Position numbers and translations under genes: made by a program. This document shows positions 1 through 64,000 of a DNA stretch of 64,000 bases, piece after piece; position 1 is the first letter of the stretch, and the number at the start of each line of letters is the position of its first letter. This DNA is from Ferrimicrobium sp. (GTDB taxonomy: Bacteria > Actinomycetota > Acidimicrobiia > Acidimicrobiales > Acidimicrobiaceae), in assembly GCF_027319265.1 (NCBI RefSeq), contig NZ_DAHVNP010000050.1:1-64000 (forward strand). Direction: 5' to 3'. The notes under the pieces were generated by a model, which was given only the letters and a program-made list of their open reading frames with translations, made no database searches and was not told the origin of the DNA.

Positions 1-876
1 CTCGGTCTTGTGGGCTGCGTAGTTGTCTAAAACGACGTGAACTCCCAGCTCCTTGGGTACTTGTCGGTCGATGAGCTCGAGGAACTCAATGAACTCTATC
101 GCCCTGTGGGCTACCGTCATCTTGGTGATAACCTTGCCGGAAGCGACATCAAGGGCAGCATAGAGATTACTAATACCGTTGCGCTTGTACTCGGTCGTTC
201 GACGCAGAGGCACCCCTGGCACCATAGGGAGCATGGGTTGGGTGCGGTTCAGTGCCTGGATCTGTGTCTTCTCGTCGACACAGAGGACGATAGCTGCCTC
301 AGGTGGGTTGAGATAGATCCCGGCAACGTCTCTGACCTTCTCAGTGAACTCTGGGTCATTGGAGATGGTAAAGCTCTCGACCATGTGAGGTTTGAGTCCA
401 AAGGTTCGCCAGATCCTCCCCACAGTGGAAGGCGACACACCAGCTAGGGCTGCCATGGTGTTGGTCGACCAATGGGTTGATGTGTCGGGTGGAGTGGTCG
501 TGGTAGTGAGTTTGATGATCTCGGCGATCTTGTCATCCCCGTGGGTTCTTGGAACTCCAGGTCTTGGTGCATCACCGAGCGACTTCACGCCATAGAGGGC
601 AAATCTTCTTACCCACTTTGAGACCGTGAAGTTGGAAATGTCCAGCTCATCAGCGATATCTCTTAGCCTGACGTGTTCATTGGCCAACAGAGCTATCTTT
701 GCTCTGGTGACTTGAACAGCCGGAGCGCTACGTTTGGCGATGACCGAAGTGAGAAACTCTTTGTCCTCATCGCTCAACGTGACGACGTAGGTTGGTCTAC
801 GACCGGTGCGCTTCTTGGTCCCTTGTGAATCTTTTGCCGCTTGGGTTGCTTTGGATATCTGCTTAGCCATTGTCAT
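1..876 (-). CDS. IS630-family transposase, C-terminus cut by window edge
   Basis: This is a DDE transposase that catalyses cut-and-paste movement of its element. The frame is open for 292 codons from an ATG at 876, preceded by a GGAGG ribosome site eight bases upstream, to the window edge. An N-terminal helix-turn-helix region (roughly residues 40-115, with ISNFTVSKWVRRFALYG) is followed by a second DNA-binding part and an RNase-H-like catalytic fold. The first catalytic Asp is in LCVDEKTQIQAL and the second in VVLDNYAAHKT near the edge; the final Glu would lie just outside. No frameshift or stop is seen, so the copy may be functional. An alternative start is the ATG at 870. Confidence 0.9.
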   Translation of the reverse strand, partial: MTMAKQISKATQAAKDSQGTKKRTGRRPTYVVTLSDEDKEFLTSVIAKRSAPAVQVTRAKIALLANEHVRLRDIADELDISNFTVSKWVRRFALYGVKSLGDAPRPGVPRTHGDDKIAEIIKLTTTTTPPDTSTHWSTNTMAALAGVSPSTVGRIWRTFGLKPHMVESFTISNDPEFTEKVRDVAGIYLNPPEAAIVLCVDEKTQIQALNRTQPMLPMVPGVPLRRTTEYKRNGISNLYAALDVASGKVITKMTVAHRAIEFIEFLELIDRQVPKELGVHVVLDNYAAHKTE

Positions 877-973
877 TGCCTTTTCCTCCAAAAGAGTAGG
901 TGAACAATGGGTTCAACAGGGGCCGAATCTTGAAAATTCCTGTTTCACAGCGAAACTTTGACTACGGACACTA
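1..973 (-). mobile_element. IS630-family insertion sequence, right part only
   Basis: The element contains an intact transposase frame that leaves the window at its left edge, so only the 5' part is visible. Its outer end is placed by inference at a TA dinucleotide (972-973), because IS630 elements insert at TA. Read outward-in on the minus strand the end begins GTGTCCGTAGTC and contains a small imperfect palindrome (941-956). The opposite terminal repeat is outside the window, so the exact boundary cannot be proven. The element lies about 20 bp beyond the stop codon of the neighbouring LolA-like gene, which it leaves intact. Confidence 0.65.
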
Positions 974-992
974 GGCGATGACCGGTATGCCG

Positions 993-2057
993 TTAGTATC
1001 CAAGCGCCCCAGCATCACTCTCAAGTACTGAACCGCGCACTGCGCCAGCCAAAATGGGACCATTGTTGGGCAAGACCAACAGATTAAACAGCGCAGTATG
1101 AATAGACTCCGCCGTCTCGCCATTGGCCAATGTCACCGGGGTTTCAAGCTCCGTAAGACCCTTTGCCCCAATCGAACTTGAAAGTTGACCCAGCAGCGTC
1201 GCAGGAAGCTCATCCACCGTCTGCCAACTCGTCCCTAGGGTCACCGGCTTGGTGGAGGTACTCATTGGATCAAACATCGCCTGGAGCTGGGTGGTCGTCA
1301 CCGTCTTCACCGTCGCACCTGTTGGGGGGGTGAAGTTAAAGTTCGAAGTACTCGGGTTCGAGAATGAGATCGATTGATAACCCATCTGTAGTACCGGGCT
1401 GGAAGAATACACAGAGTTCACCGACACCGCTAGCACGTGATAGTTCTTGGCATCCACAAAGACTCGTATCGAAGAGATGGTCGATCCTGACTGCAGCGGA
1501 GCGAGCGATAGCGTATACGCGGCATGACCGGCGACATAGGTGTTAGCGCCGACGGTGACGTCAGATGTTGGCGCAAGTCGCCCAACAAGCGCATCAGCCA
1601 TCTCCGTCGGATTCATCTGCTGCATCGAAGAGCTTTGCTGCGTCGAGGATCCGAACGCAACATGTTCGGCAGAGGTATTCGCTGAGTTCCACGACCACGC
1701 CCCGGCGCTGTTGACATAGAGATCGCGCTCCGACTGGGCGTTGATCTCCTGAAGGCGCAGATCTGCCCCCGCGCCCCGATAGACCATCACCTGGGAGGTA
1801 CCCTCAGGCAGTGCGACGCCCTGACCGACACTCGAAAGCAGGGAGGCATCTGAGCCCAATATATTGGAGGTGATTTGCAGTTGTCCCGAGTACTGCACCG
1901 GTGCAGCACCGATGACCGCGGCGATCAGCTGGGACGCTGACATTGGCTGTAACAGCGGAGTTTGTGCATTAGTAAGCGCTGGCGTGAGCGATGCCGCCCC
2001 TAGCGCCACCGCGGCACCAACGAGCGGAATTCCAAATCGATACTTCCAACGTGCCAC
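993..2057 (-). CDS. LolA/RseB-like secreted lipoprotein-carrier-fold protein
   Basis: The 354-residue product has a signal peptide (positively charged start, hydrophobic stretch to about residue 28, likely cleavage near TNAQ) and no lipobox Cys. The rest resembles the LolA/RseB/LppX-type fold often annotated in actinobacteria as outer-membrane lipoprotein-sorting protein: an early region scored for lipid binding and a C-terminal segment with VFVDAKNYHVLAVSV, typical of this fold. The start is GTG at 2057, preceded by AAGGAGAG. Its role is unknown; a carrier of hydrophobic ligands or a sensor partner of a sigma system are both possible. It is transcribed divergently from the sigma factor at 2658, but no functional link is shown. 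Confidence 0.6.
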   Translation of the reverse strand: MARWKYRFGIPLVGAAVALGAASLTPALTNAQTPLLQPMSASQLIAAVIGAAPVQYSGQLQITSNILGSDASLLSSVGQGVALPEGTSQVMVYRGAGADLRLQEINAQSERDLYVNSAGAWSWNSANTSAEHVAFGSSTQQSSSMQQMNPTEMADALVGRLAPTSDVTVGANTYVAGHAAYTLSLAPLQSGSTISSIRVFVDAKNYHVLAVSVNSVYSSSPVLQMGYQSISFSNPSTSNFNFTPPTGATVKTVTTTQLQAMFDPMSTSTKPVTLGTSWQTVDELPATLLGQLSSSIGAKGLTELETPVTLANGETAESIHTALFNLLVLPNNGPILAGAVRGSVLESDAGALGY

Positions 2058-2511
2058 TACTCTCTCCTTCTGTAACCAACATCTGACCCAACCATGGCCA
2101 CCAGTACGTCAGTACACTCCTAGCCAAAGCGCTCCAGCTACGAATTCCCTCAAACAAGCGCCACTAACACTCGACAAGTTATCCTCATTCTAGCAGATCG
2201 CAACACCTAAGAAGTCTGGCTACCCGCGACCCTTTATTTGCCGGAAGCTAGCAGACGTCCATGTAGCTGCGTTGACTACACCCTAACTGGTTTACCTGAT
2301 ATTTGTCTTAACACCACCTGAAGGAGCGATATTCCAGTGGCGTCGTCGGGCACATCGATCACCGCGGTTGCGCTCGACGTTGGATACCCTCAACAGGTGG
2401 GATAGTCGGGTTCCGCTGACTATACTTGAATGCCAAGGATGTTGGACTCACCACTCAACCCACGGCCTCATGCGTGCCGATAGAACTTTGTGCCAATTTT
2501 TCAGCACGACC

Positions 2512-2540
2512 TTGAATATCCGGCAAATTTTTGATACGAT
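2512..2540 (+). promoter_or_regulatory. Sigma-70-type promoter for the group-2 sigma gene
   Basis: A TTGAAT -35 element (2512-2517) and a TACGAT -10 element (2535-2540) are separated by exactly 17 bp, inside an A/T-rich stretch unlike the flanking DNA. It lies 117 bp before the sigma factor start. The 600-bp region between the two divergent genes (2058-2657) otherwise shows only short imperfect repeats of CAGTGGTTGT near 2578-2605 and no credible gene. Confidence 0.6.
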
Positions 2541-2657
2541 AGTTTTGTGGTGTGCGTTGCCATATGGTGGCCACACTTCCAGTGGTTGTAGGGCATGCAG
2601 TGGTTGTTGGCATACTGAGGAGTTTCCAAACGTACATATGAATGAGAAGAGATAGCG

Positions 2658-3569
2658 ATGGCGAACAAGCAAACGACAGCAGTGACGAGTGAGGCAAAGG
2701 GGCGTCGCCGTTCAGCGCAAGCCGAGGTCGATACGGCCTTGGCAGCGGCTGGACTCGGTGCCGACTCCATTCGCCTCTTCCTCGACGATCTCGCAAAGCA
2801 CCCACTCCCCTCCTCTGCCGAACAGGTGGAGTTGGCCAAACGTGTGCGCGATGGCGATGAAGAAGCCAAGGTGGAGATGGTGGCAGCGAACTTACGGTTG
2901 GTTGTTCACTGGGCTCGCCGCTACCAGGATCGAGGGGTGGAGCTCTCTGATCTCATCCAAGAGGGCACCTTTGGGCTCATCCGTGCCGTCGAGAAGTTCG
3001 ATTGGCGCCGTGGGTTCAAGTTCTCCACCTACGCGACATGGTGGGTTCGCCAGTCATTACAGAGGGCAGTGCACAACCATGGACAGGCCATACGACTCCC
3101 GATGGAGGCTGCGGAACGTTCACGTCGAGTCGATAACGTCTCCCGTGAGCTGGCTGCCGACCTCGGTCGCCCCCCGACCGAGGACGAGATTGCGGTGGCG
3201 TCGAACCTTTCGCACTCCCAATTGGCGGATGTCCGTCATGCGGCGCGTGTCGTCGCAAGCCTCGATCAAGCCGTAGGGCCTGAAGGAGAGACCAGTCTCG
3301 GCGATCTAGTCGTCGGGCCGGATACCTCCTTTGAAGACGACATCGATGACTCCATCTCCCGCGAGATGCTACGCAAGGCAGTCCAAGAGCTCGACCAACT
3401 TGAGCGAGACGTGGTCACCCTCCGTTTTGGCCTCAACGGCGATCGGCCTGCCTCCCTTGAGGCTACGGCCAGGATGCTTGGTATTGGACCGCGAAGGGCC
3501 CGTAGGCTTGAAGCTTCCGCACTCAGTCGCCTAGCGGATCACCCTGCTCTGAAGACATCTGCAGCCTGA
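2658..3569 (+). CDS. RNA polymerase sigma-70 factor, RpoD/SigB-like group 2
   Basis: The 303-residue protein has the layout of non-essential RpoD-family sigmas. Region 1.2 ([15 protein letters not shown]) is followed by region 2 with [35 protein letters not shown] and the -10-recognising [16 protein letters not shown]. Region 3 then has [12 protein letters not shown], and region 4.2 has a [11 protein letters not shown] motif followed by a helix-turn-helix. It directs RNA polymerase to a promoter subset in the cytoplasm. The C-terminal helix ([14 protein letters not shown]) deviates from the usual VTRERIRQIE, so -35 preference may differ from the housekeeping sigma. No anti-sigma gene adjoins it. 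The start is ATG with an AGAAGAGA site upstream. Confidence 0.9.
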
Positions 3570-3634
3570 CCGCTGCCGGGGTAACGCGACCGTGTGATTG
3601 TGCGGTTCAACAATATCTTCTCAACGGATCTGTA

Positions 3635-3662
3635 AGGCCCGGTCGGGTACCCGACCGGGCCT
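3635..3662. terminator. Perfect 28-nt palindromic hairpin between convergent genes
   Basis: The sequence 3635-3662 is a perfect inverted repeat (AGGCCCGGTCGGGT and its complement) just after the sigma gene and before the end of the convergent RluA-type gene. There is no long T-tract on either side, as is common in high-G+C actinobacteria, so it is best read as a bidirectional terminator. Confidence 0.7.
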
Positions 3663-3814
3663 CTGAGTTCGTCTGTTTGTGGAGATCCAACCCCCGGCCA
3701 GACTATCAGGCGACTACACACGCGGAGCGACCGCGCGAGTCCTGCCAACGGCCCAAACGATGCCACCCATGGAGCCCGATCACCACAGGAGCTCTCGATG
3801 ACCGGATTGCGACC

Positions 3815-4783
3815 TTACGAAGTCATCTCTCTCGACAGATCGGGGCGCGACTCCGGCTGCTCTATCGGCGACCGGACTTTAGCTAAAACCTTGACTAGCT
3901 CGGGCGGGAGTGCTGACTGGATCGCAAGGGGAAGACCAGTAGAGGGATGGGCAAGGGCAAGCACTGAGGAGTGCAAAAAGACACGGTCCCGCAGGAGTCT
4001 GGTCTCGCCTCCATAGGTTTGATCCCCGACCAAGGGATGCCCAATTGCGCTCATATGCACGCGAATCTGATGCGTACGGCCTGTCTCTAGGCTGAGCTCT
4101 ACATAGGTATACCCCTGGAACCGCTCGATAACCCGAAACCGTGTCACCGCACGTCGCCCTTCAGCGATGACAGCGATCCGTGTGCGACTTCTCTGGTCGC
4201 GACCAAGTGGGGCATCGATAACGCCCTCCTCCTCCGCAAGCTCTCCCTCGACGAGCGCTCGGTAGGTCCTACGCATTGCGTGGGTGGCGACTTGCTCCTT
4301 GAGCACTCGGAAGGCGGAATCGGTCCGTGCAACGCCCATGACCCCTGACGTCGACTTATCGAGGCGTTGATAGATTCCCGGTCGCAGCGATGGTTCGTCA
4401 CCCACACCGGTCACCGCCGGATCCAACGCCACCACCGCGCTCGCTAGGGTCGGAGTGGCATCAGCGAGCGTCGTCGCATGCACAATGAGGCCTGCTGGCT
4501 TATCTACCACAAACATCGCCTCGTCAAAGTAGAGGAGTGGCAACGGGATGCGGAGACGATCTTGCTGCACAGTTGGAGCAAGGTCGATCGTTAGGTGATC
4601 ACCGTGATCGAGCCGGTGCGACTTATCACGCAGTACTCGAGCGTTGACCGAGATCAACCCCTGGTCGATCATCCTTCCCGCCATCGACCGCGAGACGTCG
4701 GCGACGACCGAGACCGCACGATCAAGACGTTCTTGGGTGAGCGTGTCCCCTACCTCAACGTTGAGAACGTTCATGCCGTCCAT
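3815..4783 (-). CDS. RluA/RluD-family pseudouridine synthase
   Basis: The product (319-322 residues, starting at ATG 4774 or 4783) converts uridine to pseudouridine in RNA, probably in 23S rRNA. An N-terminal S4 RNA-binding domain (about 15-70) precedes the catalytic domain. The catalytic Asp is D142 in YQRLDKSTSG; the usual HRLDxxTSG has His where this has Gln. Other family blocks are VDKPAGLIVHAT, RRTYRALVEGE and GRTHQIRVHMSAIGHPLVGD. Its 5' end overlaps the lspA stop by 20-29 bases, so the two are co-translated, an arrangement common in bacteria. The exact target position cannot be read from sequence. Confidence 0.88.
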   Translation of the reverse strand: MDGMNVLNVEVGDTLTQERLDRAVSVVADVSRSMAGRMIDQGLISVNARVLRDKSHRLDHGDHLTIDLAPTVQQDRLRIPLPLLYFDEAMFVVDKPAGLIVHATTLADATPTLASAVVALDPAVTGVGDEPSLRPGIYQRLDKSTSGVMGVARTDSAFRVLKEQVATHAMRRTYRALVEGELAEEEGVIDAPLGRDQRSRTRIAVIAEGRRAVTRFRVIERFQGYTYVELSLETGRTHQIRVHMSAIGHPLVGDQTYGGETRLLRDRVFLHSSVLALAHPSTGLPLAIQSALPPELVKVLAKVRSPIEQPESRPDLSREMTS

Positions 4784-5228
4784 CGATTACTCCAGCGATC
4801 AGAAGAAGAACAACACCCACCGTGATCGCGGAATCAGCGAGGTTGAAGATAGGCCAGTGTGGGAAGCGGATGAAGTCAATCACCGCTCCATGGTTATGCC
4901 GAAAGAGCCTATCCGATAGGTTGCCAAGCGCCCCACCCGTGACAAGAGAAGCCGCAATCCGTTTGAGAAGGGATGGCGTCATCAGGGCGTAGCCACCAAC
5001 GGCGACGGCTAGCACCACGGCGGCAACGGTAATCAGCAGTGGGTGCCCCTGACCGATGGAGAATGAGAACCCCGAGTTAAAGGTGAGCTCGAACTTGATC
5101 GGGCCAAGAATGTCGATTGGCCCGCCCCTGAGGGCATTCTCTGCCCACGTCTTGGTGGCCTGATCGACCAAGATCACCAACACCACGACCGCACCAACGG
5201 TCAACGCTCGTGGCCGAAGGCTTGTCAT
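4755..5228 (-). CDS. lspA: Lipoprotein signal peptidase LspA
   Basis: The 157-residue membrane aspartyl protease cleaves the signal peptide of diacylglyceryl-modified prolipoproteins. It has four hydrophobic segments and all family blocks: VDQATK, FNSGFSFS, GGALGNLSDR, VIDFI and FNLADSAI. The catalytic pair is D118 and D132. The ATG at 5228 overlaps the stop of the upstream zinc-finger gene in an ATGA junction, which fixes the start better than a longer frame that begins at 5258. It sits in a three-gene operon with the DksA-like gene and the pseudouridine synthase. The lipoproteins encoded elsewhere in the window are likely substrates. Confidence 0.95.
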   Translation of the reverse strand: MTSLRPRALTVGAVVVLVILVDQATKTWAENALRGGPIDILGPIKFELTFNSGFSFSIGQGHPLLITVAAVVLAVAVGGYALMTPSLLKRIAASLVTGGALGNLSDRLFRHNHGAVIDFIRFPHWPIFNLADSAITVGVVLLLIAGVIDGRHERSQR

Positions 5229-5692
5229 CGACTTCGCGGTAAACCACCCTCCTTGCACCGGACGCAGAGCCGAGCGAAAGGAAGTGCTCGAAGCCGCGCC
5301 CGAGGAATCGGTTGCTTACAGCTCTCGCAGAGTCCATAGACGCCACGCTCCATCTTTCTGAGCGCCAAATCAACCTCTTCGATCGCTGCGAGGGCCGAAC
5401 CTGCCAAGGCAAGGTCTCGTTCCCGATCGATGGCGGTCGTTCCTCCTTCACCAGACTCCTCATCAAACTGAACTTCAGCAGGCTCATTATTTTGCACCAT
5501 GCTGTCCGCTTCTGCCCGCAGCTGCGCTGCCTGCTCGAGGTAGTGAGCTCGTTCTGTTTCGAGGAGGAGGCGCTGCTGAGCAACGAAGTCTTCGTCGCTA
5601 AGGGCTTCGATCGTCTCATCATCCAAATTGAGGTATGCCTCGACGGGATCAATAGGATTGCTCTGCTCTTGCGTCGTCTTCGCCATCGTCAT
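5225..5692 (-). CDS. DksA/TraR-family C4 zinc-finger protein
   Basis: The 155-residue protein has an acidic N-terminal part and a long coiled coil (about 35-115, EEVDLALRKMERGVYGLC). It ends in a four-Cys zinc finger with C122, C125, C143 and C146. This matches the DksA/TraR family, whose DksA member binds the RNA polymerase secondary channel with ppGpp; whether this actinobacterial version does so is not established. It is the first gene of the operon with lspA, joined by an ATGA overlap. A second ATG at 5686 has slightly better spacing to the GGA upstream. The 204 bases between it and ileS form a divergent promoter region with no further gene. Confidence 0.85.
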   Translation of the reverse strand: MTMAKTTQEQSNPIDPVEAYLNLDDETIEALSDEDFVAQQRLLLETERAHYLEQAAQLRAEADSMVQNNEPAEVQFDEESGEGGTTAIDRERDLALAGSALAAIEEVDLALRKMERGVYGLCESCKQPIPRARLRALPFARLCVRCKEGGLPRSR

Positions 5693-5896
5693 TCCAATCT
5701 ATTACGGAGCACGGCGGCACGAACCACCGTACTGCCCATTTGAATCGCTCTACTCTAGCCGCCATCAACGCACGAGCGGCAGAGGTGAGCCAAGCATAGC
5801 CGCCGATCATAGCAATTATCCCCTCAGCAGCTGCGTCACGTCGTGCAGACCCGGATCGCGAACAGAGCACTTCCCTACGCCGACTAGCGTAAATGC

Positions 5897-8800
5897 ATGA
5901 GCGACCACGAAGAAAAGAACTCTTATCCACATCAGCCTGGTGCCCTCAACTTGCCAGCGCTAGAGCATGAAATTCTCGCCTTTTGGGAGCGAGACGACAC
6001 CTTTCGGGCTTCGATTGCCCAACGGCGAGCCAGTGGTGGCAAGGCTTTTGTCTTCTATGACGGCCCTCCTTTTGCCAACGGGTCTCCCCACTATGGTCAC
6101 CTCCTCACTGGCTTCGTGAAAGATGCGATCCCCCGTTACCAGACCATGAGGGGGAAGGTCGTGGAACGACGCTTTGGTTGGGACTGTCATGGCCTTCCCG
6201 CTGAGATGGCAGCAGAAAAAGAGCTCGGCGTGAGTGGTCGTGACGAGGTCGAACAGCTCGGCATCGATCGTTTCAACGACCACTGCCGATCACTGGTTCA
6301 GCGCACCACCGATGACTGGTTCCGTTATGTGACACGGCAGGCTCGTTGGGTCGACTTCATCGATTCCTATAAGACGATGGACGTGAGTTTCATGGAATCG
6401 GTGATCTGGGCCTTCAAGCGGCTACATGAGAAGGGTCTCGTCTATGAGAACTACCGCGTACTCCCCTACTGTTGGGAGTGCGAGACACCACTATCAAACT
6501 TCGAAACACGTCAAGACGACTCCTATCGTCCTCGCATCGACCCGGCTATCACAGTAGCCTTCCGCCTCCCAGCCAGCACCGAGAGCGACGCAGAGGATAC
6601 ACCTCTCCTCGCGGGTGAGCTGTACCTCCTCGCATGGACAACCACCCCCTGGACGCTGCCCTCAAATCTTGCCCTTGCCGTACGCCCAGACTTCGAGTAC
6701 GTGCTATTTCGCGATGGTACTGACCCCCGCGTCTTTGTGATGGCCTCCGATCGTCTCACTGCCTACCGGGACCGCTTCGCAGATCCAGAGGTGCTCACCA
6801 CCGTCACGGGAGAACAGCTCTTGGGCCGCTCCTTCGTCCCTCTCTTCCCCTTTTTCGCCGATGCGAAGAATGCCTTTCGCGTCATCGAAGGCGCCTTCGT
6901 CACGATCGACGAGGGGACGGGAATCGTACAAATGGCGCCGGGCTTTGGCGAAGAAGACCAGCAGGCCTGTGCCGTTGCCTCGATCGACGTGGTCTGCCCA
7001 GTCGACGAAAAGGGCCGCTATACCCGCGAAGTCAGTTGGTATGAAGGGACGCAAGTCTTTGAAGCCAACGAGGCGATCAAGACCTACCTGAACGACCAGC
7101 ATGTTCTCATTGAGGCAAAGGCCTATGAACATAGCTATCCTCACTGCTGGCGGACCGACACTCCGTTGATCTACAAGGCGGTGAGTTCCTGGTTCGTCGA
7201 TGTCACCGCCATCAAATCTCGTCTGCTCGAGCTCAACCAAGAGATCGAATGGGTTCCTGAGCACGTGAAGAACGGGGCCTTTGGGAAGTGGCTTGAGGGT
7301 GCGCGCGATTGGTCTATCACTCGCAATCGCTACTGGGGTTCGCCCATTCCAGTATGGAAGAGCGACGATCCCAACTATCCACGGATCGACGTCTATGGAT
7401 CGCTCGATGAGCTCGAGGCGGACTTCGGCGTCCGTCCTGGGGATCTGCATCGGCCCGGTATTGATGAACTTGTGCGTCCAAACCCTGACGATCCCTCGGG
7501 TCGCTCCATGATGCGGCGCGTACCCGATGTCCTTGATTGCTGGTTCGAGTCGGGATCGATGCCTTTTGCGCAACTTCACTACCCCTACGAACATCGCCAG
7601 GAGTTCGAAGAGAACTTTCCGGCCGACTTTATCGTCGAGTTCATCGGGCAGACGCGGGGCTGGTTCTATACCTTGCACGTGCTCTCCGTCGGACTCTTTG
7701 ATTCGCCGCCCTTTAAGCACTGCATGGCGCACGGCATTCTCCTTGGGAACGACGGACGCAAGCTCTCCAAGCGCCTCAAAAACTTCCCAGACCCATGGGA
7801 GGTCTTTGAAGAGATCGGCGCCGATGCCATGCGATGGTTTTTGCTCTCGTCATCGGTCCTTCGTGGGCAGGAGATGATACTGGAGCGTCAGGCCATGTTT
7901 GATACCGTCAAGCGTGTCATCAACCCGATCTGGAATGCCTTCTCCTTTTTGACGCTGTACGCCGATGCAGATGGGACCCGAGGACACTTCGCGATCACCT
8001 CAGATCACCTGCTCGACCGCTATATCCTCGCAAAGAGTTATCAGCTCACCACCGAGGTGACGGATGCCCTTGATCGTTTTGACCTCTCTCGAGCTACCAG
8101 CCGCATCGAGGAGTTCCTCGATGCCCTCAACAACTGGTACATTCGACGTAGCCGTGATCGTTTCTGGGCCGCTAAAGGCAGCGCACCAGAGATCGATGTC
8201 AGCAAGCAACAGGCCTACAATACCCTCCACACCGTGTTGGAGAACCTCGCCACTCTGACCGCACCGCTACTCCCGATGCTGAGCGAACACCTCTATCGCT
8301 CGCTCACAGGGGAACGCAGCGTACATCTCGCCGACTGGCCCTCAGCCACCTCGCTTGGAGCGAGCAATCCTCAGCTTGTAGAGGAGATGGAGTTGGTGCG
8401 GGAGATCTGCTCGCAGGTCCACAGCATCCGCAAAGCAACCGGCCATCGAGCCCGCCTTCCACTGCGCTCTATCACCGTCGCCAGCTTGGTCGACCGGGAT
8501 CTAGCGCCCTACGTCGACCTCATCAAAGCAGAGACCAATGTGAAAGCGGTACACGTCACCAACGACTTCGATCGTTTTGCTCACCAACGGCTCACTGTCA
8601 ACCCAGCCCTCTTAGGTCCACGCATCGGTGCCGTCACCCAACAGGTGATCCGGGCCATCCGGGAGGGAGACTACGTCATGGACAATGAGAATCCGGTCGT
8701 GGCTGGCGTCCGCCTCGCGCCAGGCGAGTATTCGCTCACCCTCGAACCAACCGATCCTCGCTCCATGCGCGTCCTCGACGACCGAGCGACGGTCGTCGCA

Positions 8801-9106
8801 CTGGATCTCGTCACCGACGAGTCGCTTGAGCTCGAGGGTCTCGCTCGCGATCTCATCCGTGCGATCCAACAACACCGCAAGGACTCAGGCTATGATGTCA
8901 GTGACCGAATCGACCTCCTTATCGGCCTAGCAGATCCGAACCACCGGCTCAGCAAGGCACTTGGGGCGCACGCGGCCGATATCACCGCCCAAACCCTTGC
9001 TGCTACGCTTGAGGTCGTCCGCGACGAGGTGACCTCGACTGGATCCACCACCCTCGAATTAGACGGACTCACAATCGTGATCACGAGCAAACTCGCCTCG
9101 GTGTAG
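5897..9106 (+). CDS. ileS: Isoleucyl-tRNA synthetase, IleRS2-like
   Basis: The 1069-residue class I synthetase charges tRNA-Ile. The HIGH signature is HYGH (65-68), the KMSKS signature is KLSKR (622-626), and the editing (CP1) domain contains TTPWTLPSN. Length over 1000 and the GNDGRKLSKRLKNFPDP block point to the eukaryote-like IleRS2 group rather than the shorter IleRS1 with a C-terminal zinc site. IleRS2 enzymes are known to be less sensitive to mupirocin. The HxGH order is normal here, not the swapped GxHH form reported in hyper-resistant enzymes. No T-box leader is visible, and the ribosome site before the ATG is weak. The gene stands alone, divergent from the lspA operon. Confidence 0.97.
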   Translation: MSDHEEKNSYPHQPGALNLPALEHEILAFWERDDTFRASIAQRRASGGKAFVFYDGPPFANGSPHYGHLLTGFVKDAIPRYQTMRGKVVERRFGWDCHGLPAEMAAEKELGVSGRDEVEQLGIDRFNDHCRSLVQRTTDDWFRYVTRQARWVDFIDSYKTMDVSFMESVIWAFKRLHEKGLVYENYRVLPYCWECETPLSNFETRQDDSYRPRIDPAITVAFRLPASTESDAEDTPLLAGELYLLAWTTTPWTLPSNLALAVRPDFEYVLFRDGTDPRVFVMASDRLTAYRDRFADPEVLTTVTGEQLLGRSFVPLFPFFADAKNAFRVIEGAFVTIDEGTGIVQMAPGFGEEDQQACAVASIDVVCPVDEKGRYTREVSWYEGTQVFEANEAIKTYLNDQHVLIEAKAYEHSYPHCWRTDTPLIYKAVSSWFVDVTAIKSRLLELNQEIEWVPEHVKNGAFGKWLEGARDWSITRNRYWGSPIPVWKSDDPNYPRIDVYGSLDELEADFGVRPGDLHRPGIDELVRPNPDDPSGRSMMRRVPDVLDCWFESGSMPFAQLHYPYEHRQEFEENFPADFIVEFIGQTRGWFYTLHVLSVGLFDSPPFKHCMAHGILLGNDGRKLSKRLKNFPDPWEVFEEIGADAMRWFLLSSSVLRGQEMILERQAMFDTVKRVINPIWNAFSFLTLYADADGTRGHFAITSDHLLDRYILAKSYQLTTEVTDALDRFDLSRATSRIEEFLDALNNWYIRRSRDRFWAAKGSAPEIDVSKQQAYNTLHTVLENLATLTAPLLPMLSEHLYRSLTGERSVHLADWPSATSLGASNPQLVEEMELVREICSQVHSIRKATGHRARLPLRSITVASLVDRDLAPYVDLIKAETNVKAVHVTNDFDRFAHQRLTVNPALLGPRIGAVTQQVIRAIREGDYVMDNENPVVAGVRLAPGEYSLTLEPTDPRSMRVLDDRATVVALDLVTDESLELEGLARDLIRAIQQHRKDSGYDVSDRIDLLIGLADPNHRLSKALGAHAADITAQTLAATLEVVRDEVTSTGSTTLELDGLTIVITSKLASV

Positions 9107-9217
9107 CTTCAACCGAGCGCAGCATGGTAGAACCTACCTGGCAGCCTCGGGAAGCCTTTGGCCATCACCGACGTTGATAACCCTGAATGCTAGAGCAACC
9201 CTTGAGAGGATAATCCC

Positions 9218-10837
9218 ATGACGGTACCAGCAAACCAACGATCAACCACGGCCCAACTGGAACGAGCAAGCTGGCGAAAAGGTGTCCAGGTCCTTGACTC
9301 CCCAGATGCTCCCCTCTCCTTAAGCCAGCCTGCTGTACTCATTGAGCCTGAGACGCTGACACCATCGGCATTGCGTGCCATCCAAGAAGGCGCAAGGGTG
9401 TTCGTTCTTATCAACCAACATCACGGCGCGAAGCTACTCCAATCACTGCCCAACTATCGGTATCAGGAGGCCTACCCATGGGGTGAGTGGATGGTCACAC
9501 CCGATCACGCGTTCAGCCCGTTAACGCGTACCCCCGATGAGTTCCCTATTCGAAGCGCCATCACCACCTTCACCCCACCCAACGATGCCACCACGTTGTT
9601 GACGGTCAACATTGCGCTCAGTGAACGTGTAGTCGCAAGTCAGCAAACGCTCGGCAAGGGTCAATTGACGATCATTGGAGTCGACCTCGACGCCCTTACC
9701 ACCGGCCATTCCTGGCTCGCACGCACTATGGAACTGCTGATCGCAACGCCTCCATCGCGCACGCATGACACGCTCGGCATTGGAGTGATCGGTTATGGAC
9801 CCTATGGCGGCATGGGGCTCTATCACGGTACCGGCGCCCAGGAGACTCCTGGACTCCAGCTCGTCACGGCAGTTGATGCCAACCCTTCTCGGCTTACCCA
9901 GGCACAACAGGACTTCCCGCAGCTGATCGGTTACCACAGCGCCGCCGAACTGTTCCGTGACTCCATCACCGACATCGCCATCATCGCTACTCCACCTAAC
10001 ACCCACTTCGAATTGGCCCTGCAAGCACTTGAGGGTGGCAAGCACGTGGTGGTCGAAAAACCTCTCTGCCTCACCACCGATGAAGCCGACAAGCTCATCG
10101 ACGTCGCCGAAAGCAACGCCCGAGTCCTCACCGTCCATCAAAACCGCCGCTGGGACCAGGACTACCGTACCCTCATGCAGCTTCTTGATACCGAAGTCAT
10201 TGGAGACGTGTTCAACATCGAAACCTCGGTTGGCGGCTTTGACCACCCCTGTCGCGCCTGGCACTCCGATACCACCGTCTCTGGCGGCCTCGCCTACGAT
10301 TGGGGCGCACATCATATCGACTGGATTCACCAACTCTACGGGACCGCACCTGAGCGCGTCTTCGCTTTCGGACACAAACGCCGTTGGCACGAGATGACAA
10401 ATCTTGACCAACTGCGCATCCATCTGCAGTTCGTCGGCGGACGAGAGGCTACGTTCTTCCAAAGCGAACTCGACGGTTTCCGACGGCCCAAGTTCTACGT
10501 ACAAGGCACCGAGGGTACCATTGTTGGTAACTACGTACCATTTGAACAGCCGCGAGTGGCACCAGTGACCGGTTATCAGGTGGATCGTTATCACTACGCG
10601 GAGGCGCCTGTTGCTCTCCAAGTCGCCCTCTACGAAGGGCCCGGAAGGCTCAGTCACTATCAGCCAGAGTTACTGCCACCCGATACTTTTGGCTTTCACC
10701 GCGACTTGGCCGACCACCTCCTCGTCGGCACACCACTAGCCGTCCAGGCAGGCCAGGTACGCGAGGTCGTCGGCGTCCTTGAACTTGCGCATCGCTCAAG
10801 TGCGCTCGGCAGTATCCAGACTCTCACACCACGTTGA
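9218..10837 (+). CDS. Gfo/Idh/MocA oxidoreductase with ThuA-like N-terminal domain
   Basis: The 539-residue protein has two parts. Residues 1-180 resemble the ThuA/GATase-like fold (PLTRTPDEFP, then LLTVNIAL and QTLGKGQLTIIGVDLDAL, matching the HPITxG and GKGRVFYT blocks). From 185 it is a Gfo/Idh/MocA dehydrogenase: nucleotide-binding GIGVIGYGPYGGMG (187-200), the EKPL motif with the catalytic Lys, and DWGAHHID in the substrate half. Such enzymes oxidise or reduce a sugar-like substrate with NAD(P). The fusion of a ThuA-like domain to the same chain is unusual; ThuA and Gfo/Idh genes are usually separate neighbours in sugar loci. The stop overlaps the TTG start of the next gene. The substrate is unknown. 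Confidence 0.85.
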   Translation: MTVPANQRSTTAQLERASWRKGVQVLDSPDAPLSLSQPAVLIEPETLTPSALRAIQEGARVFVLINQHHGAKLLQSLPNYRYQEAYPWGEWMVTPDHAFSPLTRTPDEFPIRSAITTFTPPNDATTLLTVNIALSERVVASQQTLGKGQLTIIGVDLDALTTGHSWLARTMELLIATPPSRTHDTLGIGVIGYGPYGGMGLYHGTGAQETPGLQLVTAVDANPSRLTQAQQDFPQLIGYHSAAELFRDSITDIAIIATPPNTHFELALQALEGGKHVVVEKPLCLTTDEADKLIDVAESNARVLTVHQNRRWDQDYRTLMQLLDTEVIGDVFNIETSVGGFDHPCRAWHSDTTVSGGLAYDWGAHHIDWIHQLYGTAPERVFAFGHKRRWHEMTNLDQLRIHLQFVGGREATFFQSELDGFRRPKFYVQGTEGTIVGNYVPFEQPRVAPVTGYQVDRYHYAEAPVALQVALYEGPGRLSHYQPELLPPDTFGFHRDLADHLLVGTPLAVQAGQVREVVGVLELAHRSSALGSIQTLTPR

Positions 10838-11808
10838 ACGTCGCCGTCTGCGGTCTCGGCAGTTATGTCGCCCAGGCTGGAGTGATACCTGCTCTTCGAC
10901 ACTCCCCATGGACACGATTTCTTGGAGGGACCACGCGGTCTCCGTCTACCGCATCGCAGGTGCTCACAGCCAACGAAACGCACTATCAGGACTATACGAC
11001 CATGCTCGCTGACCCTGCAGTAGAAGCGATCTACCTCCCGCTCCCTAACGATCTCCATTTCACCTACATCCAACGCGCCGTGGAAGCAGGCAAGCACGTA
11101 CTCTGCGAAAAACCGTTGTTCTTGACCGAGAACGACTACACACGCCTCGATAACTTGCTCAATGATACCGGACTGCTAGTGGCCGAAGCCTTCATGAGCT
11201 CCTACCACCCGAGACTCCGTGCCGTACTCAGCTCGGTCACCTCCGGTAGCTACGGTCCCGTCATCAACGTACAAACAACGTTTACCGGCACCTTAACGCC
11301 ACTGTCGGGCTATCGTCTTGACCCGACGCGTGGCGGTGGTTCCCTCTTCGATGTTGGCATCTACGCCATCCACCCTATCGTCTCGCTGCTGGGTTCCGAG
11401 CCCAGCCACATCTGGACAACCGTGATGCCATCCGAGCAGGAACACCCAGTTGACCTCACGCTCGAAGCCCTGTTGGCCTATGACGGTGGCGTGGCTGCAA
11501 CCTTCACCACCTCCTTTATCGCCGGGGAGTCACAAGCCTTGCGCGTTCTCACCCGTGAGGCAACCATCGAGATGGACCATGTCTGCACTCCTCGACTCGA
11601 GGATACAACCTGGACGGTTACGACCAAACATGGAATAACAAAGCATGACATCGCCAGCGCTGACCCTTACCAAGCGATGGTCGACGAGGTCTTTGCATCC
11701 TTCTCCAACGGACACGAGCCCTCATGGAACCTTGCCGAATCGCGCCGACTTGCGCATCTGCTCTATCGCATTCACGCGACCACACAATCCGCACTGCGGG
11801 GCGACTGA
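10834..11808 (+). CDS. Gfo/Idh/MocA-family oxidoreductase
   Basis: The 324-residue single-domain dehydrogenase starts at a TTG (10834) that overlaps the previous stop codon by four bases, so the two oxidoreductases are translationally coupled. The nucleotide-binding region begins MNVAVCGLGSYV, with LPNDLHF and the CEKPLFL motif bearing the catalytic Lys, then GGGSLFDVGIYAIH in the substrate-binding half. It is a standard length for the family. Pairing of two paralogous Gfo/Idh proteins suggests successive oxidation and reduction of one carbohydrate or a heteromeric enzyme; this is inference. No transporter or kinase lies next to the pair. Confidence 0.88.
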   Translation: MNVAVCGLGSYVAQAGVIPALRHSPWTRFLGGTTRSPSTASQVLTANETHYQDYTTMLADPAVEAIYLPLPNDLHFTYIQRAVEAGKHVLCEKPLFLTENDYTRLDNLLNDTGLLVAEAFMSSYHPRLRAVLSSVTSGSYGPVINVQTTFTGTLTPLSGYRLDPTRGGGSLFDVGIYAIHPIVSLLGSEPSHIWTTVMPSEQEHPVDLTLEALLAYDGGVAATFTTSFIAGESQALRVLTREATIEMDHVCTPRLEDTTWTVTTKHGITKHDIASADPYQAMVDEVFASFSNGHEPSWNLAESRRLAHLLYRIHATTQSALRGD

Positions 11809-12147
11809 TCCAACCAACAGCGCTGATCAGCACTATGCTGCCGGTCAGCATGATGCTGCTGGTCAGCACTATGTTACTGCTGGTCGAAGAACACCTCGAT
11901 CACCATCTGCCAACACTCGGGTACCCACAAGACCTCTTCGGCCATCTCGATACCGCCACCGGTGCCGGCGCCGACTCAACGAGGTCTACAACCGTCTCCC
12001 TCTGTCGAACCTCGACACCAAACTGGGGGCCGAAACCACCTCGCACCGGGCAATAACCAGATCAAGTGGCATGCTCAACTGTCGGCATTAGCGCTACCAA
12101 AGGACAGCAGAGAGATGGCCCACGACGACCCGATCCATTGCTCCGAA
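11809..12147. other. Intergenic stretch with imperfect 18-bp repeats
   Basis: This 339-bp region separates the convergent oxidoreductase and divIVA genes. At 11823-11886 it has four imperfect copies of an 18-bp unit (CTGCTGGTCAGCACTATG and variants). The units contain GCTGATCAGC-like dyads. Open frames across it are low-complexity by-products of the repeat. No clear terminator with a T-tract is seen. Confidence 0.5.
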
Positions 12148-12966
12148 TTAATCGTCTTGGCGCCAGAGCATGAAGGGTTCTTCGTCGCCAGCATCACCAC
12201 TCAAGTCATGGCCGAACACAAACTCTTGAACCGGGCGCTGCTCCTCCGGCTGGGAAGGCACCACGTCGGCAAGCTGATGCCGCGTGTCATCTGCGCTATT
12301 TTGGACGTCCGCAACATTGCGCACCTCTGCGACCGTTACCGGTTCCCCAACTTCAGCATCATTGAACTCACGTGGAGGAACGCCGCCTAGCGCTGGCGTG
12401 GTGGCAAGCGACTCACCAGTGGGAACCTCAGCAGCCCGTACCAACGATAGCAAACCGCCGATCTCGTCAGTGATCCTCTGGCGAACGGCTCGGTCCCGGC
12501 TGACGATATTGGCTAGCTGCTCCTGTCGTCGAGCAAACTCGCCCTCCAACTGCGTGAGCTCCTCCAGCAAGTTCTTCCGTCGCTCCTCTTCGATGAGTCT
12601 CGATGTGGTCCTCGCCTCGCCTAAAATGCGCTCTGCCTGGCGCTGCGCCTCTGCGCGAATCTCGCGCGCCTCATTTTCTGCATCACTGCGAAGCTGGTCG
12701 GCTGCCTTCTGCGCCACAATCAGCGTCCTTTGAATGACATCATCGCCAAACTCTCCAGCGGCTGGTGCACCACTCGTGACCACAGGAGGATTCGCCTTGA
12801 GTCGTGCGAGCTCCTCTCGCGCCTGGCTGAGTTGGCCCTCAAGCACCTCAACACCCTTGGCTACCTGCTCAAGAAACTCGTCCACATCCTCTTGGTGGTA
12901 GCCTCTCATGCGCTCGCGAAACTCTACCTCGCGAATCTTTTGAGCATCGACTGCACTTGCGTCCAC
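12148..12966 (-). CDS. divIVA: DivIVA/Wag31-like polar growth and division protein
   Basis: The 272-residue coiled-coil protein has the DivIVA N-terminal membrane-binding domain (VEFRERMRGYHQEDVDEFLEQVA). Long heptad-repeat helices follow (about 30-75 and 95-175), then an acidic, probably disordered tail ending EEPFMLWRQDD. DivIVA recognises negatively curved membrane at poles and septa and, in actinobacteria, recruits the wall-growth machinery. The start is GTG at 12966 behind GGGAGGGG. It is the last gene of the dcw block, the usual actinobacterial position after sepF and yggT. Its 3' neighbour is convergent, so this end closes the cluster. Confidence 0.93.
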   Translation of the reverse strand: MDASAVDAQKIREVEFRERMRGYHQEDVDEFLEQVAKGVEVLEGQLSQAREELARLKANPPVVTSGAPAAGEFGDDVIQRTLIVAQKAADQLRSDAENEAREIRAEAQRQAERILGEARTTSRLIEEERRKNLLEELTQLEGEFARRQEQLANIVSRDRAVRQRITDEIGGLLSLVRAAEVPTGESLATTPALGGVPPREFNDAEVGEPVTVAEVRNVADVQNSADDTRHQLADVVPSQPEEQRPVQEFVFGHDLSGDAGDEEPFMLWRQDD

Positions 12967-13060
12967 AGCACCCCTCCCTTACGAGTACTCACACCACCGC
13001 TCACCATCGGAACGAATCAGTGGCAGCTAGGTCTTCTATCGATTGAAGTCAGCTCCGACC

Positions 13061-13333
13061 TTAGATCCGGCTGACGATTGGAATCAAAATCAATTCGATC
13101 AGCAAAATGACGATGAGTGGCGCAAAGTCGAAACGAATCGAGCTACCACCCACCGACGGAATCAACCTACGAATCGGATTTAATACCGGCTCCGATAGGC
13201 GGGTGAGCAAAAAACGGAAACGATCCATCGGCCCACCCGGGTTCGTCACCGGGAACCACGTCATGACCACATAGAGCACAATAACAATGACATAGAGCTC
13301 TAGTAGTTCGACGATGATCCCATTAAGACCCAT
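13061..13333 (-). CDS. YggT-family membrane protein
   Basis: The 90-residue protein has two hydrophobic segments, one at each end, separated by a polar loop with the family block RFLLTRLSEPVLNPIRRLIP. YggT proteins are small integral membrane proteins of uncertain function, repeatedly found between sepF and divIVA in Gram-positive division clusters. The ATG at 13333 has a GGGAG site; a longer TTG frame starts at 13342. The gene overlaps the 3' end of sepF by 11 bases, indicating coupled translation. Confidence 0.88.
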   Translation of the reverse strand: MGLNGIIVELLELYVIVIVLYVVMTWFPVTNPGGPMDRFRFLLTRLSEPVLNPIRRLIPSVGGSSIRFDFAPLIVILLIELILIPIVSRI

Positions 13334-13847
13334 GCAGGCCAACTCCCTTCGCTACCGTACGCTGACGCATGCGAAACATCTCCTCATCGGCCACCTCAAC
13401 ACGAGCCGGCGAGAGCAGATACACACTCGTACTTATCTCCTTCACTTTACCACCCAATGCGTAGGTAAGCCCTGAGGAGAAGTCGATAATTCGGCGGCGC
13501 AGGTCGCGATCCACACCCTCGAGATTAATAATCACCGGTTGATCAGATTTCATCCGATCGCCAATCTCCTGCACGTCGGCGTACTTCGTGGGGAGCACGA
13601 GGTGGATCTTCGCCCGCTCTGGCTGCGGATTAAAGGGACGAAGCACGGCGGCACGGTGTTCTTGGGGATCCTCTCGAGGCTGCTCAGCCACGTTGGAAGC
13701 ACCGCCAGAGACCACCTGAACACGGGGAGCCTGATCGCGCCGTTCATAGACTGGTGGAACCGACCCTTCCAGATCAGTAACCTCTCCGTCCATCTCATCG
13801 TCCTCAGTTATCCCTAGCCACGCAAGCGCACGCTTCAATCCCGGCAT
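13323..13847 (-). CDS. sepF: Cell division protein SepF
   Basis: The 174-residue protein has an N-terminal amphipathic, membrane-targeting start (MPGLKRALAWLGI), an acidic linker, and the C-terminal SepF domain (about 75-160: DVQEIGDRMKSDQPVIINLEG, then RRIIDFSSGLTYALGG and STSVYLLSP). SepF polymerises, binds the FtsZ C-terminal peptide and tethers the Z-ring to membrane, replacing FtsA, which is absent here. A GGAGG site precedes the ATG. It belongs to the run ftsZ-pgeF-yggS-sepF-yggT-divIVA. Confidence 0.95.
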   Translation of the reverse strand: MPGLKRALAWLGITEDDEMDGEVTDLEGSVPPVYERRDQAPRVQVVSGGASNVAEQPREDPQEHRAAVLRPFNPQPERAKIHLVLPTKYADVQEIGDRMKSDQPVIINLEGVDRDLRRRIIDFSSGLTYALGGKVKEISTSVYLLSPARVEVADEEMFRMRQRTVAKGVGLHGS

Positions 13848-13888
13848 TTGTCCTCCTACCCCATTCGTTAACGCTCTATCGTAGCACG

Positions 13889-14545
13889 TTATTGACCACG
13901 TGCCCCGAATAAAACACTACCTAACCGCACCATAGTAGCACCCTGAGCGACCGCCACCTGGTAATCGGCTGACATTCCCATAGAATATTCCCGAATTCCC
14001 AAATCTTCCCCGAGACGACGGACGCTCTCGAAGTATTGGCGAGTCTGTTCCTCAGTGCCGGGGAGTGCCATGCCCATCAAACCGATCACACGAACCTCTA
14101 GATCGCGACCGAGCGCCAGCAACGATGCGACCTCGTCAACCTGGGCACCATTGCGCCCTTCGGGGTGCCCTGGAGGCGCGACCTGGATGAGTACGTCACC
14201 GCGATAATCGAGTTTGGCCAACCCCTCAAGCTCGGAGGGTCGCGAAATCGTCTCGATCACCGATGCGTATTGGCAAATGAGCTTGAGGCGCCTGCGCTGA
14301 ATAGCGCCCAGATAATGCCAGCGGGGGCGAAGGCCAAGGCGCTCAGCTTCAACCGCCTTCGCCGCCAACTCCTCGGCGTAATTTTCGCCCACATCGGTCA
14401 GGCCAGCACTAAGCGCACTCGCTACCGCATCGACCGGATGGGTCTTGGTCACCGCAACGATGCGAACCATATCCGAACCGCCGTGGCGCCGTATCTCGTC
14501 TCTCACCACAGCCAAGCGCCGCCCAACCTCCTCATAGGCGGGCAT
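13889..14545 (-). CDS. YggS/PLPBP-family pyridoxal-phosphate homeostasis protein
   Basis: The 218-residue TIM-barrel protein binds pyridoxal 5'-phosphate through the Lys in VRIVAVTKTHP (about residue 34). Family blocks are GENYAEEL, WHYLGAIQRR (usual HFIGxLQxNK) and the C-terminal SMGMSADYQVAVAQG with RLGSVLFG, which binds the phosphate. Members buffer PLP and affect amino-acid pools rather than act as enzymes. The ATG overlaps the pgeF stop by one base (TGATG), so the genes are coupled. Its place between pgeF and sepF is typical of actinobacteria. Confidence 0.93.
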   Translation of the reverse strand: MPAYEEVGRRLAVVRDEIRRHGGSDMVRIVAVTKTHPVDAVASALSAGLTDVGENYAEELAAKAVEAERLGLRPRWHYLGAIQRRRLKLICQYASVIETISRPSELEGLAKLDYRGDVLIQVAPPGHPEGRNGAQVDEVASLLALGRDLEVRVIGLMGMALPGTEEQTRQYFESVRRLGEDLGIREYSMGMSADYQVAVAQGATMVRLGSVLFGARGQ

Positions 14546-15174
14546 CAGCGGTCACCAGCGCTCACGAGTGTCAGCTGACGCTCGAGGGTACCATCGCGAC
14601 GATAGGAGTGGTACGCATCGTTACAGAAGGTACAGTGACCGACCGAAAGGACCTCTCGAACACGCTGATGCATAAGGAGACCCGACAGGGCTGCTTCGAG
14701 CGAGAGATTATCGCCTACGAAACTCGCCTCCCCAAAACGGTGCGCAACGACGTAACGCTCCGGTCCTAGAAATTCGTAACAGCAGGATCGAATGTGCGGA
14801 CCGATGACCGCTACGAGGCCATCACCGCCAAGGTGCGCCAGGCCCGCCTCGACTACGCCAGCGGTCAACCCCCTCCACCCAACATGGAGTGCAACGGCAT
14901 CACCCTTACGGTTGGCCACCACCAGTGGGAGGCAGTCTGCTGTCCGGATAGCGGCTACACCATGGTGTCCGGCAGGAACATAGATTCCATCCGCCTCAAC
15001 GGCCCCAGGTTCGCCAAGGGTGTCGTCGATAGCCACCACTCTTGCACTGTGAACCTGCTGTAGTTGGGCCAATGGCCCACCACCACCGATCATCGCGGCG
15101 GTCTCAGCGGCGACATCCGTGCGATCGGTGAACGCCACTCTCACGCCACTCTCACGGAGCGAGAGCGCGATCAT
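14545..15174 (-). CDS. pgeF: Peptidoglycan editing factor PgeF (YfiH/LACC1 family)
   Basis: The 209-residue protein has the metal-site motifs of the family: QVHSARV, TADCLPLVV, HVGWRGLTAGVV and CCYEF, with the terminal NDAYHSYRRDG. In E. coli the homologue removes wrongly incorporated L-Ser from UDP-MurNAc peptides; others act on purine nucleosides. At about 209 residues it is somewhat shorter than the typical 240-250, with a compact N-terminus. It begins one base inside the ftsZ stop (TGATG) and ends one base inside the next start, so it is fully embedded in the operon. Confidence 0.9.
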   Translation of the reverse strand: MIALSLRESGVRVAFTDRTDVAAETAAMIGGGGPLAQLQQVHSARVVAIDDTLGEPGAVEADGIYVPAGHHGVAAIRTADCLPLVVANRKGDAVALHVGWRGLTAGVVEAGLAHLGGDGLVAVIGPHIRSCCYEFLGPERYVVAHRFGEASFVGDNLSLEAALSGLLMHQRVREVLSVGHCTFCNDAYHSYRRDGTLERQLTLVSAGDR

Positions 15175-16274
15175 CAGCGGAGAAAGAAGGGTACGTCGCC
15201 GTCGTCTGGATCCTCCGGATCCGTGTTGACTTCAGTCGGCACTGGCTCTTGGGGCACCACCGGTACGCCAAAATCAAGCTCTTCACTGGGAGGTGGAGGC
15301 GTAACCCGAAGCTTTGGCGTATCCTCCCCCCAGACGTCGAAGCCAGCAGCGATGACCGTCACTTTGACCTCGTCCTCCATGGACTCATCGATCACACTAC
15401 CGACGATAATGAGGGCGTCGCTCGAGGCAGCATTTTGGATAATGTTGGCGGCCTCATTCAACTCGAAAATACCGAGATCAGTGCCGCCAGCGACGTTCAG
15501 CAGGATACCTTGTGCACCATCGATCGAGGTCTCAAAGAGCGGCGAGGTGATCGCATTGCGAGCGGCCGTCGTCGCGCGGTTTTCACCACTGGCGATACCG
15601 ATACCCATGATAGCGGTACCCGCAGAGGCCATGATGGCCCGCACATCGGCAAAGTCGGTGTTAATGACGCCCGGAGTCGTGATGAGATCGGTAATCCCCT
15701 TCACACCTGACAACAAGATATCATCAGCCATTCGGAACGCCGCGATCATTGAGGTCTTCTCATTTGCGATCGTCAAGAGCCGATCATTCGGTATCACAAT
15801 CAGCGTGTCGACATGCTCACGCAGACGCTCGATACCCTCGTCGGCCTGGGTCGCTCGACGCTTTCCCTCGAAGCCGAAGGGCCGTGTGACCACACCGATC
15901 GTGAGCGCACCAATCCCTCTAGCGATCTCCGCGACGACCGGGGCACCACCAGTCCCCGTGCCACCACCCTCGCCAGCGGTGATAAAGACCATGTCCGCAC
16001 CGGTGAGTGCCTCCTGGATCTCATCCTTATGCTCCTGAGCTGCAGAGCGCCCAATATCAGGGTTCGAACCTGCACCGAGCCCACGGGTGAGCTGGCGTCC
16101 AATATCGAGTCGGATATCAGCGTCGCTCATCAACAATGCCTGCGCGTCGGTGTTGATCGCGATGAACTCAACGCCCTTAAGGCCAGCCTCAATCATCCGA
16201 TTCACGGCATTGCCACCGCCACCACCGACACCGACGACCTTGATCACGGCGATGTAATTCTGCGCGTCATTCAT
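15174..16274 (-). CDS. ftsZ: Cell division GTPase FtsZ
   Basis: The 366-residue tubulin homologue forms the cytokinetic ring. It has the N-terminal [16 protein letters not shown], the GTP-binding tubulin signature [10 protein letters not shown], the synergy (T7) loop [11 protein letters not shown] region, and a short linker. It ends in the conserved tail [10 protein letters not shown], the peptide known to bind SepF. The ATG at 16274 lies ten bases after a GGAGGT site; a GTG twelve bases upstream would overlap that site and is rejected. It is preceded by ftsQ after a 108-base gap that could hold an internal promoter. No FtsA gene is present. Confidence 0.97.
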
Positions 16275-16382
16275 CTCGCGTCCCACCTCCGCTGCACCTT
16301 GGCTCGAACCACCACACGGCCTCCAATTACATAAAATTCGGGCAGCTCGTCGGATGATCCTCTGCGCTACCTCTGAATTTGA

Positions 16383-17291
16383 CTAGCCTACACGATCGTT
16401 GAAGAGAACCGCTGGACTATTTGGGTTAATCGCGTCGACAACTGCCCCCGGTGCGACGAAGTGCCTGCAAGCGCTCACCTCCGCGTGCGCACGAACCCCA
16501 CCCCCCAGCAAGCATTCGCCTGCATCACCCATCCGCAACACAATTCCGGACCCACGCAGCACAAAAACCGTAGCCGGTTGGCCACCCAAGGAGGAGAGGC
16601 CCTCGGACTCCATAGCCGCTACCACTGTAGCCAACCGTACCGGTATCTCATCACCTACTTGGGGCCTCCACGGACAGCCCATCGTAACGGTGCGCAGCAC
16701 GAGCGGACAGAGAGAGATTAACCGTCCCGGTCGTGGGGAGCGCGCAGCGATGACGATACCCGCACTGGTCAACCCATACCCACCTCGGAGATAACCCTCG
16801 GAAGGCCGACTGGAGAGCTCCACCTCCAGGGAGGATGGCCAGCGAATGGCCCATGCGTGGAGACGGACCTCTCCACGGAGGCTGTTTTGGAGCATGAGGA
16901 CAGCATCGACACTGTGGGCCGATACCGACCAGACATGGTGGCCCACTAATCGTTCGCTTAGTTGTGCAATCACCGCCGTGCGTTCGGTCTCGGTACCACC
17001 CAGAACGGTCACCGAACGGATCCGTAGAACCGGTCCTGCGTAGAGCCAGCCAACGCCCACTATGGCTACGACTACCACGACCGCCACTGCCGTTAATTTC
17101 CAGGGCCGCGCTGGGCGGTGAACATTGCGAGGTTTCGGCATGGCCGCACTTGCCACCCCGCGGGCCGGGTCGGCTGTGGTGCCAATCCACGTCGTTGGTG
17201 ACATCCACCGCGATCTGCGACGTGAACGTGGCTTGACACGTGCAATCGAGCCTCTCGCTTGACCTGATTGTCTCTGCGGGCACTGTCTCAT
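16383..17291 (-). CDS. ftsQ: Cell division protein FtsQ/DivIB
   Basis: The predicted 302-residue protein has a basic cytoplasmic N-terminus (about 1-60), one membrane helix (about 62-82, LTAVAVVVVVAIVGVGWLYA), and a periplasmic POTRA domain beginning IRSVTVLGGTET. A beta region follows with SLEVELSSRPSEGYL. FtsQ links FtsL and FtsB at the septum. The ATG at 17291 follows an AGGGG site; a longer frame to 17381 would overlap murB. It lies in the normal position between murB and ftsZ. The POTRA part is divergent, so the call leans on context as well as topology. Confidence 0.85.
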   Translation of the reverse strand: MRQCPQRQSGQARGSIARVKPRSRRRSRWMSPTTWIGTTADPARGVASAAMPKPRNVHRPARPWKLTAVAVVVVVAIVGVGWLYAGPVLRIRSVTVLGGTETERTAVIAQLSERLVGHHVWSVSAHSVDAVLMLQNSLRGEVRLHAWAIRWPSSLEVELSSRPSEGYLRGGYGLTSAGIVIAARSPRPGRLISLCPLVLRTVTMGCPWRPQVGDEIPVRLATVVAAMESEGLSSLGGQPATVFVLRGSGIVLRMGDAGECLLGGGVRAHAEVSACRHFVAPGAVVDAINPNSPAVLFNDRVG

Positions 17292-17313
17292 GCCGTGTCG
17301 TCCCCTTTGGATC

Positions 17314-18234
17314 CTATGAGAAACCGACGAGTCTGACCTCTGAGCGCAACTCAATCCCAGTTCTGCGTGCCACGTGCTCACGAACCACTTGCATCAGATG
17401 GAAGACATCATCAGCCGATCCTTGCGGATCAGCTTGAATAAAGTTTGCGTGTTTAGCCGACACCGCCGCACTCCGATATCGATGACCCTTTAGACCACTC
17501 TCCTCAATCAGAAGCGCCGCCGGGAAGCGTTCTGGGTTCACAAAGACCGAGCCAGCGTTCTGCCCTCCTGGTTGATGGGCACGACGCCAGGCGACGATGT
17601 CACTCAACTGGGTGGCAAGTTCGTGGGGGTCACCGGCTTCGAAGGCAAACCGTGCGGCGATGACGACCTGGCTCGCACCCACTGCCGAGGAACGATACTC
17701 CAGCTCCAGGGCTGCGGCGGACTGCCACGTGGGGGGCGCATCGGCCTCAAGATCGACAAGGAGCGCCGACTGCAACGTTTCCGCAAGAACATGGCCATGT
17801 CCACCAGCATTCATTCGCACCGCACCACCGACGCTACCTGGCACACCAACCGCCCAGGTGAATCCATCGAGCCCAAGCTTGGCGATCCTGCGCGCCATGA
17901 CAGGAAGCGGGGAGGCGCCGCCGAGCTCGACCTGGCTATCATGCTGTTGCAACCAGGAGAACCCGGCCCCTAATGTAATGAGCAAACCAGGAAAGCCTCC
18001 GTCAGCGACGAGAACATTCGAACCACGGCCGAGCACAAAGAGAGGAATCTTCGCCACACCCTGCGACAGGATATCACGGAGACGCTCAAGCTCTTCAACT
18101 GAGGCGACCTCCACGCCAGCAGCGGCCGCGCCGCCGACCCGATAGGTCGTTCTCGCCCCGAAAGGGGCTTGTTCAAGAACAAAAAATCCACCAGCCCTCA
18201 GCTGATCGATCATCCGTGCGAGCCCTTCGGCCAC
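17314..18234 (-). CDS. murB: UDP-N-acetylenolpyruvoylglucosamine reductase MurB
   Basis: The flavoenzyme (about 306 residues) reduces UDP-GlcNAc-enolpyruvate to UDP-MurNAc. FAD-binding blocks are TTYRVGGAA, VLGRGSNVLVADGGFPGL and GVPGSVGGAVRMNAG. The proton-donor Ser is in AGSVFVNPE, and the C-terminal Glu is in RSEVRLVG. The start is uncertain: GTG at 18234, five bases after the murC stop, is favoured, with ATG at 18213 as alternative. A frame running back to 18288 would overlap murC. The murC-murB-ftsQ order is standard for the dcw cluster. Confidence 0.94.
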   Translation of the reverse strand: MAEGLARMIDQLRAGGFFVLEQAPFGARTTYRVGGAAAAGVEVASVEELERLRDILSQGVAKIPLFVLGRGSNVLVADGGFPGLLITLGAGFSWLQQHDSQVELGGASPLPVMARRIAKLGLDGFTWAVGVPGSVGGAVRMNAGGHGHVLAETLQSALLVDLEADAPPTWQSAAALELEYRSSAVGASQVVIAARFAFEAGDPHELATQLSDIVAWRRAHQPGGQNAGSVFVNPERFPAALLIEESGLKGHRYRSAAVSAKHANFIQADPQGSADDVFHLMQVVREHVARRTGIELRSEVRLVGFS

Positions 18235-18238
18235 CGTG

Positions 18239-19597
18239 CTACCACACGTCCGCGAGTTCGGTATCGAGCATAGTGATATCACCAGCACCCAGGGTCAAAC
18301 AGACGTCATCCGGTTCGAGCAGACCACGCACGACTAGGGCGAGCTCGTGCCGAGAGGAGCAGTAATGGGCTCGATCTCCAAGTACCCGGCGGGCCGCCTC
18401 ATAGACCGCCTCACCACTGACACCTGGGATTGGGTCCTCCCCTGCGGCATAGACATCGGTGACCACGACGATATCGGCTCCCGCCAACGCCTCACCGAGC
18501 TCCTCAGCCATGGCCTGCGTCCGTGAATACCGGTGCGGTTGGAAGACAGCCACCACCCGCCGTGCTCCGAGCTGTCGGGCCGCTGCGAGCGTCGAGACCA
18601 ACTCACTCGGCAGATGCGCATAGTCATCGATAATCCGCACGGAGTCGAGGATACGACGGTGTTGGAAACGACGCGAAACACCGAGGTACCGACTGAGGGA
18701 AGGGGCGATCTCGGCCAGTGTGACACCCATGGCCGCGACGGCCGCGATCGCCGCGGTGGCATTCAAGATGTTGTGCAGCCCCAGGACCGAGAGCTCGACA
18801 CTGCCGAGCCGTCGCTTATGTTCGAAGACCTCGAAGGCAGTTGACATCGGAGACATCGAGACGTTCTTGATCTGGTACATCGCCGACTCCGAAAATCCAT
18901 AACTGCGACACTCCATCTGTGCAGCAAGGGCAGCCAAAAATGGATCCTCCACACAGAGCACCGGAGGGAGATGCGATCGGCGAGCGAAACGGACGAACGC
19001 CTCCTGCAGGTGATCGAAGTCGCCATAAAACTCTAAGTGATCGGGCTCAACATTGGTGATCACACTCAAAGCCGGATCGAGCTTTAAGAAGGTGCCATCA
19101 CTCTCGTCAGCCTCTACCACCATCAACGGAGAAGAACCATAGTGTCCTGAGGCCCCAGCCTCGTTGAGTTCAGCACCGATCACATAGCTCGGGCTGTACC
19201 CGGCTTGGGCTAGGGAGAGGCCAATCATGGAGGTGGTAGTGGTCTTGCCATGGGTTCCAGAGATCGCAATCACCTCTCGCCCTTCCGTGAGCGCTACGAG
19301 CAGCTCCGCTCGGGAAGCTATCGGTATGCCAAGTGCCACGCTCATAGCGAGCTCGACATTACTACTAGCGATGGCACTTGAGTAGGCGACGAGTTGCGCA
19401 CCCTGGACATGTACGCCGTCATGGCCAAGGAACACCGTGGCGCCGAGTAGGCGGAGCCGTTCCATGACCGCTGACTCCTTGAGATCCGAACCGGTCACGG
19501 AGTAGCCGGCCTCGAGCAGCAACGAGGCAAGTGCACTCATGCCAGCTCCACCAATACCCACGATATGGACCCGTTGTACGCCATCAAGGAGACTCAT
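18239..19597 (-). CDS. murC: UDP-N-acetylmuramate--L-alanine ligase MurC
   Basis: The 452-residue Mur ligase adds L-Ala to UDP-MurNAc using ATP. The Rossmann-like start VHIVGIGGAGMSALA, P-loop GTHGKTTT, the VEADESDGTF block with its metal ligand, and FQPHRYSRTQAM in the C-terminal domain are all present. The ATG at 19597 overlaps the murG stop as ATGA, so translation is coupled; the frame runs further upstream but lacks support. The enzyme acts on the product of MurB, encoded immediately downstream. Confidence 0.96.
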   Translation of the reverse strand: MSLLDGVQRVHIVGIGGAGMSALASLLLEAGYSVTGSDLKESAVMERLRLLGATVFLGHDGVHVQGAQLVAYSSAIASSNVELAMSVALGIPIASRAELLVALTEGREVIAISGTHGKTTTTSMIGLSLAQAGYSPSYVIGAELNEAGASGHYGSSPLMVVEADESDGTFLKLDPALSVITNVEPDHLEFYGDFDHLQEAFVRFARRSHLPPVLCVEDPFLAALAAQMECRSYGFSESAMYQIKNVSMSPMSTAFEVFEHKRRLGSVELSVLGLHNILNATAAIAAVAAMGVTLAEIAPSLSRYLGVSRRFQHRRILDSVRIIDDYAHLPSELVSTLAAARQLGARRVVAVFQPHRYSRTQAMAEELGEALAGADIVVVTDVYAAGEDPIPGVSGEAVYEAARRVLGDRAHYCSSRHELALVVRGLLEPDDVCLTLGAGDITMLDTELADVW

Positions 19598-20673
19598 TGC
19601 CTCACCATCTCCTCCCACATCAGCCGTGCAGCCTCCGGATGAGCGAGCGTCTTAGCGGCCGTAGCCATACGAAGTCGCCGTGGTTCATCCTCGACAAGCC
19701 CCCGAATCGCCTTGGCCAACTTCGATCCCGTTAACTCATCATCCTCGATGATTATGGAGGCACCTGCACGGGCGAAGACAGCGGCATTGAGCCGTTGATG
19801 ATCATTGGGCGAGTTCGGTAATGGCACCAAGATCGAAGCGCACCCGAACAGAGCGACCTCGGTCAGCGTACTCGCCCCCGCTCGAGCGACGACAAGGTCA
19901 GCTGCCATCAGATAGCGATACAACCCAGGGTCCCATCCAAGCGCGTGGTAGCGGGGGTTGCGAACGCGCGATTCAGCTTGACTCAGTCCATTCTTCGCAC
20001 CCATGCTATGCACCACCTTAACACGGCTCAGGTCTACGAGTTCTTCCGCGGCCGCCACCGCCGCGATATTGACGCTTCGCGCTCCCAGAGATCCAGAGGT
20101 GACCACCACCACCAGATCGTCGACCCCAAAGCCCAAGGAGGCGCGCACATCCTCTCTATCGTTGAGGTCGGCAACCTCACGACGAGGAGGGTTACCCACC
20201 ACCGCAGCTCGCCGCAGCCACGCTTTTGGCAACGGTACCGGCCAGGCCAGAAAGATGCCGGCTGACCAGAGGCCAACGAGACGGTTCGACCTCGTCAGTG
20301 CAGCATTCTGTTCGAGTAGATAGGATCGGGCGCCGCGCGTGCGCGCGAGGAGCGAGACCAGTGGCGTATGGAAACCACCAAAACTGATCACTATCTCCGG
20401 TCGAGGCAAGGAACGAAGCAGTGAGAGGTTTGCCGAGATGGCCTTGGCATTCGTCATCAGCGCCGCAACGGTTTGGCGAAGCCCTCGGGGCAACCCAGTC
20501 CCGCTGACCCGCACGATAGCGATGTCAAGACCAGCCGTCACCTCATAGTCGACTTTGCGATCCGTGGTGATAAGGATCGGTTGCACGTCGTCATCGAAGG
20601 CCTCGATCATGGAGAGGCCGGCATGGATATGGCCAGCGGTTCCACCAGCCACCACCCAAACCACTCGACTCAC
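19594..20673 (-). CDS. murG: Lipid II synthase MurG (GlcNAc transferase)
   Basis: The 359-residue GT28 glycosyltransferase adds GlcNAc to lipid I at the inner membrane face. The first G-loop is VAGGTAGHIHAGLS (usual GGTGGHIxPAL), the second is VTSGSLGARSVN, and the UDP-sugar site is RAGASTLTEVALFG followed by LPNSPNDHQRLNA. Some glycines are replaced, as in other actinobacterial enzymes. The start is GTG, overlapping the ftsW stop by four bases. It sits in the standard ftsW-murG-murC order. Confidence 0.95.
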   Translation of the reverse strand: MSRVVWVVAGGTAGHIHAGLSMIEAFDDDVQPILITTDRKVDYEVTAGLDIAIVRVSGTGLPRGLRQTVAALMTNAKAISANLSLLRSLPRPEIVISFGGFHTPLVSLLARTRGARSYLLEQNAALTRSNRLVGLWSAGIFLAWPVPLPKAWLRRAAVVGNPPRREVADLNDREDVRASLGFGVDDLVVVVTSGSLGARSVNIAAVAAAEELVDLSRVKVVHSMGAKNGLSQAESRVRNPRYHALGWDPGLYRYLMAADLVVARAGASTLTEVALFGCASILVPLPNSPNDHQRLNAAVFARAGASIIIEDDELTGSKLAKAIRGLVEDEPRRLRMATAAKTLAHPEAARLMWEEMVRQ

Positions 20674-21776
20674 GCGATCTTCCTTCGACGCAGGACTCCA
20701 CTGACGATGCCCAAGGCCGCGAGCGTCACCACCGTCGAGGAGCCTCCAGCAGAGATCAGTGGGAGAGGAACGCCCGTTACCGGCAACAAACCGATCACTG
20801 CCCCGATGTTGAGTGTCGTCTGTACCATCAACCAGACAGCGATCAAGAAGATGACCGCGCGCTCAGCAGGATCTGTGACATGCTCAGACAGTTGGAACAT
20901 CACGATCACCAAGGCAACAATGCACAACAGGATGACCACCGAACCCAGGAGCCCAAAATCCTGGCCCACTACCGCAAAGATAAAGTCAGTTTGGGCATTG
21001 GGCACATACCCCCAGTTCGCTAAGCCTGTACCTAATCCGGTTCCAAGGAGATGGCCCGACGCGAACGAGTTGAGGGCCTGGACCTCTTGGTAGGAGTAAC
21101 TCGCTCGATACCTCCACGGGTGCAAGAAGGAGAGCAGCCGCAACCGACGATAGGTGCTCGAAAAGGCGCCAATGATCCCGATAAGGACCGAGCCACCCGT
21201 CACGACCGTCAAGGCGCGACCCCGTACGCCGCCGACATAGAGCGCTCCAAGACCAAGAGAGAAGACGATCATCGCGGTGCCCATGTCCGGCTCGAGAAAG
21301 ATCACCCCCGCCATCAGCGCCGTGACGACGATGACCGGCCCAACCAGCTGGGTAGGACGACGGCTGGTGACAAGACGAGCCAGAAAGAGTACGAGGGCGA
21401 GCTTGGCAAACTCTGACGGCTGCACCTGAATCGGACCAAACTGAAACCATCGATCCGCACCCCCCACGCTACGGCCTACGCCAGGAAGCATCACCGCTAA
21501 CAACATCGCGGCCGCACCCAACAAGATGAGTGGCGCCAACTTCAACCAGACCCGCAACGGCACCGCCGCCATGATGACAAAGGCCAATCCTCCGATCACC
21601 AGCCAAAGGAGCTCATGGGCGACTAACGAGGTCACGGAGGCATGCGCAGCGATAGTGGCGACATAGGCTGCGGCCACCTCGAGGATGGCCCCTACTGTCA
21701 ACAGGATGAGCACAAGCCAGTAAAACGCTGCCCGAAGTCGAATCTTGTCGACAGCACTGCGTAGGTACGTCGTCAT
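20670..21776 (-). CDS. ftsW: Peptidoglycan glycosyltransferase FtsW (SEDS family)
   Basis: The 368-residue multipass membrane protein (about ten hydrophobic segments) polymerises lipid II at the septum with a class B PBP. SEDS blocks are seen: GADRWFQFGPIQVQPSEFAKL, FLEPDMGTAMI (with the catalytic Asp) and GTGLGTGLANWGYVPNAQTD with FIFAVVGQDFGLLGS. The ATG at 21776 follows an AGGGG site. Position next to murD and murG marks it as FtsW rather than RodA. Its partner FtsI is encoded in the same block. Confidence 0.94.
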   Translation of the reverse strand: MTTYLRSAVDKIRLRAAFYWLVLILLTVGAILEVAAAYVATIAAHASVTSLVAHELLWLVIGGLAFVIMAAVPLRVWLKLAPLILLGAAAMLLAVMLPGVGRSVGGADRWFQFGPIQVQPSEFAKLALVLFLARLVTSRRPTQLVGPVIVVTALMAGVIFLEPDMGTAMIVFSLGLGALYVGGVRGRALTVVTGGSVLIGIIGAFSSTYRRLRLLSFLHPWRYRASYSYQEVQALNSFASGHLLGTGLGTGLANWGYVPNAQTDFIFAVVGQDFGLLGSVVILLCIVALVIVMFQLSEHVTDPAERAVIFLIAVWLMVQTTLNIGAVIGLLPVTGVPLPLISAGGSSTVVTLAALGIVSGVLRRRKIA

Positions 21777-21849
21777 CGCTTTCCCCTCTCCCCTCGTTGG
21801 CCTGACTCCTTGCCGGGGCCTTGGACACAAGACCCCTCCCCACGACCCA

Positions 21850-23178
21850 TCACGCCGACACCCCAGTCGACGGAGTCGTCCCAGGCGCCAACTCTCTTAC
21901 CACTGCCTTGAAGTCGAGCCCGCGTACGACGTAGCTGTCATACCAATCGAAGGAGGCAGCACCCGGTGCCAGCAACACTACATCTCCTGTATGCGCCTTG
22001 GTGATCGCCAAGGCAACCGCCTCGCGCATCGAGGATGCCATGGTTGTGGGGACATCGTGGGCGCGAAAAAGCTCACCGATCTCGGGCCCACATTCGCCGA
22101 TGGTGATGCAGTGACCCACCCGGTCCGCCACTGCGGCCATCGGCTCGAAGGAGAGGCCCTTGCCCCGTCCTCCGGCGATGAGAATGACGTGAGCAAAGGA
22201 GCTGATGCCAGCCGCAGCCGCGACCGGCGTGGTGGCCTTGGAGTCATTGACCCAGAGAATACCGTTCCACTCACCAACGAGTTCTTGTCGGTGTTCGAGC
22301 CCCCGGAACTCCTCTAACACCGCGCGCACTCGCTCGGGATCAGCACCCGCCGCATCGGCGGTAGCCCATGCCGCCAAGGCATTGGCGACACTGATCGGGC
22401 CACCTCGCCCGAGTGAAGCGAGCGAGGTCATCACCACCCCATCTGGACCAACCAGGTTGCCCTTGGCGACGCGATAATCCGCTGCTCCCTCCAGCGAGAA
22501 GGTTCTGCGTGCTACGCCCTCGGGAAGCAGGGTCGCCGCAACCACCGGGTCATCAGCGTTGAGAATCGCCACTCCTGTGCGAGGGAGCTGTGCAAAGAGC
22601 TTCGCCTTGGCGAGCCGATAAGCCTCGAGTGTGCCGTGCCAATCAAGATGATCAGGAGTGAAGTTCGTCCACGTAGCGGACGCTGGCGCGAACGTCGGTG
22701 CCCAGGTGAGCTGGAACGAGCTCGCCTCGACCACGTATCGTGTCGCACCTGAGCGTGCCACCGCTGCGAAGGAGACTCCAGCGTTCCCGCAAAGTGTTGC
22801 CTCGGACCCGAGCATCATCTGCGTCAAGGTCGCCACCGTCGTCTTGCCGTTGGTACCGGTGATGGCACAAACCGGTGCATCCGCAAGCAGCCAACCGAGT
22901 TCAAGTTCGCCGATCACCCGGTTCGCAAGGGGTTCCATTCCGAGCCGCTCCGGTGAGATTCCAGGACTCACCACCACGAGGTCCCAGGCCTCACTGCGCA
23001 ACTCAGCGATCGTCCCACTGCGTTCGAACCTCTGTTCCCCATGTGATGCAGCTTCTCTGAGTCTCGCCTTATCCTCAGCCAACGAAAGCTGCGCTCCTCG
23101 ATCCGCAAGAGCCTCTGCGGCGCCGAGCCCGCTGATCCCAAAGCCAACGATCAGTACCCGAGCCCCAGCTAGGTTCAT
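21850..23178 (-). CDS. murD: UDP-MurNAc-L-alanine--D-glutamate ligase MurD
   Basis: The 442-residue Mur ligase adds D-Glu to UDP-MurNAc-L-Ala. The N-terminal dinucleotide-like fold starts VLIVGFGISGLGAAEALA. The P-loop is ITGTNGKTTVATL, the middle domain has VVEASSFQL, and the C-terminal domain has LEHRQELVGEWNGILWVNDSKATT. The ATG at 23178 overlaps the mraY stop (ATGA), which rules out the longer frame to 23259. It is followed by ftsW after 73 bases. Confidence 0.95.
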   Translation of the reverse strand: MNLAGARVLIVGFGISGLGAAEALADRGAQLSLAEDKARLREAASHGEQRFERSGTIAELRSEAWDLVVVSPGISPERLGMEPLANRVIGELELGWLLADAPVCAITGTNGKTTVATLTQMMLGSEATLCGNAGVSFAAVARSGATRYVVEASSFQLTWAPTFAPASATWTNFTPDHLDWHGTLEAYRLAKAKLFAQLPRTGVAILNADDPVVAATLLPEGVARRTFSLEGAADYRVAKGNLVGPDGVVMTSLASLGRGGPISVANALAAWATADAAGADPERVRAVLEEFRGLEHRQELVGEWNGILWVNDSKATTPVAAAAGISSFAHVILIAGGRGKGLSFEPMAAVADRVGHCITIGECGPEIGELFRAHDVPTTMASSMREAVALAITKAHTGDVVLLAPGAASFDWYDSYVVRGLDFKAVVRELAPGTTPSTGVSA

Positions 23179-24212
23179 CGTCCAAAACTTCCAAGCGAGA
23201 GAAAGTCGGCATAGAAAGCCCCAACCGCGATCGCCGTAACCACACCAGCAAAGATCCACAGCCGAATCAGAACGGTGGTCTCCGGCCAGCCGTAGAGCTC
23301 AAAGTGGTGATGGATCGGGGCCATCTTGAGGATTCGCCGATGAAAAACGCGGAAGGAGAAGACCTGCGCGATGACGCTGAGCGTCTCGACAACAAAGAGA
23401 CCACCGAGGAGTAAGAGCAACAGATCAAGCCGTAGCACGAGTGCAAAGGCTCCAAGACCGCTGCCGATAGCGAGTGAGCCTACATCACCCATGAAGATCT
23501 TGGCCGGCGGCGCATTCCACCAGAGAAAACCGAGAATTGCCCCGACAAAACACATCGCCAAGACTGCTAAGTCAAGCGCATCATGAACCCCATAGGCGGC
23601 GACATGGCGGAACATCCAGTAGGAGATCAGCGCGAGGGCAGCAAAGGCGAAGATACTCGCTCCCGAAGCAAGACCATCGAGACCATCCGTTAAATTAACG
23701 GCGTTGGAGGTACCCACAATGACCAGGACGGCAAAGATACACCACCCCACCGTGCCGAGACCGATACTGAGACTCCCCAGCCGCACAAACGAGATAGCCG
23801 TCGGGACATGGGCCCAGAAGTGCGCCAGCAGCGCAAAGGCAATAGCAACCAGCACTTGGCTACCAAACTTCGCCGTCTTGGTCAGGCCAAGGCTACGGCG
23901 ATTGCGAACCTTGAGTAGGTCATCGATCAACCCAATAATCCCGGAGAAGATGGTGACGCCGACGACAAGGACTCCAGAGCGAGAAAAACTCACTCCGAGA
24001 TGGATGTGCACAAGCAGATAGCTCAGCACGATGGCGATGAGAATAGCGATGCCACCCATCGTCGGCGTACCTGCCTTCACGAGATGTCGACTCGGTCCAT
24101 CCTCGCGGATCTGCTGGCCAACGCCGCGCGAACGCTGCCGATCGATCAGGATTGGGGTGACAAAGATAGCGATGATGAGCGCGAGTCCGCTGCCGGTAAG
24201 GATAGGGATCAA
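23175..24212 (-). CDS. mraY: Phospho-MurNAc-pentapeptide transferase MraY
   Basis: The 345-residue membrane enzyme makes lipid I from UDP-MurNAc-pentapeptide and undecaprenyl phosphate. About ten hydrophobic segments and the family blocks are visible: DGPSRHLVKAGTPTMGGI, the Asp-rich NAVNLTDGLDGLASG, MGDVGSLAIGSGLG and the HHHFELYGWPE loop. The start is TTG at 24212, overlapping the murE stop as TTGA. murF normally lies immediately upstream of mraY; here murE does. Confidence 0.96.
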   Translation of the reverse strand: MIPILTGSGLALIIAIFVTPILIDRQRSRGVGQQIREDGPSRHLVKAGTPTMGGIAILIAIVLSYLLVHIHLGVSFSRSGVLVVGVTIFSGIIGLIDDLLKVRNRRSLGLTKTAKFGSQVLVAIAFALLAHFWAHVPTAISFVRLGSLSIGLGTVGWCIFAVLVIVGTSNAVNLTDGLDGLASGASIFAFAALALISYWMFRHVAAYGVHDALDLAVLAMCFVGAILGFLWWNAPPAKIFMGDVGSLAIGSGLGAFALVLRLDLLLLLLGGLFVVETLSVIAQVFSFRVFHRRILKMAPIHHHFELYGWPETTVLIRLWIFAGVVTAIAVGAFYADFLSLGSFGR

Positions 24213-25627
24213 CGTTGGTCATCCCGCAACTCAAGCACCGCCCGCAACGCCTCATCGTAGTCATCAAAGTCATAACTCGCCAATCCAATGCGTTGGCTAC
24301 GCTCATGTCCCTTACCAGCGATGACCAAGACGTCCTCATCACAGAGCTCATCCACCGCGGTACGAATCGCCAACCGACGATCGAGAATGATCCGCGGCCT
24401 TGTGGTAGCGACCCATCCCGCCGCGATATCGTCAGCGATGGTCTGGGGGTCCTCTGAGCGAGGGTTATCGCTCGTGATAATCACGACGTCAGCAAGACGT
24501 TCCGCGGTCGCGCCCATGAGTGGTCTTTTCCCGTGGTCGCGCTCCCCGCCGGCACCGAACACCACCATGAGCCTACCGGCACGGCCAAGCGACAGCCGTG
24601 CCGCCGTCAACACCTGTTCTAGCGCCCCTGGCGAGTGGGCGTAGTCGATAAAGATCGATCCATGCCGACTGGGGACACGCTCGAGCCGGCCCCGAGGTGC
24701 CTGAACCTCTCGAGCCACCTCCACCAAATCATGGAGCTCGAACCCGAGGGTCTCTAAGGCGATCAACGCCATGTGCAGATTCACGAGGTTATGGTGCCCG
24801 ATTAGCGGTGCGGCAAAGCGATGGCCGCGTAGATCGAAGCTCAAGCCATAAGGACCAAGGGTGATCTGGCTCAGCTCGGCATCGGAGACACCGACGACCG
24901 GTATCTGGGCCCTCTCCAATAGACGTTGTCCCCACGTGTCATCGGCATTGATCACCCCAAGTTTGGCATAGCTTGGATGAAATAGCGAAGCCTTGGCCGC
25001 GAAGTACTCCTCCATCGATGGGTGAAAGTCAAGATGGTCTTGGCTCAAGTTGGTAAACATGGCGACCTCGACGTTAAGGTACCGGACCCGATCCATGGAG
25101 AGCGCAATCGAGGAGATCTCCATCGCCGCGTAGCTTCTCCCCTCAGCGACGAAGGTGGCGAGCCGACGGGCGATCTCCGGAGCCTCCGGTGTTGTAAGAC
25201 GCCCCCACAATGTCCCCATCGTGCCTACCCCATAGCCGAGAAGACTGAGCATCTCTGAGACGAGCGAGACTGTGGTGGTCTTACCGTTGGTGCCGGTCAC
25301 ACCGACTACCTTGAGTCGCTTTGAGGGCTCCCCATAGACAAGCTGACTCGCCAGGGCGACACAGTCGCGCACACGAGCAGGATCGACGACAATCTGTGGT
25401 AGCGTCGTCTCCGCCACAGGCTGGGTCACCAGTAGCGCCATGGCACCCTTGCGTTCAGCCTCGCCCACAAAGATGCGTGGGTCTACGTGGGCACCCGGCA
25501 CCACGGCGAAGATATCTCCAGCGTTCACAAGTCGGTGATCCATGGCGATGCCGATGGCCGTCGCACCCTCTCGACCCTGTCCTATCAGCTGTGCATGAAG
25601 CTGACGAGTCAATTCGCCCAACGTCAT
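24209..25627 (-). CDS. murE: UDP-MurNAc-tripeptide synthetase MurE, meso-DAP type
   Basis: The 472-residue Mur ligase adds the third amino acid of the stem peptide. The P-loop is GVTGTNGKTTT. The sequence DNPRSE (387-392) is the DNPR motif of enzymes that use meso-diaminopimelate, so the wall is probably A1-gamma type. The ATG at 25627 aligns with the usual family N-terminus; a GTG at 25717 would overlap the ftsI stop as GTGA and add 30 atypical residues, so coupling from there remains possible. The protein is normal MurE length and not fused to MurF. It overlaps mraY directly. Confidence 0.95.
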   Translation of the reverse strand: MTLGELTRQLHAQLIGQGREGATAIGIAMDHRLVNAGDIFAVVPGAHVDPRIFVGEAERKGAMALLVTQPVAETTLPQIVVDPARVRDCVALASQLVYGEPSKRLKVVGVTGTNGKTTTVSLVSEMLSLLGYGVGTMGTLWGRLTTPEAPEIARRLATFVAEGRSYAAMEISSIALSMDRVRYLNVEVAMFTNLSQDHLDFHPSMEEYFAAKASLFHPSYAKLGVINADDTWGQRLLERAQIPVVGVSDAELSQITLGPYGLSFDLRGHRFAAPLIGHHNLVNLHMALIALETLGFELHDLVEVAREVQAPRGRLERVPSRHGSIFIDYAHSPGALEQVLTAARLSLGRAGRLMVVFGAGGERDHGKRPLMGATAERLADVVIITSDNPRSEDPQTIADDIAAGWVATTRPRIILDRRLAIRTAVDELCDEDVLVIAGKGHERSQRIGLASYDFDDYDEALRAVLELRDDQR

Positions 25628-25713
25628 CGCGACATGCCTCGTCTCACCCACTCCTCCACCCCAACCCGGACCATGAACATAACTATGGTATAGGCATCGG
25701 GTGCTGGTAATAG

Positions 25714-27510
25714 TCACTCGCGCGACCTTGAGGAAGAAGACTTCGGTAGCTTGGGTAGTAATGCAGAGTCAACCCCACCCGTAGGAGTGACACCATAACG
25801 GGCGAGTGCGTAGCGCATAATCTGGCTAAAGACTGGTGCAGCCGTCATGCCACCATAGATCGGAACCGGTTGGTCCAACATGACCACCGCACTCAAAACA
25901 GGGTGCTGGGCTGGCACCATTCCGACGAACGTACCCCAGTATGCACCCATCTGATAGCCCGCCTGGGTATGCAACGGCTTCTGTGAGGTTCCAGTTTTGC
26001 CAGCCACCACATACCCGGGGATGTTTGCGTCCGGTGCTGTCGCATTGGCCCCCGTCACTCCAGACAAGAGATGGATCATCTCCTCATCGATCGTCTTTGG
26101 GACGATTCGACGCGGATTCGGTGAGGACATCGGAAGGAGATGACCGTTGGCACTCACGGTGCCGAGCACGAGCTTTGGTGTCACCATGACGCCACCGTTG
26201 GCGATGGCATTATACGAGTCAAGGACCTGCAGCGGCGTCACCAACTGGTCCTGCCCAATCGGGGTCGAACCAATGGCAGTCGGTGACCACTGACTCACCG
26301 GTTTCAGATAACCCTGCGTCTCCCCCGGGAACGCAAGTCCAGTTGGCTCTCCCCAACCAAAGCGTTCAAAGGAGGCCAAGAGACGAGTGGGGCCCAGGCG
26401 CCGAGCAATCTCGATCGTGCCGACGTTCGAGCTTTGCGCTAGGATCTGGCGCATCGAGAGCACCTCAGTGGGGTGAGGCTCTGCATCATGAAAGATAGAG
26501 CCATCGATGTTGAGTTGGCCCGGCACCACCTCAGTAGAGGTTGGGGTGATCAGGTGGTCCTGGAGAGCGGCGGTGAAGGTCGCGATCTTGGCCACTGATC
26601 CGGGTTCGTACGCGTAGGCCACCGCTTGATTGATCCAACTTTGGGTCGGGAGGGCACGGGTGACATCAACTGGTTGGGCTCCGTTGGCTAACGGTTGGGC
26701 TCCGGGTAGCGGTGGGGCCGTGAGAGAGACCATGGCTAAGATCTGCCCAGTAGCGACATCCATCACGACCGCGGTCCCGCCGATGGCGTTCGTCTTTTGG
26801 ATCTCTCCCGCAACAGCCTGCTCTGCGTATGCCTGCAGTCTGGGGTCGATCGTCAGCTCCAGGTTCTTGCCTTGTACTGGCGCCTGCCGCTTAACGAGGG
26901 CATCCGGTAGTGGAAGATTGCCAGCCGCCGTCCGTTCGACCTCATAGCCATTTTTACCAGCGAGAAGGTTCTGATACTGGTACTCCAGACCAAAGAGACC
27001 ATTGTCATTAGCCCCAACCCTTCCGATGACTGGCTCCGCGAGCGAGCCCGTTGGATAGTAGCGAGCCTGACCTGGTGTGACGTTAATCCCCGGGAGCTCT
27101 CCATTGAGTGCCATTGACTCTATGGTTGCACCAACCGATTGGGTCACCAACTGGGCTACCACAGAGTATCCCCCCTTCACGGTAAGCGCACCCTCAACCT
27201 GGGTCACCGGCAGCGCCAGGAGTTTGGCCAACGTCGCAGCTTCAGGAGCAGGATCTTTGATCAAGAGCGGGTCAGCGATGACGGTATCGCGCAGCTCCGA
27301 CATCGCCAGTACCTCGCCATTGCGCCCAAGGATCGACCCACGAAGACCGGGAAGTGTCACCGTGGTCTCTGCCTCTTGCACGGCGAGGTTCGTATAGCTC
27401 GGCGAGGCGAGCAAGGTCACACGCAACAGCTGCACCACCAACGCAAGCGTCACGATCGCGCACACCAACAACGTTACGCGAGTACGTCGCGTTCTCCTTT
27501 TAGTTGCCAC
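25714..27510 (-). CDS. ftsI: Septal transpeptidase FtsI (class B PBP)
   Basis: The product (about 598 residues) has a basic cytoplasmic tail, one membrane anchor (about 15-35), the PBP dimerisation domain with LRGSILGRNGEVLA, and the transpeptidase domain. Catalytic motifs are SVAK (S305, K308), SSN (360-362) and KTGT (505-508). It cross-links septal peptidoglycan with FtsW. The GTG at 27510 overlaps ftsL by 11 bases and is preferred over a frame extending to 27609. The C-terminus ends in a short Ser/Arg-rich tail without a PASTA domain. Confidence 0.94.
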   Translation of the reverse strand: MATKRRTRRTRVTLLVCAIVTLALVVQLLRVTLLASPSYTNLAVQEAETTVTLPGLRGSILGRNGEVLAMSELRDTVIADPLLIKDPAPEAATLAKLLALPVTQVEGALTVKGGYSVVAQLVTQSVGATIESMALNGELPGINVTPGQARYYPTGSLAEPVIGRVGANDNGLFGLEYQYQNLLAGKNGYEVERTAAGNLPLPDALVKRQAPVQGKNLELTIDPRLQAYAEQAVAGEIQKTNAIGGTAVVMDVATGQILAMVSLTAPPLPGAQPLANGAQPVDVTRALPTQSWINQAVAYAYEPGSVAKIATFTAALQDHLITPTSTEVVPGQLNIDGSIFHDAEPHPTEVLSMRQILAQSSNVGTIEIARRLGPTRLLASFERFGWGEPTGLAFPGETQGYLKPVSQWSPTAIGSTPIGQDQLVTPLQVLDSYNAIANGGVMVTPKLVLGTVSANGHLLPMSSPNPRRIVPKTIDEEMIHLLSGVTGANATAPDANIPGYVVAGKTGTSQKPLHTQAGYQMGAYWGTFVGMVPAQHPVLSAVVMLDQPVPIYGGMTAAPVFSQIMRYALARYGVTPTGGVDSALLPKLPKSSSSRSRE

Positions 27511-27949
27511 TGAGTACCTGCCCCGATGGGAGTGGAAGGCTTGGGTTCGTCGCCTCCGACTGAGGCAGGGGGACCGCGTTCTTGGTGCTCGTACCGGAAA
27601 CGACCTCAACGGAGTTAGGTAGTGTCAGATGGAGATGGGCGCTCGCATAGCTCATGATGCGCTCTGGTGACGAGAGTTGCGCTACTTCGAGTTGGAGATC
27701 ACTCTGCGTACGCTGGGCGTGGGTAATCTCTGTCTGGAGCTGTCCAACCGACGACTCCTCTAACTCGATCGCGATGCGTGCGAGCACCACCATCCCCATC
27801 AACGCAATGGCGATCAGGTAGATCACGATGTTGCGTAGCGTATGCGACTTGGCGACTCGCCGGGTCGGCTCAACTAGTACCAGCTCAGGGCGTTGGCGAC
27901 GTGGTCGTTCCCTCGGCGGACTCTGTGGAAGTGCAACTACCCGTGCCAC
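27500..27949 (-). CDS. ftsL: FtsL-like cell division protein
   Basis: The 149-residue bitopic protein has a basic N-terminus, one membrane helix (about 40-60, NIVIYLIAIALMGMVVLARI) and a coiled coil (about 65-100) containing QTEITHAQRTQSDLQLEVAQL. A Pro/Ser-rich tail follows. FtsL sequences are poorly conserved, so the assignment comes from size, topology and location between rsmH and ftsI. Its GTG start overlaps the rsmH stop by 13 bases. It scaffolds FtsQ and FtsB and activates FtsWI. Confidence 0.85.
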   Translation of the reverse strand: MARVVALPQSPPRERPRRQRPELVLVEPTRRVAKSHTLRNIVIYLIAIALMGMVVLARIAIELEESSVGQLQTEITHAQRTQSDLQLEVAQLSSPERIMSYASAHLHLTLPNSVEVVSGTSTKNAVPLPQSEATNPSLPLPSGQVLSGN

Positions 27950-29001
27950 AAGGGGACCTGCTCCCAGTATCGTTTGATCGCCTCAGTGATGTCGTCATCA
28001 CTACGTCGCAGCACCCGCAGACGGGCACTGCGCGAACGGGGATTATGGGTGAGCTCCTCCTCAGAGGGGACGATTGCGTGTCGGGTGAGGCGGGTGCCAA
28101 CTGGCCGAGCCCCACAGGTACAACCGACTCGCGGTGGACAGAGACAACCCCCTGTCTCAACAAGACGCGCAAAGCGCTTAACCAAACGGTCCTCACCCGA
28201 GTGATAGCTGATTACCTGCAGCACACCGCCGCAATCGAGTAGGGAAAATGCGGCCGGTAGGAAGTGGACAAGCTCCTCCTCCTCCTGGTTCGCACGGATG
28301 CGTAGCGCCTGAAAGACCTTGGTGGCTGGATGAAGACGACCACCTCGGAGCCGCGCCGGCGTTGCCGTCGCAATCACCTCGGCTAATTGACCGGTGGTGA
28401 CGGGCAGCTGACCCTTGAGCGCATCGGCGTATCGCCTCGCCAGGGATCCAACACCGTTCGCTCGTAACACAGCGACGAGATCCTTGGGTGCTACCGTGGT
28501 TAAATACTGTGCCACCGTCATCGAGCCGCCGTCTTGGTCCATCCGCATGTCGAGTGGTGCATCAAATCGAAAGGAAAACCCACGGTTTGGGTCATCGAGT
28601 TGCATCGACGACACTCCGAGGTCAGCCAAGACACCTGCAGCACGAGTGAGCGGCGCCGTCACGGCCGTTAGGTCGCCAAACCGTCCATGGACAAGTCGAA
28701 CGCGATCACCATAGGGTGCCAACCGCTCTCGCGAGCGAGCCAACGCTTGCCGATCACGGTCAACGCCGACCACATGGGTCCAGCTGAGATCATCAAGCAT
28801 TCGTTGTGTATGACCGCCGAGGCCAACGGTCGCGTCGACAATCGTGACAGAGGCACTCACACGCTCGCTAAATCCCTCAACGACACGGTCCACTAGCACT
28901 GGGGCGTGCACGAAGGGGTTCCCTCGCAGCTCCGTAGTTGCATCGCCGGCCTGGCCGGGTGACCCATCGAAGGGCTCCGCTGCCTTGGGTTCGCTACTCA
29001 C
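27937..29001 (-). CDS. rsmH: 16S rRNA (cytosine-1402-N4)-methyltransferase RsmH (MraW)
   Basis: The 354-residue SAM enzyme methylates N4 of C1402 in 16S rRNA. Family blocks are HAPVLVDRVVEGF, the SAM-binding DATVGLGGHT, LADLGVSSMQLDDPNRGFSF, HPATKVFQALRIRANQE and VISYHSGEDRLVKRF. A Cys-rich stretch (CLCPPRVGCTCG) near the C-terminus is typical of actinobacterial members. The GTG at 29001 overlaps the mraZ stop by eight bases; the open frame upstream to 29229 lies inside mraZ and is discarded. Confidence 0.95.
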   Translation of the reverse strand: MSSEPKAAEPFDGSPGQAGDATTELRGNPFVHAPVLVDRVVEGFSERVSASVTIVDATVGLGGHTQRMLDDLSWTHVVGVDRDRQALARSRERLAPYGDRVRLVHGRFGDLTAVTAPLTRAAGVLADLGVSSMQLDDPNRGFSFRFDAPLDMRMDQDGGSMTVAQYLTTVAPKDLVAVLRANGVGSLARRYADALKGQLPVTTGQLAEVIATATPARLRGGRLHPATKVFQALRIRANQEEEELVHFLPAAFSLLDCGGVLQVISYHSGEDRLVKRFARLVETGGCLCPPRVGCTCGARPVGTRLTRHAIVPSEEELTHNPRSRSARLRVLRRSDDDITEAIKRYWEQVPLWHG

Positions 29002-29419
29002 TGAGAGTGCTTCCTTGGTACTCGTTCCACCGGATCGGATCCCAGAGTTCAACGGTTCCAAATGCCCCATTGACCAGAACCTCGTGATCGAGGCCCGCGA
29101 GCGTCCGTAACGGTTGCGGCAGACCAATGCGGCCGAGGCGATCAATCTCAATATCAAAGGCTTGACGGCTCCAATCACGTAGCCGACGACGCTCAAGAGA
29201 CTCATCCCAACTCTGTGGTGGTACCGCATTCACGAAGCTATCAAAGTCTTCGACCGTCCAGATGACGATGCATGAGTCCCCGTATTGCGACGGTGTCGCA
29301 TAACATCGATCAGAGAAGCTAGTGCGGAAGCGAGCAGGCAATGTCAAACGACCCTTGAGATCAAGAGAGTGGGTGTAGCCACCGAAAAATTTCGCCTTTA
29401 CCTCACCTGTCTGCCACAC
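28994..29419 (-). CDS. mraZ: Transcriptional regulator MraZ
   Basis: The roughly 141-residue protein contains two AbrB-like DNA-binding repeats: FFGGYTHSLDLKGRLTLPARF at the start and FDIEIDRLGRIGLPQPLRTLA later, the latter followed by VLVNGAFGTVELWDP. MraZ forms rings that bind repeats in its own promoter and represses or tunes the dcw operon. The start is uncertain: GTG at 29419 behind GGAGAGG is favoured, with GTG 29440 and TTG 29446 as alternatives. It is the first gene of the canonical dcw run, and matching operator repeats lie immediately upstream. Confidence 0.93.
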   Translation of the reverse strand: MWQTGEVKAKFFGGYTHSLDLKGRLTLPARFRTSFSDRCYATPSQYGDSCIVIWTVEDFDSFVNAVPPQSWDESLERRRLRDWSRQAFDIEIDRLGRIGLPQPLRTLAGLDHEVLVNGAFGTVELWDPIRWNEYQGSTLSE

Positions 29420-29455
29420 CGAACGGACTGTCCTCTCCACTACCAACCAATGGGC

Positions 29456-29480
29456 CCCACTTTACCCCACAATTACCCAC
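29456..29480 (-). promoter_or_regulatory. Three MraZ boxes upstream of mraZ
   Basis: On the minus strand the motif GTGGG occurs three times with 5-bp spacers (TAATT, GTAAA), at 29476-29480, 29466-29470 and 29456-29460, giving an exact 10-bp period. This is the known MraZ operator design: TGGG-centred direct repeats one helical turn apart. A degenerate fourth unit (TCGGG) is at 29486-29490. A palindrome CGAAATTTCG overlaps that unit. A TTGACC hexamer further upstream may belong to the promoter. Confidence 0.85.
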
Positions 29481-29562
29481 TGGCACCCGAAATTTCGGCA
29501 TGAAAAGGTCAAAACATGACTATTTCTTACCCGAAACCGGTTATATACGTACTGATGTACGA

Positions 29563-30243
29563 CTACAGCGCAGTGATGGCCCGAACAACCTGATCTTGCA
29601 GGTTTTGCCGTGAAACGCTAACTAAAGGTGATAACCCAGCCACTCGAAGTGGTTGATCCAGCATTTGATCGGCTACAAGCAGATCGCGGAGCGTACTTTG
29701 GTGCTCCCACCACAACAGCGAGAGTTGGAAACACGCTTGCCCGCGGGAACGCCGTTGTGCCAATCCAAGCACCTTGGCACCCGCAACAGTGACCTCGCCA
29801 AAGCCGAGATCACCAAAGCAGATCAATCGGCCAAGATCGGTGCGTGGCTGGCGCTCCTCGACAACGTCTGCCCTGAGTCCAAGACCGCGAAGAACGCCAG
29901 CGACTGCAGCTCCTAACCAAAGAAAAGAGGCGCCAAGGTCCCAAGGCACGAGCGGGTCGTCGAGTCGGAGATACAGCATGAGCCAGATTTGGGATCCAGG
30001 TTCGACCAGGACCGCCCCACCACCACTGCCGCGTCGCACCACCGTGAGACCGTCCCGCCTGGCACGTTCGATATCAAAAGCATGCGAAGCGGTAGATGAA
30101 CCGAGGACCAACGCACGATCAATGGGCTCGCCAATCCGACAGAGTCGCTCCTCAGGGCCAAGGACCGGCCAGGCATCGTGGAGCCCCTCCGTGCTCAACG
30201 AGATCGCCTCCGTACGCCATCGAGCAGGCCGATCGGTCCTCAC
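29563..30243 (-). CDS. Lipoate-protein ligase A-like (BPL/LPL catalytic domain)
   Basis: The 226-residue protein has the biotin/lipoate ligase fold, recognised by VVRRGSGGGAVLVEPGSQIW (family RxSGGGxVxHD), FGDLGFGEVTVAGAKVLGLAQR (family NDxxxxGxKxxGxAQ) and the basic RRSRGQACFQLSL. It would attach lipoate, octanoate or a similar acid to a carrier protein Lys. The His of the GGGxVxHD motif is replaced, and the length is short, so it may be an octanoyltransferase-like or divergent member. The GTG start overlaps the DUF5522 stop by four bases. It lies 117 bp upstream of the MraZ boxes, outside the core dcw run. Confidence 0.75.
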   Translation of the reverse strand: MRTDRPARWRTEAISLSTEGLHDAWPVLGPEERLCRIGEPIDRALVLGSSTASHAFDIERARRDGLTVVRRGSGGGAVLVEPGSQIWLMLYLRLDDPLVPWDLGASFLWLGAAVAGVLRGLGLRADVVEERQPRTDLGRLICFGDLGFGEVTVAGAKVLGLAQRRSRGQACFQLSLLWWEHQSTLRDLLVADQMLDQPLRVAGLSPLVSVSRQNLQDQVVRAITAL

Positions 30244-30515
30244 TCGTCCACGATTCCAGGGATCACCAATCGGCGACCGCCGGTATAGGGACAGTGTCGA
30301 CAGCCAAGACTGCAGCAGATTCCTTGATCCAATAGGGTGGTAGAGCAGAGGACGGTAGCACCGGTTGCTGGATCACGATAGGATTCGAGACCATCGTCGA
30401 CGGCGTCTCGATGCAGGGCGAGCCTGAGAAGCGCCAGCGGATCATCATAGTTGAAGCGACGTTCAGAGGGAAAATAACGTCTCCTTTGCTCCCACTCATC
30501 TCGGGATCCTTCCAT
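30240..30515 (-). CDS. DUF5522-like small Cys-rich protein
   Basis: The 91-residue protein carries a C-terminal Cys cluster, GICCSLGCRHCPY, close to the CCxSGCRHCPYG signature of DUF5522. A middle region (DPATGATVLCSTTLLDQG) fits the family pattern of a short fact-like beta unit before the Cys cluster. The Cys and His residues suggest metal or Fe-S binding, but no function is established. It overlaps the lipoate-ligase-like gene (GTGA), so the pair is co-translated; a role in lipoate or sulfur chemistry is conceivable but unproven. No strong ribosome site precedes the ATG. Confidence 0.65.
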   Translation of the reverse strand: MEGSRDEWEQRRRYFPSERRFNYDDPLALLRLALHRDAVDDGLESYRDPATGATVLCSTTLLDQGICCSLGCRHCPYTGGRRLVIPGIVDE

Positions 30516-30694
30516 AGCTGCAGAACTTTCTACCTACCGTCACTTTTGATACCAACCCACCGTCGCGAAGGCGAGCGACCACGACCCCCACCGACTCATA
30601 AACGCTATGGGAACTGAAGTTGCCCATGAGCGCCACGCATCGCCCTCCGACTACGGTAGTCTAGTCCCAGGGACCAGAGCAGGCAAGGAGAAGT

Positions 30695-30955
30695 GTGGAG
30701 GCCTACGTCTTAATCCAGACAGAGATCGGAGCGGTTGGGAAAGTACTGCCAGCCATACGGTCATTGCCCTTGGTCACCCGCGCTGATGATGTCACCGGGC
30801 CGTACGACATCATCGCGTTGCTGCAGGCAGAGACGCTCCCAGAGATCGGTAGCGAGGTTGTCGAGGGCATTCAGGTCATTGAAGGAGTAACGCGTACCCT
30901 CACTTGCCCCGTCGGCCATCTGCAGCTTGAGATGCTCCTTCCTCGCCCCTCTTAG
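30695..30955 (+). CDS. Stand-alone Lrp/AsnC effector-binding (RAM) domain protein
   Basis: The 86-residue product is one RAM/ACT-like domain: EAYVLIQTEIGAVGKVLPAI, then GPYDIIALLQAETLPEIG and a terminal TLTCPVGH. It lacks the DNA-binding helix-turn-helix of full Lrp regulators. Such proteins oligomerise and bind small ligands, often amino acids, and are common in actinobacteria. The GTG start follows AAGGAGAA. It is divergent from the DUF5522 gene across 179 bp and has no operon partner. Confidence 0.85.
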   Translation: MEAYVLIQTEIGAVGKVLPAIRSLPLVTRADDVTGPYDIIALLQAETLPEIGSEVVEGIQVIEGVTRTLTCPVGHLQLEMLLPRPS

Positions 30956-31134
30956 GTTCCGTTGCGCTGGTCCGGCAGCTCCGCATAGTGTCGTCCTGGC
31001 GCGCGTTGCCCCTGACCAACCGCCGAGCGCGAACTTGCCGCCGCAACCTCATTGGAACGGATGGAGCCATCGTCGACCTCGACATGTTGGTTGCTCATCA
31101 CCATGACCACACCGAGTCGCAGGGACAACGCTCG

Positions 31135-31752
31135 CTACAGCGTGGCAATCGCCGTCTTGGTCAATCGCTTCGGAACAGCGGCTTGTCCATAGACCGGGTT
31201 CTCTAAATAAAGCGTTTGAGGTGTGGCAATAACGGTCGCCATCGCTACGTTCTTGGTGGCCGCCAAGACGACGGCAGCCAATACACCTGGCGGAGCATAG
31301 CGACCGATGACAAGACGAGTGAAGCCACTGGTCATCTGACACGACGCCGCAACAATCGCAGTCGCCCCTTGACTAGTCTCCAAAAATCCAACCCTAATGT
31401 GTTCCACGTCACCAGTCCAGGCCTCCACCGTGTTACACAGATGCCGTGCAGCCGGCTTGATCCACGATCCCGTACCGAAATGAACGACTGCGGTACGACC
31501 ATTTGGACCAAAGTCGATGATCGGTGCAGTACCAAACTGCAGTTCACTCGACCGGAGGACGACCTCCTTGGCGCCAAGAGCTTGCGCCTGCGAGAACTGA
31601 TGGAGCTCAAGTGGAATCGACACAATGAGAACCGCCCCGAAGGCGAGCATCCCCCACTTCACCCATCTGCCTCGGTGGGCCTGACGCCTCTCGAAGCGTT
31701 CTTCACCAGAACGCCTCCGACGTGGAACCGGCTGATCCGTAGCCAATGACAC
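31135..31752 (-). CDS. Membrane-anchored protein of unknown function
   Basis: The protein (203-205 residues) has a very basic cytoplasmic start (RRRRSGEERFERRQAHRGR), one membrane helix (about 32-52) and an extracytoplasmic domain with a single Cys pair (C105, C137). I do not recognise the family. The start could be TTG at 31746 with AAGGAG five bases upstream, or GTG at 31752. A plus-strand frame covers the same DNA but lacks protein-like features, so this strand is preferred. It is divergent from the GNAT gene. Confidence 0.5.
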   Translation of the reverse strand: MSLATDQPVPRRRRSGEERFERRQAHRGRWVKWGMLAFGAVLIVSIPLELHQFSQAQALGAKEVVLRSSELQFGTAPIIDFGPNGRTAVVHFGTGSWIKPAARHLCNTVEAWTGDVEHIRVGFLETSQGATAIVAASCQMTSGFTRLVIGRYAPPGVLAAVVLAATKNVAMATVIATPQTLYLENPVYGQAAVPKRLTKTAIATL

Positions 31753-31928
31753 TCCTTGATTCGCATAGAGAATCCCAATGGGACATGAGCCCGTCCACCC
31801 ACCTTAGTCGACCTCGCCGAGCATCGCTTGGATCGGTCCTCAGCCCACCACCGGCTCACGTCTGTTGCTTGTTTCACCGCTCTGGCGTCGAGAGCTGGAA
31901 TGTAAGATCCAATCGTGTTGGCCCTAGA

Positions 31929-32825
31929 ATGGCAAGCGTGGCGCAAGATTTTCCCGTGGAACCAGCCAGCCTTCACCACATCGGTTGGGATCTCCTCGAC
32001 CAGCACCTTACCAAACTCCTCGGGGCGTGGCCCCCCAGTGAAGATTTCCAGATTGTGCCAACACTTCGTCGCCGAGAACCGATGTGGGATGGTTCAATAA
32101 GAACGCTGCTGGGCATCTTCTCCCCCACCGCCGGGACTCTCATCTCCATGGAGCCCCTCATCCATACCGCCCCCATCGTCGACAACCCGGCACCAGGCGA
32201 CCGAGATCAGTGGCGACCTCGCAATCGTCGTCAACCAACCCAAGACGGTTCGCCGAACGAAGCATTCTCTCCCAACACCGAACACCTACAATCGCAGTTC
32301 GATGGGGGACACCAAGCAAGCCCCTCCGATGTCATAGGTCATCTTGCGGATCATCTCGCAATCGAAGAGGATCATTGCTTCATGGCCTACTTTCGTTTTG
32401 CATTCCATGCACCAAACCTGGGAAGACCTGGCGTTTGGGTGCCGGCAGACAGCAGTCAAATCCCTGAGTGGCTACACCCCTTTGGGGGCAAGGTGTTGGT
32501 GGCATACGGTCAAGACGGTCGTGTCGTGGCAGGAGTTGGGCTCAAGCACCATGATCGCTTTGCCCGAGAACTCGCTGTCGTGACCGAACCAGAGGCGCGA
32601 GGTCGTGGCCTGGCCAAAGCGTTGGTTGCTCAGGCGGCAGAATGCGTGTTAGAGGGCGGAATGCTTCCTACCTACCTTCACGCCCCAAGTAACCTCGCAT
32701 CCGCACGAGTCGCCGAAGCCAGCGGATTCATCGACCGTGGCTGGCGGATGGTAGGACTCACGCAGGCAGGCGAGGCACAACTGCGCGCACGATCGCTCGG
32801 CGGTGCACACGATTGGGGCTACTGA
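31929..32825 (+). CDS. GNAT-family N-acetyltransferase
   Basis: The 298-residue protein has an N-terminal domain of about 150 residues without recognisable motif and a C-terminal GNAT fold (about 175-290). The acetyl-CoA-binding motif is VVTEPEARGRGLAKALVAQA, followed by LHAPSNLASARVAEASGFIDRG, which is typical of the family. It would transfer an acetyl group to an amine; the substrate is unknown. The ATG at 31929 is chosen because the upstream frame is low in protein character; a longer start at 31746 is possible. Confidence 0.7.
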   Translation: MASVAQDFPVEPASLHHIGWDLLDQHLTKLLGAWPPSEDFQIVPTLRRREPMWDGSIRTLLGIFSPTAGTLISMEPLIHTAPIVDNPAPGDRDQWRPRNRRQPTQDGSPNEAFSPNTEHLQSQFDGGHQASPSDVIGHLADHLAIEEDHCFMAYFRFAFHAPNLGRPGVWVPADSSQIPEWLHPFGGKVLVAYGQDGRVVAGVGLKHHDRFARELAVVTEPEARGRGLAKALVAQAAECVLEGGMLPTYLHAPSNLASARVAEASGFIDRGWRMVGLTQAGEAQLRARSLGGAHDWGY

Positions 32826-32873
32826 CCTGCGGTTTTTTGAACAGTTGAGCGAGACAAGATCGCTCTCCTCGAA

Positions 32874-32912
32874 CTAGCATCGTCTACATCATTGCGCTAG
32901 CATCGTCTACAT
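32874..32912. repeat. 16-bp direct repeat, 23-bp period, at an SDR gene start
   Basis: CTAGCATCGTCTACAT occurs at 32874-32889 and again at 32897-32912. The second copy includes the first two bases of the ATG of the following gene. It looks like a recent short tandem duplication, or a pair of operator half-sites spaced about two helical turns apart. Confidence 0.7.
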
Positions 32913-33702
32913 GGAGACACTACGAGGACGAACAGCGATGGTCACCGGTGCATCGAGTGGCATCGGAGCCGCGATGGCTAAAGCCTTGCTCGAGCAGGGA
33001 GCCCGTGTCGCCGTCTGTGCCCGTGGCGGGACCCGGCTCACTACGACCGTTCGACACTTCGCCTCCTCAGGCTTTGACGTCTTGCCGATCGAGATGGATG
33101 TGCGCGATGTCGATGCAGTCGCCGGAGCGGTCGCGAAGGTCTACGAGCACTTCGGCGAACTCGATGTCCTCGTCAACAACGCAGGCATCGGGATGCGGAC
33201 CGTCAACCCCCGCTTCTTCGAAGCGCCACTGCCATTCTGGGAAGTGCCAGTGGAGGGTTTTCGTGCAGTGATCGCTACGAACCTCACCGGGTACTTCCTC
33301 GTCGCCCGCGCTGTTGCTCCGAAAATGGTGGCCCGTGGCTCCGGCAAGATCATCATGATCTCCATGAACCGTGAGACAATGGTGCGCCAGGGCTTTGTGC
33401 CCTACGGTCCTTCCCGTGCCGGGTCTGAAGCACTTGCCGAGATCATGGCCAAGGACCTCGATGGTACCGGAGTCACCGTGAACACGCTCTTACCCGGAGG
33501 CGTCACCGTAACGGGCATGATTCCGGAGGATTCGCCCGAGGAGCTTCGCAACCAGGCGCTTCCACCTGAGATTATGGGCCCACCGATCGTCTTTCTTGCC
33601 TCCGATTCGTCCCATGGCATCAACGGAGAGCGCGTCGTTGCCATTGACTTCGACTCATGGAGAACCGCGAGGCAGGTCGCCAAAGGTCGGCCCGCACCAT
33701 AA
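32911..33702 (+). CDS. Short-chain dehydrogenase/reductase, atypical YxxxR
   Basis: The 263-residue protein is a classical SDR: cofactor motif TGASSGIG (12-19), NNAG (89-92), structural N124, the catalytic Ser in MISMN (S151) and YGPSR (165-169). The last motif has Arg where the catalytic Lys of YxxxK normally is, which should weaken or alter catalysis. The substrate cannot be inferred. It is a single gene with a direct repeat at its start and no close plus-strand partner. Confidence 0.85.
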   Translation: METLRGRTAMVTGASSGIGAAMAKALLEQGARVAVCARGGTRLTTTVRHFASSGFDVLPIEMDVRDVDAVAGAVAKVYEHFGELDVLVNNAGIGMRTVNPRFFEAPLPFWEVPVEGFRAVIATNLTGYFLVARAVAPKMVARGSGKIIMISMNRETMVRQGFVPYGPSRAGSEALAEIMAKDLDGTGVTVNTLLPGGVTVTGMIPEDSPEELRNQALPPEIMGPPIVFLASDSSHGINGERVVAIDFDSWRTARQVAKGRPAP

Positions 33703-33860
33703 ATCGCGAAACAGAGGACTCCCTGCCGATCATCGCTCCCCTTCTTACCGGACGACACTCAGCGTCCGCTGAGGTACTAAGGCGCGTCGACCAACGACAT
33801 CGTATAGGGTAAACGTTTGGTTGCCAATCGCTAAACTTCCGTCATCATAACGGCAGCAAC

Positions 33861-34514
33861 GTGTTGTTGGGAGGCAAAATACCTGAGATCGTAAGGCTCA
33901 ACCGCCAGCTCTACCTCGATGTAAACCACTTTGCTATCGCTACCCCATGGGCACATGGATTCATGGCCGGATACGCTCACCTGATCGGTATTGGTCTCCT
34001 CGCGCTCCTGCTTCTCGTAGCTTGGTGGCGTGCACGCTCACGTCCTAATCCAGAACGAAGTGTAGCGAGGGTGTTGTGGGCGGCAGGCGGCACCATCATC
34101 GCCGAAGGGATCTCGCACGACGTTTTGAAACCATTGATTGCCGAGCGGCGCCCCTACCTTACTCTCGCCCATGTCGAGGTGCTCCTTACCCGCACGAATG
34201 GTTTCAGTTTTCCAAGTGGACACGCAACGATTGCTGGTGCAGTCATTGTGGGACTCTGGCTCAGCCGGGATCGGCTCATGACGTTGCTGGCGATCCTTGT
34301 TGGGGTATTCCTGGCCTTTGGCAGGGTCTATGTGGGGATGCACTACCCTGGCGATGTCGTGGCCGGACTCATCTTTGGAGGTCTTCTTGTCTGGGTTTTG
34401 TCGCCGCTCGGCGTGTGGTTGCTGACCAAGATTACCAGAGTGATTCATAAATCCTCCATGACGAGCTGGCTCGTCGCGAGTTCCACCGGTGCCCATGTGC
34501 ATGCGTCATCGTAA
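33861..34514 (+). CDS. PAP2-family membrane phosphatase
   Basis: The 217-residue protein has about five membrane helices and the three acid-phosphatase motifs: KxxxxxxRP (K90-P98), PSGH (118-121) and R155-H161-D165 (FGRVYVGMHYPGD). Members remove phosphate from lipid phosphates, including undecaprenyl diphosphate or phosphatidic acid. A role in recycling the wall carrier lipid is possible. The GTG start lacks a clear ribosome site. The C-terminal 23 codons overlap a small minus-strand frame. Confidence 0.85.
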   Translation: MLLGGKIPEIVRLNRQLYLDVNHFAIATPWAHGFMAGYAHLIGIGLLALLLLVAWWRARSRPNPERSVARVLWAAGGTIIAEGISHDVLKPLIAERRPYLTLAHVEVLLTRTNGFSFPSGHATIAGAVIVGLWLSRDRLMTLLAILVGVFLAFGRVYVGMHYPGDVVAGLIFGGLLVWVLSPLGVWLLTKITRVIHKSSMTSWLVASSTGAHVHASS

Positions 34515-34651
34515 ATCTCGATCGTTACGTAGGGCCACAGGCGCGCCGATACCCTACGATTGACCGTTAGCACCCAGTCGTTCGTGTCCAATCGGACCTG
34601 CGCAACCACGGTTGAGTAGGCGCAGTTGAACACTCGCAGTTGAGCGCTCAT
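34445..34651 (-). CDS. Small hypothetical protein (68 aa)
   Basis: A 68-codon frame begins at ATG 34651 with a good AGGAAGGA ribosome site seven to eight bases upstream, which is the main support. The sequence (MSAQLRVFNCAYSTVVAQVR and so on) has no signal peptide or membrane segment and resembles a small beta-rich protein; I do not recognise it. Its 3' end overlaps the PAP2 gene by 70 bases in convergent orientation, which lowers confidence. Confidence 0.4.
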   Translation of the reverse strand: MSAQLRVFNCAYSTVVAQVRLDTNDWVLTVNRRVSARLWPYVTIEIYDDACTWAPVELATSQLVMEDL

Positions 34652-34841
34652 ATCGCTATCCTTCCTCTTCGCAAGTACCGGACCACCCCCGGCCTCCACA
34701 GCAAAACTCGCCGATCGAAACCATCAGGTTCTCATCAGAGGTAGTGCCAGCTGTCGAGCTCTAAGCACATCTCGCACGCATTTGTATCCTTTTTCGTGGC
34801 TCATCCGTCTATAGAGCAAGAACTTCAAAAAGGAGAACATC

Positions 34842-35066
34842 ATGAAAAAGACCGTTGGAACCACAGACCGAATCATTCGAATCGTAATCGCAGCCGCCGC
34901 TATCGTCCTTGCTTTCATTGTTGGGGCCAGTAGCGCCTGGGGGATCGTCCTCTTTATCGTGGCAGCTGTAATGGTGGTCACGGGGTCGACGTCCTATTGC
35001 CCGCTTTATAGCATGGCTAAGATCAGCACCCGCGATGACGGCAAGAAGCACCACATCGGTCGATAG
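34842..35066 (+). CDS. DUF2892 (YgaP transmembrane-like) protein
   Basis: The 74-residue protein has two membrane helices (about 10-28 and 31-49) followed by TGSTSYCPLYSMAKIST, the conserved CPLY region of the DUF2892 family. In E. coli YgaP this unit is fused to a rhodanese domain; here a separate rhodanese gene lies 1.4 kb downstream. The ATG has an AAAGGAGA site. The Cys in CPLY is conserved and may take part in sulfur relay, but this is unproven. Confidence 0.85.
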   Translation: MKKTVGTTDRIIRIVIAAAAIVLAFIVGASSAWGIVLFIVAAVMVVTGSTSYCPLYSMAKISTRDDGKKHHIGR

Positions 35067-35134
35067 GCACTATGTCCCGGGGCCGCTAGAGCGGAATGCA
35101 CAGGAGTGTGTTGATCGGGCGTAGTCTTTGCTAG

Positions 35135-35950
35135 ATGGTTACACACGATGATCAGAAGGCTCCCGAACCAGATTTTGGGAGCCTTCTCTCACTGGAGATC
35201 CAAGGTCTCTATCGTTATGCGTACTCGCTAATCGGTCGACCCGCAGAGGCCGAGGATGTCGTCGGCGAGACGCTGCTTCGAGCCCTGGAACGTCAAACCC
35301 AGTTCCACAACCAAACACCACTGCGGAGCTGGCTTCACCAGATTCTGAGGAATATCGCGATCGATCGCAGCCGGCACCAATCACACGAAAGCTTGGTTGA
35401 AGAGGTGGAGTCGACCTGGAGTGACGAGCGTTATCGAGTGGACGCCGAGATGATCCTAGAACGACTGGAGCTGAGAGGCGAACTACAGGAGGCTCTCTTT
35501 CATCTGCCTGTCAAATACCGAGAGGTTGTCGTACTTCACGATGCGGAGGGCTGGTCCACACCCGAAATCGCAACCATGCTAGAGGTTGCACTACCCGCCA
35601 TCAAACAACGACTCAGGCGCGGTCGCATGATGCTCGTGACAAGTCTCGCCAAAGGAGCAGAACGAAAAGTGGCAAATCGAAATGTGGTAATGCGTTGTGC
35701 GGATGCGCGTTACCAAGTATCTGATTACATCGACGGTGATCTCCCGGCAGAACAGGCCTCTCTCCTTGAGGCACACCTCGCCTCCTGTGCTACCTGTCCA
35801 AGCCTGTACACGTCGTTGGTCGGCGTCACCGCATCACTTGGATCCTTGCGCGATCCCAACACCGTCGTCCCATCCGATCTCGCCCAACGGATCACGATGA
35901 AGTTAGCCACCAAAGCTCGCGCTCCTGGCAAACCAGCAGCCCCTTCGTAG
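35135..35950 (+). CDS. ECF sigma factor fused to a zinc anti-sigma (zf-HC2) domain
   Basis: The 271-residue protein starts with sigma region 2 (about 20-85, YRYAYSLIGRPAEAEDVVGETLLRAL), then sigma region 4 (about 112-172, LPVKYREVVVLHDAEGWSTPEIATML). A zinc-binding anti-sigma-like domain (about 186-240) follows, with C188, H214, C218 and C221 as a Hx3Cx2C site. Zf-HC2 domains normally sit on separate anti-sigma factors and often respond to thiol oxidation. In cis they could make a self-regulated sigma. No separate anti-sigma gene follows. The C-terminus (240-271) has no membrane helix. Confidence 0.88.
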   Translation: MVTHDDQKAPEPDFGSLLSLEIQGLYRYAYSLIGRPAEAEDVVGETLLRALERQTQFHNQTPLRSWLHQILRNIAIDRSRHQSHESLVEEVESTWSDERYRVDAEMILERLELRGELQEALFHLPVKYREVVVLHDAEGWSTPEIATMLEVALPAIKQRLRRGRMMLVTSLAKGAERKVANRNVVMRCADARYQVSDYIDGDLPAEQASLLEAHLASCATCPSLYTSLVGVTASLGSLRDPNTVVPSDLAQRITMKLATKARAPGKPAAPS

Positions 35951-36415
35951 TCGGAACCTGCGAATCACCCCTGTGGTCCAGGCCATACGGTCTATCGCCA
36001 GCCTCAATGACAACCACTGCGCAACGGCCCCCACTTGGTTGCGGCGAACATCGTTACTCCGGCCATGTCACGGTGCTCGAGTCCACCCATGGCATCGCCC
36101 CTCTTTGTGTCAATGACCGCGGAGCGTTAGCGATCCCCGACACGAACCCGACAACCCCTATCCAGTCATCCACACACCTTCTCAACCTCCAACCTATGGA
36201 TAGCAACCCGCCGATGAGAAGATCCTGTCACGCGCACCCCGTCACGATATCAGATATGGATGTTCTTCTATCTCGAAATGCCGGAGACATCAAAGCCGCA
36301 CAGAATTCCCGATATCGCCCATGAACTGGTCGCTTACAAATAATGGTCGGCCACTCCGCAACCAACGACCGGCACTCATCTCATCGCCAACACACTTCGG
36401 CCCGGTAGAATGAAT
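35951..36415. other. Intergenic region without recognised gene
   Basis: These 465 bases separate the ECF sigma gene and the rhodanese operator. An open frame at 36007-36324 has no protein-like composition, no ribosome site and no known motif. One TCATCCACA sequence (36167-36175) is near a DnaA box but is single. I see no RNA gene or terminator. Confidence 0.5.
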
Positions 36416-36431
36416 ATACCCCAATAGGTAT
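36416..36431 (+). promoter_or_regulatory. CsoR/CstR-like inverted repeat before the rhodanese gene
   Basis: ATACCCCAATAGGTAT forms perfect 5-bp arms (ATACC/GGTAT) around a 6-bp centre, 23 bp before the start codon. It resembles the operators of the CsoR family (TACCCC-type dyads), whose CstR and related members sense persulfide and control rhodanese genes. No regulator gene of this family is in the window. The regulator is inferred. Confidence 0.45.
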
Positions 36432-36454
36432 GAAACACACGAAGGAGGAGTCCC

Positions 36455-36781
36455 TTGGACCTCGAGATTCAAATTCACGAATTCGAAGCTATCCACGGCG
36501 ATGAGATGGAGATCATCGATGTCCGTGAGGAGTGGGAGTATGCGGCTGGCCACGTACCAGGAGCGGTCAATGTGCCACTCTCCACCCTGGCCGATAACCT
36601 TGATGCCATCCCAAATACTCGCCACTACGTCATCTGTGCCTCAGGCGGTAGAAGTCTACGGGCTGCAGAGGCCCTCCGGAGTGCTGGCTACGAGTCAGTT
36701 TCGGTAGCAGGAGGCACCATCGCTTGGATCAATCGCGGCAATGAGGTGGTCGTCGATGACGACGAGGAGCAGTCAGCTTAG
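36455..36781 (+). CDS. Single-domain rhodanese (sulfurtransferase)
   Basis: The 108-residue protein is one rhodanese domain: EIIDVREEWEYAAGHVPGAV, then the catalytic loop CASGGRS with its active Cys, and a terminal GGTIAWINRG. It would move sulfane sulfur to cyanide, thiols or partner proteins. The TTG start follows a strong AAGGAGGAG site. The inverted repeat upstream suggests sulfur-stress control. The acidic tail (VVDDDEEQS) is unusual but short. It may work with the DUF2892 protein encoded upstream. Confidence 0.92.
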   Translation: MDLEIQIHEFEAIHGDEMEIIDVREEWEYAAGHVPGAVNVPLSTLADNLDAIPNTRHYVICASGGRSLRAAEALRSAGYESVSVAGGTIAWINRGNEVVVDDDEEQSA

Positions 36782-36905
36782 GCCGCAAGCCGCGGGCTTC
36801 TGTCATCATTCCCCGCCTGGTTGGGGCAACAAAGAAAAGTTGCTCGTGACACCGATAAGCGATAGATTGGGTCTGTTAGCGATCAGTCGCATAATCAAGG
36901 GGGGA

Positions 36906-38873
36906 ATGATGACTTCAAACGAAAATCTGCCTGATCTACCGCCAATGGTGCGTGATAGCCAACTTGTTCCGCCGTCCCTCGCCCCTTCATCGCGGTTACC
37001 GGTCAAGACCGAGGCTGAGTTTTGGGATCTCTATCAGCGATCCCTTCGAGATCTCGGTGCCTACTGGCAGGAGGTCGCCAACAGCTTCGAGTGGATGGAC
37101 GGTTGGCCATCTAGTGTCGCACTCGGTGGTGACTTTGCAACCGGATATCGTTTCTTCGATGGTGCCACGATGAATGTGAGCGTGAACTGTATCGACCGTC
37201 ACGCTCGTGCCAATCCGATTAAAGTCGCGCTGTACTGGGTTGGTGAGGATGGGACCGAACGATCATGGACCTACGAGGAACTGCTCGATACCACCGCCCG
37301 CTTTGCCCAAGCACTCACCGATCTCGGTGTCACCAAGGGTGATCGGGTCGCAATATACCTACCGAATCTGCTCGAAACCTTCGCCGCCGTCCATGCGTGC
37401 TTTCGAATCGGCGCCATCTACAACATCATCTTCTCCGGCTTCTCGGCAAGCGCACTCGCCGATCGTATCGTCGATACCTCAGCAAAGGTCGTCATCACCG
37501 CTGATGAGTCAATGCGGCGCGGCCGCCCCGTACCGCTGAAAGCCACCCTTGACAGTGTGCTCGATCGCCTCGAAAGCATCGAACATGTCGTCGTCGTACG
37601 CCGAACAGGTGCCAAGGTGACGATGCGAGCCGGCAAGGACCACTACTTCGACGAACTCCTCGCCGCGACTCCCAACCGTGCAGATCCCGTCGCAATCGAG
37701 GCGAACGAACCCGCCTTTATCATCTACACGAGTGGCACAACCGCCAAACCAAAGGGCCTCGTCCACACAGGGACCGGCTTCCTGGTGGGAACGTACCATG
37801 ACGTGCTCTGGTCCCTCGATCTTGGACCTGAGGATATCTATTGGTGCACGGCAGACACAGGCTGGCTCACCTTCCCGATCTTCGAACTCGTTGGTGGCCT
37901 CGCCCATGGAGCGACGATGGTGGCCTTTGAGGGAGCCCTCGACTACCCAACGCCAGACCGGGCCTATGAGCTGATTGAGAAACTTCATATTACCAAAATC
38001 TTCACCGCACCGACGTTCCTCCGGATGCTCGCTCGCAACGGCGAATCTCTCGCCAAAGCACATGATCTATCGAGCTTGAAGCTCATTGGCCTGGTCGGAG
38101 AGCCCCTCGACGCAAAGACGTGGAACTGGGTTCATGACAACGTTGGCGCCCCTGAGATCGAGATCAACAATACCTATGGCCAATCGGAGACTGGGAGCGC
38201 TTGGACCTCCTCCGCCGTGGGCGTCACTCACTCCAAGCCAGGCTCCTGCGGTCTGGCCCTCCCTGGTCATGCCTTTGAGATTGTCGATGAATCCGGTGAA
38301 CCGGTCGGTCCCGGTAAGGTCGGATATCTCCTGTTGACCCAGCCCTTTCCAACGATGTTTCGTACCATTTGGAACGACCCGGAACGCTATCGCGCCCAGT
38401 ACTTCACCCGCTTTGGCGCTCACCGCTACGACACTGCTGACGCGGCTCTCGTCGATGGCGATGGGCACATCTGGGTCGTCGGGCGGGTTGATGGAGTGAT
38501 CAATGTCGCTGGTCACCGCCTGTCGACTATGGAGATGGAAAGCGCTCTTCTCAGCGTGCCCGGTGTCGCCGAAGCTGCCGTCGTCGGTGTCGATGACGAG
38601 ACAAAGGGACAGGTGCCGGTCGCCTTCGTCTCCCTATCCGCCTCCGCGACCGACATCACTGAGGACGTGCTCAAACAAAAGATCACCGACGAGATCGGGG
38701 CGATCGCACGACCACAAAGCGTCTACCTTCTCTCCACCATGCCCCGCACACGATCTGGAAAAATCGTTCGCCGTCTACTCAAAGAATTGGTCGTAGACGG
38801 TCACACCAGCGGCGATGTCACCGGGCTCGAGGACCCCGAGGTGCTGGCAAAACTTGAGGCGGAACTTCGCTAA
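36906..38873 (+). CDS. Acetyl-CoA/propionyl-CoA synthetase-like ligase
   Basis: The 655-residue AMP-forming ligase has an ACS N-terminal part (FWDLYQRSLRDLGAYWQEVANSFEW). The adenylation P-loop is YTSGTTAKPKGLVHT, followed by NNTYGQSETGSAW and YDTADAALVDGDGHIWVVGR. The C-terminal PRTRSGKIVRRLLK holds the Lys that is acetylated in regulated enzymes. It activates acetate or another short acid to acyl-CoA. Length and motif spacing fit AcsA or PrpE; the substrate is not certain. Either of two tandem ATGs (36906, 36909) follows the G-rich ribosome site. It begins 124 bp after the rhodanese gene. Confidence 0.93.
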   Translation: MMTSNENLPDLPPMVRDSQLVPPSLAPSSRLPVKTEAEFWDLYQRSLRDLGAYWQEVANSFEWMDGWPSSVALGGDFATGYRFFDGATMNVSVNCIDRHARANPIKVALYWVGEDGTERSWTYEELLDTTARFAQALTDLGVTKGDRVAIYLPNLLETFAAVHACFRIGAIYNIIFSGFSASALADRIVDTSAKVVITADESMRRGRPVPLKATLDSVLDRLESIEHVVVVRRTGAKVTMRAGKDHYFDELLAATPNRADPVAIEANEPAFIIYTSGTTAKPKGLVHTGTGFLVGTYHDVLWSLDLGPEDIYWCTADTGWLTFPIFELVGGLAHGATMVAFEGALDYPTPDRAYELIEKLHITKIFTAPTFLRMLARNGESLAKAHDLSSLKLIGLVGEPLDAKTWNWVHDNVGAPEIEINNTYGQSETGSAWTSSAVGVTHSKPGSCGLALPGHAFEIVDESGEPVGPGKVGYLLLTQPFPTMFRTIWNDPERYRAQYFTRFGAHRYDTADAALVDGDGHIWVVGRVDGVINVAGHRLSTMEMESALLSVPGVAEAAVVGVDDETKGQVPVAFVSLSASATDITEDVLKQKITDEIGAIARPQSVYLLSTMPRTRSGKIVRRLLKELVVDGHTSGDVTGLEDPEVLAKLEAELR

Positions 38874-39117
38874 CATCACCGCTCTCTTGGGGGCCCTAGG
38901 TCCGCTTCGGCCACACAGACAAGACGCCACGCGACCCGTTCGTATCGCATCCTGGCTGTGCCCTCGGCAAAGTTTGTGCCTACCTCTCCTATCAACTCTT
39001 GTCTGACCAGTTCGCTACAGCGCACCGGTCAGCCGATCATGCCACAGCACGGCCCAAAAGGAGCGAACCCCCACACCCTCTACAGTCGAACCCATCGTCG
39101 CCTGATCATCCATACGT

Positions 39118-39987
39118 CTATGGAACCAGCGGTACATCAGGAGTGAGCGGCTCTTTTGTCTTGGTTTCATCGCCGGTGGCAACGATTGGGGTGAGACTCG
39201 CCAGCGGCAAGAGCGAAGCTGCCTTCTCCCCACTCAAGAAGGAACCGAGTTCGGCGATGGTGGTCATCAATGGAGCCGGGAAGATCACGGTTGAGTTCTT
39301 ATCAGCGGCGATATCCACCAAGCTCTGCAGGTTACGCAGCTGGAGGGCGAGCGGGTGCGCCATCATGATGTCCGAGGCATCGCCGAGTGCCGCTGCCGCC
39401 ATCGATTCTCCCTCAGCGTTGATGATCTTGGCTCGCTTCTCGCGTTCTGCCTCTGCCTGACGCGCCATAGCCCGCTTCATGCTGTCCGGGAGTTGAATAT
39501 CCTTGAGTTCAACGAGAGTTACCTCGACACCCCAATCCAATGTCGCCACATCGAGAATCTGGCGAATATCCAAGTTGATACGATCTGTCTCTGAAAGCGT
39601 CTCGTCCAACGAGTGCTGTCCAACGACCTTACGCAGAGTCGTCTGGGCAATCTGATCAATCGCCACCGCGACATTTTCGATAGCAACAACCGACTTCACT
39701 GCATCACCAACGCGGAAGTAGGCGACTGCCGAGACATCAACGCTGACATTGTCGCGCGTAATGATTCCTTGCGACTGAATTGGCATCGTCACTATACGCA
39801 GCGACACATGACGGAGGTTGTCCACGATCGGTATGATCAGATGGAGACCTGGTTCACGAGTGCCCAGCAATCGACCAAGACGGAAGACCACACCCATCTC
39901 GTATTGTTTGACGATGCGCACAGAGAGCGCTAAGGCAAGCACGATCACGAGGACTATGACGATCAGAATAACGACAAGTGTGCTCAT
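39118..39987 (-). CDS. Slipin/stomatin-like SPFH-domain membrane protein
   Basis: The 289-residue protein has an N-terminal membrane helix (about 3-23) and an SPFH/band-7 domain. Typical blocks are [35 protein letters not shown], then [20 protein letters not shown] and the helical [19 protein letters not shown]. Slipins form membrane microdomain scaffolds; in bacteria they often pair with a NfeD protease-like partner. No NfeD gene is next to this one. The short C-terminal tail ([15 protein letters not shown]) is unremarkable. Confidence 0.9.
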
Positions 39988-40217
39988 ATGCTGAGCATAG
40001 CCACATTCGTTGTCCGCCCACCGGCCAACCAGCTGTTACCGGTTCAACGCATTCACCGCCACACGCAGCGCTAGGGATTACAAGCCGCTCCCCATCGATC
40101 GACAGGCGACGATACCACGACCGGCTGGTCCCGGCGTGATGGACACGGAACCGTCGGCGACCTCAAGGCGCGAGCATAACCATCCTGTCGCGATCGCATC
40201 AGTGCGATGGCGTCATC

Positions 40218-40412
40218 ATGAGAACCACGCTTGCACTCGATGACAGCTTGATCGTTGATGCACAACGTCTCAACGGTATCCCAGGGAAGAGCGCTCTTGT
40301 GCGCGAGGCTCTGCGTGCACTGATCGAGCGAGAGAGCGCCCGTGGTCTGGTAAGCCTCGGGGAGAGTGCACTTGGCTGCGATCGAGTGCATCGACGACGA
40401 CGTCTCGGGTGA
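40218..40412 (+). CDS. VapB-type antitoxin of a decayed toxin-antitoxin pair
   Basis: The 64-residue protein matches the VapB family with an N-terminal ribbon-helix-helix-like start (MRTTLALDDSLIVDAQRL) and the helix KSALVREALRALIERESAR. VapB binds operator DNA and neutralises its PIN-domain toxin. The stop codon overlaps a GTG that begins a VapC-like N-terminus, the usual vapBC junction. The C-terminal toxin-binding tail (LGCDRVHRRRRLG) looks altered, which fits decay along with the toxin. No strong ribosome site is present. Confidence 0.75.
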   Translation: MRTTLALDDSLIVDAQRLNGIPGKSALVREALRALIERESARGLVSLGESALGCDRVHRRRRLG

Positions 40413-40690
40413 TTCTCTTCGACACGTCGATATCGAGGTGGATCACCTTCGTAACAGGGACCCTTGGGTGGAGAATCTCCTCGCAAGGAATCAGCTCTTG
40501 GGCTATCCTTTGGTCGCCGGTGAGATCACACGTAGCCGGGCCGCCAATCGTAGTGAGACCCTCACTCCGCTTGCCGACCCCACCCTCCTAACAACGCACG
40601 AAGCAACCTTTCAGGCAATCAGGCCAGCACGGCTTCTAGAGGAGCGATTGCGACCAAGGAATTCTCGAGGAGGCCGGTCGAAGGTCGTGC
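40409..40690 (+). pseudogene. VapC-like PIN-domain toxin, frameshifted remnant
   Basis: The GTG at 40409 opens with MILFDTSI, matching the VapC start MILVDTSV that holds the first catalytic Asp. The continuation is in another frame, from about 40435: VDHLRNRDPWVENLLARNQL and then LGYPLVAGEI, which matches the second and third blocks of VapC. Further along, SETLTPLADPTLLTTHEAT keeps a weak resemblance to the middle of the family. The C-terminal acidic site (GxxDxHL) is not found. A net one-base change after codon 8 and probably more damage inactivate the toxin. Confidence 0.7.
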
Positions 40691-40699
40691 ACGGCGTGG

Positions 40700-41374
40700 T
40701 CACTCATCACCCTCATCGACGGGCAGGTCGACCTTGCTGGCAAGCAGGAAGAAGCCACCGGCGAGACCTAACTGGTTAACCACTACCCTGACTATTCGCG
40801 TTCCTCGCGACAACACGACGGGAGTGTCAACAATCTGCATTGATCCGTAGGGGGTGATACGAGACTCTCGAACCTCTAAGATCTCCCCTAAATCCTGACG
40901 AATAGACTCGAGCAGCGTTGCCAAAACGGGCTCGGGTAGCCCCCTCGCAAGCTGTGGATCGCTCAGCATATGACATGTTTTGAACTCTCGGGTGAAGAAA
41001 GCATCGAGAAACGTTCGGGCAACCCCGCGAGCTGATGCAACGGGGAGACGGACCGCATGCTCTTCGGTGCTGGGCTCACGCTCCGCATCGGTAGCATAGC
41101 GCTCAAAGGCCGCCTGGCGTGAGGTTCCGAGCGCCGTGCCGATCGCCGCCCATGACTGGTGTTCTATACGAGCTCGTCGAACTAGCTTCGCGATCGCGTC
41201 GTCAGTGAGTAGACGAAGACTTCGTGCCGATGCAATCACGTCGAGTGTGTCCACCTCGGCCTCCCCACGAAGCCCAGCCAGCGTCACCTCCGCCGCCATT
41301 GCCAACCCCCCAACAAACAGCACATCATTCATCATCACATCACGATCGTTCGGATTGGCCTCGGAACTGTTCAT
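40700..41374 (-). CDS. Helix-turn-helix protein with DUF3887-like C-terminal domain
   Basis: The 224-residue protein has an N-terminal helical part with a sigma-4-like helix-turn-helix (about 65-95, HQSWAAIGTALGTSRQAAFE). A C-terminal alpha-beta domain (about 118-222) resembles DUF3887/NTF2-like ligand-binding domains. This architecture is known in actinobacteria but its function is not. It could be a transcription regulator with an effector pocket. It is convergent to the vapBC remnant, ten bases from it. Confidence 0.6.
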   Translation of the reverse strand: MNSSEANPNDRDVMMNDVLFVGGLAMAAEVTLAGLRGEAEVDTLDVIASARSLRLLTDDAIAKLVRRARIEHQSWAAIGTALGTSRQAAFERYATDAEREPSTEEHAVRLPVASARGVARTFLDAFFTREFKTCHMLSDPQLARGLPEPVLATLLESIRQDLGEILEVRESRITPYGSMQIVDTPVVLSRGTRIVRVVVNQLGLAGGFFLLASKVDLPVDEGDE

Positions 41375-41536
41375 CGGCCCGACGGTACAACGATTGCGTC
41401 CATTATTCCAAACATCATGATCGCCACCTCGTCAACTCCCTCGACACACCTTTGCATGACCCACACGTTTTCCCGTCACGACCTACGTTCGATGGCGATC
41501 AGCACACCTCATCTTCGGAGGGTTCCAGCGCTTCCG

Positions 41537-41896
41537 TCATTGCTTGACGGAGAGCCCTGCGTCAGAGAGTGCGCGCACCGTTGCTTGTGGGTCGTCGAGC
41601 CCCACCACCCACACATCGAACGGGCCCTCGACAAGCCGGACAAACAGACCCTTGTGCTGATGAGAATGGACCGCGGCGAGTATCCGTTCGTCGCTCGTAA
41701 AGCTCCCCACGGCCACGCGGCCAGGGATTCTCTCCCCAACACGAAGGCCATGGACAGACTGAATCGGCTCATCCACCAGGCGGATCTCTTGCACGCTGGC
41801 AAGAGCAACCGATTGATCGCGATGGACCCCGAGAACGTGCTCCATCGTCGTGAAATGAAAGTGGAGCTTTCCATCCTCGACCAACACCTCAGCCAT
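41537..41896 (-). CDS. Conserved hypothetical, beta-rich PH-like protein
   Basis: The 119-residue product starts at ATG 41896, seven bases after AGGAGGT, a strong ribosome site. It has alternating hydrophobic strands (KLHFHFTTMEHVLGVHRD, SVALASVQEIRLVDEP, VGSFTSDERILAAVH) and a final helix (DPQATVRALSDAGL). The pattern is like small PH-domain-like proteins of actinobacteria whose function is unknown. It lacks a signal peptide or membrane segment. Confidence 0.6.
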   Translation of the reverse strand: MAEVLVEDGKLHFHFTTMEHVLGVHRDQSVALASVQEIRLVDEPIQSVHGLRVGERIPGRVAVGSFTSDERILAAVHSHQHKGLFVRLVEGPFDVWVVGLDDPQATVRALSDAGLSVKQ

Positions 41897-42428
41897 CACC
41901 AACCTCCTCTCTCACGCGCAATTGCGCAGATGCACGTCCAGCCTATCGAAGCATGAGGGTTGTGTCAAGTTACCTTGACAGCGACTTCAATCTGTCGTTC
42001 GCACCGGCCACCAAGCCGCGACTCGACCAGATCTTCCTCGGAGTCCGCCTCAACCACCATTGCAGGAGAAGATTTGACCGAGGGCACGCTCAGGCGGCTG
42101 AAACGCCCGAACGTCCAGGGAGACTCCAACTCACGGATCTCGATCCGCTCGCGCTCGGCGCAGAGGTTGGCGGATGTAGCGATCGCGGAGACCGTATGTG
42201 TAGGCGCTTTGGAACCTACCGCAACACCGAGTGCCATTGGAAGTGACAGAATAGTCGTCTTCCTTAGGGCCATCGGAGGGTATCCGTTGGCTCGCCAGCG
42301 CGGAATACTCGCTCGATCGCTCTAGGGTGTCACCTCCAGACCCATCCGCCAACTGGACTCTGATCAATTCGCATAAACTCGATAAAGGTCATACGATCGT
42401 ACGTCACTTCAGAGAGGGGTGCTCAAGC
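41897..42428. other. Intergenic region with weak open frames
   Basis: These 532 bases hold overlapping frames on both strands. The most protein-like is on the minus strand (41965-42273, up to 102 codons), but it lacks a convincing ribosome site and a recognised family. I do not call a gene. The right part should contain the promoter of the quinone oxidoreductase at 42429. Confidence 0.4.
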
Positions 42429-43361
42429 ATGAAAGCCGTCTTCTACAACACGTTTGGTGCTCTCGATGTCCTTGAATACGGTGAACTTGACCGTCCTGAT
42501 CTCGGACCCGACAGTGTTTTAGTCCAGGTCGCTGCTGCCTCAGTCAATCCCGTGGACTGGAAGCTGATGTCGGGAGGCCTGCGATCGCGGATGACCTCGG
42601 TCTTTCCCGTCGTTCCCGGGTGGGATCTCGCTGGCATCGTGCAGGAAGTCGGCCCATCGGTCACCCAGGTACGCGTCGGCGATGAGGTTTTTGGCTACGC
42701 CCGCATGGACTTTGTCCACCATGGGACGTTTGCGGAATTTACTGCGGTCCCAGAGCGGGTATTGGCACAGCGTCCCACCTCGCTCTCCTACGGAGAGGCG
42801 GCCGCACTCCCCCTAGCTGGCCTGACCGCCTACCAAGCACTCGTCCATCGCCTTCATCTCGATGCGGAGGACCGCTTGCTTGTCATCGGAGGAGCTGGGG
42901 GCGTTGGAGGCTTTGCCATCCAGATCGCCCGGTCCCTTGGAACTGAAGTCTACGCCACCGGATCCCCTGGCAATCATGCTTACCTTGCGTCGCTTGGCGC
43001 ACATCCCGTCGCACATCCCACCGACGCCCGCCAGACACTCGAGACCATTAAGCCGACGGCAGTTCTCGACCTCTACGGCGGCGAGCCACTGCAGGAGAGT
43101 ATCAACCTACTCAAGGGAGCAGAACGCATAGCTACGATCGCCGACCCATCCATTGTTGCCCACGGTGGCCATTACGTATTTGTTCAACCCTCATCAAATG
43201 ACCTTGATGCCCTCAGTAATCTGGTCAACTCCGGTCAACTCCACGTTGAGATTCAAGAACGCTTTGCTCTCGCGGAGACAAAAGCCGCCTTCGCGGCCTC
43301 GATGGAGGGTCATGTGCGCGGGAAGCTTGTGATCGACGTAGCAGAACTCGAGCCCCGTTGA
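42429..43361 (+). CDS. Zinc-free quinone oxidoreductase-like MDR protein
   Basis: The 310-residue protein is a medium-chain dehydrogenase/reductase without zinc ligands. Features are the N-terminal MKAVFYNTFGALDVLEYGE, substrate region ASVNPVDWKLMSGG, PGWDLAGIV, and cofactor motif LLVIGGAGGVGGFAIQIA in the Rossmann fold. It likely reduces quinones or enones with NADPH. The ATG at 42429 follows GAGAGGGG; a longer frame from 42327 is not needed. It is coupled to the next gene by a TTGA overlap. Confidence 0.9.
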   Translation: MKAVFYNTFGALDVLEYGELDRPDLGPDSVLVQVAAASVNPVDWKLMSGGLRSRMTSVFPVVPGWDLAGIVQEVGPSVTQVRVGDEVFGYARMDFVHHGTFAEFTAVPERVLAQRPTSLSYGEAAALPLAGLTAYQALVHRLHLDAEDRLLVIGGAGGVGGFAIQIARSLGTEVYATGSPGNHAYLASLGAHPVAHPTDARQTLETIKPTAVLDLYGGEPLQESINLLKGAERIATIADPSIVAHGGHYVFVQPSSNDLDALSNLVNSGQLHVEIQERFALAETKAAFAASMEGHVRGKLVIDVAELEPR

Positions 43362-44314
43362 CCGTTACCCTCGTCGATGATGCCATGGTCGCCGCCCACC
43401 TCGATGCGGGATTAGCTTACCAAGCGATTGAGGAGGCACTCAGCGAGTATCAGAGTGGAACGCTGTTCGCTCCTGCCCGACAGCAGAGCTCGCTCGGGGA
43501 GGGTTCGTTCGTCTTCACCAGCGGTGCCTTTCGTCAGGGTTACGGTTTTCGAGCCTATGACACCTTTCCCAACCAGTACGATGACCAACTCACCGCTGTC
43601 TGGGACAAGACCGGCCGGCTATCCGGGGTCGTCGTGGGCCCCGAACTCGGACGACGACGCACCGGAGCGCTTGGGGCGGCAGCCGCCGTTCGCCTTCTTC
43701 CAGCTGGCGACGGACTCACCGTCGGGGTCATCGGCGCGGGAGCGCAGGCCTTTGCCCAGCTATGGGCCATTCTCGCGGTCCATTCCATCAGGGAAGTGCG
43801 TTCACACCGTCGCAACCAGGAAGCCAATCTCGCCTTTGCCCAAAGAGTCGAGCGTGAACTCGGAATCACGACTCGTGCGCTGGTGAGCGCCCAAGCCACG
43901 TGTCACGAAGTCGACCTTCTGATAATCGCCACGGGGGCATCGGAACCGGTCATCGAGGATTCATGGATCAGTGACTCCTGCACCATCTTCACCTTGGGGC
44001 CAAAGCGGCGTGACGCCTGCGAGCTTCCAGAGTCTCTCTTCGCTCGAGCCCGACGCATCACCTCGGACTCAGTCGCACAGATGCAAGCAGAGGGCCAGGA
44101 GGCAATCATTGCGGCGAGTCGGGTCGTCCCGCTGGGCTATCTCAGACCACTCACCGACAAAGCTAACCCACCACGCTGGACTGCCTACGAGCCAGCTCCG
44201 AGTGCAAGCGCCGACCCCCCTGGTCTCCAACTGTACCTCTCAACGGGCCTAGCGGGCACGGAACTCTTCGTCGCTCGGGCTCTCATCGCGAAACTCCAAG
44301 CGAACCCTCACTGA
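43358..44314 (+). CDS. Ornithine cyclodeaminase/mu-crystallin family protein
   Basis: The 318-residue NAD(P)-binding protein starts with TTG at 43358, overlapping the preceding stop. Family features are the GFRAYDTFP block, LGRRRTGALGAAAAVRLLP and the dinucleotide motif VGVIGAGAQAFAQLWAI. Members include ornithine cyclodeaminase, alanine dehydrogenase and ketimine or pyrroline reductases. The usual substrate Lys and Asp positions are not clearly recognisable, so the reaction is unknown. Coupling to an MDR reductase suggests one pathway acting on a carbonyl or imine. Confidence 0.8.
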   Translation: MTVTLVDDAMVAAHLDAGLAYQAIEEALSEYQSGTLFAPARQQSSLGEGSFVFTSGAFRQGYGFRAYDTFPNQYDDQLTAVWDKTGRLSGVVVGPELGRRRTGALGAAAAVRLLPAGDGLTVGVIGAGAQAFAQLWAILAVHSIREVRSHRRNQEANLAFAQRVERELGITTRALVSAQATCHEVDLLIIATGASEPVIEDSWISDSCTIFTLGPKRRDACELPESLFARARRITSDSVAQMQAEGQEAIIAASRVVPLGYLRPLTDKANPPRWTAYEPAPSASADPPGLQLYLSTGLAGTELFVARALIAKLQANPH

Positions 44315-44390
44315 TCCCTCATCACTTCGCGGTTAACCGCATACGAGCGGAGCGTTCATCGAACCTGCTCGGCGCTAGCTTCACCGCGTC

Positions 44391-44438
44391 AAAACAAAAG
44401 AGCCGACGGAGGTGTCCCCCAAACACCCCTGCCGACTC
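44391..44438 (-). terminator. Rho-independent terminator on the minus strand
   Basis: Read on the minus strand, a 16-bp stem (44423-44438 with 44400-44415) has 15 pairs including G-U wobbles, followed directly by TTTTGTTTT. On the plus strand the wobbles become A-C mismatches and there is no T-tract, so it serves a transcript coming from the right. Confidence 0.75.
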
Positions 44439-45875
44439 CGTATATCTGTAGTGTAGCGCAATGTGACGATCGACACAAATTCAGCCATACCACAGAAACC
44501 CTACAGCTATTTCTCAAATATGTGCCTGCAGGAGTTCACGACACAGCGAACACATCTGGATCCACCGGCCCTCACTCACAAGACGAGACCTGCCTTGGGA
44601 CAGCGAGCTCACAGCCCAACGATAAGCCTGGTCCCTTCAACCCGGAATCGACGAGTCTTTGCGCGTGGCGGGACCAGGGACAGCCCCAGGCATCTTGCTA
44701 CAGCGTGCAGCTGTACGTGCCAGAAAGTGGTGTGGCTTTGGACAACCGCTCTGTGCCAGCCTGTGCTGCCGTCGCACCACCTAGCGCCGACCAGCTCGGC
44801 TCCCGTTGCCAATGCTCATCGATGTTGGCTCGTCTGGTGTTGGCTCGTCTGGTGTTGGCTCGTCTGGTGTTGGCTCGTCTGGTGTTGGCTCGTCTGGTGT
44901 TGGCTCGTCTGGTGTTGGCTCGTCTGGTGTTGGCTCGTCTGGATCCCCTGCTGAGCGAGGGTAACGCTCCAGGTCCAAGGACGGCTTGAGATGCGCCCAC
45001 CACTCCTCTCGCGCGACACCGACTTCCATCAGATCAACCATTCCAAGGAGCACGGCGACAGTGTTACCAGTGTGCTCACGTCCTCAGTCAGGAACTCACA
45101 CCACAAGGAGTACCGCCCAAGGCACATCTTGTCTCGCACTAGCGCCCCCAGGCAGCGCCTGCCAAACAACTTGCGCGCTCATAAACTTTGGGAACTTCAG
45201 CACAATATCGTGTAATCGTCGCCACAATGTGTTAGGTTCGTAGTTATGTTTGACGATCGTCATGGCGAACGTGGTGGCCATAGCGGGGCTAATGGTAGAG
45301 ACAACCAACATCCTCCGGCTGAGGTGAGGTGGCCATCAGTCGGTGACGTACTGGCTTGGAGACTGAAAACGGTTTAGTGACCTGCGAATCCCGTTTGGCA
45401 AAGACACCTCCAGGACTGGCGGCGACAAGTAGCGGAGGGGAGGGCGCGAAGCTATCGTCGTTTACTTCGAAAGACGCTGTCGCGTCCACGAGTCTTTGCG
45501 TGCCCGAAGACCACCTCCTACTTCCCAATCTGCATCGATGCGCTCTGCGCTGTGGGGCTTGGTTTCCACGCAAGAATGGCGACTGGTACGGGCGAAGATT
45601 CAGATGTCAAAGCAACGATGTGGGCACTGCACGACACCCCAAAACGACTCATTGCGCTGACTCTGCAGTTCAAGGCGGTACGACGATCCCATCGATGCAA
45701 TGTCGTGGTCGCAAGCCGGTCTTGGGCTATGCGAGGCCTGCAGGCAGCCATTCCATGCGCTCCGGAACTTTTGGAAACAAGGGATGATTAGAGCCTTCGG
45801 AAAACGTGACGGGGCCGCCTTGCCTTGTCGGACTGAAGAAATTCACATCTGGTAGCCCCATTGCATCAGGATCGA
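44439..45875. other. Region without confident genes; minisatellite and possible remnants
   Basis: This 1.4-kb stretch contains a 15-bp minisatellite and many short frames. A 43-codon plus frame (45246-45377, MFDDRHGERGGHSGANG then WPSVGDVLAWRLKTV) lies just after a TTAGGTT sequence. Between about 45500 and 45790, Cys-rich fragments (RCALRCGAWFPRKNGDWYG; LGLCEACRQPF) appear in different frames and suggest a decayed zinc-ribbon gene. A minus frame (44781-45053) would encode eight DEPTP units. None is supported enough to call as a gene. Confidence 0.4.
44824..44942. repeat. 15-bp tandem repeat (minisatellite), eight units
   Basis: The unit TTGGCTCGTCTGGTG is repeated without change seven times from 44825, with an eighth copy cut after 13 bases. 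Since 15 is a multiple of three, all six frames stay open across it; plus frames give LARLV- or CWLVW-type repeats and one minus frame gives DEPTP. Absence of any base difference between units implies recent expansion or homogenisation. Confidence 0.95.
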
Positions 45876-48800
45876 ATGATTTTTACGAGAATACGACTGT
45901 TTCTACGGGGACTGCGCTTTCGTCTTGGAGCGCTCACCTTCCTCTTGATCGCTGCGGTAGTGACAATCTTTGGTGCGACCGTGGGGCCGATGTATTTGGG
46001 GTCTGCCCAAGATTCGGTCTTGATTGGCGAGCTGCGCTCTGCTTCTGTGATCAAGACGGGCCTCAAAGTGCTATCCGTCCAAGCATTCGCAAAGGCACAG
46101 CTTGTCGCAGCCGAACAAAGAGCCCCCATCTTGGATGGACGGGCACTCTTCAACAATCCGATCTACTCGGCCGAAGTCCCCGCGATGGTAACACCGCCAG
46201 AAAGCCTGCGAGGGACCTTGCTAGCGAGCGCCTTCCTTGAGCGCAGTGATAGCTGCGCTCACCTCAAGCTTGACGCTGGACACTGTCCAACCACGAGATC
46301 CGAAGTGCTCCTCTCACAACGAACGGCGGAATATCTTGGAGTCAAGGTCGGATCAGTCCTCACTGCCGCCCCCGGTCTCAGGGCGCCAGGTTCTCCAGGA
46401 GCAGCCGCAAGTGCACGCTACCGCATCGTGGGTATCTACGCGATTCCAGATATCGCAAGCCGCTACTGGTGGCACGAGGAGTACTTCACCTTTGGCTCGT
46501 CGTTTTACCCTGTATCCCTGGACCCCATGATTGTGATGCCCGGGTTCTTTGGTGGGAAAGCAACTTTTGACGCGACAACGAACGTCAGTACGAGTAGCTA
46601 CGAGGGGGTCGACCGAGAGCTGCAGATGTCGCTTCGGCCAACAGTCATCAATATCGACAACTTTCGGCAACCTGCATCAGTCATTGGGCGATATCGAGAC
46701 CTGGTTGCCTCTCAAGATGGCCTCACGGCTTCGTCCGGCCTGTCGTCGGAGATTCGTACGATCATTGCCACACAAAGCTCAATGGCGACGTTGGTCGGCA
46801 TCATCATCGTGGAGTTAGTGCTCCTTGCGCTTGTTGTCTTTGGAACCCTCATCTGGCGGATGGTGCAATCCCGGATGATGGAGTTCCGTTTGGCCCAATT
46901 GCGAGGGGTACGGGCCAAAAGCATCATCTGGCGTGTTATTGGAGAACCACTGTTCATCCTCGTGGTCGCAAGTCCCTTCGGCTACCTCGGTGCCTACCTC
47001 ACGGTTTCGGTCCTTAGTCATGCCTACTTTACTCCAGGAAGCCAGCTCTATGTCCCACCACAGACCTACCTCGCTGGTCTCATCGTCATCGTCGCTGCCC
47101 TCATCGTCACCTTGGCAGCAGCTATCAGGGCACTTCAACGAAGTATTTTCGAGTCTTCACGTTCAGCGATAAGAGATCAGGGGCGTTTTCGAACCCTCAC
47201 CGATGTGCTCATTGTGGCCGTAGCCGCTGTGTTTACTGCCCAGCTCGTCATTGCCCCAACAACATCGAGCGGGGTAGACCCATTGGCGGGTGCGGCTCCA
47301 GCCCTTCTCGGTGCTGGCTTAGCGATCATCGTGGTGTCGCTGACCCGTCTTGGTCTTCGTGTGGCCCGTCGCATCACCCGTCGCGGGCGCACGATCTCCT
47401 GGTATCTCAGTGTCCGTCAACTCCTCCATCACCCAGGCATGCTCCGCCAGATCATCCCCTTTGGGATGGCTCTCGCCTTGGTCATCTTTGGTTTTGGCGC
47501 CCAGTCGGTCATAAGTAGGCACCGCAGTGTGGTAGCCCAATATGAGGTGGGGGATAGCAGAGTGCTCACCGTCTCACTACCAAAGAACCTCGGGTTGGTC
47601 GCTGCTGTTGACCGTGCGGATCCAGGGGGTCACGCAGCGATGGCGGCTGAACTCTATCGTTCCAAAAACGACACCACCTTGGCAGTACAAGCAAGCCGTT
47701 TTCATGCGGCATCCTGGCCACGTGCCCTCGATACAGTCTCAGCTACCACGATCGCACATCGTCTTGATCCATTAGGGAACAAGGCCTTCACTACGAACGC
47801 CTCGTCCTTGACTATCACCGCTAGAACCCAAGGAACCGTCCCCAAGGGTGTCCAAGTGGAGCTCACCATCTCGCTGTTCGCGCAAGCTCAGGAGACGCCT
47901 GATATTCTCGTCATTCCCATCGACGGCACTACGACCACTCAGCGGAGATCGATACCGTGCGCACAGGGTGGGTGTCTCTTGTCTGGTCTTGGTTATCTGG
48001 CCATCTCCAATGGCGGCGTCGTGAACCCCTCGGCATCCTTCACGATCGCGATCGAGCACATCGGGGGCATCAGGAACCCGGATGGCGCAGGTGTGCTCAC
48101 CAGTTCCTGGAAGCAAGCCTTGAAGGCTCCCACCACGGTGCTTTCATCACAACCCGGACGCCTCTCGTTTCGCGCACTTCCCGCAACTGGTGGGGCCACC
48201 ATAGCCCTCATCCCGGCGTCCTACCCCACGTACCTCCCGGCGATTGTGAGCAAAACTGCTACCACCACCCCTTCCTCCCCTAGCGTTACGGCTATTGGGA
48301 CCAAGATGATCGATGGCCTTGATGGCAACCCAATCAACATCCGTCCCATCCTCTTCCTCCACGCGCTTCCCTCTGTTGGATCCGACGCCAACCTTGTCGA
48401 TCTGACCCAGGCAGAGCTTTCCCAGTCATCGACCTCCTTGGCCGCCAACGAGATCTGGCTCGCTCAAGGCGCCTCCCCGACTATCTTGACATATCTTCGT
48501 CATGAGGGAGTTACCGTCGACTCCGTAACCTCGGCGCGCACCCTGTCGCTAGCCTATGCCAACGAACCCCTGGGACTTGCTGCTCGACTCTTCCCAGTCG
48601 CCGCTGTCGCTGGGATTAGTGTCGTACTCCTGGGTCTAGCCTTTGAGCTCTTGGTAGAGGGTCGAGGGAGGATCCCTGAGTTTGCTGCCATGCGGGTACT
48701 TGGTCTTCGTCGGCCCCTACTCATTCTGTCCTACGTGTTCGAGGCCACGATTCTCGTCATTGCCGCCGCAATTGCTGGGATCGCTGCCGGACTGGTGAGT

Positions 48801-48998
48801 GCCCGACTCGCACTTCCCGTACTCCCTGAGATCGACTCCGGTTTCGACTATCTCCACTTTGCTTACACGCTTCCAATCGCCAACGAGCTTATCGCCATCG
48901 TCTTGGTACTCCTTGGCACTCTCATCGTCGCCACCGTCACTGCCATCCGAGTCGTGGGCCGAGCGAATTTTGATGAGCTGCGCGCAGGAGATCGGTAG
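45876..48998 (+). CDS. Large FtsX/MacB-type ABC transporter permease
   Basis: The product (about 1040 residues) has two FtsX-type halves. An N-terminal membrane helix (about 15-40) and a large outer domain precede three helices near 310-425 containing RMMEFRLAQLRGVRAKSIIWR. A second set lies near 440-560, then an outer domain, and a last FtsX block from about 905 with AAMRVLGLRRPLLILSYVFEA. Such permeases use an MacB/LolD-like ATPase to drive mechanotransmission or export. No ATPase gene adjoins it, so the partner is elsewhere. The ATG at 45876 starts just before the charged helix; one at 45861 is also possible. Confidence 0.82.
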   Translation: MIFTRIRLFLRGLRFRLGALTFLLIAAVVTIFGATVGPMYLGSAQDSVLIGELRSASVIKTGLKVLSVQAFAKAQLVAAEQRAPILDGRALFNNPIYSAEVPAMVTPPESLRGTLLASAFLERSDSCAHLKLDAGHCPTTRSEVLLSQRTAEYLGVKVGSVLTAAPGLRAPGSPGAAASARYRIVGIYAIPDIASRYWWHEEYFTFGSSFYPVSLDPMIVMPGFFGGKATFDATTNVSTSSYEGVDRELQMSLRPTVINIDNFRQPASVIGRYRDLVASQDGLTASSGLSSEIRTIIATQSSMATLVGIIIVELVLLALVVFGTLIWRMVQSRMMEFRLAQLRGVRAKSIIWRVIGEPLFILVVASPFGYLGAYLTVSVLSHAYFTPGSQLYVPPQTYLAGLIVIVAALIVTLAAAIRALQRSIFESSRSAIRDQGRFRTLTDVLIVAVAAVFTAQLVIAPTTSSGVDPLAGAAPALLGAGLAIIVVSLTRLGLRVARRITRRGRTISWYLSVRQLLHHPGMLRQIIPFGMALALVIFGFGAQSVISRHRSVVAQYEVGDSRVLTVSLPKNLGLVAAVDRADPGGHAAMAAELYRSKNDTTLAVQASRFHAASWPRALDTVSATTIAHRLDPLGNKAFTTNASSLTITARTQGTVPKGVQVELTISLFAQAQETPDILVIPIDGTTTTQRRSIPCAQGGCLLSGLGYLAISNGGVVNPSASFTIAIEHIGGIRNPDGAGVLTSSWKQALKAPTTVLSSQPGRLSFRALPATGGATIALIPASYPTYLPAIVSKTATTTPSSPSVTAIGTKMIDGLDGNPINIRPILFLHALPSVGSDANLVDLTQAELSQSSTSLAANEIWLAQGASPTILTYLRHEGVTVDSVTSARTLSLAYANEPLGLAARLFPVAAVAGISVVLLGLAFELLVEGRGRIPEFAAMRVLGLRRPLLILSYVFEATILVIAAAIAGIAAGLVSARLALPVLPEIDSGFDYLHFAYTLPIANELIAIVLVLLGTLIVATVTAIRVVGRANFDELRAGDR

Positions 48999-49746
48999 GT
49001 GTGACGTGAACAATCGCCGCCGAGATTGACGAGCCCGTTCATCTTGATCCCATCCCGAAAGGGGCTGTGGGGGCGGATTGGATGTCTCCTCACCTATGGT
49101 TCACCGATAGAGCGCTCGCCGAGAGGTCCGCCTCACGACATCACCTACGCCATGCCGCATCCGCGACTCGCCAGCATGACAACCGGACATCGTCGGACTT
49201 CCTTACCCACGACACTGAGCCAAAGGTTGATCCCTGTTGCTTAATCTTTGAGTCGCGCTGGAGTTGGAACAAGTATCCCTCCGATCATCGAAGCTCCGAT
49301 ACCCGCTCGACTGGGCTAGGTGCGAATGTATTCCCTCCAGCAGTCATCGACATGGAGGTAATCGATACACAAGCGCGAGAGCAAATACTTACATATCTGC
49401 ATCCCTGCATCTCCGATCGTGCTCGTGGAGGAAAGCTTGAACAGAACCACTGCCTTGGAGCCACTACCTCGTAACCTTTGCGCTCCTTTGGGCACGAACC
49501 CATACACAATCAAGCACTTACCGATCCCCACCTAGGAGCCTGCGCTAGTGGAACTGTGAGCAGTAGGCGAGGCAACCAGAGGGTTTAGGGTTACCGTAGT
49601 TGAGCCGCGATTGCTCCCCTGCTGCTCGTTTTCCCGGCGAGCCAGCGTAGGAACCCGCACCCAAGCAGATCACGAGCCCCAACTGCTCCTCCGCGTCCAC
49701 TAGTAACTCGCATAGTGCTGTCTCGGATAGCCTGGCGCTTCGAAAG
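48999..49746. other. Intergenic region without recognised gene
   Basis: This 748-bp stretch follows the permease. Open frames of 70-135 codons exist on both strands (for example 49067-49474 plus, 49316-49531 minus), but none has a ribosome site, family motif or balanced composition. They may be remnants. A 5-bp-arm hairpin, CCCGAAAGGGG-like, lies near 49050-49062 and could end the permease transcript. Confidence 0.4.
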
Positions 49747-49759
49747 TTAGGTTAGCCTA
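49747..49759 (+). promoter_or_regulatory. DtxR/IdeR-like iron box
   Basis: TTAGGTTAGCCTA equals the first 13 positions of the 19-bp DtxR/IdeR consensus (TTAGGTTAGSCTAACCTAA). The remaining right arm is poorly matched. It ends five bases before the ATG of the methyltransferase gene, where bound repressor would block transcription or initiation. The regulator gene is not in this window. Confidence 0.4.
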
Positions 49760-49764
49760 CACGC

Positions 49765-50382
49765 ATGACCACGAACGAGGGGATACCCTCACCACCTCGA
49801 TGGATAACCGACCACGATGCCGCTCACTCAGCTTGGTACATCGAACGTTTTCGAACCCTCGCCGCCCGAGGTGCCGACCTGGAGGGTGAAGCGCGCCTCC
49901 TCGACACCATTATCCCTCGACACTCGCGTATCCTGGATGCAGGCTGTGGTCCAGGGAGAGTCGCGGCGGCCCTATTCGCGCGTGGCCATCGCGTGGTCGG
50001 AGTCGACGTCGACCCTCTTCTGCTCACCGCAGCAACCGAGGACCATCCTGGCCCAGTCTGGGTCAACGCCGATCTCGCCACCATGGATCTCGCCTCACTT
50101 GGAGAGGGGGAACTCTTCGACGCCGCGATCGTCGCTGGCAACGTCATGACCTATCTCGCCGTCAATACGGGTGCACGAGTTTTACATAACCTCAACATTC
50201 ACCTGAAAGGGGATGCCCCGATCGCTGTCGGCTTTGGCCTCGACCGAGGCTACGACCTCGCCACCTTCGATCACGACATCCAAGAAGCCGGCCTGATCCT
50301 CGAACACCGCTTCGCCACTTGGGACCTGCGTCCTTGGTCACCGGCGGCCACCTTTGCAGTATCGATCCTACGAACTCCCTAG
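49765..50382 (+). CDS. Class I SAM-dependent methyltransferase
   Basis: The 205-residue protein has the SAM-binding motif I ILDAGCGPGRVAAALFARGH, motif II VVGVDVDPLLLTAA, and VWVNADLATMDL. The N-terminal part HSAWYIERFRTLAARGADLEGEARLLD is common in actinobacterial methyltransferases of unknown substrate. The ribosome site is weak because the iron-box-like sequence occupies the region. It stands alone between intergenic stretches. Confidence 0.85.
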   Translation: MTTNEGIPSPPRWITDHDAAHSAWYIERFRTLAARGADLEGEARLLDTIIPRHSRILDAGCGPGRVAAALFARGHRVVGVDVDPLLLTAATEDHPGPVWVNADLATMDLASLGEGELFDAAIVAGNVMTYLAVNTGARVLHNLNIHLKGDAPIAVGFGLDRGYDLATFDHDIQEAGLILEHRFATWDLRPWSPAATFAVSILRTP

Positions 50383-50580
50383 CCGAGCAACACCCATCCA
50401 CTCGCAACTGCGGTTTCGACCGGATCCGTCTTCTCATCTTCAGGCAACAGCCCCTGCGGTCTCCGGTTTGCCAACGGCCCCAATATCCAGCGAGGCAGGC
50501 ACGCCATTTGCATAGGACAGATGGCGTGAATGTTCGCTGAGCAAGCTTACCAATCACGACAAATTGATAATCAAATGCGT

Positions 50581-50625
50581 TAGCATTGACCGAGTAGGCA
50601 ATATAGCATTGACCGAGTAGGCAAT
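50581..50625. repeat. 22-bp direct repeat, 23-bp period, upstream of a lipoprotein gene
   Basis: TAGCATTGACCGAGTAGGCAAT is present at 50581-50602 and 50604-50625, separated by one base. Each copy contains TTGACC, which could act as a -35 element. The arrangement is a recent tandem duplication or a pair of regulator sites. It lies 38 bp before the likely start codon. Confidence 0.8.
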
Positions 50626-50662
50626 GAGATGTCCTATTGGAGTATTTGTAGGAGGCACAACC

Positions 50663-52702
50663 TTGTCGAATCAACGGCGACCCTGGTGGATCGTACTGGC
50701 AATTCTCGCGTTATTCCTTGCAGCCTGCGGCTCCACAACTTCACAACACGTGGCGACGAAGTCGACCGGTCGAGGGTCTACTCCGTCTCGATCCACAACC
50801 AATCCCGCTACCATCCCCACCAGCGCCACTCAAGCAGGGTGCACGACCGGTGCACTTGGCGCGACAATGAGTGGCCACCTCGCAAAGTCGTGTTACCGCA
50901 TCCCCAATCTCACCTCAGGAACCTACTACCTCGGCATAGAGGCCATCCTCTCACCCCGAGGAGCGGCAGCGGCCAAAGAGGGGATCGCGGTGCCCTCTGG
51001 CCACAGTGGCCCGACGGTCAGCCTCACCGTGTCGCCATCCTCGGTTGTGCCAGGCGCTACGGTAACCATTACCGGCCGGGTCAGCACCCCACTCTCCCCG
51101 CGACCAGCCCATACCAACGTCTGCTTTGATGGCTGCGTTGACGGACTTCACTACGACGGCACCTCCGTCCATTGGATCTCTTCGACGACGTTTCAAACCT
51201 CCTTCGTCACGCCAAGCGGACCCTGGCTTGAGCGCTATCCTGTTCGGCTCCTGCTGCCGAAGGCAGGTAGCTATCCCGTTGCTATCCAGTGTCTCGAAGT
51301 ACATCAAGCGTGTGGGCTTGGTCACGCGGAGGGCTCGACCACGCTCACCTTCGCACACTCCGTGAAGGCTGCCATGCCCCGGCTCACCCTCGCCGCAAGC
51401 AAGGTACTCCCGGGTGAGATGACCCCAGTGAAGGGCACGATCCCCCTCACCAACATCATCGGTGACAACCATCCCTTCGTCTTTGAATTCGATGTCATCG
51501 ACCAGCCCCCCACCAAGGCAATTGCCAAGGGGGCATATCAGCTTCCCCAGACGAAGCCTGGCACTGACACTGTCCTCCTAGGTCCCGTGAAGTTCCGGGT
51601 TACTACCCCTCTCACCTACCAGTCCATCAGCCTCAAAGGTGCCACCAACATCCAACCGAGTGCTGATCCGTCGATCGTTACCGAGCGTGGAACCAACGGA
51701 GTCGCACTCACCTGTAGCGGCAGCTCGGGAGATCAAGCCAATGCGATGAGGTTGCTATCTAATGGACATATCACCGTCATCAACACCACAGACGTCGCTA
51801 CTCTCTTGGAACAAAAAGAAGTGCCGCCGTCCTATCTCGCCGACAATGAGCCCTGTAGTGATCTCGCCGCCCTCCACACATCGACAGGCAAGACCTTGAT
51901 TGCCGCATCCTATGCTATCGCAATCCCGAATCAGGCTCCAGATTTTGCCTACTTGCCCGTCATCTCTACCAATGATGGCGCCACGTGGGCCAAGGTCCCC
52001 TCTCCTAGTGGGGTCACTGACGCGAGCTTTGCTGGCCTTCATGCTTCAGCGTCGGGTATCCACGCTTACTTCGCTGTCCCTCATCACACCGTGATCGCCG
52101 AGACCACCAACAACGGGAGTAGCTGGACGCAGGGATCGCTGCGCTGTCCGCGTCTCGGACCATGTATTCGGTTCTCCCCCATCGCAGACCTCGCTAACTG
52201 CGCAATGAACGGTGCCCAAGAGCCGGTTCTCGTGTCAAAGAACGAGGGAAGAAGCTTCACTCAGTCAAGCTGGCCAAGTTCAGTCAACGCCTGTGGACCA
52301 AACGAGCTCTTCTCCGTCCATGGGACCGAGTATCTCATCGATCCTCAATCCAGTTACCCACTTCGCCGCAGTACCGATGGCGGTGTCAACTGGCGAGTAG
52401 TGAGCGACATACCAACCCCACCAGGGGTAAATCCGCCAGGGACGTCCTCGCTTGGACAGACCAGCTGGGGCCAGGCTACCCTCGTCCTCCCAGGGTCGGG
52501 CGACCTACTCAGTATCGGGAGCGGAATCGGCAGTTCTTTGCTCGTTCCTCATTCTCGCCAATGGTGCCGCATACCCACCACGATCATCCCAAAGAATGTT
52601 GGTGCAGCGACCACTGGTGAGCACAGTCTTTACTTCGTGACGTACGCTAGCTCAACAACCTTTACGAGTATCCCGTTGACGAGCCTGCATTGCGCGAGCT
52701 AA
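50663..52702 (+). CDS. Secreted lipoprotein with Asp-box (sialidase-like) beta-propeller
   Basis: The 679-residue product starts at TTG 50663, seven bases after AGGAGG, and has a lipoprotein signal peptide ending LAAC (Cys about 22). A Ser/Thr-rich linker follows. The first half contains Ig-like beta strands (for example VSLTVSPSSVVPGATVTITG). The second half has repeated Asp-box-like sequences: TNDGATWAK, TNNGSSWTQ, KNEGRSFTQ and STDGGVNWRV, marking a sialidase/BNR-type propeller. No catalytic sialidase residues are identified, so it is more likely a binding or surface protein. LspA in this window would process it. Confidence 0.75.
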   Translation: MSNQRRPWWIVLAILALFLAACGSTTSQHVATKSTGRGSTPSRSTTNPATIPTSATQAGCTTGALGATMSGHLAKSCYRIPNLTSGTYYLGIEAILSPRGAAAAKEGIAVPSGHSGPTVSLTVSPSSVVPGATVTITGRVSTPLSPRPAHTNVCFDGCVDGLHYDGTSVHWISSTTFQTSFVTPSGPWLERYPVRLLLPKAGSYPVAIQCLEVHQACGLGHAEGSTTLTFAHSVKAAMPRLTLAASKVLPGEMTPVKGTIPLTNIIGDNHPFVFEFDVIDQPPTKAIAKGAYQLPQTKPGTDTVLLGPVKFRVTTPLTYQSISLKGATNIQPSADPSIVTERGTNGVALTCSGSSGDQANAMRLLSNGHITVINTTDVATLLEQKEVPPSYLADNEPCSDLAALHTSTGKTLIAASYAIAIPNQAPDFAYLPVISTNDGATWAKVPSPSGVTDASFAGLHASASGIHAYFAVPHHTVIAETTNNGSSWTQGSLRCPRLGPCIRFSPIADLANCAMNGAQEPVLVSKNEGRSFTQSSWPSSVNACGPNELFSVHGTEYLIDPQSSYPLRRSTDGGVNWRVVSDIPTPPGVNPPGTSSLGQTSWGQATLVLPGSGDLLSIGSGIGSSLLVPHSRQWCRIPTTIIPKNVGAATTGEHSLYFVTYASSTTFTSIPLTSLHCAS

Positions 52703-52803
52703 CAACTGGCGCAACTAGGCCGTGAGGAACCGACCTATGTCGCGATCGGCTATCGCCCACCACCAACCGTGCGAGGCGAGCAGGCAGATGCTAAAGTAGA
52801 CGT

Positions 52804-53040
52804 ATGGCAGGTGATCGTCCGAGTCGAAGAGTACAACGCCCGAGTTTTCGTCAGCCCGGTCCGCCCGCAAACCCAATTGTGCTCGGTATCATCGCCGCGA
52901 TTTGGATCGTCGGTGGAGTCGCCATCGGACTCTACGTGCATGGAAGCTGGCACTACATCCCTGCGATCTTTGCCTGTGGTATTGGTGTCGTCTTTTTGCG
53001 TTCAGCGGCTGGAGCATACGTCCAACGACTCAAATCCTGA
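52804..53040 (+). CDS. Small two-helix membrane protein
   Basis: The 78-residue protein has a basic, Pro-rich start (about 1-22) and two hydrophobic segments (about 24-46 and 50-68). I do not recognise a family. The codon use resembles neighbouring real genes, but the ribosome site is weak. It is followed by the ERCC4 nuclease gene after 131 bp, and no link is shown. Confidence 0.5.
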   Translation: MAGDRPSRRVQRPSFRQPGPPANPIVLGIIAAIWIVGGVAIGLYVHGSWHYIPAIFACGIGVVFLRSAAGAYVQRLKS

Positions 53041-53171
53041 CAATTGACGATGGTCTCCCGTGCTAGCGTTCGTAGCATCCCTTCAGCAGTCCTGCCTCCG
53101 ACCCCTGTGGGTCCCCAACCAGCACGAACAGGTGGGCAAACGCCATAGCGCATCACACGACTGGCTCAATG

Positions 53172-54137
53172 ATGGCTGATCGTTCCTACCTCACGATTGC
53201 TCGCAACCCAGATCTCACCTCCGCGCTTGGCTATTTGATCATGATTCCAATCGATGGCGGCATGGTCGTCAAGACCTCCGGTACATGGCCACGCGAGAAG
53301 GCGCTGTACTGTCACCCAATACCGATCACCGACTGGCCGCTGGAGCCTGAGGTGGTCGAGGAGATCACCCTCCTCTCCTGTGCACGCCGGGGTGCAGCTA
53401 TCGATATCGTCGCGGACCGAGCAAGAGAAAATCGATCTCAATTGGTCTTTACCCACGCACGGGGGCGCGACATGATCTTCTGGCAATCACAGCGGACGCA
53501 ACGCCAAGCCAGACCTAAAGGCACGGTACCACGGGCTCGGGCTCATGGTGAGGTCGATGTGCCTATCACGGTGGACACCAGGGAGCGCTACCCCTATCAA
53601 TTTCGCAATCGATCAGTCAGCACCGAACGAGGTGCGCTGCCCTGTGGCGATTATGGCATTTACCTGGGCGATGACCTCTACGCAGCGGTCGAGCGCAAGA
53701 CACTCGAGGACCTCATCTCAAGCCTCTCCGACAACCGACTCCGCTACGCCATCGGTCAACTCGCCGCTCTCCCGCATGCGGCCATCGTCGTCGAAGCACG
53801 CTACTCTGCGATTCTCCAGTCCACTTATATGCGGCCTGCACTGATCTTCGATGCAGTCGCCGATTACGCTCTGCGTTGGCCCGAGGTGCCGGTCGTCTTC
53901 TGCGAAAATAGGAAGCTCGCAGAGGAATGGACCTATCGATACCTCACGTCTGCCTATCACCAGGCACTCAATGCACCCGTTGTCAGGCAAGAGACACCCC
54001 CTCCTCCCAATCCAACCTCAGCAAGCATCCGCCAATGGGCAAGCGAGCACCACATCGACATCGCCACCAAGGGTCGGATCCCACAGGTCGTACGCGAGCA
54101 GTATCTCCGGGCTCACGGACGATCAATCTCGCGGTAG
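53172..54137 (+). CDS. ERCC4-type nuclease with C-terminal Lsr2-like DNA-binding domain
   Basis: The protein (321-322 residues) has an N-terminal region of about 125 residues of unknown role and an ERCC4/XPF nuclease domain (about 130-265). Metal-binding and catalytic residues are D136 in ITVDTRERYPYQF and the ERK triad at 175-177 in YAAVERKTLEDLISSL. A C-terminal domain (about 284-317) has ASIRQWASEHHIDIATKGRIP, matching the Lsr2 DNA-binding domain with KGR in place of RGR, which targets A/T-rich minor grooves. The combination suggests structure-specific cleavage directed to A/T-rich, often foreign, DNA. An ATG at 53169 is an alternative start. Confidence 0.88.
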   Translation: MADRSYLTIARNPDLTSALGYLIMIPIDGGMVVKTSGTWPREKALYCHPIPITDWPLEPEVVEEITLLSCARRGAAIDIVADRARENRSQLVFTHARGRDMIFWQSQRTQRQARPKGTVPRARAHGEVDVPITVDTRERYPYQFRNRSVSTERGALPCGDYGIYLGDDLYAAVERKTLEDLISSLSDNRLRYAIGQLAALPHAAIVVEARYSAILQSTYMRPALIFDAVADYALRWPEVPVVFCENRKLAEEWTYRYLTSAYHQALNAPVVRQETPPPPNPTSASIRQWASEHHIDIATKGRIPQVVREQYLRAHGRSISR

Positions 54138-54246
54138 CCTGCCGTCCCGACGCGCCACACCGCTGATCGACGCTCAGTGTGCTCATCACGATCGCCTGCG
54201 GTCTGGCACTGCAGCAGCGAAACCATGATCGAGTAGAGTGGAACCA

Positions 54247-54321
54247 GTGACGCAGGGTGCTCGACGAAGTCGGGCTGAGAAAGACCTGTTGAACCTGATC
54301 TAGTTAGTACTAGCGGAGGGA
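54247..54321 (+). promoter_or_regulatory. TPP riboswitch (thi-box)
   Basis: The conserved blocks of the thiamine-pyrophosphate aptamer occur in order: GGGTGC (54255-54260), GGGCTGAGA (54272-54280), GAACCTGATCT (54291-54301), the CTAGTTAGTACTAG stem-loop (54300-54313) and GCGGAGGGA (54313-54321). The final block includes the Shine-Dalgarno sequence GGAGGG, with the ATG nine bases after it, so control is probably translational: TPP binding hides the ribosome site. Confidence 0.93.
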
Positions 54322-54329
54322 CGTCAGCT

Positions 54330-56243
54330 ATGACCAAAGAACCAGTTTTGTCGGTGTCGCCTATGCGGCGACTATTTTGCCGAAGTGTAGCCTTGCACTG
54401 GGGCAAGCATGCAGCTCACGATCGGGTCTCACACCCCAAGCCAAAGGGGATCGCAGCACCCGTCGGTATCGCATTGACGGCACTTTTGCTCGCGAGCTGT
54501 ACAAATTCACAACAGTCCCAAGTATCTGCTACCAGTGCGTCTGGTGGCGTTGCCTCCTATGCACTGGGTGCGGGGGACCAGTTCAGTTGGATCCTCCCAC
54601 TCGAGAACGAAGCCAACTACGAGAACTATGACTCCAACGTCTCCAACGGGCTCTATCGTCCGTTGTACTATGTCGGAGGAGCTGGCACGACCGGGATCAA
54701 CTATCCACTCTCGATCGGCACCGCTCCCGTCTACTCCCACGGCGACACGATGGTGACCATCGATCTCCACCACAACTACACCTGGTCGGATGGACAACCG
54801 GTCACAACAAAGGACATCAGGTTCTTCTTCGAACTCGAGGCTGCGGGAGCCAAGAATGGCGATTATGCCCCGTACCTACCTGGTCGCATGCCATCTGACA
54901 TCAAGAGCATCTCCTATCAGGGTCCCTACCAATTTACACTCCATCTCAACCACGCCTACAACCCAGTTTGGTTTACCGGCAACCAGCTGACCTGGATCTA
55001 CCCACTCCCGGTTCAGACCTGGGACAAGACTTGTCCTACCTGCCACGTCACCAACGTTGCCTCAACCCCGGCGGGTGCAACGAAGGTCATCGACTTCCTT
55101 TACAAGGAATCGGCTCAGCTCAGCACCTATGCCACTAATCCGCTCTGGAAGACGATCGACGGTCCCTGGGAGATAACCAGCTACAACCCCACGAACTACC
55201 ATGCAGTGTTTCGCGCCAATCCGCGCTACACCGGGGCTGGGAAACCCAAGCTGGCTGGCTATCAAATTTACTCATTTACTTCGGCGACGGCCGAACTCGA
55301 CGCGCTCCGCGGAGGTGTCATCGATTTTGGCTATCTACCGACATCGGATCTCGGGCTGACCCACTACTTCCAGTCTCATGGCTATGTAGTACAACCATGG
55401 AGAGTCTTTTACGATAACATTGCGGAACTAGGCTATACCGGCCCCTATCGCCACCTTGTCGCCCAGCTCTACCTCCGACAGGCGCTTCAACACCTGGTCG
55501 ACGAGCCCCTCTATCTGAAGGCTACTCTCCATGGGAACGGCATGCTCGACTATGGATCAGCGCCGATCTATCCGGGCTCGAACTACGTGAGTCCCCAGCT
55601 GCACCATGATCCCTATCCCTACTCAATCGCGGCTGCGCGGCTACTGCTAACGACACATGGATGGCAACTCTCGACCTCTGGCCCATCGACCTGCGTCAAC
55701 CCGGGGACTGGTAGCAACCAATGCGGTGCTGGCATCAAGAAAGGGGCGCCGCTTGTGATCTCGATGATGTATGCGACACCGAGCGCGAGCCTGACGGCCC
55801 AGGCCCAGGCCTTTGACAGCGCTGCTCGCGCCGCGGGCATCACCATTGAACTCAACCCGCAGCCCGAGGATACTATGTATTCCACAGCGGGAGTATGCCC
55901 TCCTGGACCATGCAACTGGGGCATTGCCCTCTACGGCGCCCAGGAGGACTTCGGACAGTACGTGCTTGTGCCAACGGCAGGAGTCGAGTTTGCAAAGGGG
56001 AACTATTGGGGCGGAGGGTACTACAACCCGACCGAGCAACGCCTGCTCAATGAGGCGTATGACCTTCCGGGACTCTCCCGCCTGTACGCAGTCGAGAACT
56101 ATCAAAGCCAACAGGTCGCAGGTCTGTGGTGGAGCGTCGGCGACTACGAGGTCGCCGTCGTGAACAAGCGCGTCACCGGATGGAACCCACTCAACCCGTA
56201 TGCCAACTACATGCCCTCGCGCTGGAGGCTTAGCGGCTCATAA
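54330..56243 (+). CDS. Family-5 extracellular solute-binding lipoprotein under TPP control
   Basis: The 637-residue protein is an oligopeptide/nickel-type (SBP_bac_5) binding protein. A long basic leader is followed by a hydrophobic stretch and lipobox LLASC (C57). The SBP_bac_5 fold shows VTIDLHHNYTWSDGQPVTTKD, then VIDFGYLPTSDLG and QLYLRQALQHLVDEP. It would capture a ligand outside the membrane and pass it to an ABC permease; no permease or ATPase gene is adjacent. The TPP riboswitch directly before it implies the ligand is thiamine, a phosphate ester or a precursor such as HMP. That inference is strong for regulation and weaker for the exact ligand. Confidence 0.85.
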   Translation: MTKEPVLSVSPMRRLFCRSVALHWGKHAAHDRVSHPKPKGIAAPVGIALTALLLASCTNSQQSQVSATSASGGVASYALGAGDQFSWILPLENEANYENYDSNVSNGLYRPLYYVGGAGTTGINYPLSIGTAPVYSHGDTMVTIDLHHNYTWSDGQPVTTKDIRFFFELEAAGAKNGDYAPYLPGRMPSDIKSISYQGPYQFTLHLNHAYNPVWFTGNQLTWIYPLPVQTWDKTCPTCHVTNVASTPAGATKVIDFLYKESAQLSTYATNPLWKTIDGPWEITSYNPTNYHAVFRANPRYTGAGKPKLAGYQIYSFTSATAELDALRGGVIDFGYLPTSDLGLTHYFQSHGYVVQPWRVFYDNIAELGYTGPYRHLVAQLYLRQALQHLVDEPLYLKATLHGNGMLDYGSAPIYPGSNYVSPQLHHDPYPYSIAAARLLLTTHGWQLSTSGPSTCVNPGTGSNQCGAGIKKGAPLVISMMYATPSASLTAQAQAFDSAARAAGITIELNPQPEDTMYSTAGVCPPGPCNWGIALYGAQEDFGQYVLVPTAGVEFAKGNYWGGGYYNPTEQRLLNEAYDLPGLSRLYAVENYQSQQVAGLWWSVGDYEVAVVNKRVTGWNPLNPYANYMPSRWRLSGS

Positions 56244-56339
56244 AACCCACCCACTGTCCCCCAACTAAGGTGGTCGGAGCGTGATAGTAGGTATGAGTTC
56301 GAGCTACCAACGAGACTGCACAACCGTGGATGAACAAGG

Positions 56340-56924
56340 ATGGTCGACAGGATCGTCCGTGTTGTGCACGATCGGAACGTCGATCCTGTGAGCCGGACAA
56401 GCGAGGAGGAGTTTCGGTCCTTCTTTGATGAGAACCTGGATCGCATCATCGGGTACGCGTTCTCGATTGTCCAGAATACCCAGGAGGCCGAGGACATCGC
56501 CGTCGAGTCGCTGGCGCGCGCGTATGCTGCCTGGAGGCGCCTCAACGGAACCGATCATCGCAGGGCATGGGTGTTTCGGACAACCCTCAACCTGGGCATC
56601 GACCATCTTCGAAGACAGAAAAGATCCAAGACCATGCCTGGAATCGACGCGGCCTTTGCCGAGATCCCGCTGGGATCGGCGGCAGCGATCCTCGACACCA
56701 CCGGCGACTTGGCTACGAATCGTGCGGAGCTCGTTGTGGCACTGCGACGGCTACCCGAGCGCCAACGCGAGGCGGTAGCCATGCATTACCTTGGCGGCTT
56801 TGCCGTCGCCGAGATCGCCGAGGTCATGGGCATTGGAACCGAGACCGCAAAGACTCACTTGGCTCGCGGAATGAAGGTCTTACGAACGGAGTTCGGCGTC
56901 CAAAACCGAGGAGGAGAATCATGA
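56340..56924 (+). CDS. ECF sigma factor
   Basis: The 194-residue protein has sigma region 2 (about 22-92, FFDENLDRIIGYAFSIVQNT, then AEDIAVESLARAYAAW and RAWVFRTTLNLGIDHLRR) and region 4 (about 130-185, LPERQREAVAMHYLGGFAVAEI and TETAKTHLARGMKVLR). It recruits RNA polymerase to stress promoters. Its stop overlaps the ATG of the following membrane protein (ATGA), an arrangement typical for ECF sigma and its anti-sigma. A frame on the same DNA to 58117 begins earlier but in another phase and is not used upstream of 56921. Confidence 0.9.
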   Translation: MVDRIVRVVHDRNVDPVSRTSEEEFRSFFDENLDRIIGYAFSIVQNTQEAEDIAVESLARAYAAWRRLNGTDHRRAWVFRTTLNLGIDHLRRQKRSKTMPGIDAAFAEIPLGSAAAILDTTGDLATNRAELVVALRRLPERQREAVAMHYLGGFAVAEIAEVMGIGTETAKTHLARGMKVLRTEFGVQNRGGES

Positions 56925-58117
56925 CAAATTGGGCACCCAGTGACCGTCAAAACCTCTACGCCATCACCGTTCGACGTGGGCGCAGGCTCAAGCGCCAACG
57001 CCTCCTCTCGCGGCTCTCCGTCATCGTCGTCGTCGCTCTCGTCGCGGCAACTACCGCCACGATCATCACCCACCATGCGCTTCGTTCCCACCCAACGACT
57101 CCCCCGGTGCCTGTCGAACGGACAAAACCCGCACCAGCAAAGTCGCCATCAAAGTCGCCATCAACCGCAGACGTCCCTCAACTCGTCTCCTTCCGATCAC
57201 TCCAGGGTTCCTCTATAGCACTTTCGAATGTTGACGGGACGCCCGTGACAGGAGATGGGGCGACCTGGACACTGGTCTCCACCCCTTCAGCGATCGAGCT
57301 CGTCAAGGTCTCTGGATCACCTGCTCACATCACCGGCCATATCACCATCGCTCCACGGAAGGCCGTTGGCTCAACAAACCAGATCGCTCAGCCGATCATC
57401 AGTGGGAATACCGCCTATATCGCTTCGACGCTCGGGCTCTATCGCGTTGACTTGGCCGCCGGCCACGTGACAACGACGCTTCCCGACCATCTCGGGACAC
57501 CACAGTCCCGCGCCATCGTCGGGGACAATCTCTGGCTGGTTGGCAACACATTGAACGCTTCGAGGCAGATCATTGCTGTCCTGCAACGGATCGATCCAAG
57601 CGATGGATCGGTCATCCAAACCTACCACTTACCAGGAGCCTGTGCGGGACCTACGCTCATCGCACAGGGATCAACCCTTTGGACTGAGACAATACCGTGC
57701 GGTGCCTCAACACATGCTCACCTCATTGGCTTCTCCACAACGAACGCCACCGTGATCGCCAACCATACCTTCCCGGTTGCGCACGAATTCCAGCTCCAAG
57801 GGCTTCACGGAGACCTCCTCTGGGGCAGCATCTATCGATCCCATCTCGACCTAGCGGCGGTGAGAGCGACGAGCGGATCCCTCGCTCATGTGTTGCACCT
57901 CCCCTCTAGTGCCATCGGTCTTGGCGTAGCCCCCACTTCGACCAACATCTGGTCACTCGGCAACCGTGACGCCGTGCTCGTCAACCCGGCCAACGACACC
58001 ATCCTGCGTACCATCATGGCACCGAGTGGATCCCTCTTTGTCACGATGGAGCTGACCCCCCACGCCCTCTGGATCCGTGACAGCACCGGACTCCTCAAGG
58101 TCCCCGTGATCGACTGA
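56921..58117 (+). CDS. Membrane-anchored beta-propeller protein, ECF partner
   Basis: The 398-residue protein has a basic cytoplasmic start (RRGRRLKRQRLLSRLSV), one membrane helix (about 32-52) and a short PSKSPSKSPS-type linker. The outer domain has repeated strands such as NTAYIASTLGLYRVDLAAG and NLWLVGNTLNASRQIIAVLQ, consistent with a beta-propeller. No zinc or other anti-sigma motif is seen in the short inner part. Its ATGA overlap with the sigma gene suggests that it senses an external signal and holds or releases the sigma. That role is inferred only from context. Confidence 0.7.
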   Translation: MTNWAPSDRQNLYAITVRRGRRLKRQRLLSRLSVIVVVALVAATTATIITHHALRSHPTTPPVPVERTKPAPAKSPSKSPSTADVPQLVSFRSLQGSSIALSNVDGTPVTGDGATWTLVSTPSAIELVKVSGSPAHITGHITIAPRKAVGSTNQIAQPIISGNTAYIASTLGLYRVDLAAGHVTTTLPDHLGTPQSRAIVGDNLWLVGNTLNASRQIIAVLQRIDPSDGSVIQTYHLPGACAGPTLIAQGSTLWTETIPCGASTHAHLIGFSTTNATVIANHTFPVAHEFQLQGLHGDLLWGSIYRSHLDLAAVRATSGSLAHVLHLPSSAIGLGVAPTSTNIWSLGNRDAVLVNPANDTILRTIMAPSGSLFVTMELTPHALWIRDSTGLLKVPVID

Positions 58118-58320
58118 AGCCAACGATCACTGGAGCCGCGTACCATCTGCCCACCGCCAGCCGACTACTGAAACCAGAACGAGGTATCGCTCCTTCGCCC
58201 GGTTGTAACTGCACGTGGATACGATAACCTGTAGAGATATAACGGCATGCGGCCGTTGGACTAGAGGATACCAGATGAGCAAACGCCTACCTCACCGATC
58301 TCTAAGCACGGAATCTTGAG

Positions 58321-58812
58321 ATGAACACCAACACCAGTCACCGAATTGGCATCGCCACCATCTGGATTGTGCTCGTCGTCTGGCTCCTGCCCATCCTGGT
58401 GGACATCGCCTTCGCGCGAGGCCTCACTGGCTGGGTTGCCTATGCGCCATTGAGTGGAAGACTCGCTCTTGTCCCCAACATCATCGCAGTCGTTACCATG
58501 ACGAAGCTGATCCTCCTAGTCCCGCTCATCGTCTTCGCACTTTGGTGGTTACGATCACGACTTGGCCGGCTCATCCTCGGATTGACCAGCGCCTTGCTCA
58601 TCATCGCCACCTACCTTCTCGTCCACCTCGACCTTCTACGGCCCACGGATACACCCACCGATATCACCCAGCGACTTCGCAACGGACTGACCTTCACGCT
58701 CGCCTTCTCGAACACGTGGCTCGCTAGCGCAACGGTCATCCTGATGGGCATCGTGCTCCTTGGCATCCTGGTCCTCGCCGTTCTCCCCACACCGTTGCGC
58801 GACCGCCGATAG
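58321..58812 (+). CDS. Four-helix membrane protein of unknown function
   Basis: The 163-residue protein has four hydrophobic segments (about 10-32, 52-74, 80-102, 130-156) and a short polar loop (LLRPTDTPTDITQRLRNG). I do not recognise a family. The ATG has no strong ribosome site. It follows the ECF/membrane pair by 203 bp and could be a target or an independent gene. Confidence 0.6.
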   Translation: MNTNTSHRIGIATIWIVLVVWLLPILVDIAFARGLTGWVAYAPLSGRLALVPNIIAVVTMTKLILLVPLIVFALWWLRSRLGRLILGLTSALLIIATYLLVHLDLLRPTDTPTDITQRLRNGLTFTLAFSNTWLASATVILMGIVLLGILVLAVLPTPLRDRR

Positions 58813-59446
58813 CTCGCACTCAGCAGAACTCATAGCAACCGGCCAAGCATACCGAATCTGGCCAAACAAATCTCCACCGCCACACCACCATCCCCTCCGA
58901 TCATGGTTCGCTCGGCGCATTCCCGAGCGAAGCAGGACAACCATTGCGAGAAACTTGCCGATAGCAATGTCTTCGTTACCCGTGATCGAGCAAACCAGTG
59001 AGCGTTCATCGAGAGATAGTTGATGAACACCTGTCATCCAAACCACTAGCTGGTAGGCGTAACTGCATGACAATCCAAGGCGTTACCCCGAGCGAGACGA
59101 CTATCCAGGCCTCGGAGAAGACTCAAACGATGGAGATATTCGAGACAGCCCATCTCCATCGGACGCATCGCGCCATCCAACCCGAGGTCCCCTTGATCGG
59201 GACGTTGGTGTGCCAGTCAGAGAATGGCGGTCAAGGTACGTCTTCGAACGCCCAACGCGCCGAACAAACACGCCCCACCGGGTCGAGTTTTGTCACCGTC
59301 GGTGGATCACCATCCGCCGACGAGCTAGCCTACCTCCATGGGGGTCGGATCTCGCCTTCCAGGTCTTGGCCCATCACGACCATCTTCCACCAGGGTGCAC
59401 AGCACCTGTACCTGTGAGTCAACACGTTAGCTCAAAGCACCCGGAG
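58813..59446. other. Intergenic region without recognised gene
   Basis: These 634 bases lie between the four-helix protein and the convergent thioredoxin reductase. Overlapping frames (58998-59417 and 59210-59605 plus, 58636-59073 minus) lack ribosome sites, motifs and protein-like composition. No terminator or RNA is evident. Confidence 0.4.
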
Positions 59447-60703
59447 CTAGGCGCTCACAGCATGCGTCTCGAATGCATCCAAAAAAGAACGAATCATAAT
59501 CAACGCTGCAGCACCTTCTCCAACCGCAGAGGCAATCTGCTTGGTGGAGCCAAGACGAACATCACCGGCGGCAAAGACTCCAGGCATCGAGGTCTCCATG
59601 GCTGATCTGGTGATGACGAACCCTGCCTTATCGAGCTCAACGTGGTCACGGAGGAACTCTGAGTTGGGAGTAAGACCGATGAAGACGAAGGCTCCCGCAG
59701 CAAGAATTCGCTCCTCCCCATTGCCCTCATCGATCACCACCGCACTGAGATGGTGATCATCTCCCGCCTCGAAGGCTCGCACCTTCACCCCAGTATGTAC
59801 TGCAAACTTCGGATCGGCCGCGATACGTTCCTGCAGCAACGTCGAGGCACCGAGGCGATCGCGGGCCTCCAGAATCGTCACCTGGTCGACAAATTGTGAC
59901 AGGAAGAGTGACTCCTCGAGAGCTGAGTTACCTCCACCAATCACCACCAAGTTTTTAGCGCCACGGTAAAACGGACCATCACAGGTGGCACAAAAGTGGA
60001 CTCCGGCCCCGATTAGGTCACTCTCGCCAGGGACCTCCAAACGTCGATAGGTAGATCCTGACGCGATGAGCACCGCCTTCGCACGATAGCTCTGACCACC
60101 ATCCACCGCTATCAGGAGCTCGCTGCCAGTTCGCGTAATACCAGAGACCGCCACTCCTTGAAGCATCTCAACACCGTAGCGCTTCGCATGAGCGACATAG
60201 AGTGAAGCGAGCTCCTCTCCGCTCACACCATCAGGGAAACCTGGATAGTTATCGACCCGCTCCGTTGCACCAGCCTGCCCACCAAGCGCCCCACGATCCA
60301 AGATCAGGGTAGCAATACCTTCACGGGCGGCGTAAATACCGGCGGTGAGGCCGGTTGGCCCACCACCGATGATCACCAAATCATAGAAGCTGCGCTCGCC
60401 TTGGATCCTAAGCCCCAGCAGCTGAGCGATCTCGGCATTCGACGGTTCAATGAGCTCCTGCCCGTCAGGAAAGACGACCAACGGAATGATGAGTTTGCCC
60501 TCCGATGCATCCTCAACTCGGCGGCGACCATCCTCGTCCTCTTCGACGTTGATCGAACGAAAAGGAATGCGTTGATCCTGGAGAAATTGCTTGGTCCGCT
60601 TGCAGTCTGGACACCAGTTTGCTCCGTAAACCTCCACCATGTCAAGGTTGTGTCGTGTTGAGTCCTCCGACGCAGCGTCCACATTCTTTCCTCCGCTCTC
60701 CAT
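59447..60703 (-). CDS. Glutaredoxin/mycoredoxin-thioredoxin reductase fusion
   Basis: The 418-residue protein starts at ATG 60703, after a perfect AAGGAGG site. Residues 20-100 form a glutaredoxin-like domain with CPDC (31-34) in VEVYGANWCPDCKRTKQFL. From about 105 it is a thioredoxin reductase: FAD motif VIIGGGPTGLTAGIYAARE, redox CATC (238-241) in HFCATCDGPFYRG, NADPH motif VVIGGGNSALEE (253-264) and a terminal FAD block PGVFAAGDVR. In actinobacteria mycoredoxins pair with mycothiol; here the reductase could reduce the fused domain directly. An iron-oxidising or acidophilic lifestyle would favour such a redox system, but that is inference. Confidence 0.93.
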   Translation of the reverse strand: MESGGKNVDAASEDSTRHNLDMVEVYGANWCPDCKRTKQFLQDQRIPFRSINVEEDEDGRRRVEDASEGKLIIPLVVFPDGQELIEPSNAEIAQLLGLRIQGERSFYDLVIIGGGPTGLTAGIYAAREGIATLILDRGALGGQAGATERVDNYPGFPDGVSGEELASLYVAHAKRYGVEMLQGVAVSGITRTGSELLIAVDGGQSYRAKAVLIASGSTYRRLEVPGESDLIGAGVHFCATCDGPFYRGAKNLVVIGGGNSALEESLFLSQFVDQVTILEARDRLGASTLLQERIAADPKFAVHTGVKVRAFEAGDDHHLSAVVIDEGNGEERILAAGAFVFIGLTPNSEFLRDHVELDKAGFVITRSAMETSMPGVFAAGDVRLGSTKQIASAVGEGAAALIMIRSFLDAFETHAVSA

Positions 60704-60914
60704 CGCTACCTCCTTGGTGTTTACCATCTAACCCGTTGCAACGAGCACCTATTCCTCACGACCTCCACTGCCCATGCGGTACCCAATCGAGCGAGTGACT
60801 ACCTCGCACAAAACGCCCAGGCCCGAGGGTACCAGACGACACCACTATCCCAGACACCAACGCGAGAGCAAGCTAGCACCGTATCATCCCTTCGCGCACA
60901 CTGGGAGCTCGGCT

Positions 60915-63026
60915 TCACCGCATGAGCACCGCCGACCCATACTGCTCGATCAGCACATCGAGCTCTTGAAAACCACCGACGAGATCGAGAATCTGTTGAT
61001 ACAGCTCAGTGGAGACCACAAGGTCCGTGGGGATAGAGGGCGGCTGCACCGTCTCCTCTGGATCAGACAGAGATCCAAAGGATGCCAGGCGGTCCGCTTG
61101 GTACGAGGAGAGAGCAACAACCGCATCGCTAAGCTCGATCATCCCGGTGAAGAACTGATGCTCATGGAGAAGTTCGGCGTTGAGCGCGAGCGCTAACAAC
61201 GCACAGAAGTTGACCTGCGAAAGGATAGCACCGGCCGTCGACACCGCCTCCTGTTGTGTGCCTGGCTCCGTAGACATACCCTCGAGCAGCGTGGCGGCGA
61301 GCTGGCGAGCCGAGCGTGCGCTGACCGAAAGCACGCGTAACTCCTCCACGCCAGCGGCGTCACTCTCGTCAACCAGCGATATGTCGAAGGCGCGTAGAAC
61401 GCCGCCGGCGTACGCTCCCTGGGTCCGTACCATCGAGGCGAGTGCCCCCGGTAAAAGCCGGCGACGCCACGTTGGCCACAGCAAAAAGACAGCGATCGCC
61501 ACTACCCCTCCCAAAGCCGTCGCCACTGCACGCTCTTGGGCAGTCGTACCTACTGGTGAACCAATCATCGCAAACATCGCTACCACATCAGAGGTCAAAA
61601 AGATGCTATAGAGAAAATAGTTTGCCCGGTAAGTTGCATAGGTTCCCCACGTCAACAACACAATCACCACGATGAGGATCCCGTGGCTCGGCACTACCAG
61701 TGCCGCCAATTCTGTCACCGCAACCGCCCCAATAAGCGTTCCGCCGAGGCGAGCCAAGCCACGCTGTACCGTTCCGCTAAAATCCCCCTGGAGGACAACG
61801 GCAGCCGTCATGGGGACCCAGTAGCCATTTCGCAGCGAGAAGGCGTGGGCAAGGTAGGTGCCAACGACAAGCACGAGAACCAAACGACCCGCATGAAAGA
61901 GCAGCTCCGAATCCGAGGTGAGGATCTTGCGAAACCCACGCAACCTGCGTCGCACCGACTCATCGAGAGCGCCTTGACCTCGATTCAACCCTGGCAACAC
62001 CACATGCGGACTCGCATCACTGACCTGGCCCACCAAGTCCATAGCCCGCTGCAATTGGCGCGCAATCAGTCCGAGAAGAGGTTTCGAGTCATCAACATCG
62101 GGGATCTCTAGTTGTGGCAAAGCCGCAACGAAGCTACGACGCCGACGACTCCAAAGATGCACCTTAGCACGAAGGGAGGTCGACAAACTGAGTTGATCAC
62201 CGATGACCCCTAGTATCGCGGCACTCTGGCGGAGAAACTCCACGGCCCACCGGTTCTCTTCGCCATTGCCGCGTGATTCGAAAACCAGCGCGCTCAGCGA
62301 TAGACGGATGTCTTGGGCGAGCTGGAAGAGCTCCTTCAGCGCCACAATGGCCGAGGGATCGCCCAGTGGATTAGGGTCGCCCAACCAATCCGCTCCAGAG
62401 GTCAGCTGATCTGCCGGTGGCGCCGTTTGGGGCATCGATCTCGCGTAGCTGGCCAGTCGACGGTAGACCTCACCGACCGAAGCCATCTCACCATCGAGCC
62501 TTCGTGTTGGCCAGGTGAGAAGAAGGAGGATGATTTGGAAAAGGGCACCACCCAAGACCCAAAACGCCTGTACAATCGAACTCTGGACCCCCATACCGAG
62601 CGCGCTGAAGACCACTAAAACCTCTACGGCCTGCATGGCCGCCATCGACATACCTGGTCCAAAAGCGCCAGCAAGCCCGCCCAGCAAGCCCCAGATGGCC
62701 AAGACGATAAGCAAGACAACGAGGTGAGGTGCTGCGATCGCGCCGACGAAGGCGGAGATAGTCACACCGATGCTCGCGAGCAGCATATTCCGGAGTGTGC
62801 TCCGGTAGCGGCCCTCAAAGGAGACGAACCCAACGACGAGCGCACCCACAGCAGCGCTCACCCCATCGCCGACAAAGCCAGTTGCGACGCCGATAATCAA
62901 CGGAGGTAGCATACCCAGTGCGCAGCGCAACCCGACAGAGACTGCCATGCCAGAACGCTCGATGCTCGCAACATCATCGAGTAGCGCGCGCCATGGTCCA
63001 TTCTTCATGCGCTCTCGACTCGTCAT
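60915..63026 (-). CDS. FUSC-family (YccS/aromatic acid exporter-like) membrane protein
   Basis: The 703-residue protein has two sets of membrane helices, near 28-170 and 385-520, separated and followed by soluble helical parts. This is the FUSC/ArAE layout. Helices include GLRCALGMLPPLIIGVATGF and, after the central domain, VLVVGTYLAHAFSLRNGYWV with PMTAAVVLQGDFSGTVQRGL, a typical FUSC block. Related proteins export aromatic acids or affect envelope permeability. The substrate is unknown. It is followed at 60703 by the reductase gene after 187 bp plus, so probably separate. Confidence 0.85.
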   Translation of the reverse strand: MTSRERMKNGPWRALLDDVASIERSGMAVSVGLRCALGMLPPLIIGVATGFVGDGVSAAVGALVVGFVSFEGRYRSTLRNMLLASIGVTISAFVGAIAAPHLVVLLIVLAIWGLLGGLAGAFGPGMSMAAMQAVEVLVVFSALGMGVQSSIVQAFWVLGGALFQIILLLLTWPTRRLDGEMASVGEVYRRLASYARSMPQTAPPADQLTSGADWLGDPNPLGDPSAIVALKELFQLAQDIRLSLSALVFESRGNGEENRWAVEFLRQSAAILGVIGDQLSLSTSLRAKVHLWSRRRRSFVAALPQLEIPDVDDSKPLLGLIARQLQRAMDLVGQVSDASPHVVLPGLNRGQGALDESVRRRLRGFRKILTSDSELLFHAGRLVLVLVVGTYLAHAFSLRNGYWVPMTAAVVLQGDFSGTVQRGLARLGGTLIGAVAVTELAALVVPSHGILIVVIVLLTWGTYATYRANYFLYSIFLTSDVVAMFAMIGSPVGTTAQERAVATALGGVVAIAVFLLWPTWRRRLLPGALASMVRTQGAYAGGVLRAFDISLVDESDAAGVEELRVLSVSARSARQLAATLLEGMSTEPGTQQEAVSTAGAILSQVNFCALLALALNAELLHEHQFFTGMIELSDAVVALSSYQADRLASFGSLSDPEETVQPPSIPTDLVVSTELYQQILDLVGGFQELDVLIEQYGSAVLMR

Positions 63027-63204
63027 ACCAACTTTCCCATCGACGCAGCCAGACCCACCGCCACAGCTCTGGCAACCTGTAGTGTTGCAACCAGACTAAC
63101 GGCCAATTTTTGACCCTCAACAGCCCAAGCACCTACCTGTCAGAACAACTGCGCTCACTAGAGTCTCCGTGCCTCGACCGGCGAAATGATCGCGGTCACA
63201 CACC

Positions 63205-63861
63205 TCAGTTCGTAGGCAACCGCGTCATAGTCACACGAAAAAGCCTGCGCGGCAACTCACCCTCGATAAACTCGACAACCTCGTCGATACGGAACCCTTC
63301 GGCAAGGCTGGTGACGAGATCTCGATCGAAGAAATGCACGACAAAACCACCATTCTCATAGCGATTTTCGCCATGATCGACCCCGACGCCGTAATGAGCA
63401 TCACCCGTGTGGCGCACCGTGTAGATCACCACCCCACCAGGTCGGAGTACTCTCGCGACCTCTCGGCTGAGTGCCACCAACTCTGCATTCGTGAGCGCCA
63501 TATTAAAAAGCATGTGGGAGTAGCAGGCATCGAAGAGGGCGTCCGCAAATGGTAAGGGATCGCGTACATCGTAAAGAACGGTCTGGAGTTGTGCGCCAAA
63601 ATGTGCACCTCGTGATCGGATCTCTGTCAATCCTTCCTTCACGTAATCGAGTGCGGTGACGCTAAGACCAGCCTCTAGCATCGGGATGGTATCTCGACCC
63701 TGTCCAGCACCAAGTTCAAGCACGTTGCGAAGGCCCGAACGCGCAAAAAGCTCGATAGCATAGCCACCTGGCTCACTAGCTGACGATCCATACATCGTCG
63801 GATGTTCGCTGTAGGTCCTTTCCCAGTGCCTCTGTTGCTCCTGCCCCAGGTCTCGGTCCAT
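63205..63861 (-). CDS. Class I SAM-dependent methyltransferase
   Basis: The 218-residue protein starts at ATG 63861 with an AGGAGA site. SAM-binding motif I is VLELGAGQGRDTIPM, motif II has LSVTALDYVKEGL, motif III is LYDVRDPLPFADALFDACYS, and VLRPGGVVIYTVRH marks the post-III strand. It methylates an unknown small molecule or resembles tellurite-resistance/ubiquinone-type enzymes. A longer frame to 63906 lacks a ribosome site. The remaining bases to the window end show no gene. Confidence 0.85.
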   Translation of the reverse strand: MDRDLGQEQQRHWERTYSEHPTMYGSSASEPGGYAIELFARSGLRNVLELGAGQGRDTIPMLEAGLSVTALDYVKEGLTEIRSRGAHFGAQLQTVLYDVRDPLPFADALFDACYSHMLFNMALTNAELVALSREVARVLRPGGVVIYTVRHTGDAHYGVGVDHGENRYENGGFVVHFFDRDLVTSLAEGFRIDEVVEFIEGELPRRLFRVTMTRLPTN

Positions 63862-64000
63862 CTCGTCTCCTATACCAGTCCCACTGTATCGAGGCGAGTC
63901 TACCACTTCCTCGCCGCGCGGTAATTGCCGCCGATGCGTGACCGTATTGTGTCCAATCCCCTCAGGGGTCCGTGGTTCCCGGATGCAGGCTTTGTAGCAA

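Follow-up and report, generated by a model that had tools for sequence, protein, structure and literature searches.

A TPP riboswitch directly upstream of an orphan SBP_bac_5 lipoprotein gene, a candidate for vitamin B1 scavenging in Ferrimicrobium

Thiamine auxotrophy is widespread, and the proteins responsible for uptake are often not known. Here, we describe a TPP riboswitch that directly precedes the gene of a solute-binding lipoprotein of the SBP_bac_5 family, located in a stretch of 64,000 nt (referred to as the window). In what appears to be an auxotrophic genus, the whole TPP regulon consists of a single gene of a family not linked to thiamine, and purifying one protein would be enough to test the candidate. 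We consider it probable that this lipoprotein was recruited for vitamin B1 scavenging: its synthesis would be switched by TPP, it would capture thiamine monophosphate (TMP) or thiamine for a peptide-type permease encoded elsewhere, and ThiL would complete the route. The proposal builds on what could be established directly, namely the riboswitch, the gene, their conservation, the missing biosynthesis genes, the retained ThiL and the paralogy of the binding protein, from which we infer how the riboswitch acts and which ligand and permease are involved. If correct, the case would illustrate that an orphan binding protein placed under a riboswitch can confer an additional specificity on a general peptide-type importer.

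The riboswitch and the gene behind it

Within the window, the TPP riboswitch is the sole Rfam match. Using cmscan, it aligns with the full length of RF00059 (model positions 1-105) at 72.1 bits against a gathering score of 54.3 (E 3.1e-12), in line with the complete aptamer that an earlier note on this DNA had read from the letters alone. The optional P3a stem is absent, a short-P3 form which is common to this aptamer and the thiM leaders of related genera; apart from this shared short P3, riboswitch sequence identity does not discriminate between a thiM-type and a thiC-type ancestry of the leader. Across 11 leaders, helices P1-P5 are 92.6% paired, compared to 27-49% for slid controls, and changes on both sides are present in all four aptamer helices. 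Minimum free energy folding of the leader is no better than that of shuffles (z 0.21); as this measure is uninformative for such an aptamer, the case rests on the covariance score and the pair counts. The positions of the relevant features are summarized in Table 1.

Table 1. Features of the riboswitch-controlled locus, in window coordinates.
Feature	Position	Strand	Basis
TPP riboswitch aptamer (THI element), short-P3 form	54243-54338	+	RF00059, 72.1 bits; one in genome; kept in genus
Shine-Dalgarno GGAGG within the aptamer	54315-54319	+	GAGG is the P4 3' strand; cmscan alignment and sequence
P1 3' strand CGUCA, between Shine-Dalgarno and ATG	54322-54326	+	cmscan alignment
SBP_bac_5 (cluster C, oligopeptide/nickel type) solute-binding lipoprotein, 637 aa, single-gene unit	54330-56243	+	PF00496, 108.8 bits
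Codons Q538-E539-D540, clade-specific pocket-loop change	55941-55949	+	Alignment; profile alignment to OppA

As the earlier note had proposed, the last block of the aptamer holds the ribosome site of the following gene, whose start codon even falls inside the stretch matched by RF00059. Since the 3' strand of P4 is the Shine-Dalgarno sequence and that of P1 fills the gap to the ATG, the aptamer is by itself able to mask the ribosome site. At high intracellular concentrations, TPP would bind the aptamer, stabilize P1 and P4 and thereby hide the Shine-Dalgarno sequence, so that the binding protein is not made; at low TPP, the leader would open and the protein would be made.

The 637-aa product matches PF00496, its only Pfam family, far above the cut-off of 32.4 bits, and it carries a lipobox (LLLASC) whose Cys57 is invariant in an alignment of six sequences and nearly invariant among 30, which agrees with its first description as an SBP_bac_5 lipoprotein. 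With 33.1 bits against an NCBIfam cut-off of 393 the protein does not qualify as NikA, and membership of the ThiB family finds no support either, the E. coli ThiB query remaining without a match in the genus and the window protein matching PF00496 only.

Neither in the window nor in any orthologous locus long enough to show it does a permease or ATPase gene lie next to the binding-protein gene, which extends what had been noted for the window alone. A complete Opp/Dpp-type operon is likewise absent: no cognate OppBC or OppDF accompanies the gene, and all sufficiently long orthologous loci have convergent or unrelated neighbours. Several paralogues also lack OppBC and OppDF in their own operon. 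In the genus, the upstream neighbour is an ERCC4/Lsr2-type gene and the downstream neighbour a convergent gene for a FUSC-type membrane protein, which follows directly in three genomes (G003, G005, G006); a sigma factor gene at 56340 was considered as co-transcribed partner and rejected in view of this convergent gene. The upstream gene of the window (53169-54137, +) joins an ERCC4 nuclease-like domain to an Lsr2-type DNA-binding C-terminus and is found upstream of the riboswitch in five orthologous loci. Elsewhere in the window (59447-60727, -), a glutaredoxin/mycoredoxin domain is fused to a thioredoxin-reductase-like protein.

The genome from which the window derives (2.88 Mb) contains only this one TPP riboswitch. 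Comparison of homologous loci, which the earlier note had suggested, revealed the same pair across the genus: each of the six other genomes has exactly one TPP riboswitch, directly before an orthologue that is 78-94% identical to the window protein. A more distant contig, L047, also carries the pair (riboswitch at 66.8 bits; protein identity 61% overall and 66% in the best segment) among entirely different neighbours. Of the two findings named beforehand as speaking against the proposal, a covariance score below threshold and close homologues that lack the riboswitch and bind peptides, neither turned up: the score is well above threshold, and the close homologues keep the riboswitch. At the locus of L048, a 49% homologue, no riboswitch is present. 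In the protein tree, one branch (89/80 support; 92% of bootstrap trees) separates the eight distinct riboswitch-linked proteins from the others. Identity in the aptamer core is 91-100%, compared to mostly 0.58-0.67 for the upstream spacer and the gene start, the exception being the closest genome (G004, 0.81 and 0.87), and this difference indicates that the leader is under selection.

One could argue that the riboswitch once belonged to a thiC or thiM operon, now deleted, and that it lies before an unrelated gene by mere chance, given that sister genera carry the riboswitch before thiC or thiM, genes which the genus of the window has lost. The conserved core between flanks that are mostly only about 60-65% identical, the recurrence of the same gene behind the riboswitch in the L047 lineage with other neighbours, and a Shine-Dalgarno sequence of the binding-protein gene that is part of the aptamer make this explanation exceedingly improbable.

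Thiamine metabolism and the predicted ligand

The analysis of thiamine metabolism in the genus covered seven genomes; completeness is 95-98% for six of them, and several are metagenome-assembled drafts. None of the enzymes ThiC, ThiE, ThiG, ThiD and ThiM was found in any of the seven. By comparison, among the 16 genomes of sister genera in the family that were searched, ThiG and ThiD are present in all 16, ThiC also in 16 (one of them having no more than a fragment with a stop) and ThiE in 15, while ThiM is rare; where these genomes have a TPP riboswitch, it precedes thiC or thiM. Although the absences stem partly from drafts, assembly gaps are an unlikely cause, since seven genomes and five enzymes agree. 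ThiL (TMP kinase), in contrast to the missing enzymes, scores above its cut-off in 7/7 genomes, and thiamine pyrophosphokinase (TPK) was not found anywhere in the family genomes searched. As the genome of the window encodes the TPP enzyme MenD, TPP is needed. Judged by gene content, the genus thus appears to be thiamine-auxotrophic. The L047 genome gave no match for ThiC, ThiE, ThiG, ThiD or TPK, compared to four in a control genome. ThiC, ThiE, ThiG and ThiD were also not found in the genome of L048, the homologue without the riboswitch at its locus, so that loss of the pathway is not unique to carriers of the riboswitch-linked gene.

Two further observations concern thiamine-related proteins of the genus. 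A weak match to ThiK occurs in the genome of the window, such matches being found in prototrophic relatives as well, and four of the seven genomes encode an NCS1-type permease with about 27% identity to a CytX-like protein, outside TPP control. The search for thiamine transporters covered ThiB and CytX-like proteins. Among the relatives, one family member (G007) has no TPP riboswitch and only the ThiC fragment with a stop, ThiE, ThiG and ThiD being present, which may reflect either a requirement for HMP or a gap in the assembly. Outside this family but within the order (L068, L075, L076, L067, L070), TPP riboswitches lie before genes which by eye look like TPK, ThiB-like and CytX-like genes. 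A SAM-IV riboswitch (L046, 10122-10233, -, 50.7 bits) is located near two genes resembling methionine-synthesis genes.

A cell without these pathway enzymes has no use for HMP or thiazole alcohol and depends on importing thiamine, TMP or TPP. Precursors are the cargo of many known TPP-controlled transporters, and uptake of HMP or thiazole alcohol, joined to thiamine within the cell, has to be considered for the binding protein as well. PMC3766115 groups TPP-controlled transporters as thiamin and precursor transporters. As ThiD, ThiE, ThiM and ThiG were found in none of the seven genomes, HMP and HET would be unusable, which renders precursor uptake highly improbable and leaves an intact vitamer, TMP or thiamine, as predicted ligand. 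Of the thiamine-type uptake originally proposed, the vitamin part is hence strengthened by the genus-wide loss of ThiC, ThiE, ThiG, ThiD and ThiM, while HMP, then listed among the candidate ligands, has become very unlikely in the absence of ThiD and ThiE. Moreover, a binding-protein gene under TPP control in a genome in which no thiamine-synthesis genes were found is the context expected for a thiamine-binding ABC component.

The binding protein would most likely capture TMP or thiamine, and ThiL would turn TMP into TPP. Retention of ThiL implies that TMP arises inside the cell, and its retention without a pyrophosphokinase points to TMP, for which dedicated importers are little known. We tentatively put forward the protein as the founding member of a TMP route: a binding protein of the oligopeptide family, duplicated and changed in its pocket, would feed TMP to a peptide permease that it shares, and ThiL would be the only enzyme needed to finish TPP synthesis in a genus without the rest of the pathway. 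Within the scavenging proposal, uptake of TPP itself, or of thiamine followed by the action of a thiamine kinase, is a possibility that we regard as somewhat doubtful. Thiamine, TMP and TPP are all ligands of E. coli ThiB, and the weak ThiK-like protein could be taken as a hint of such a kinase; however, ThiK-like matches occur in prototrophic relatives too, and ThiL, kept in 7/7 genomes, would be dispensable if TPP alone were imported.

Paralogues, candidate permease and ligand pocket

The genome contains six OppC matches but 12 matches to SBP_bac_5, including a pair that probably represents a single split gene; several binding proteins must thus do without a permease of their own. The nearest paralogue of the window protein (58-60% identical) adjoins an aldehyde dehydrogenase gene; in the assembly of the window, this paralogue is apparently cut by the ends of contigs C18 and C38 (L119, 16175-16855, and L118, 328-1269). 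The next paralogue (49-51% identical) belongs to a system of OppB, OppC, an FAD oxidoreductase and a fused OppDF ATPase, which is intact in G013 and split, with its parts close together, in the genus of the window. Loci of this type were seen in L156 (10660-17861), L112, L162 and L161. The riboswitch-linked gene is a duplicate of the binding-protein gene of this system, and it is plausible that its product shares the OppBC-OppDF permease of the 49-51% paralogue, the best candidate to which the captured vitamer would be passed. The oxidoreductase of the system is closest to aminophosphonate and pipecolate oxidases, with scores below the cut-offs, and the system itself probably serves an amine.

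By sequence, a profile of 30 relatives matches the structures of OppA, AppA and NikA. A phmmer search of the window protein against solved structures gave no match, and a structure predicted from six sequences was too poor to use (mean pLDDT 37). In the profile alignment, Asp540 corresponds to Asp419 of OppA, the residue to which the amino end of the peptide is bound. One residue before this position, Trp is found in every aligned paralogue that has a letter there, L048 (Ala) excepted; all eight riboswitch-linked proteins have Glu539 in place of this Trp. Asp540 itself is shared with the sister paralogue next to the aldehyde dehydrogenase gene. The acidic pair Glu539/Asp540 would suit a cationic vitamer, which is only suggestive.

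These data also bear on whether the protein takes up a peptide or an amine, as its paralogues presumably do, with TPP control being indirect, for instance because the substrate is a source of amino acids or cysteine, or a degradation product signalling vitamin-rich debris. Membership of the oligopeptide/nickel family, the retained Asp540 and the aldehyde dehydrogenase, FAD amine-type oxidase and amidohydrolase genes adjoining the paralogues would fit such a role. Yet in this genus, which appears to be auxotrophic, no other gene follows a TPP riboswitch, the pocket loop of the protein is unlike that of all aligned paralogues, and we know of no link between TPP and peptide uptake. Uptake of a peptide or amine is hence unlikely, and vitamer capture remains the preferred reading.

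Relation to known systems

The ligands known for cluster C members are peptides, nickel complexes, haem, opines and sugars, and to our knowledge no SBP_bac_5 member has been described under TPP control or as binding thiamine. In line with this, the literature searched did not describe any SBP_bac_5 protein linked to a TPP riboswitch and, judged by titles and abstracts, contained nothing relevant on thiamine in Ferrimicrobium. In PMC3766115, 564 TPP sites were surveyed and their targets sorted into biosynthesis and transporter genes; the word oligopeptide does not occur in its main text.

The closest functional parallel is provided by ThiB-ThiP-ThiQ (and ThiXYZ), in which the surface binding protein of an importer is likewise TPP-controlled and the cells require the vitamin; within the same order, G051 has a TPP riboswitch before a protein that looks like ThiB. 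ThiB, however, belongs to another binding-protein family, of which the E. coli query detected no relative in the genomes of the family studied here, and the window gene stands alone, without permease and ATPase genes. With the cluster C proteins OppA, AppA, DppA and NikA the window protein shares the Pfam family, and its profile matches the structures of three of them, whereas its pocket loop reads QED instead of containing the Trp of the paralogues. The thiC and thiM leaders of the same family have the same aptamer in the same position directly before the start codon, with the same Shine-Dalgarno overlap, but they control enzymes of biosynthesis or salvage, while the leader in the window controls a binding protein. 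The OppB-OppC-FAD oxidoreductase-OppDF system, finally, contains a 49-51% identical binding protein, yet includes permease and ATPase genes of its own and lacks a TPP riboswitch. Taken together, the mode of control and its purpose are already known, whereas the protein family is new to thiamine as far as the literature searched shows.
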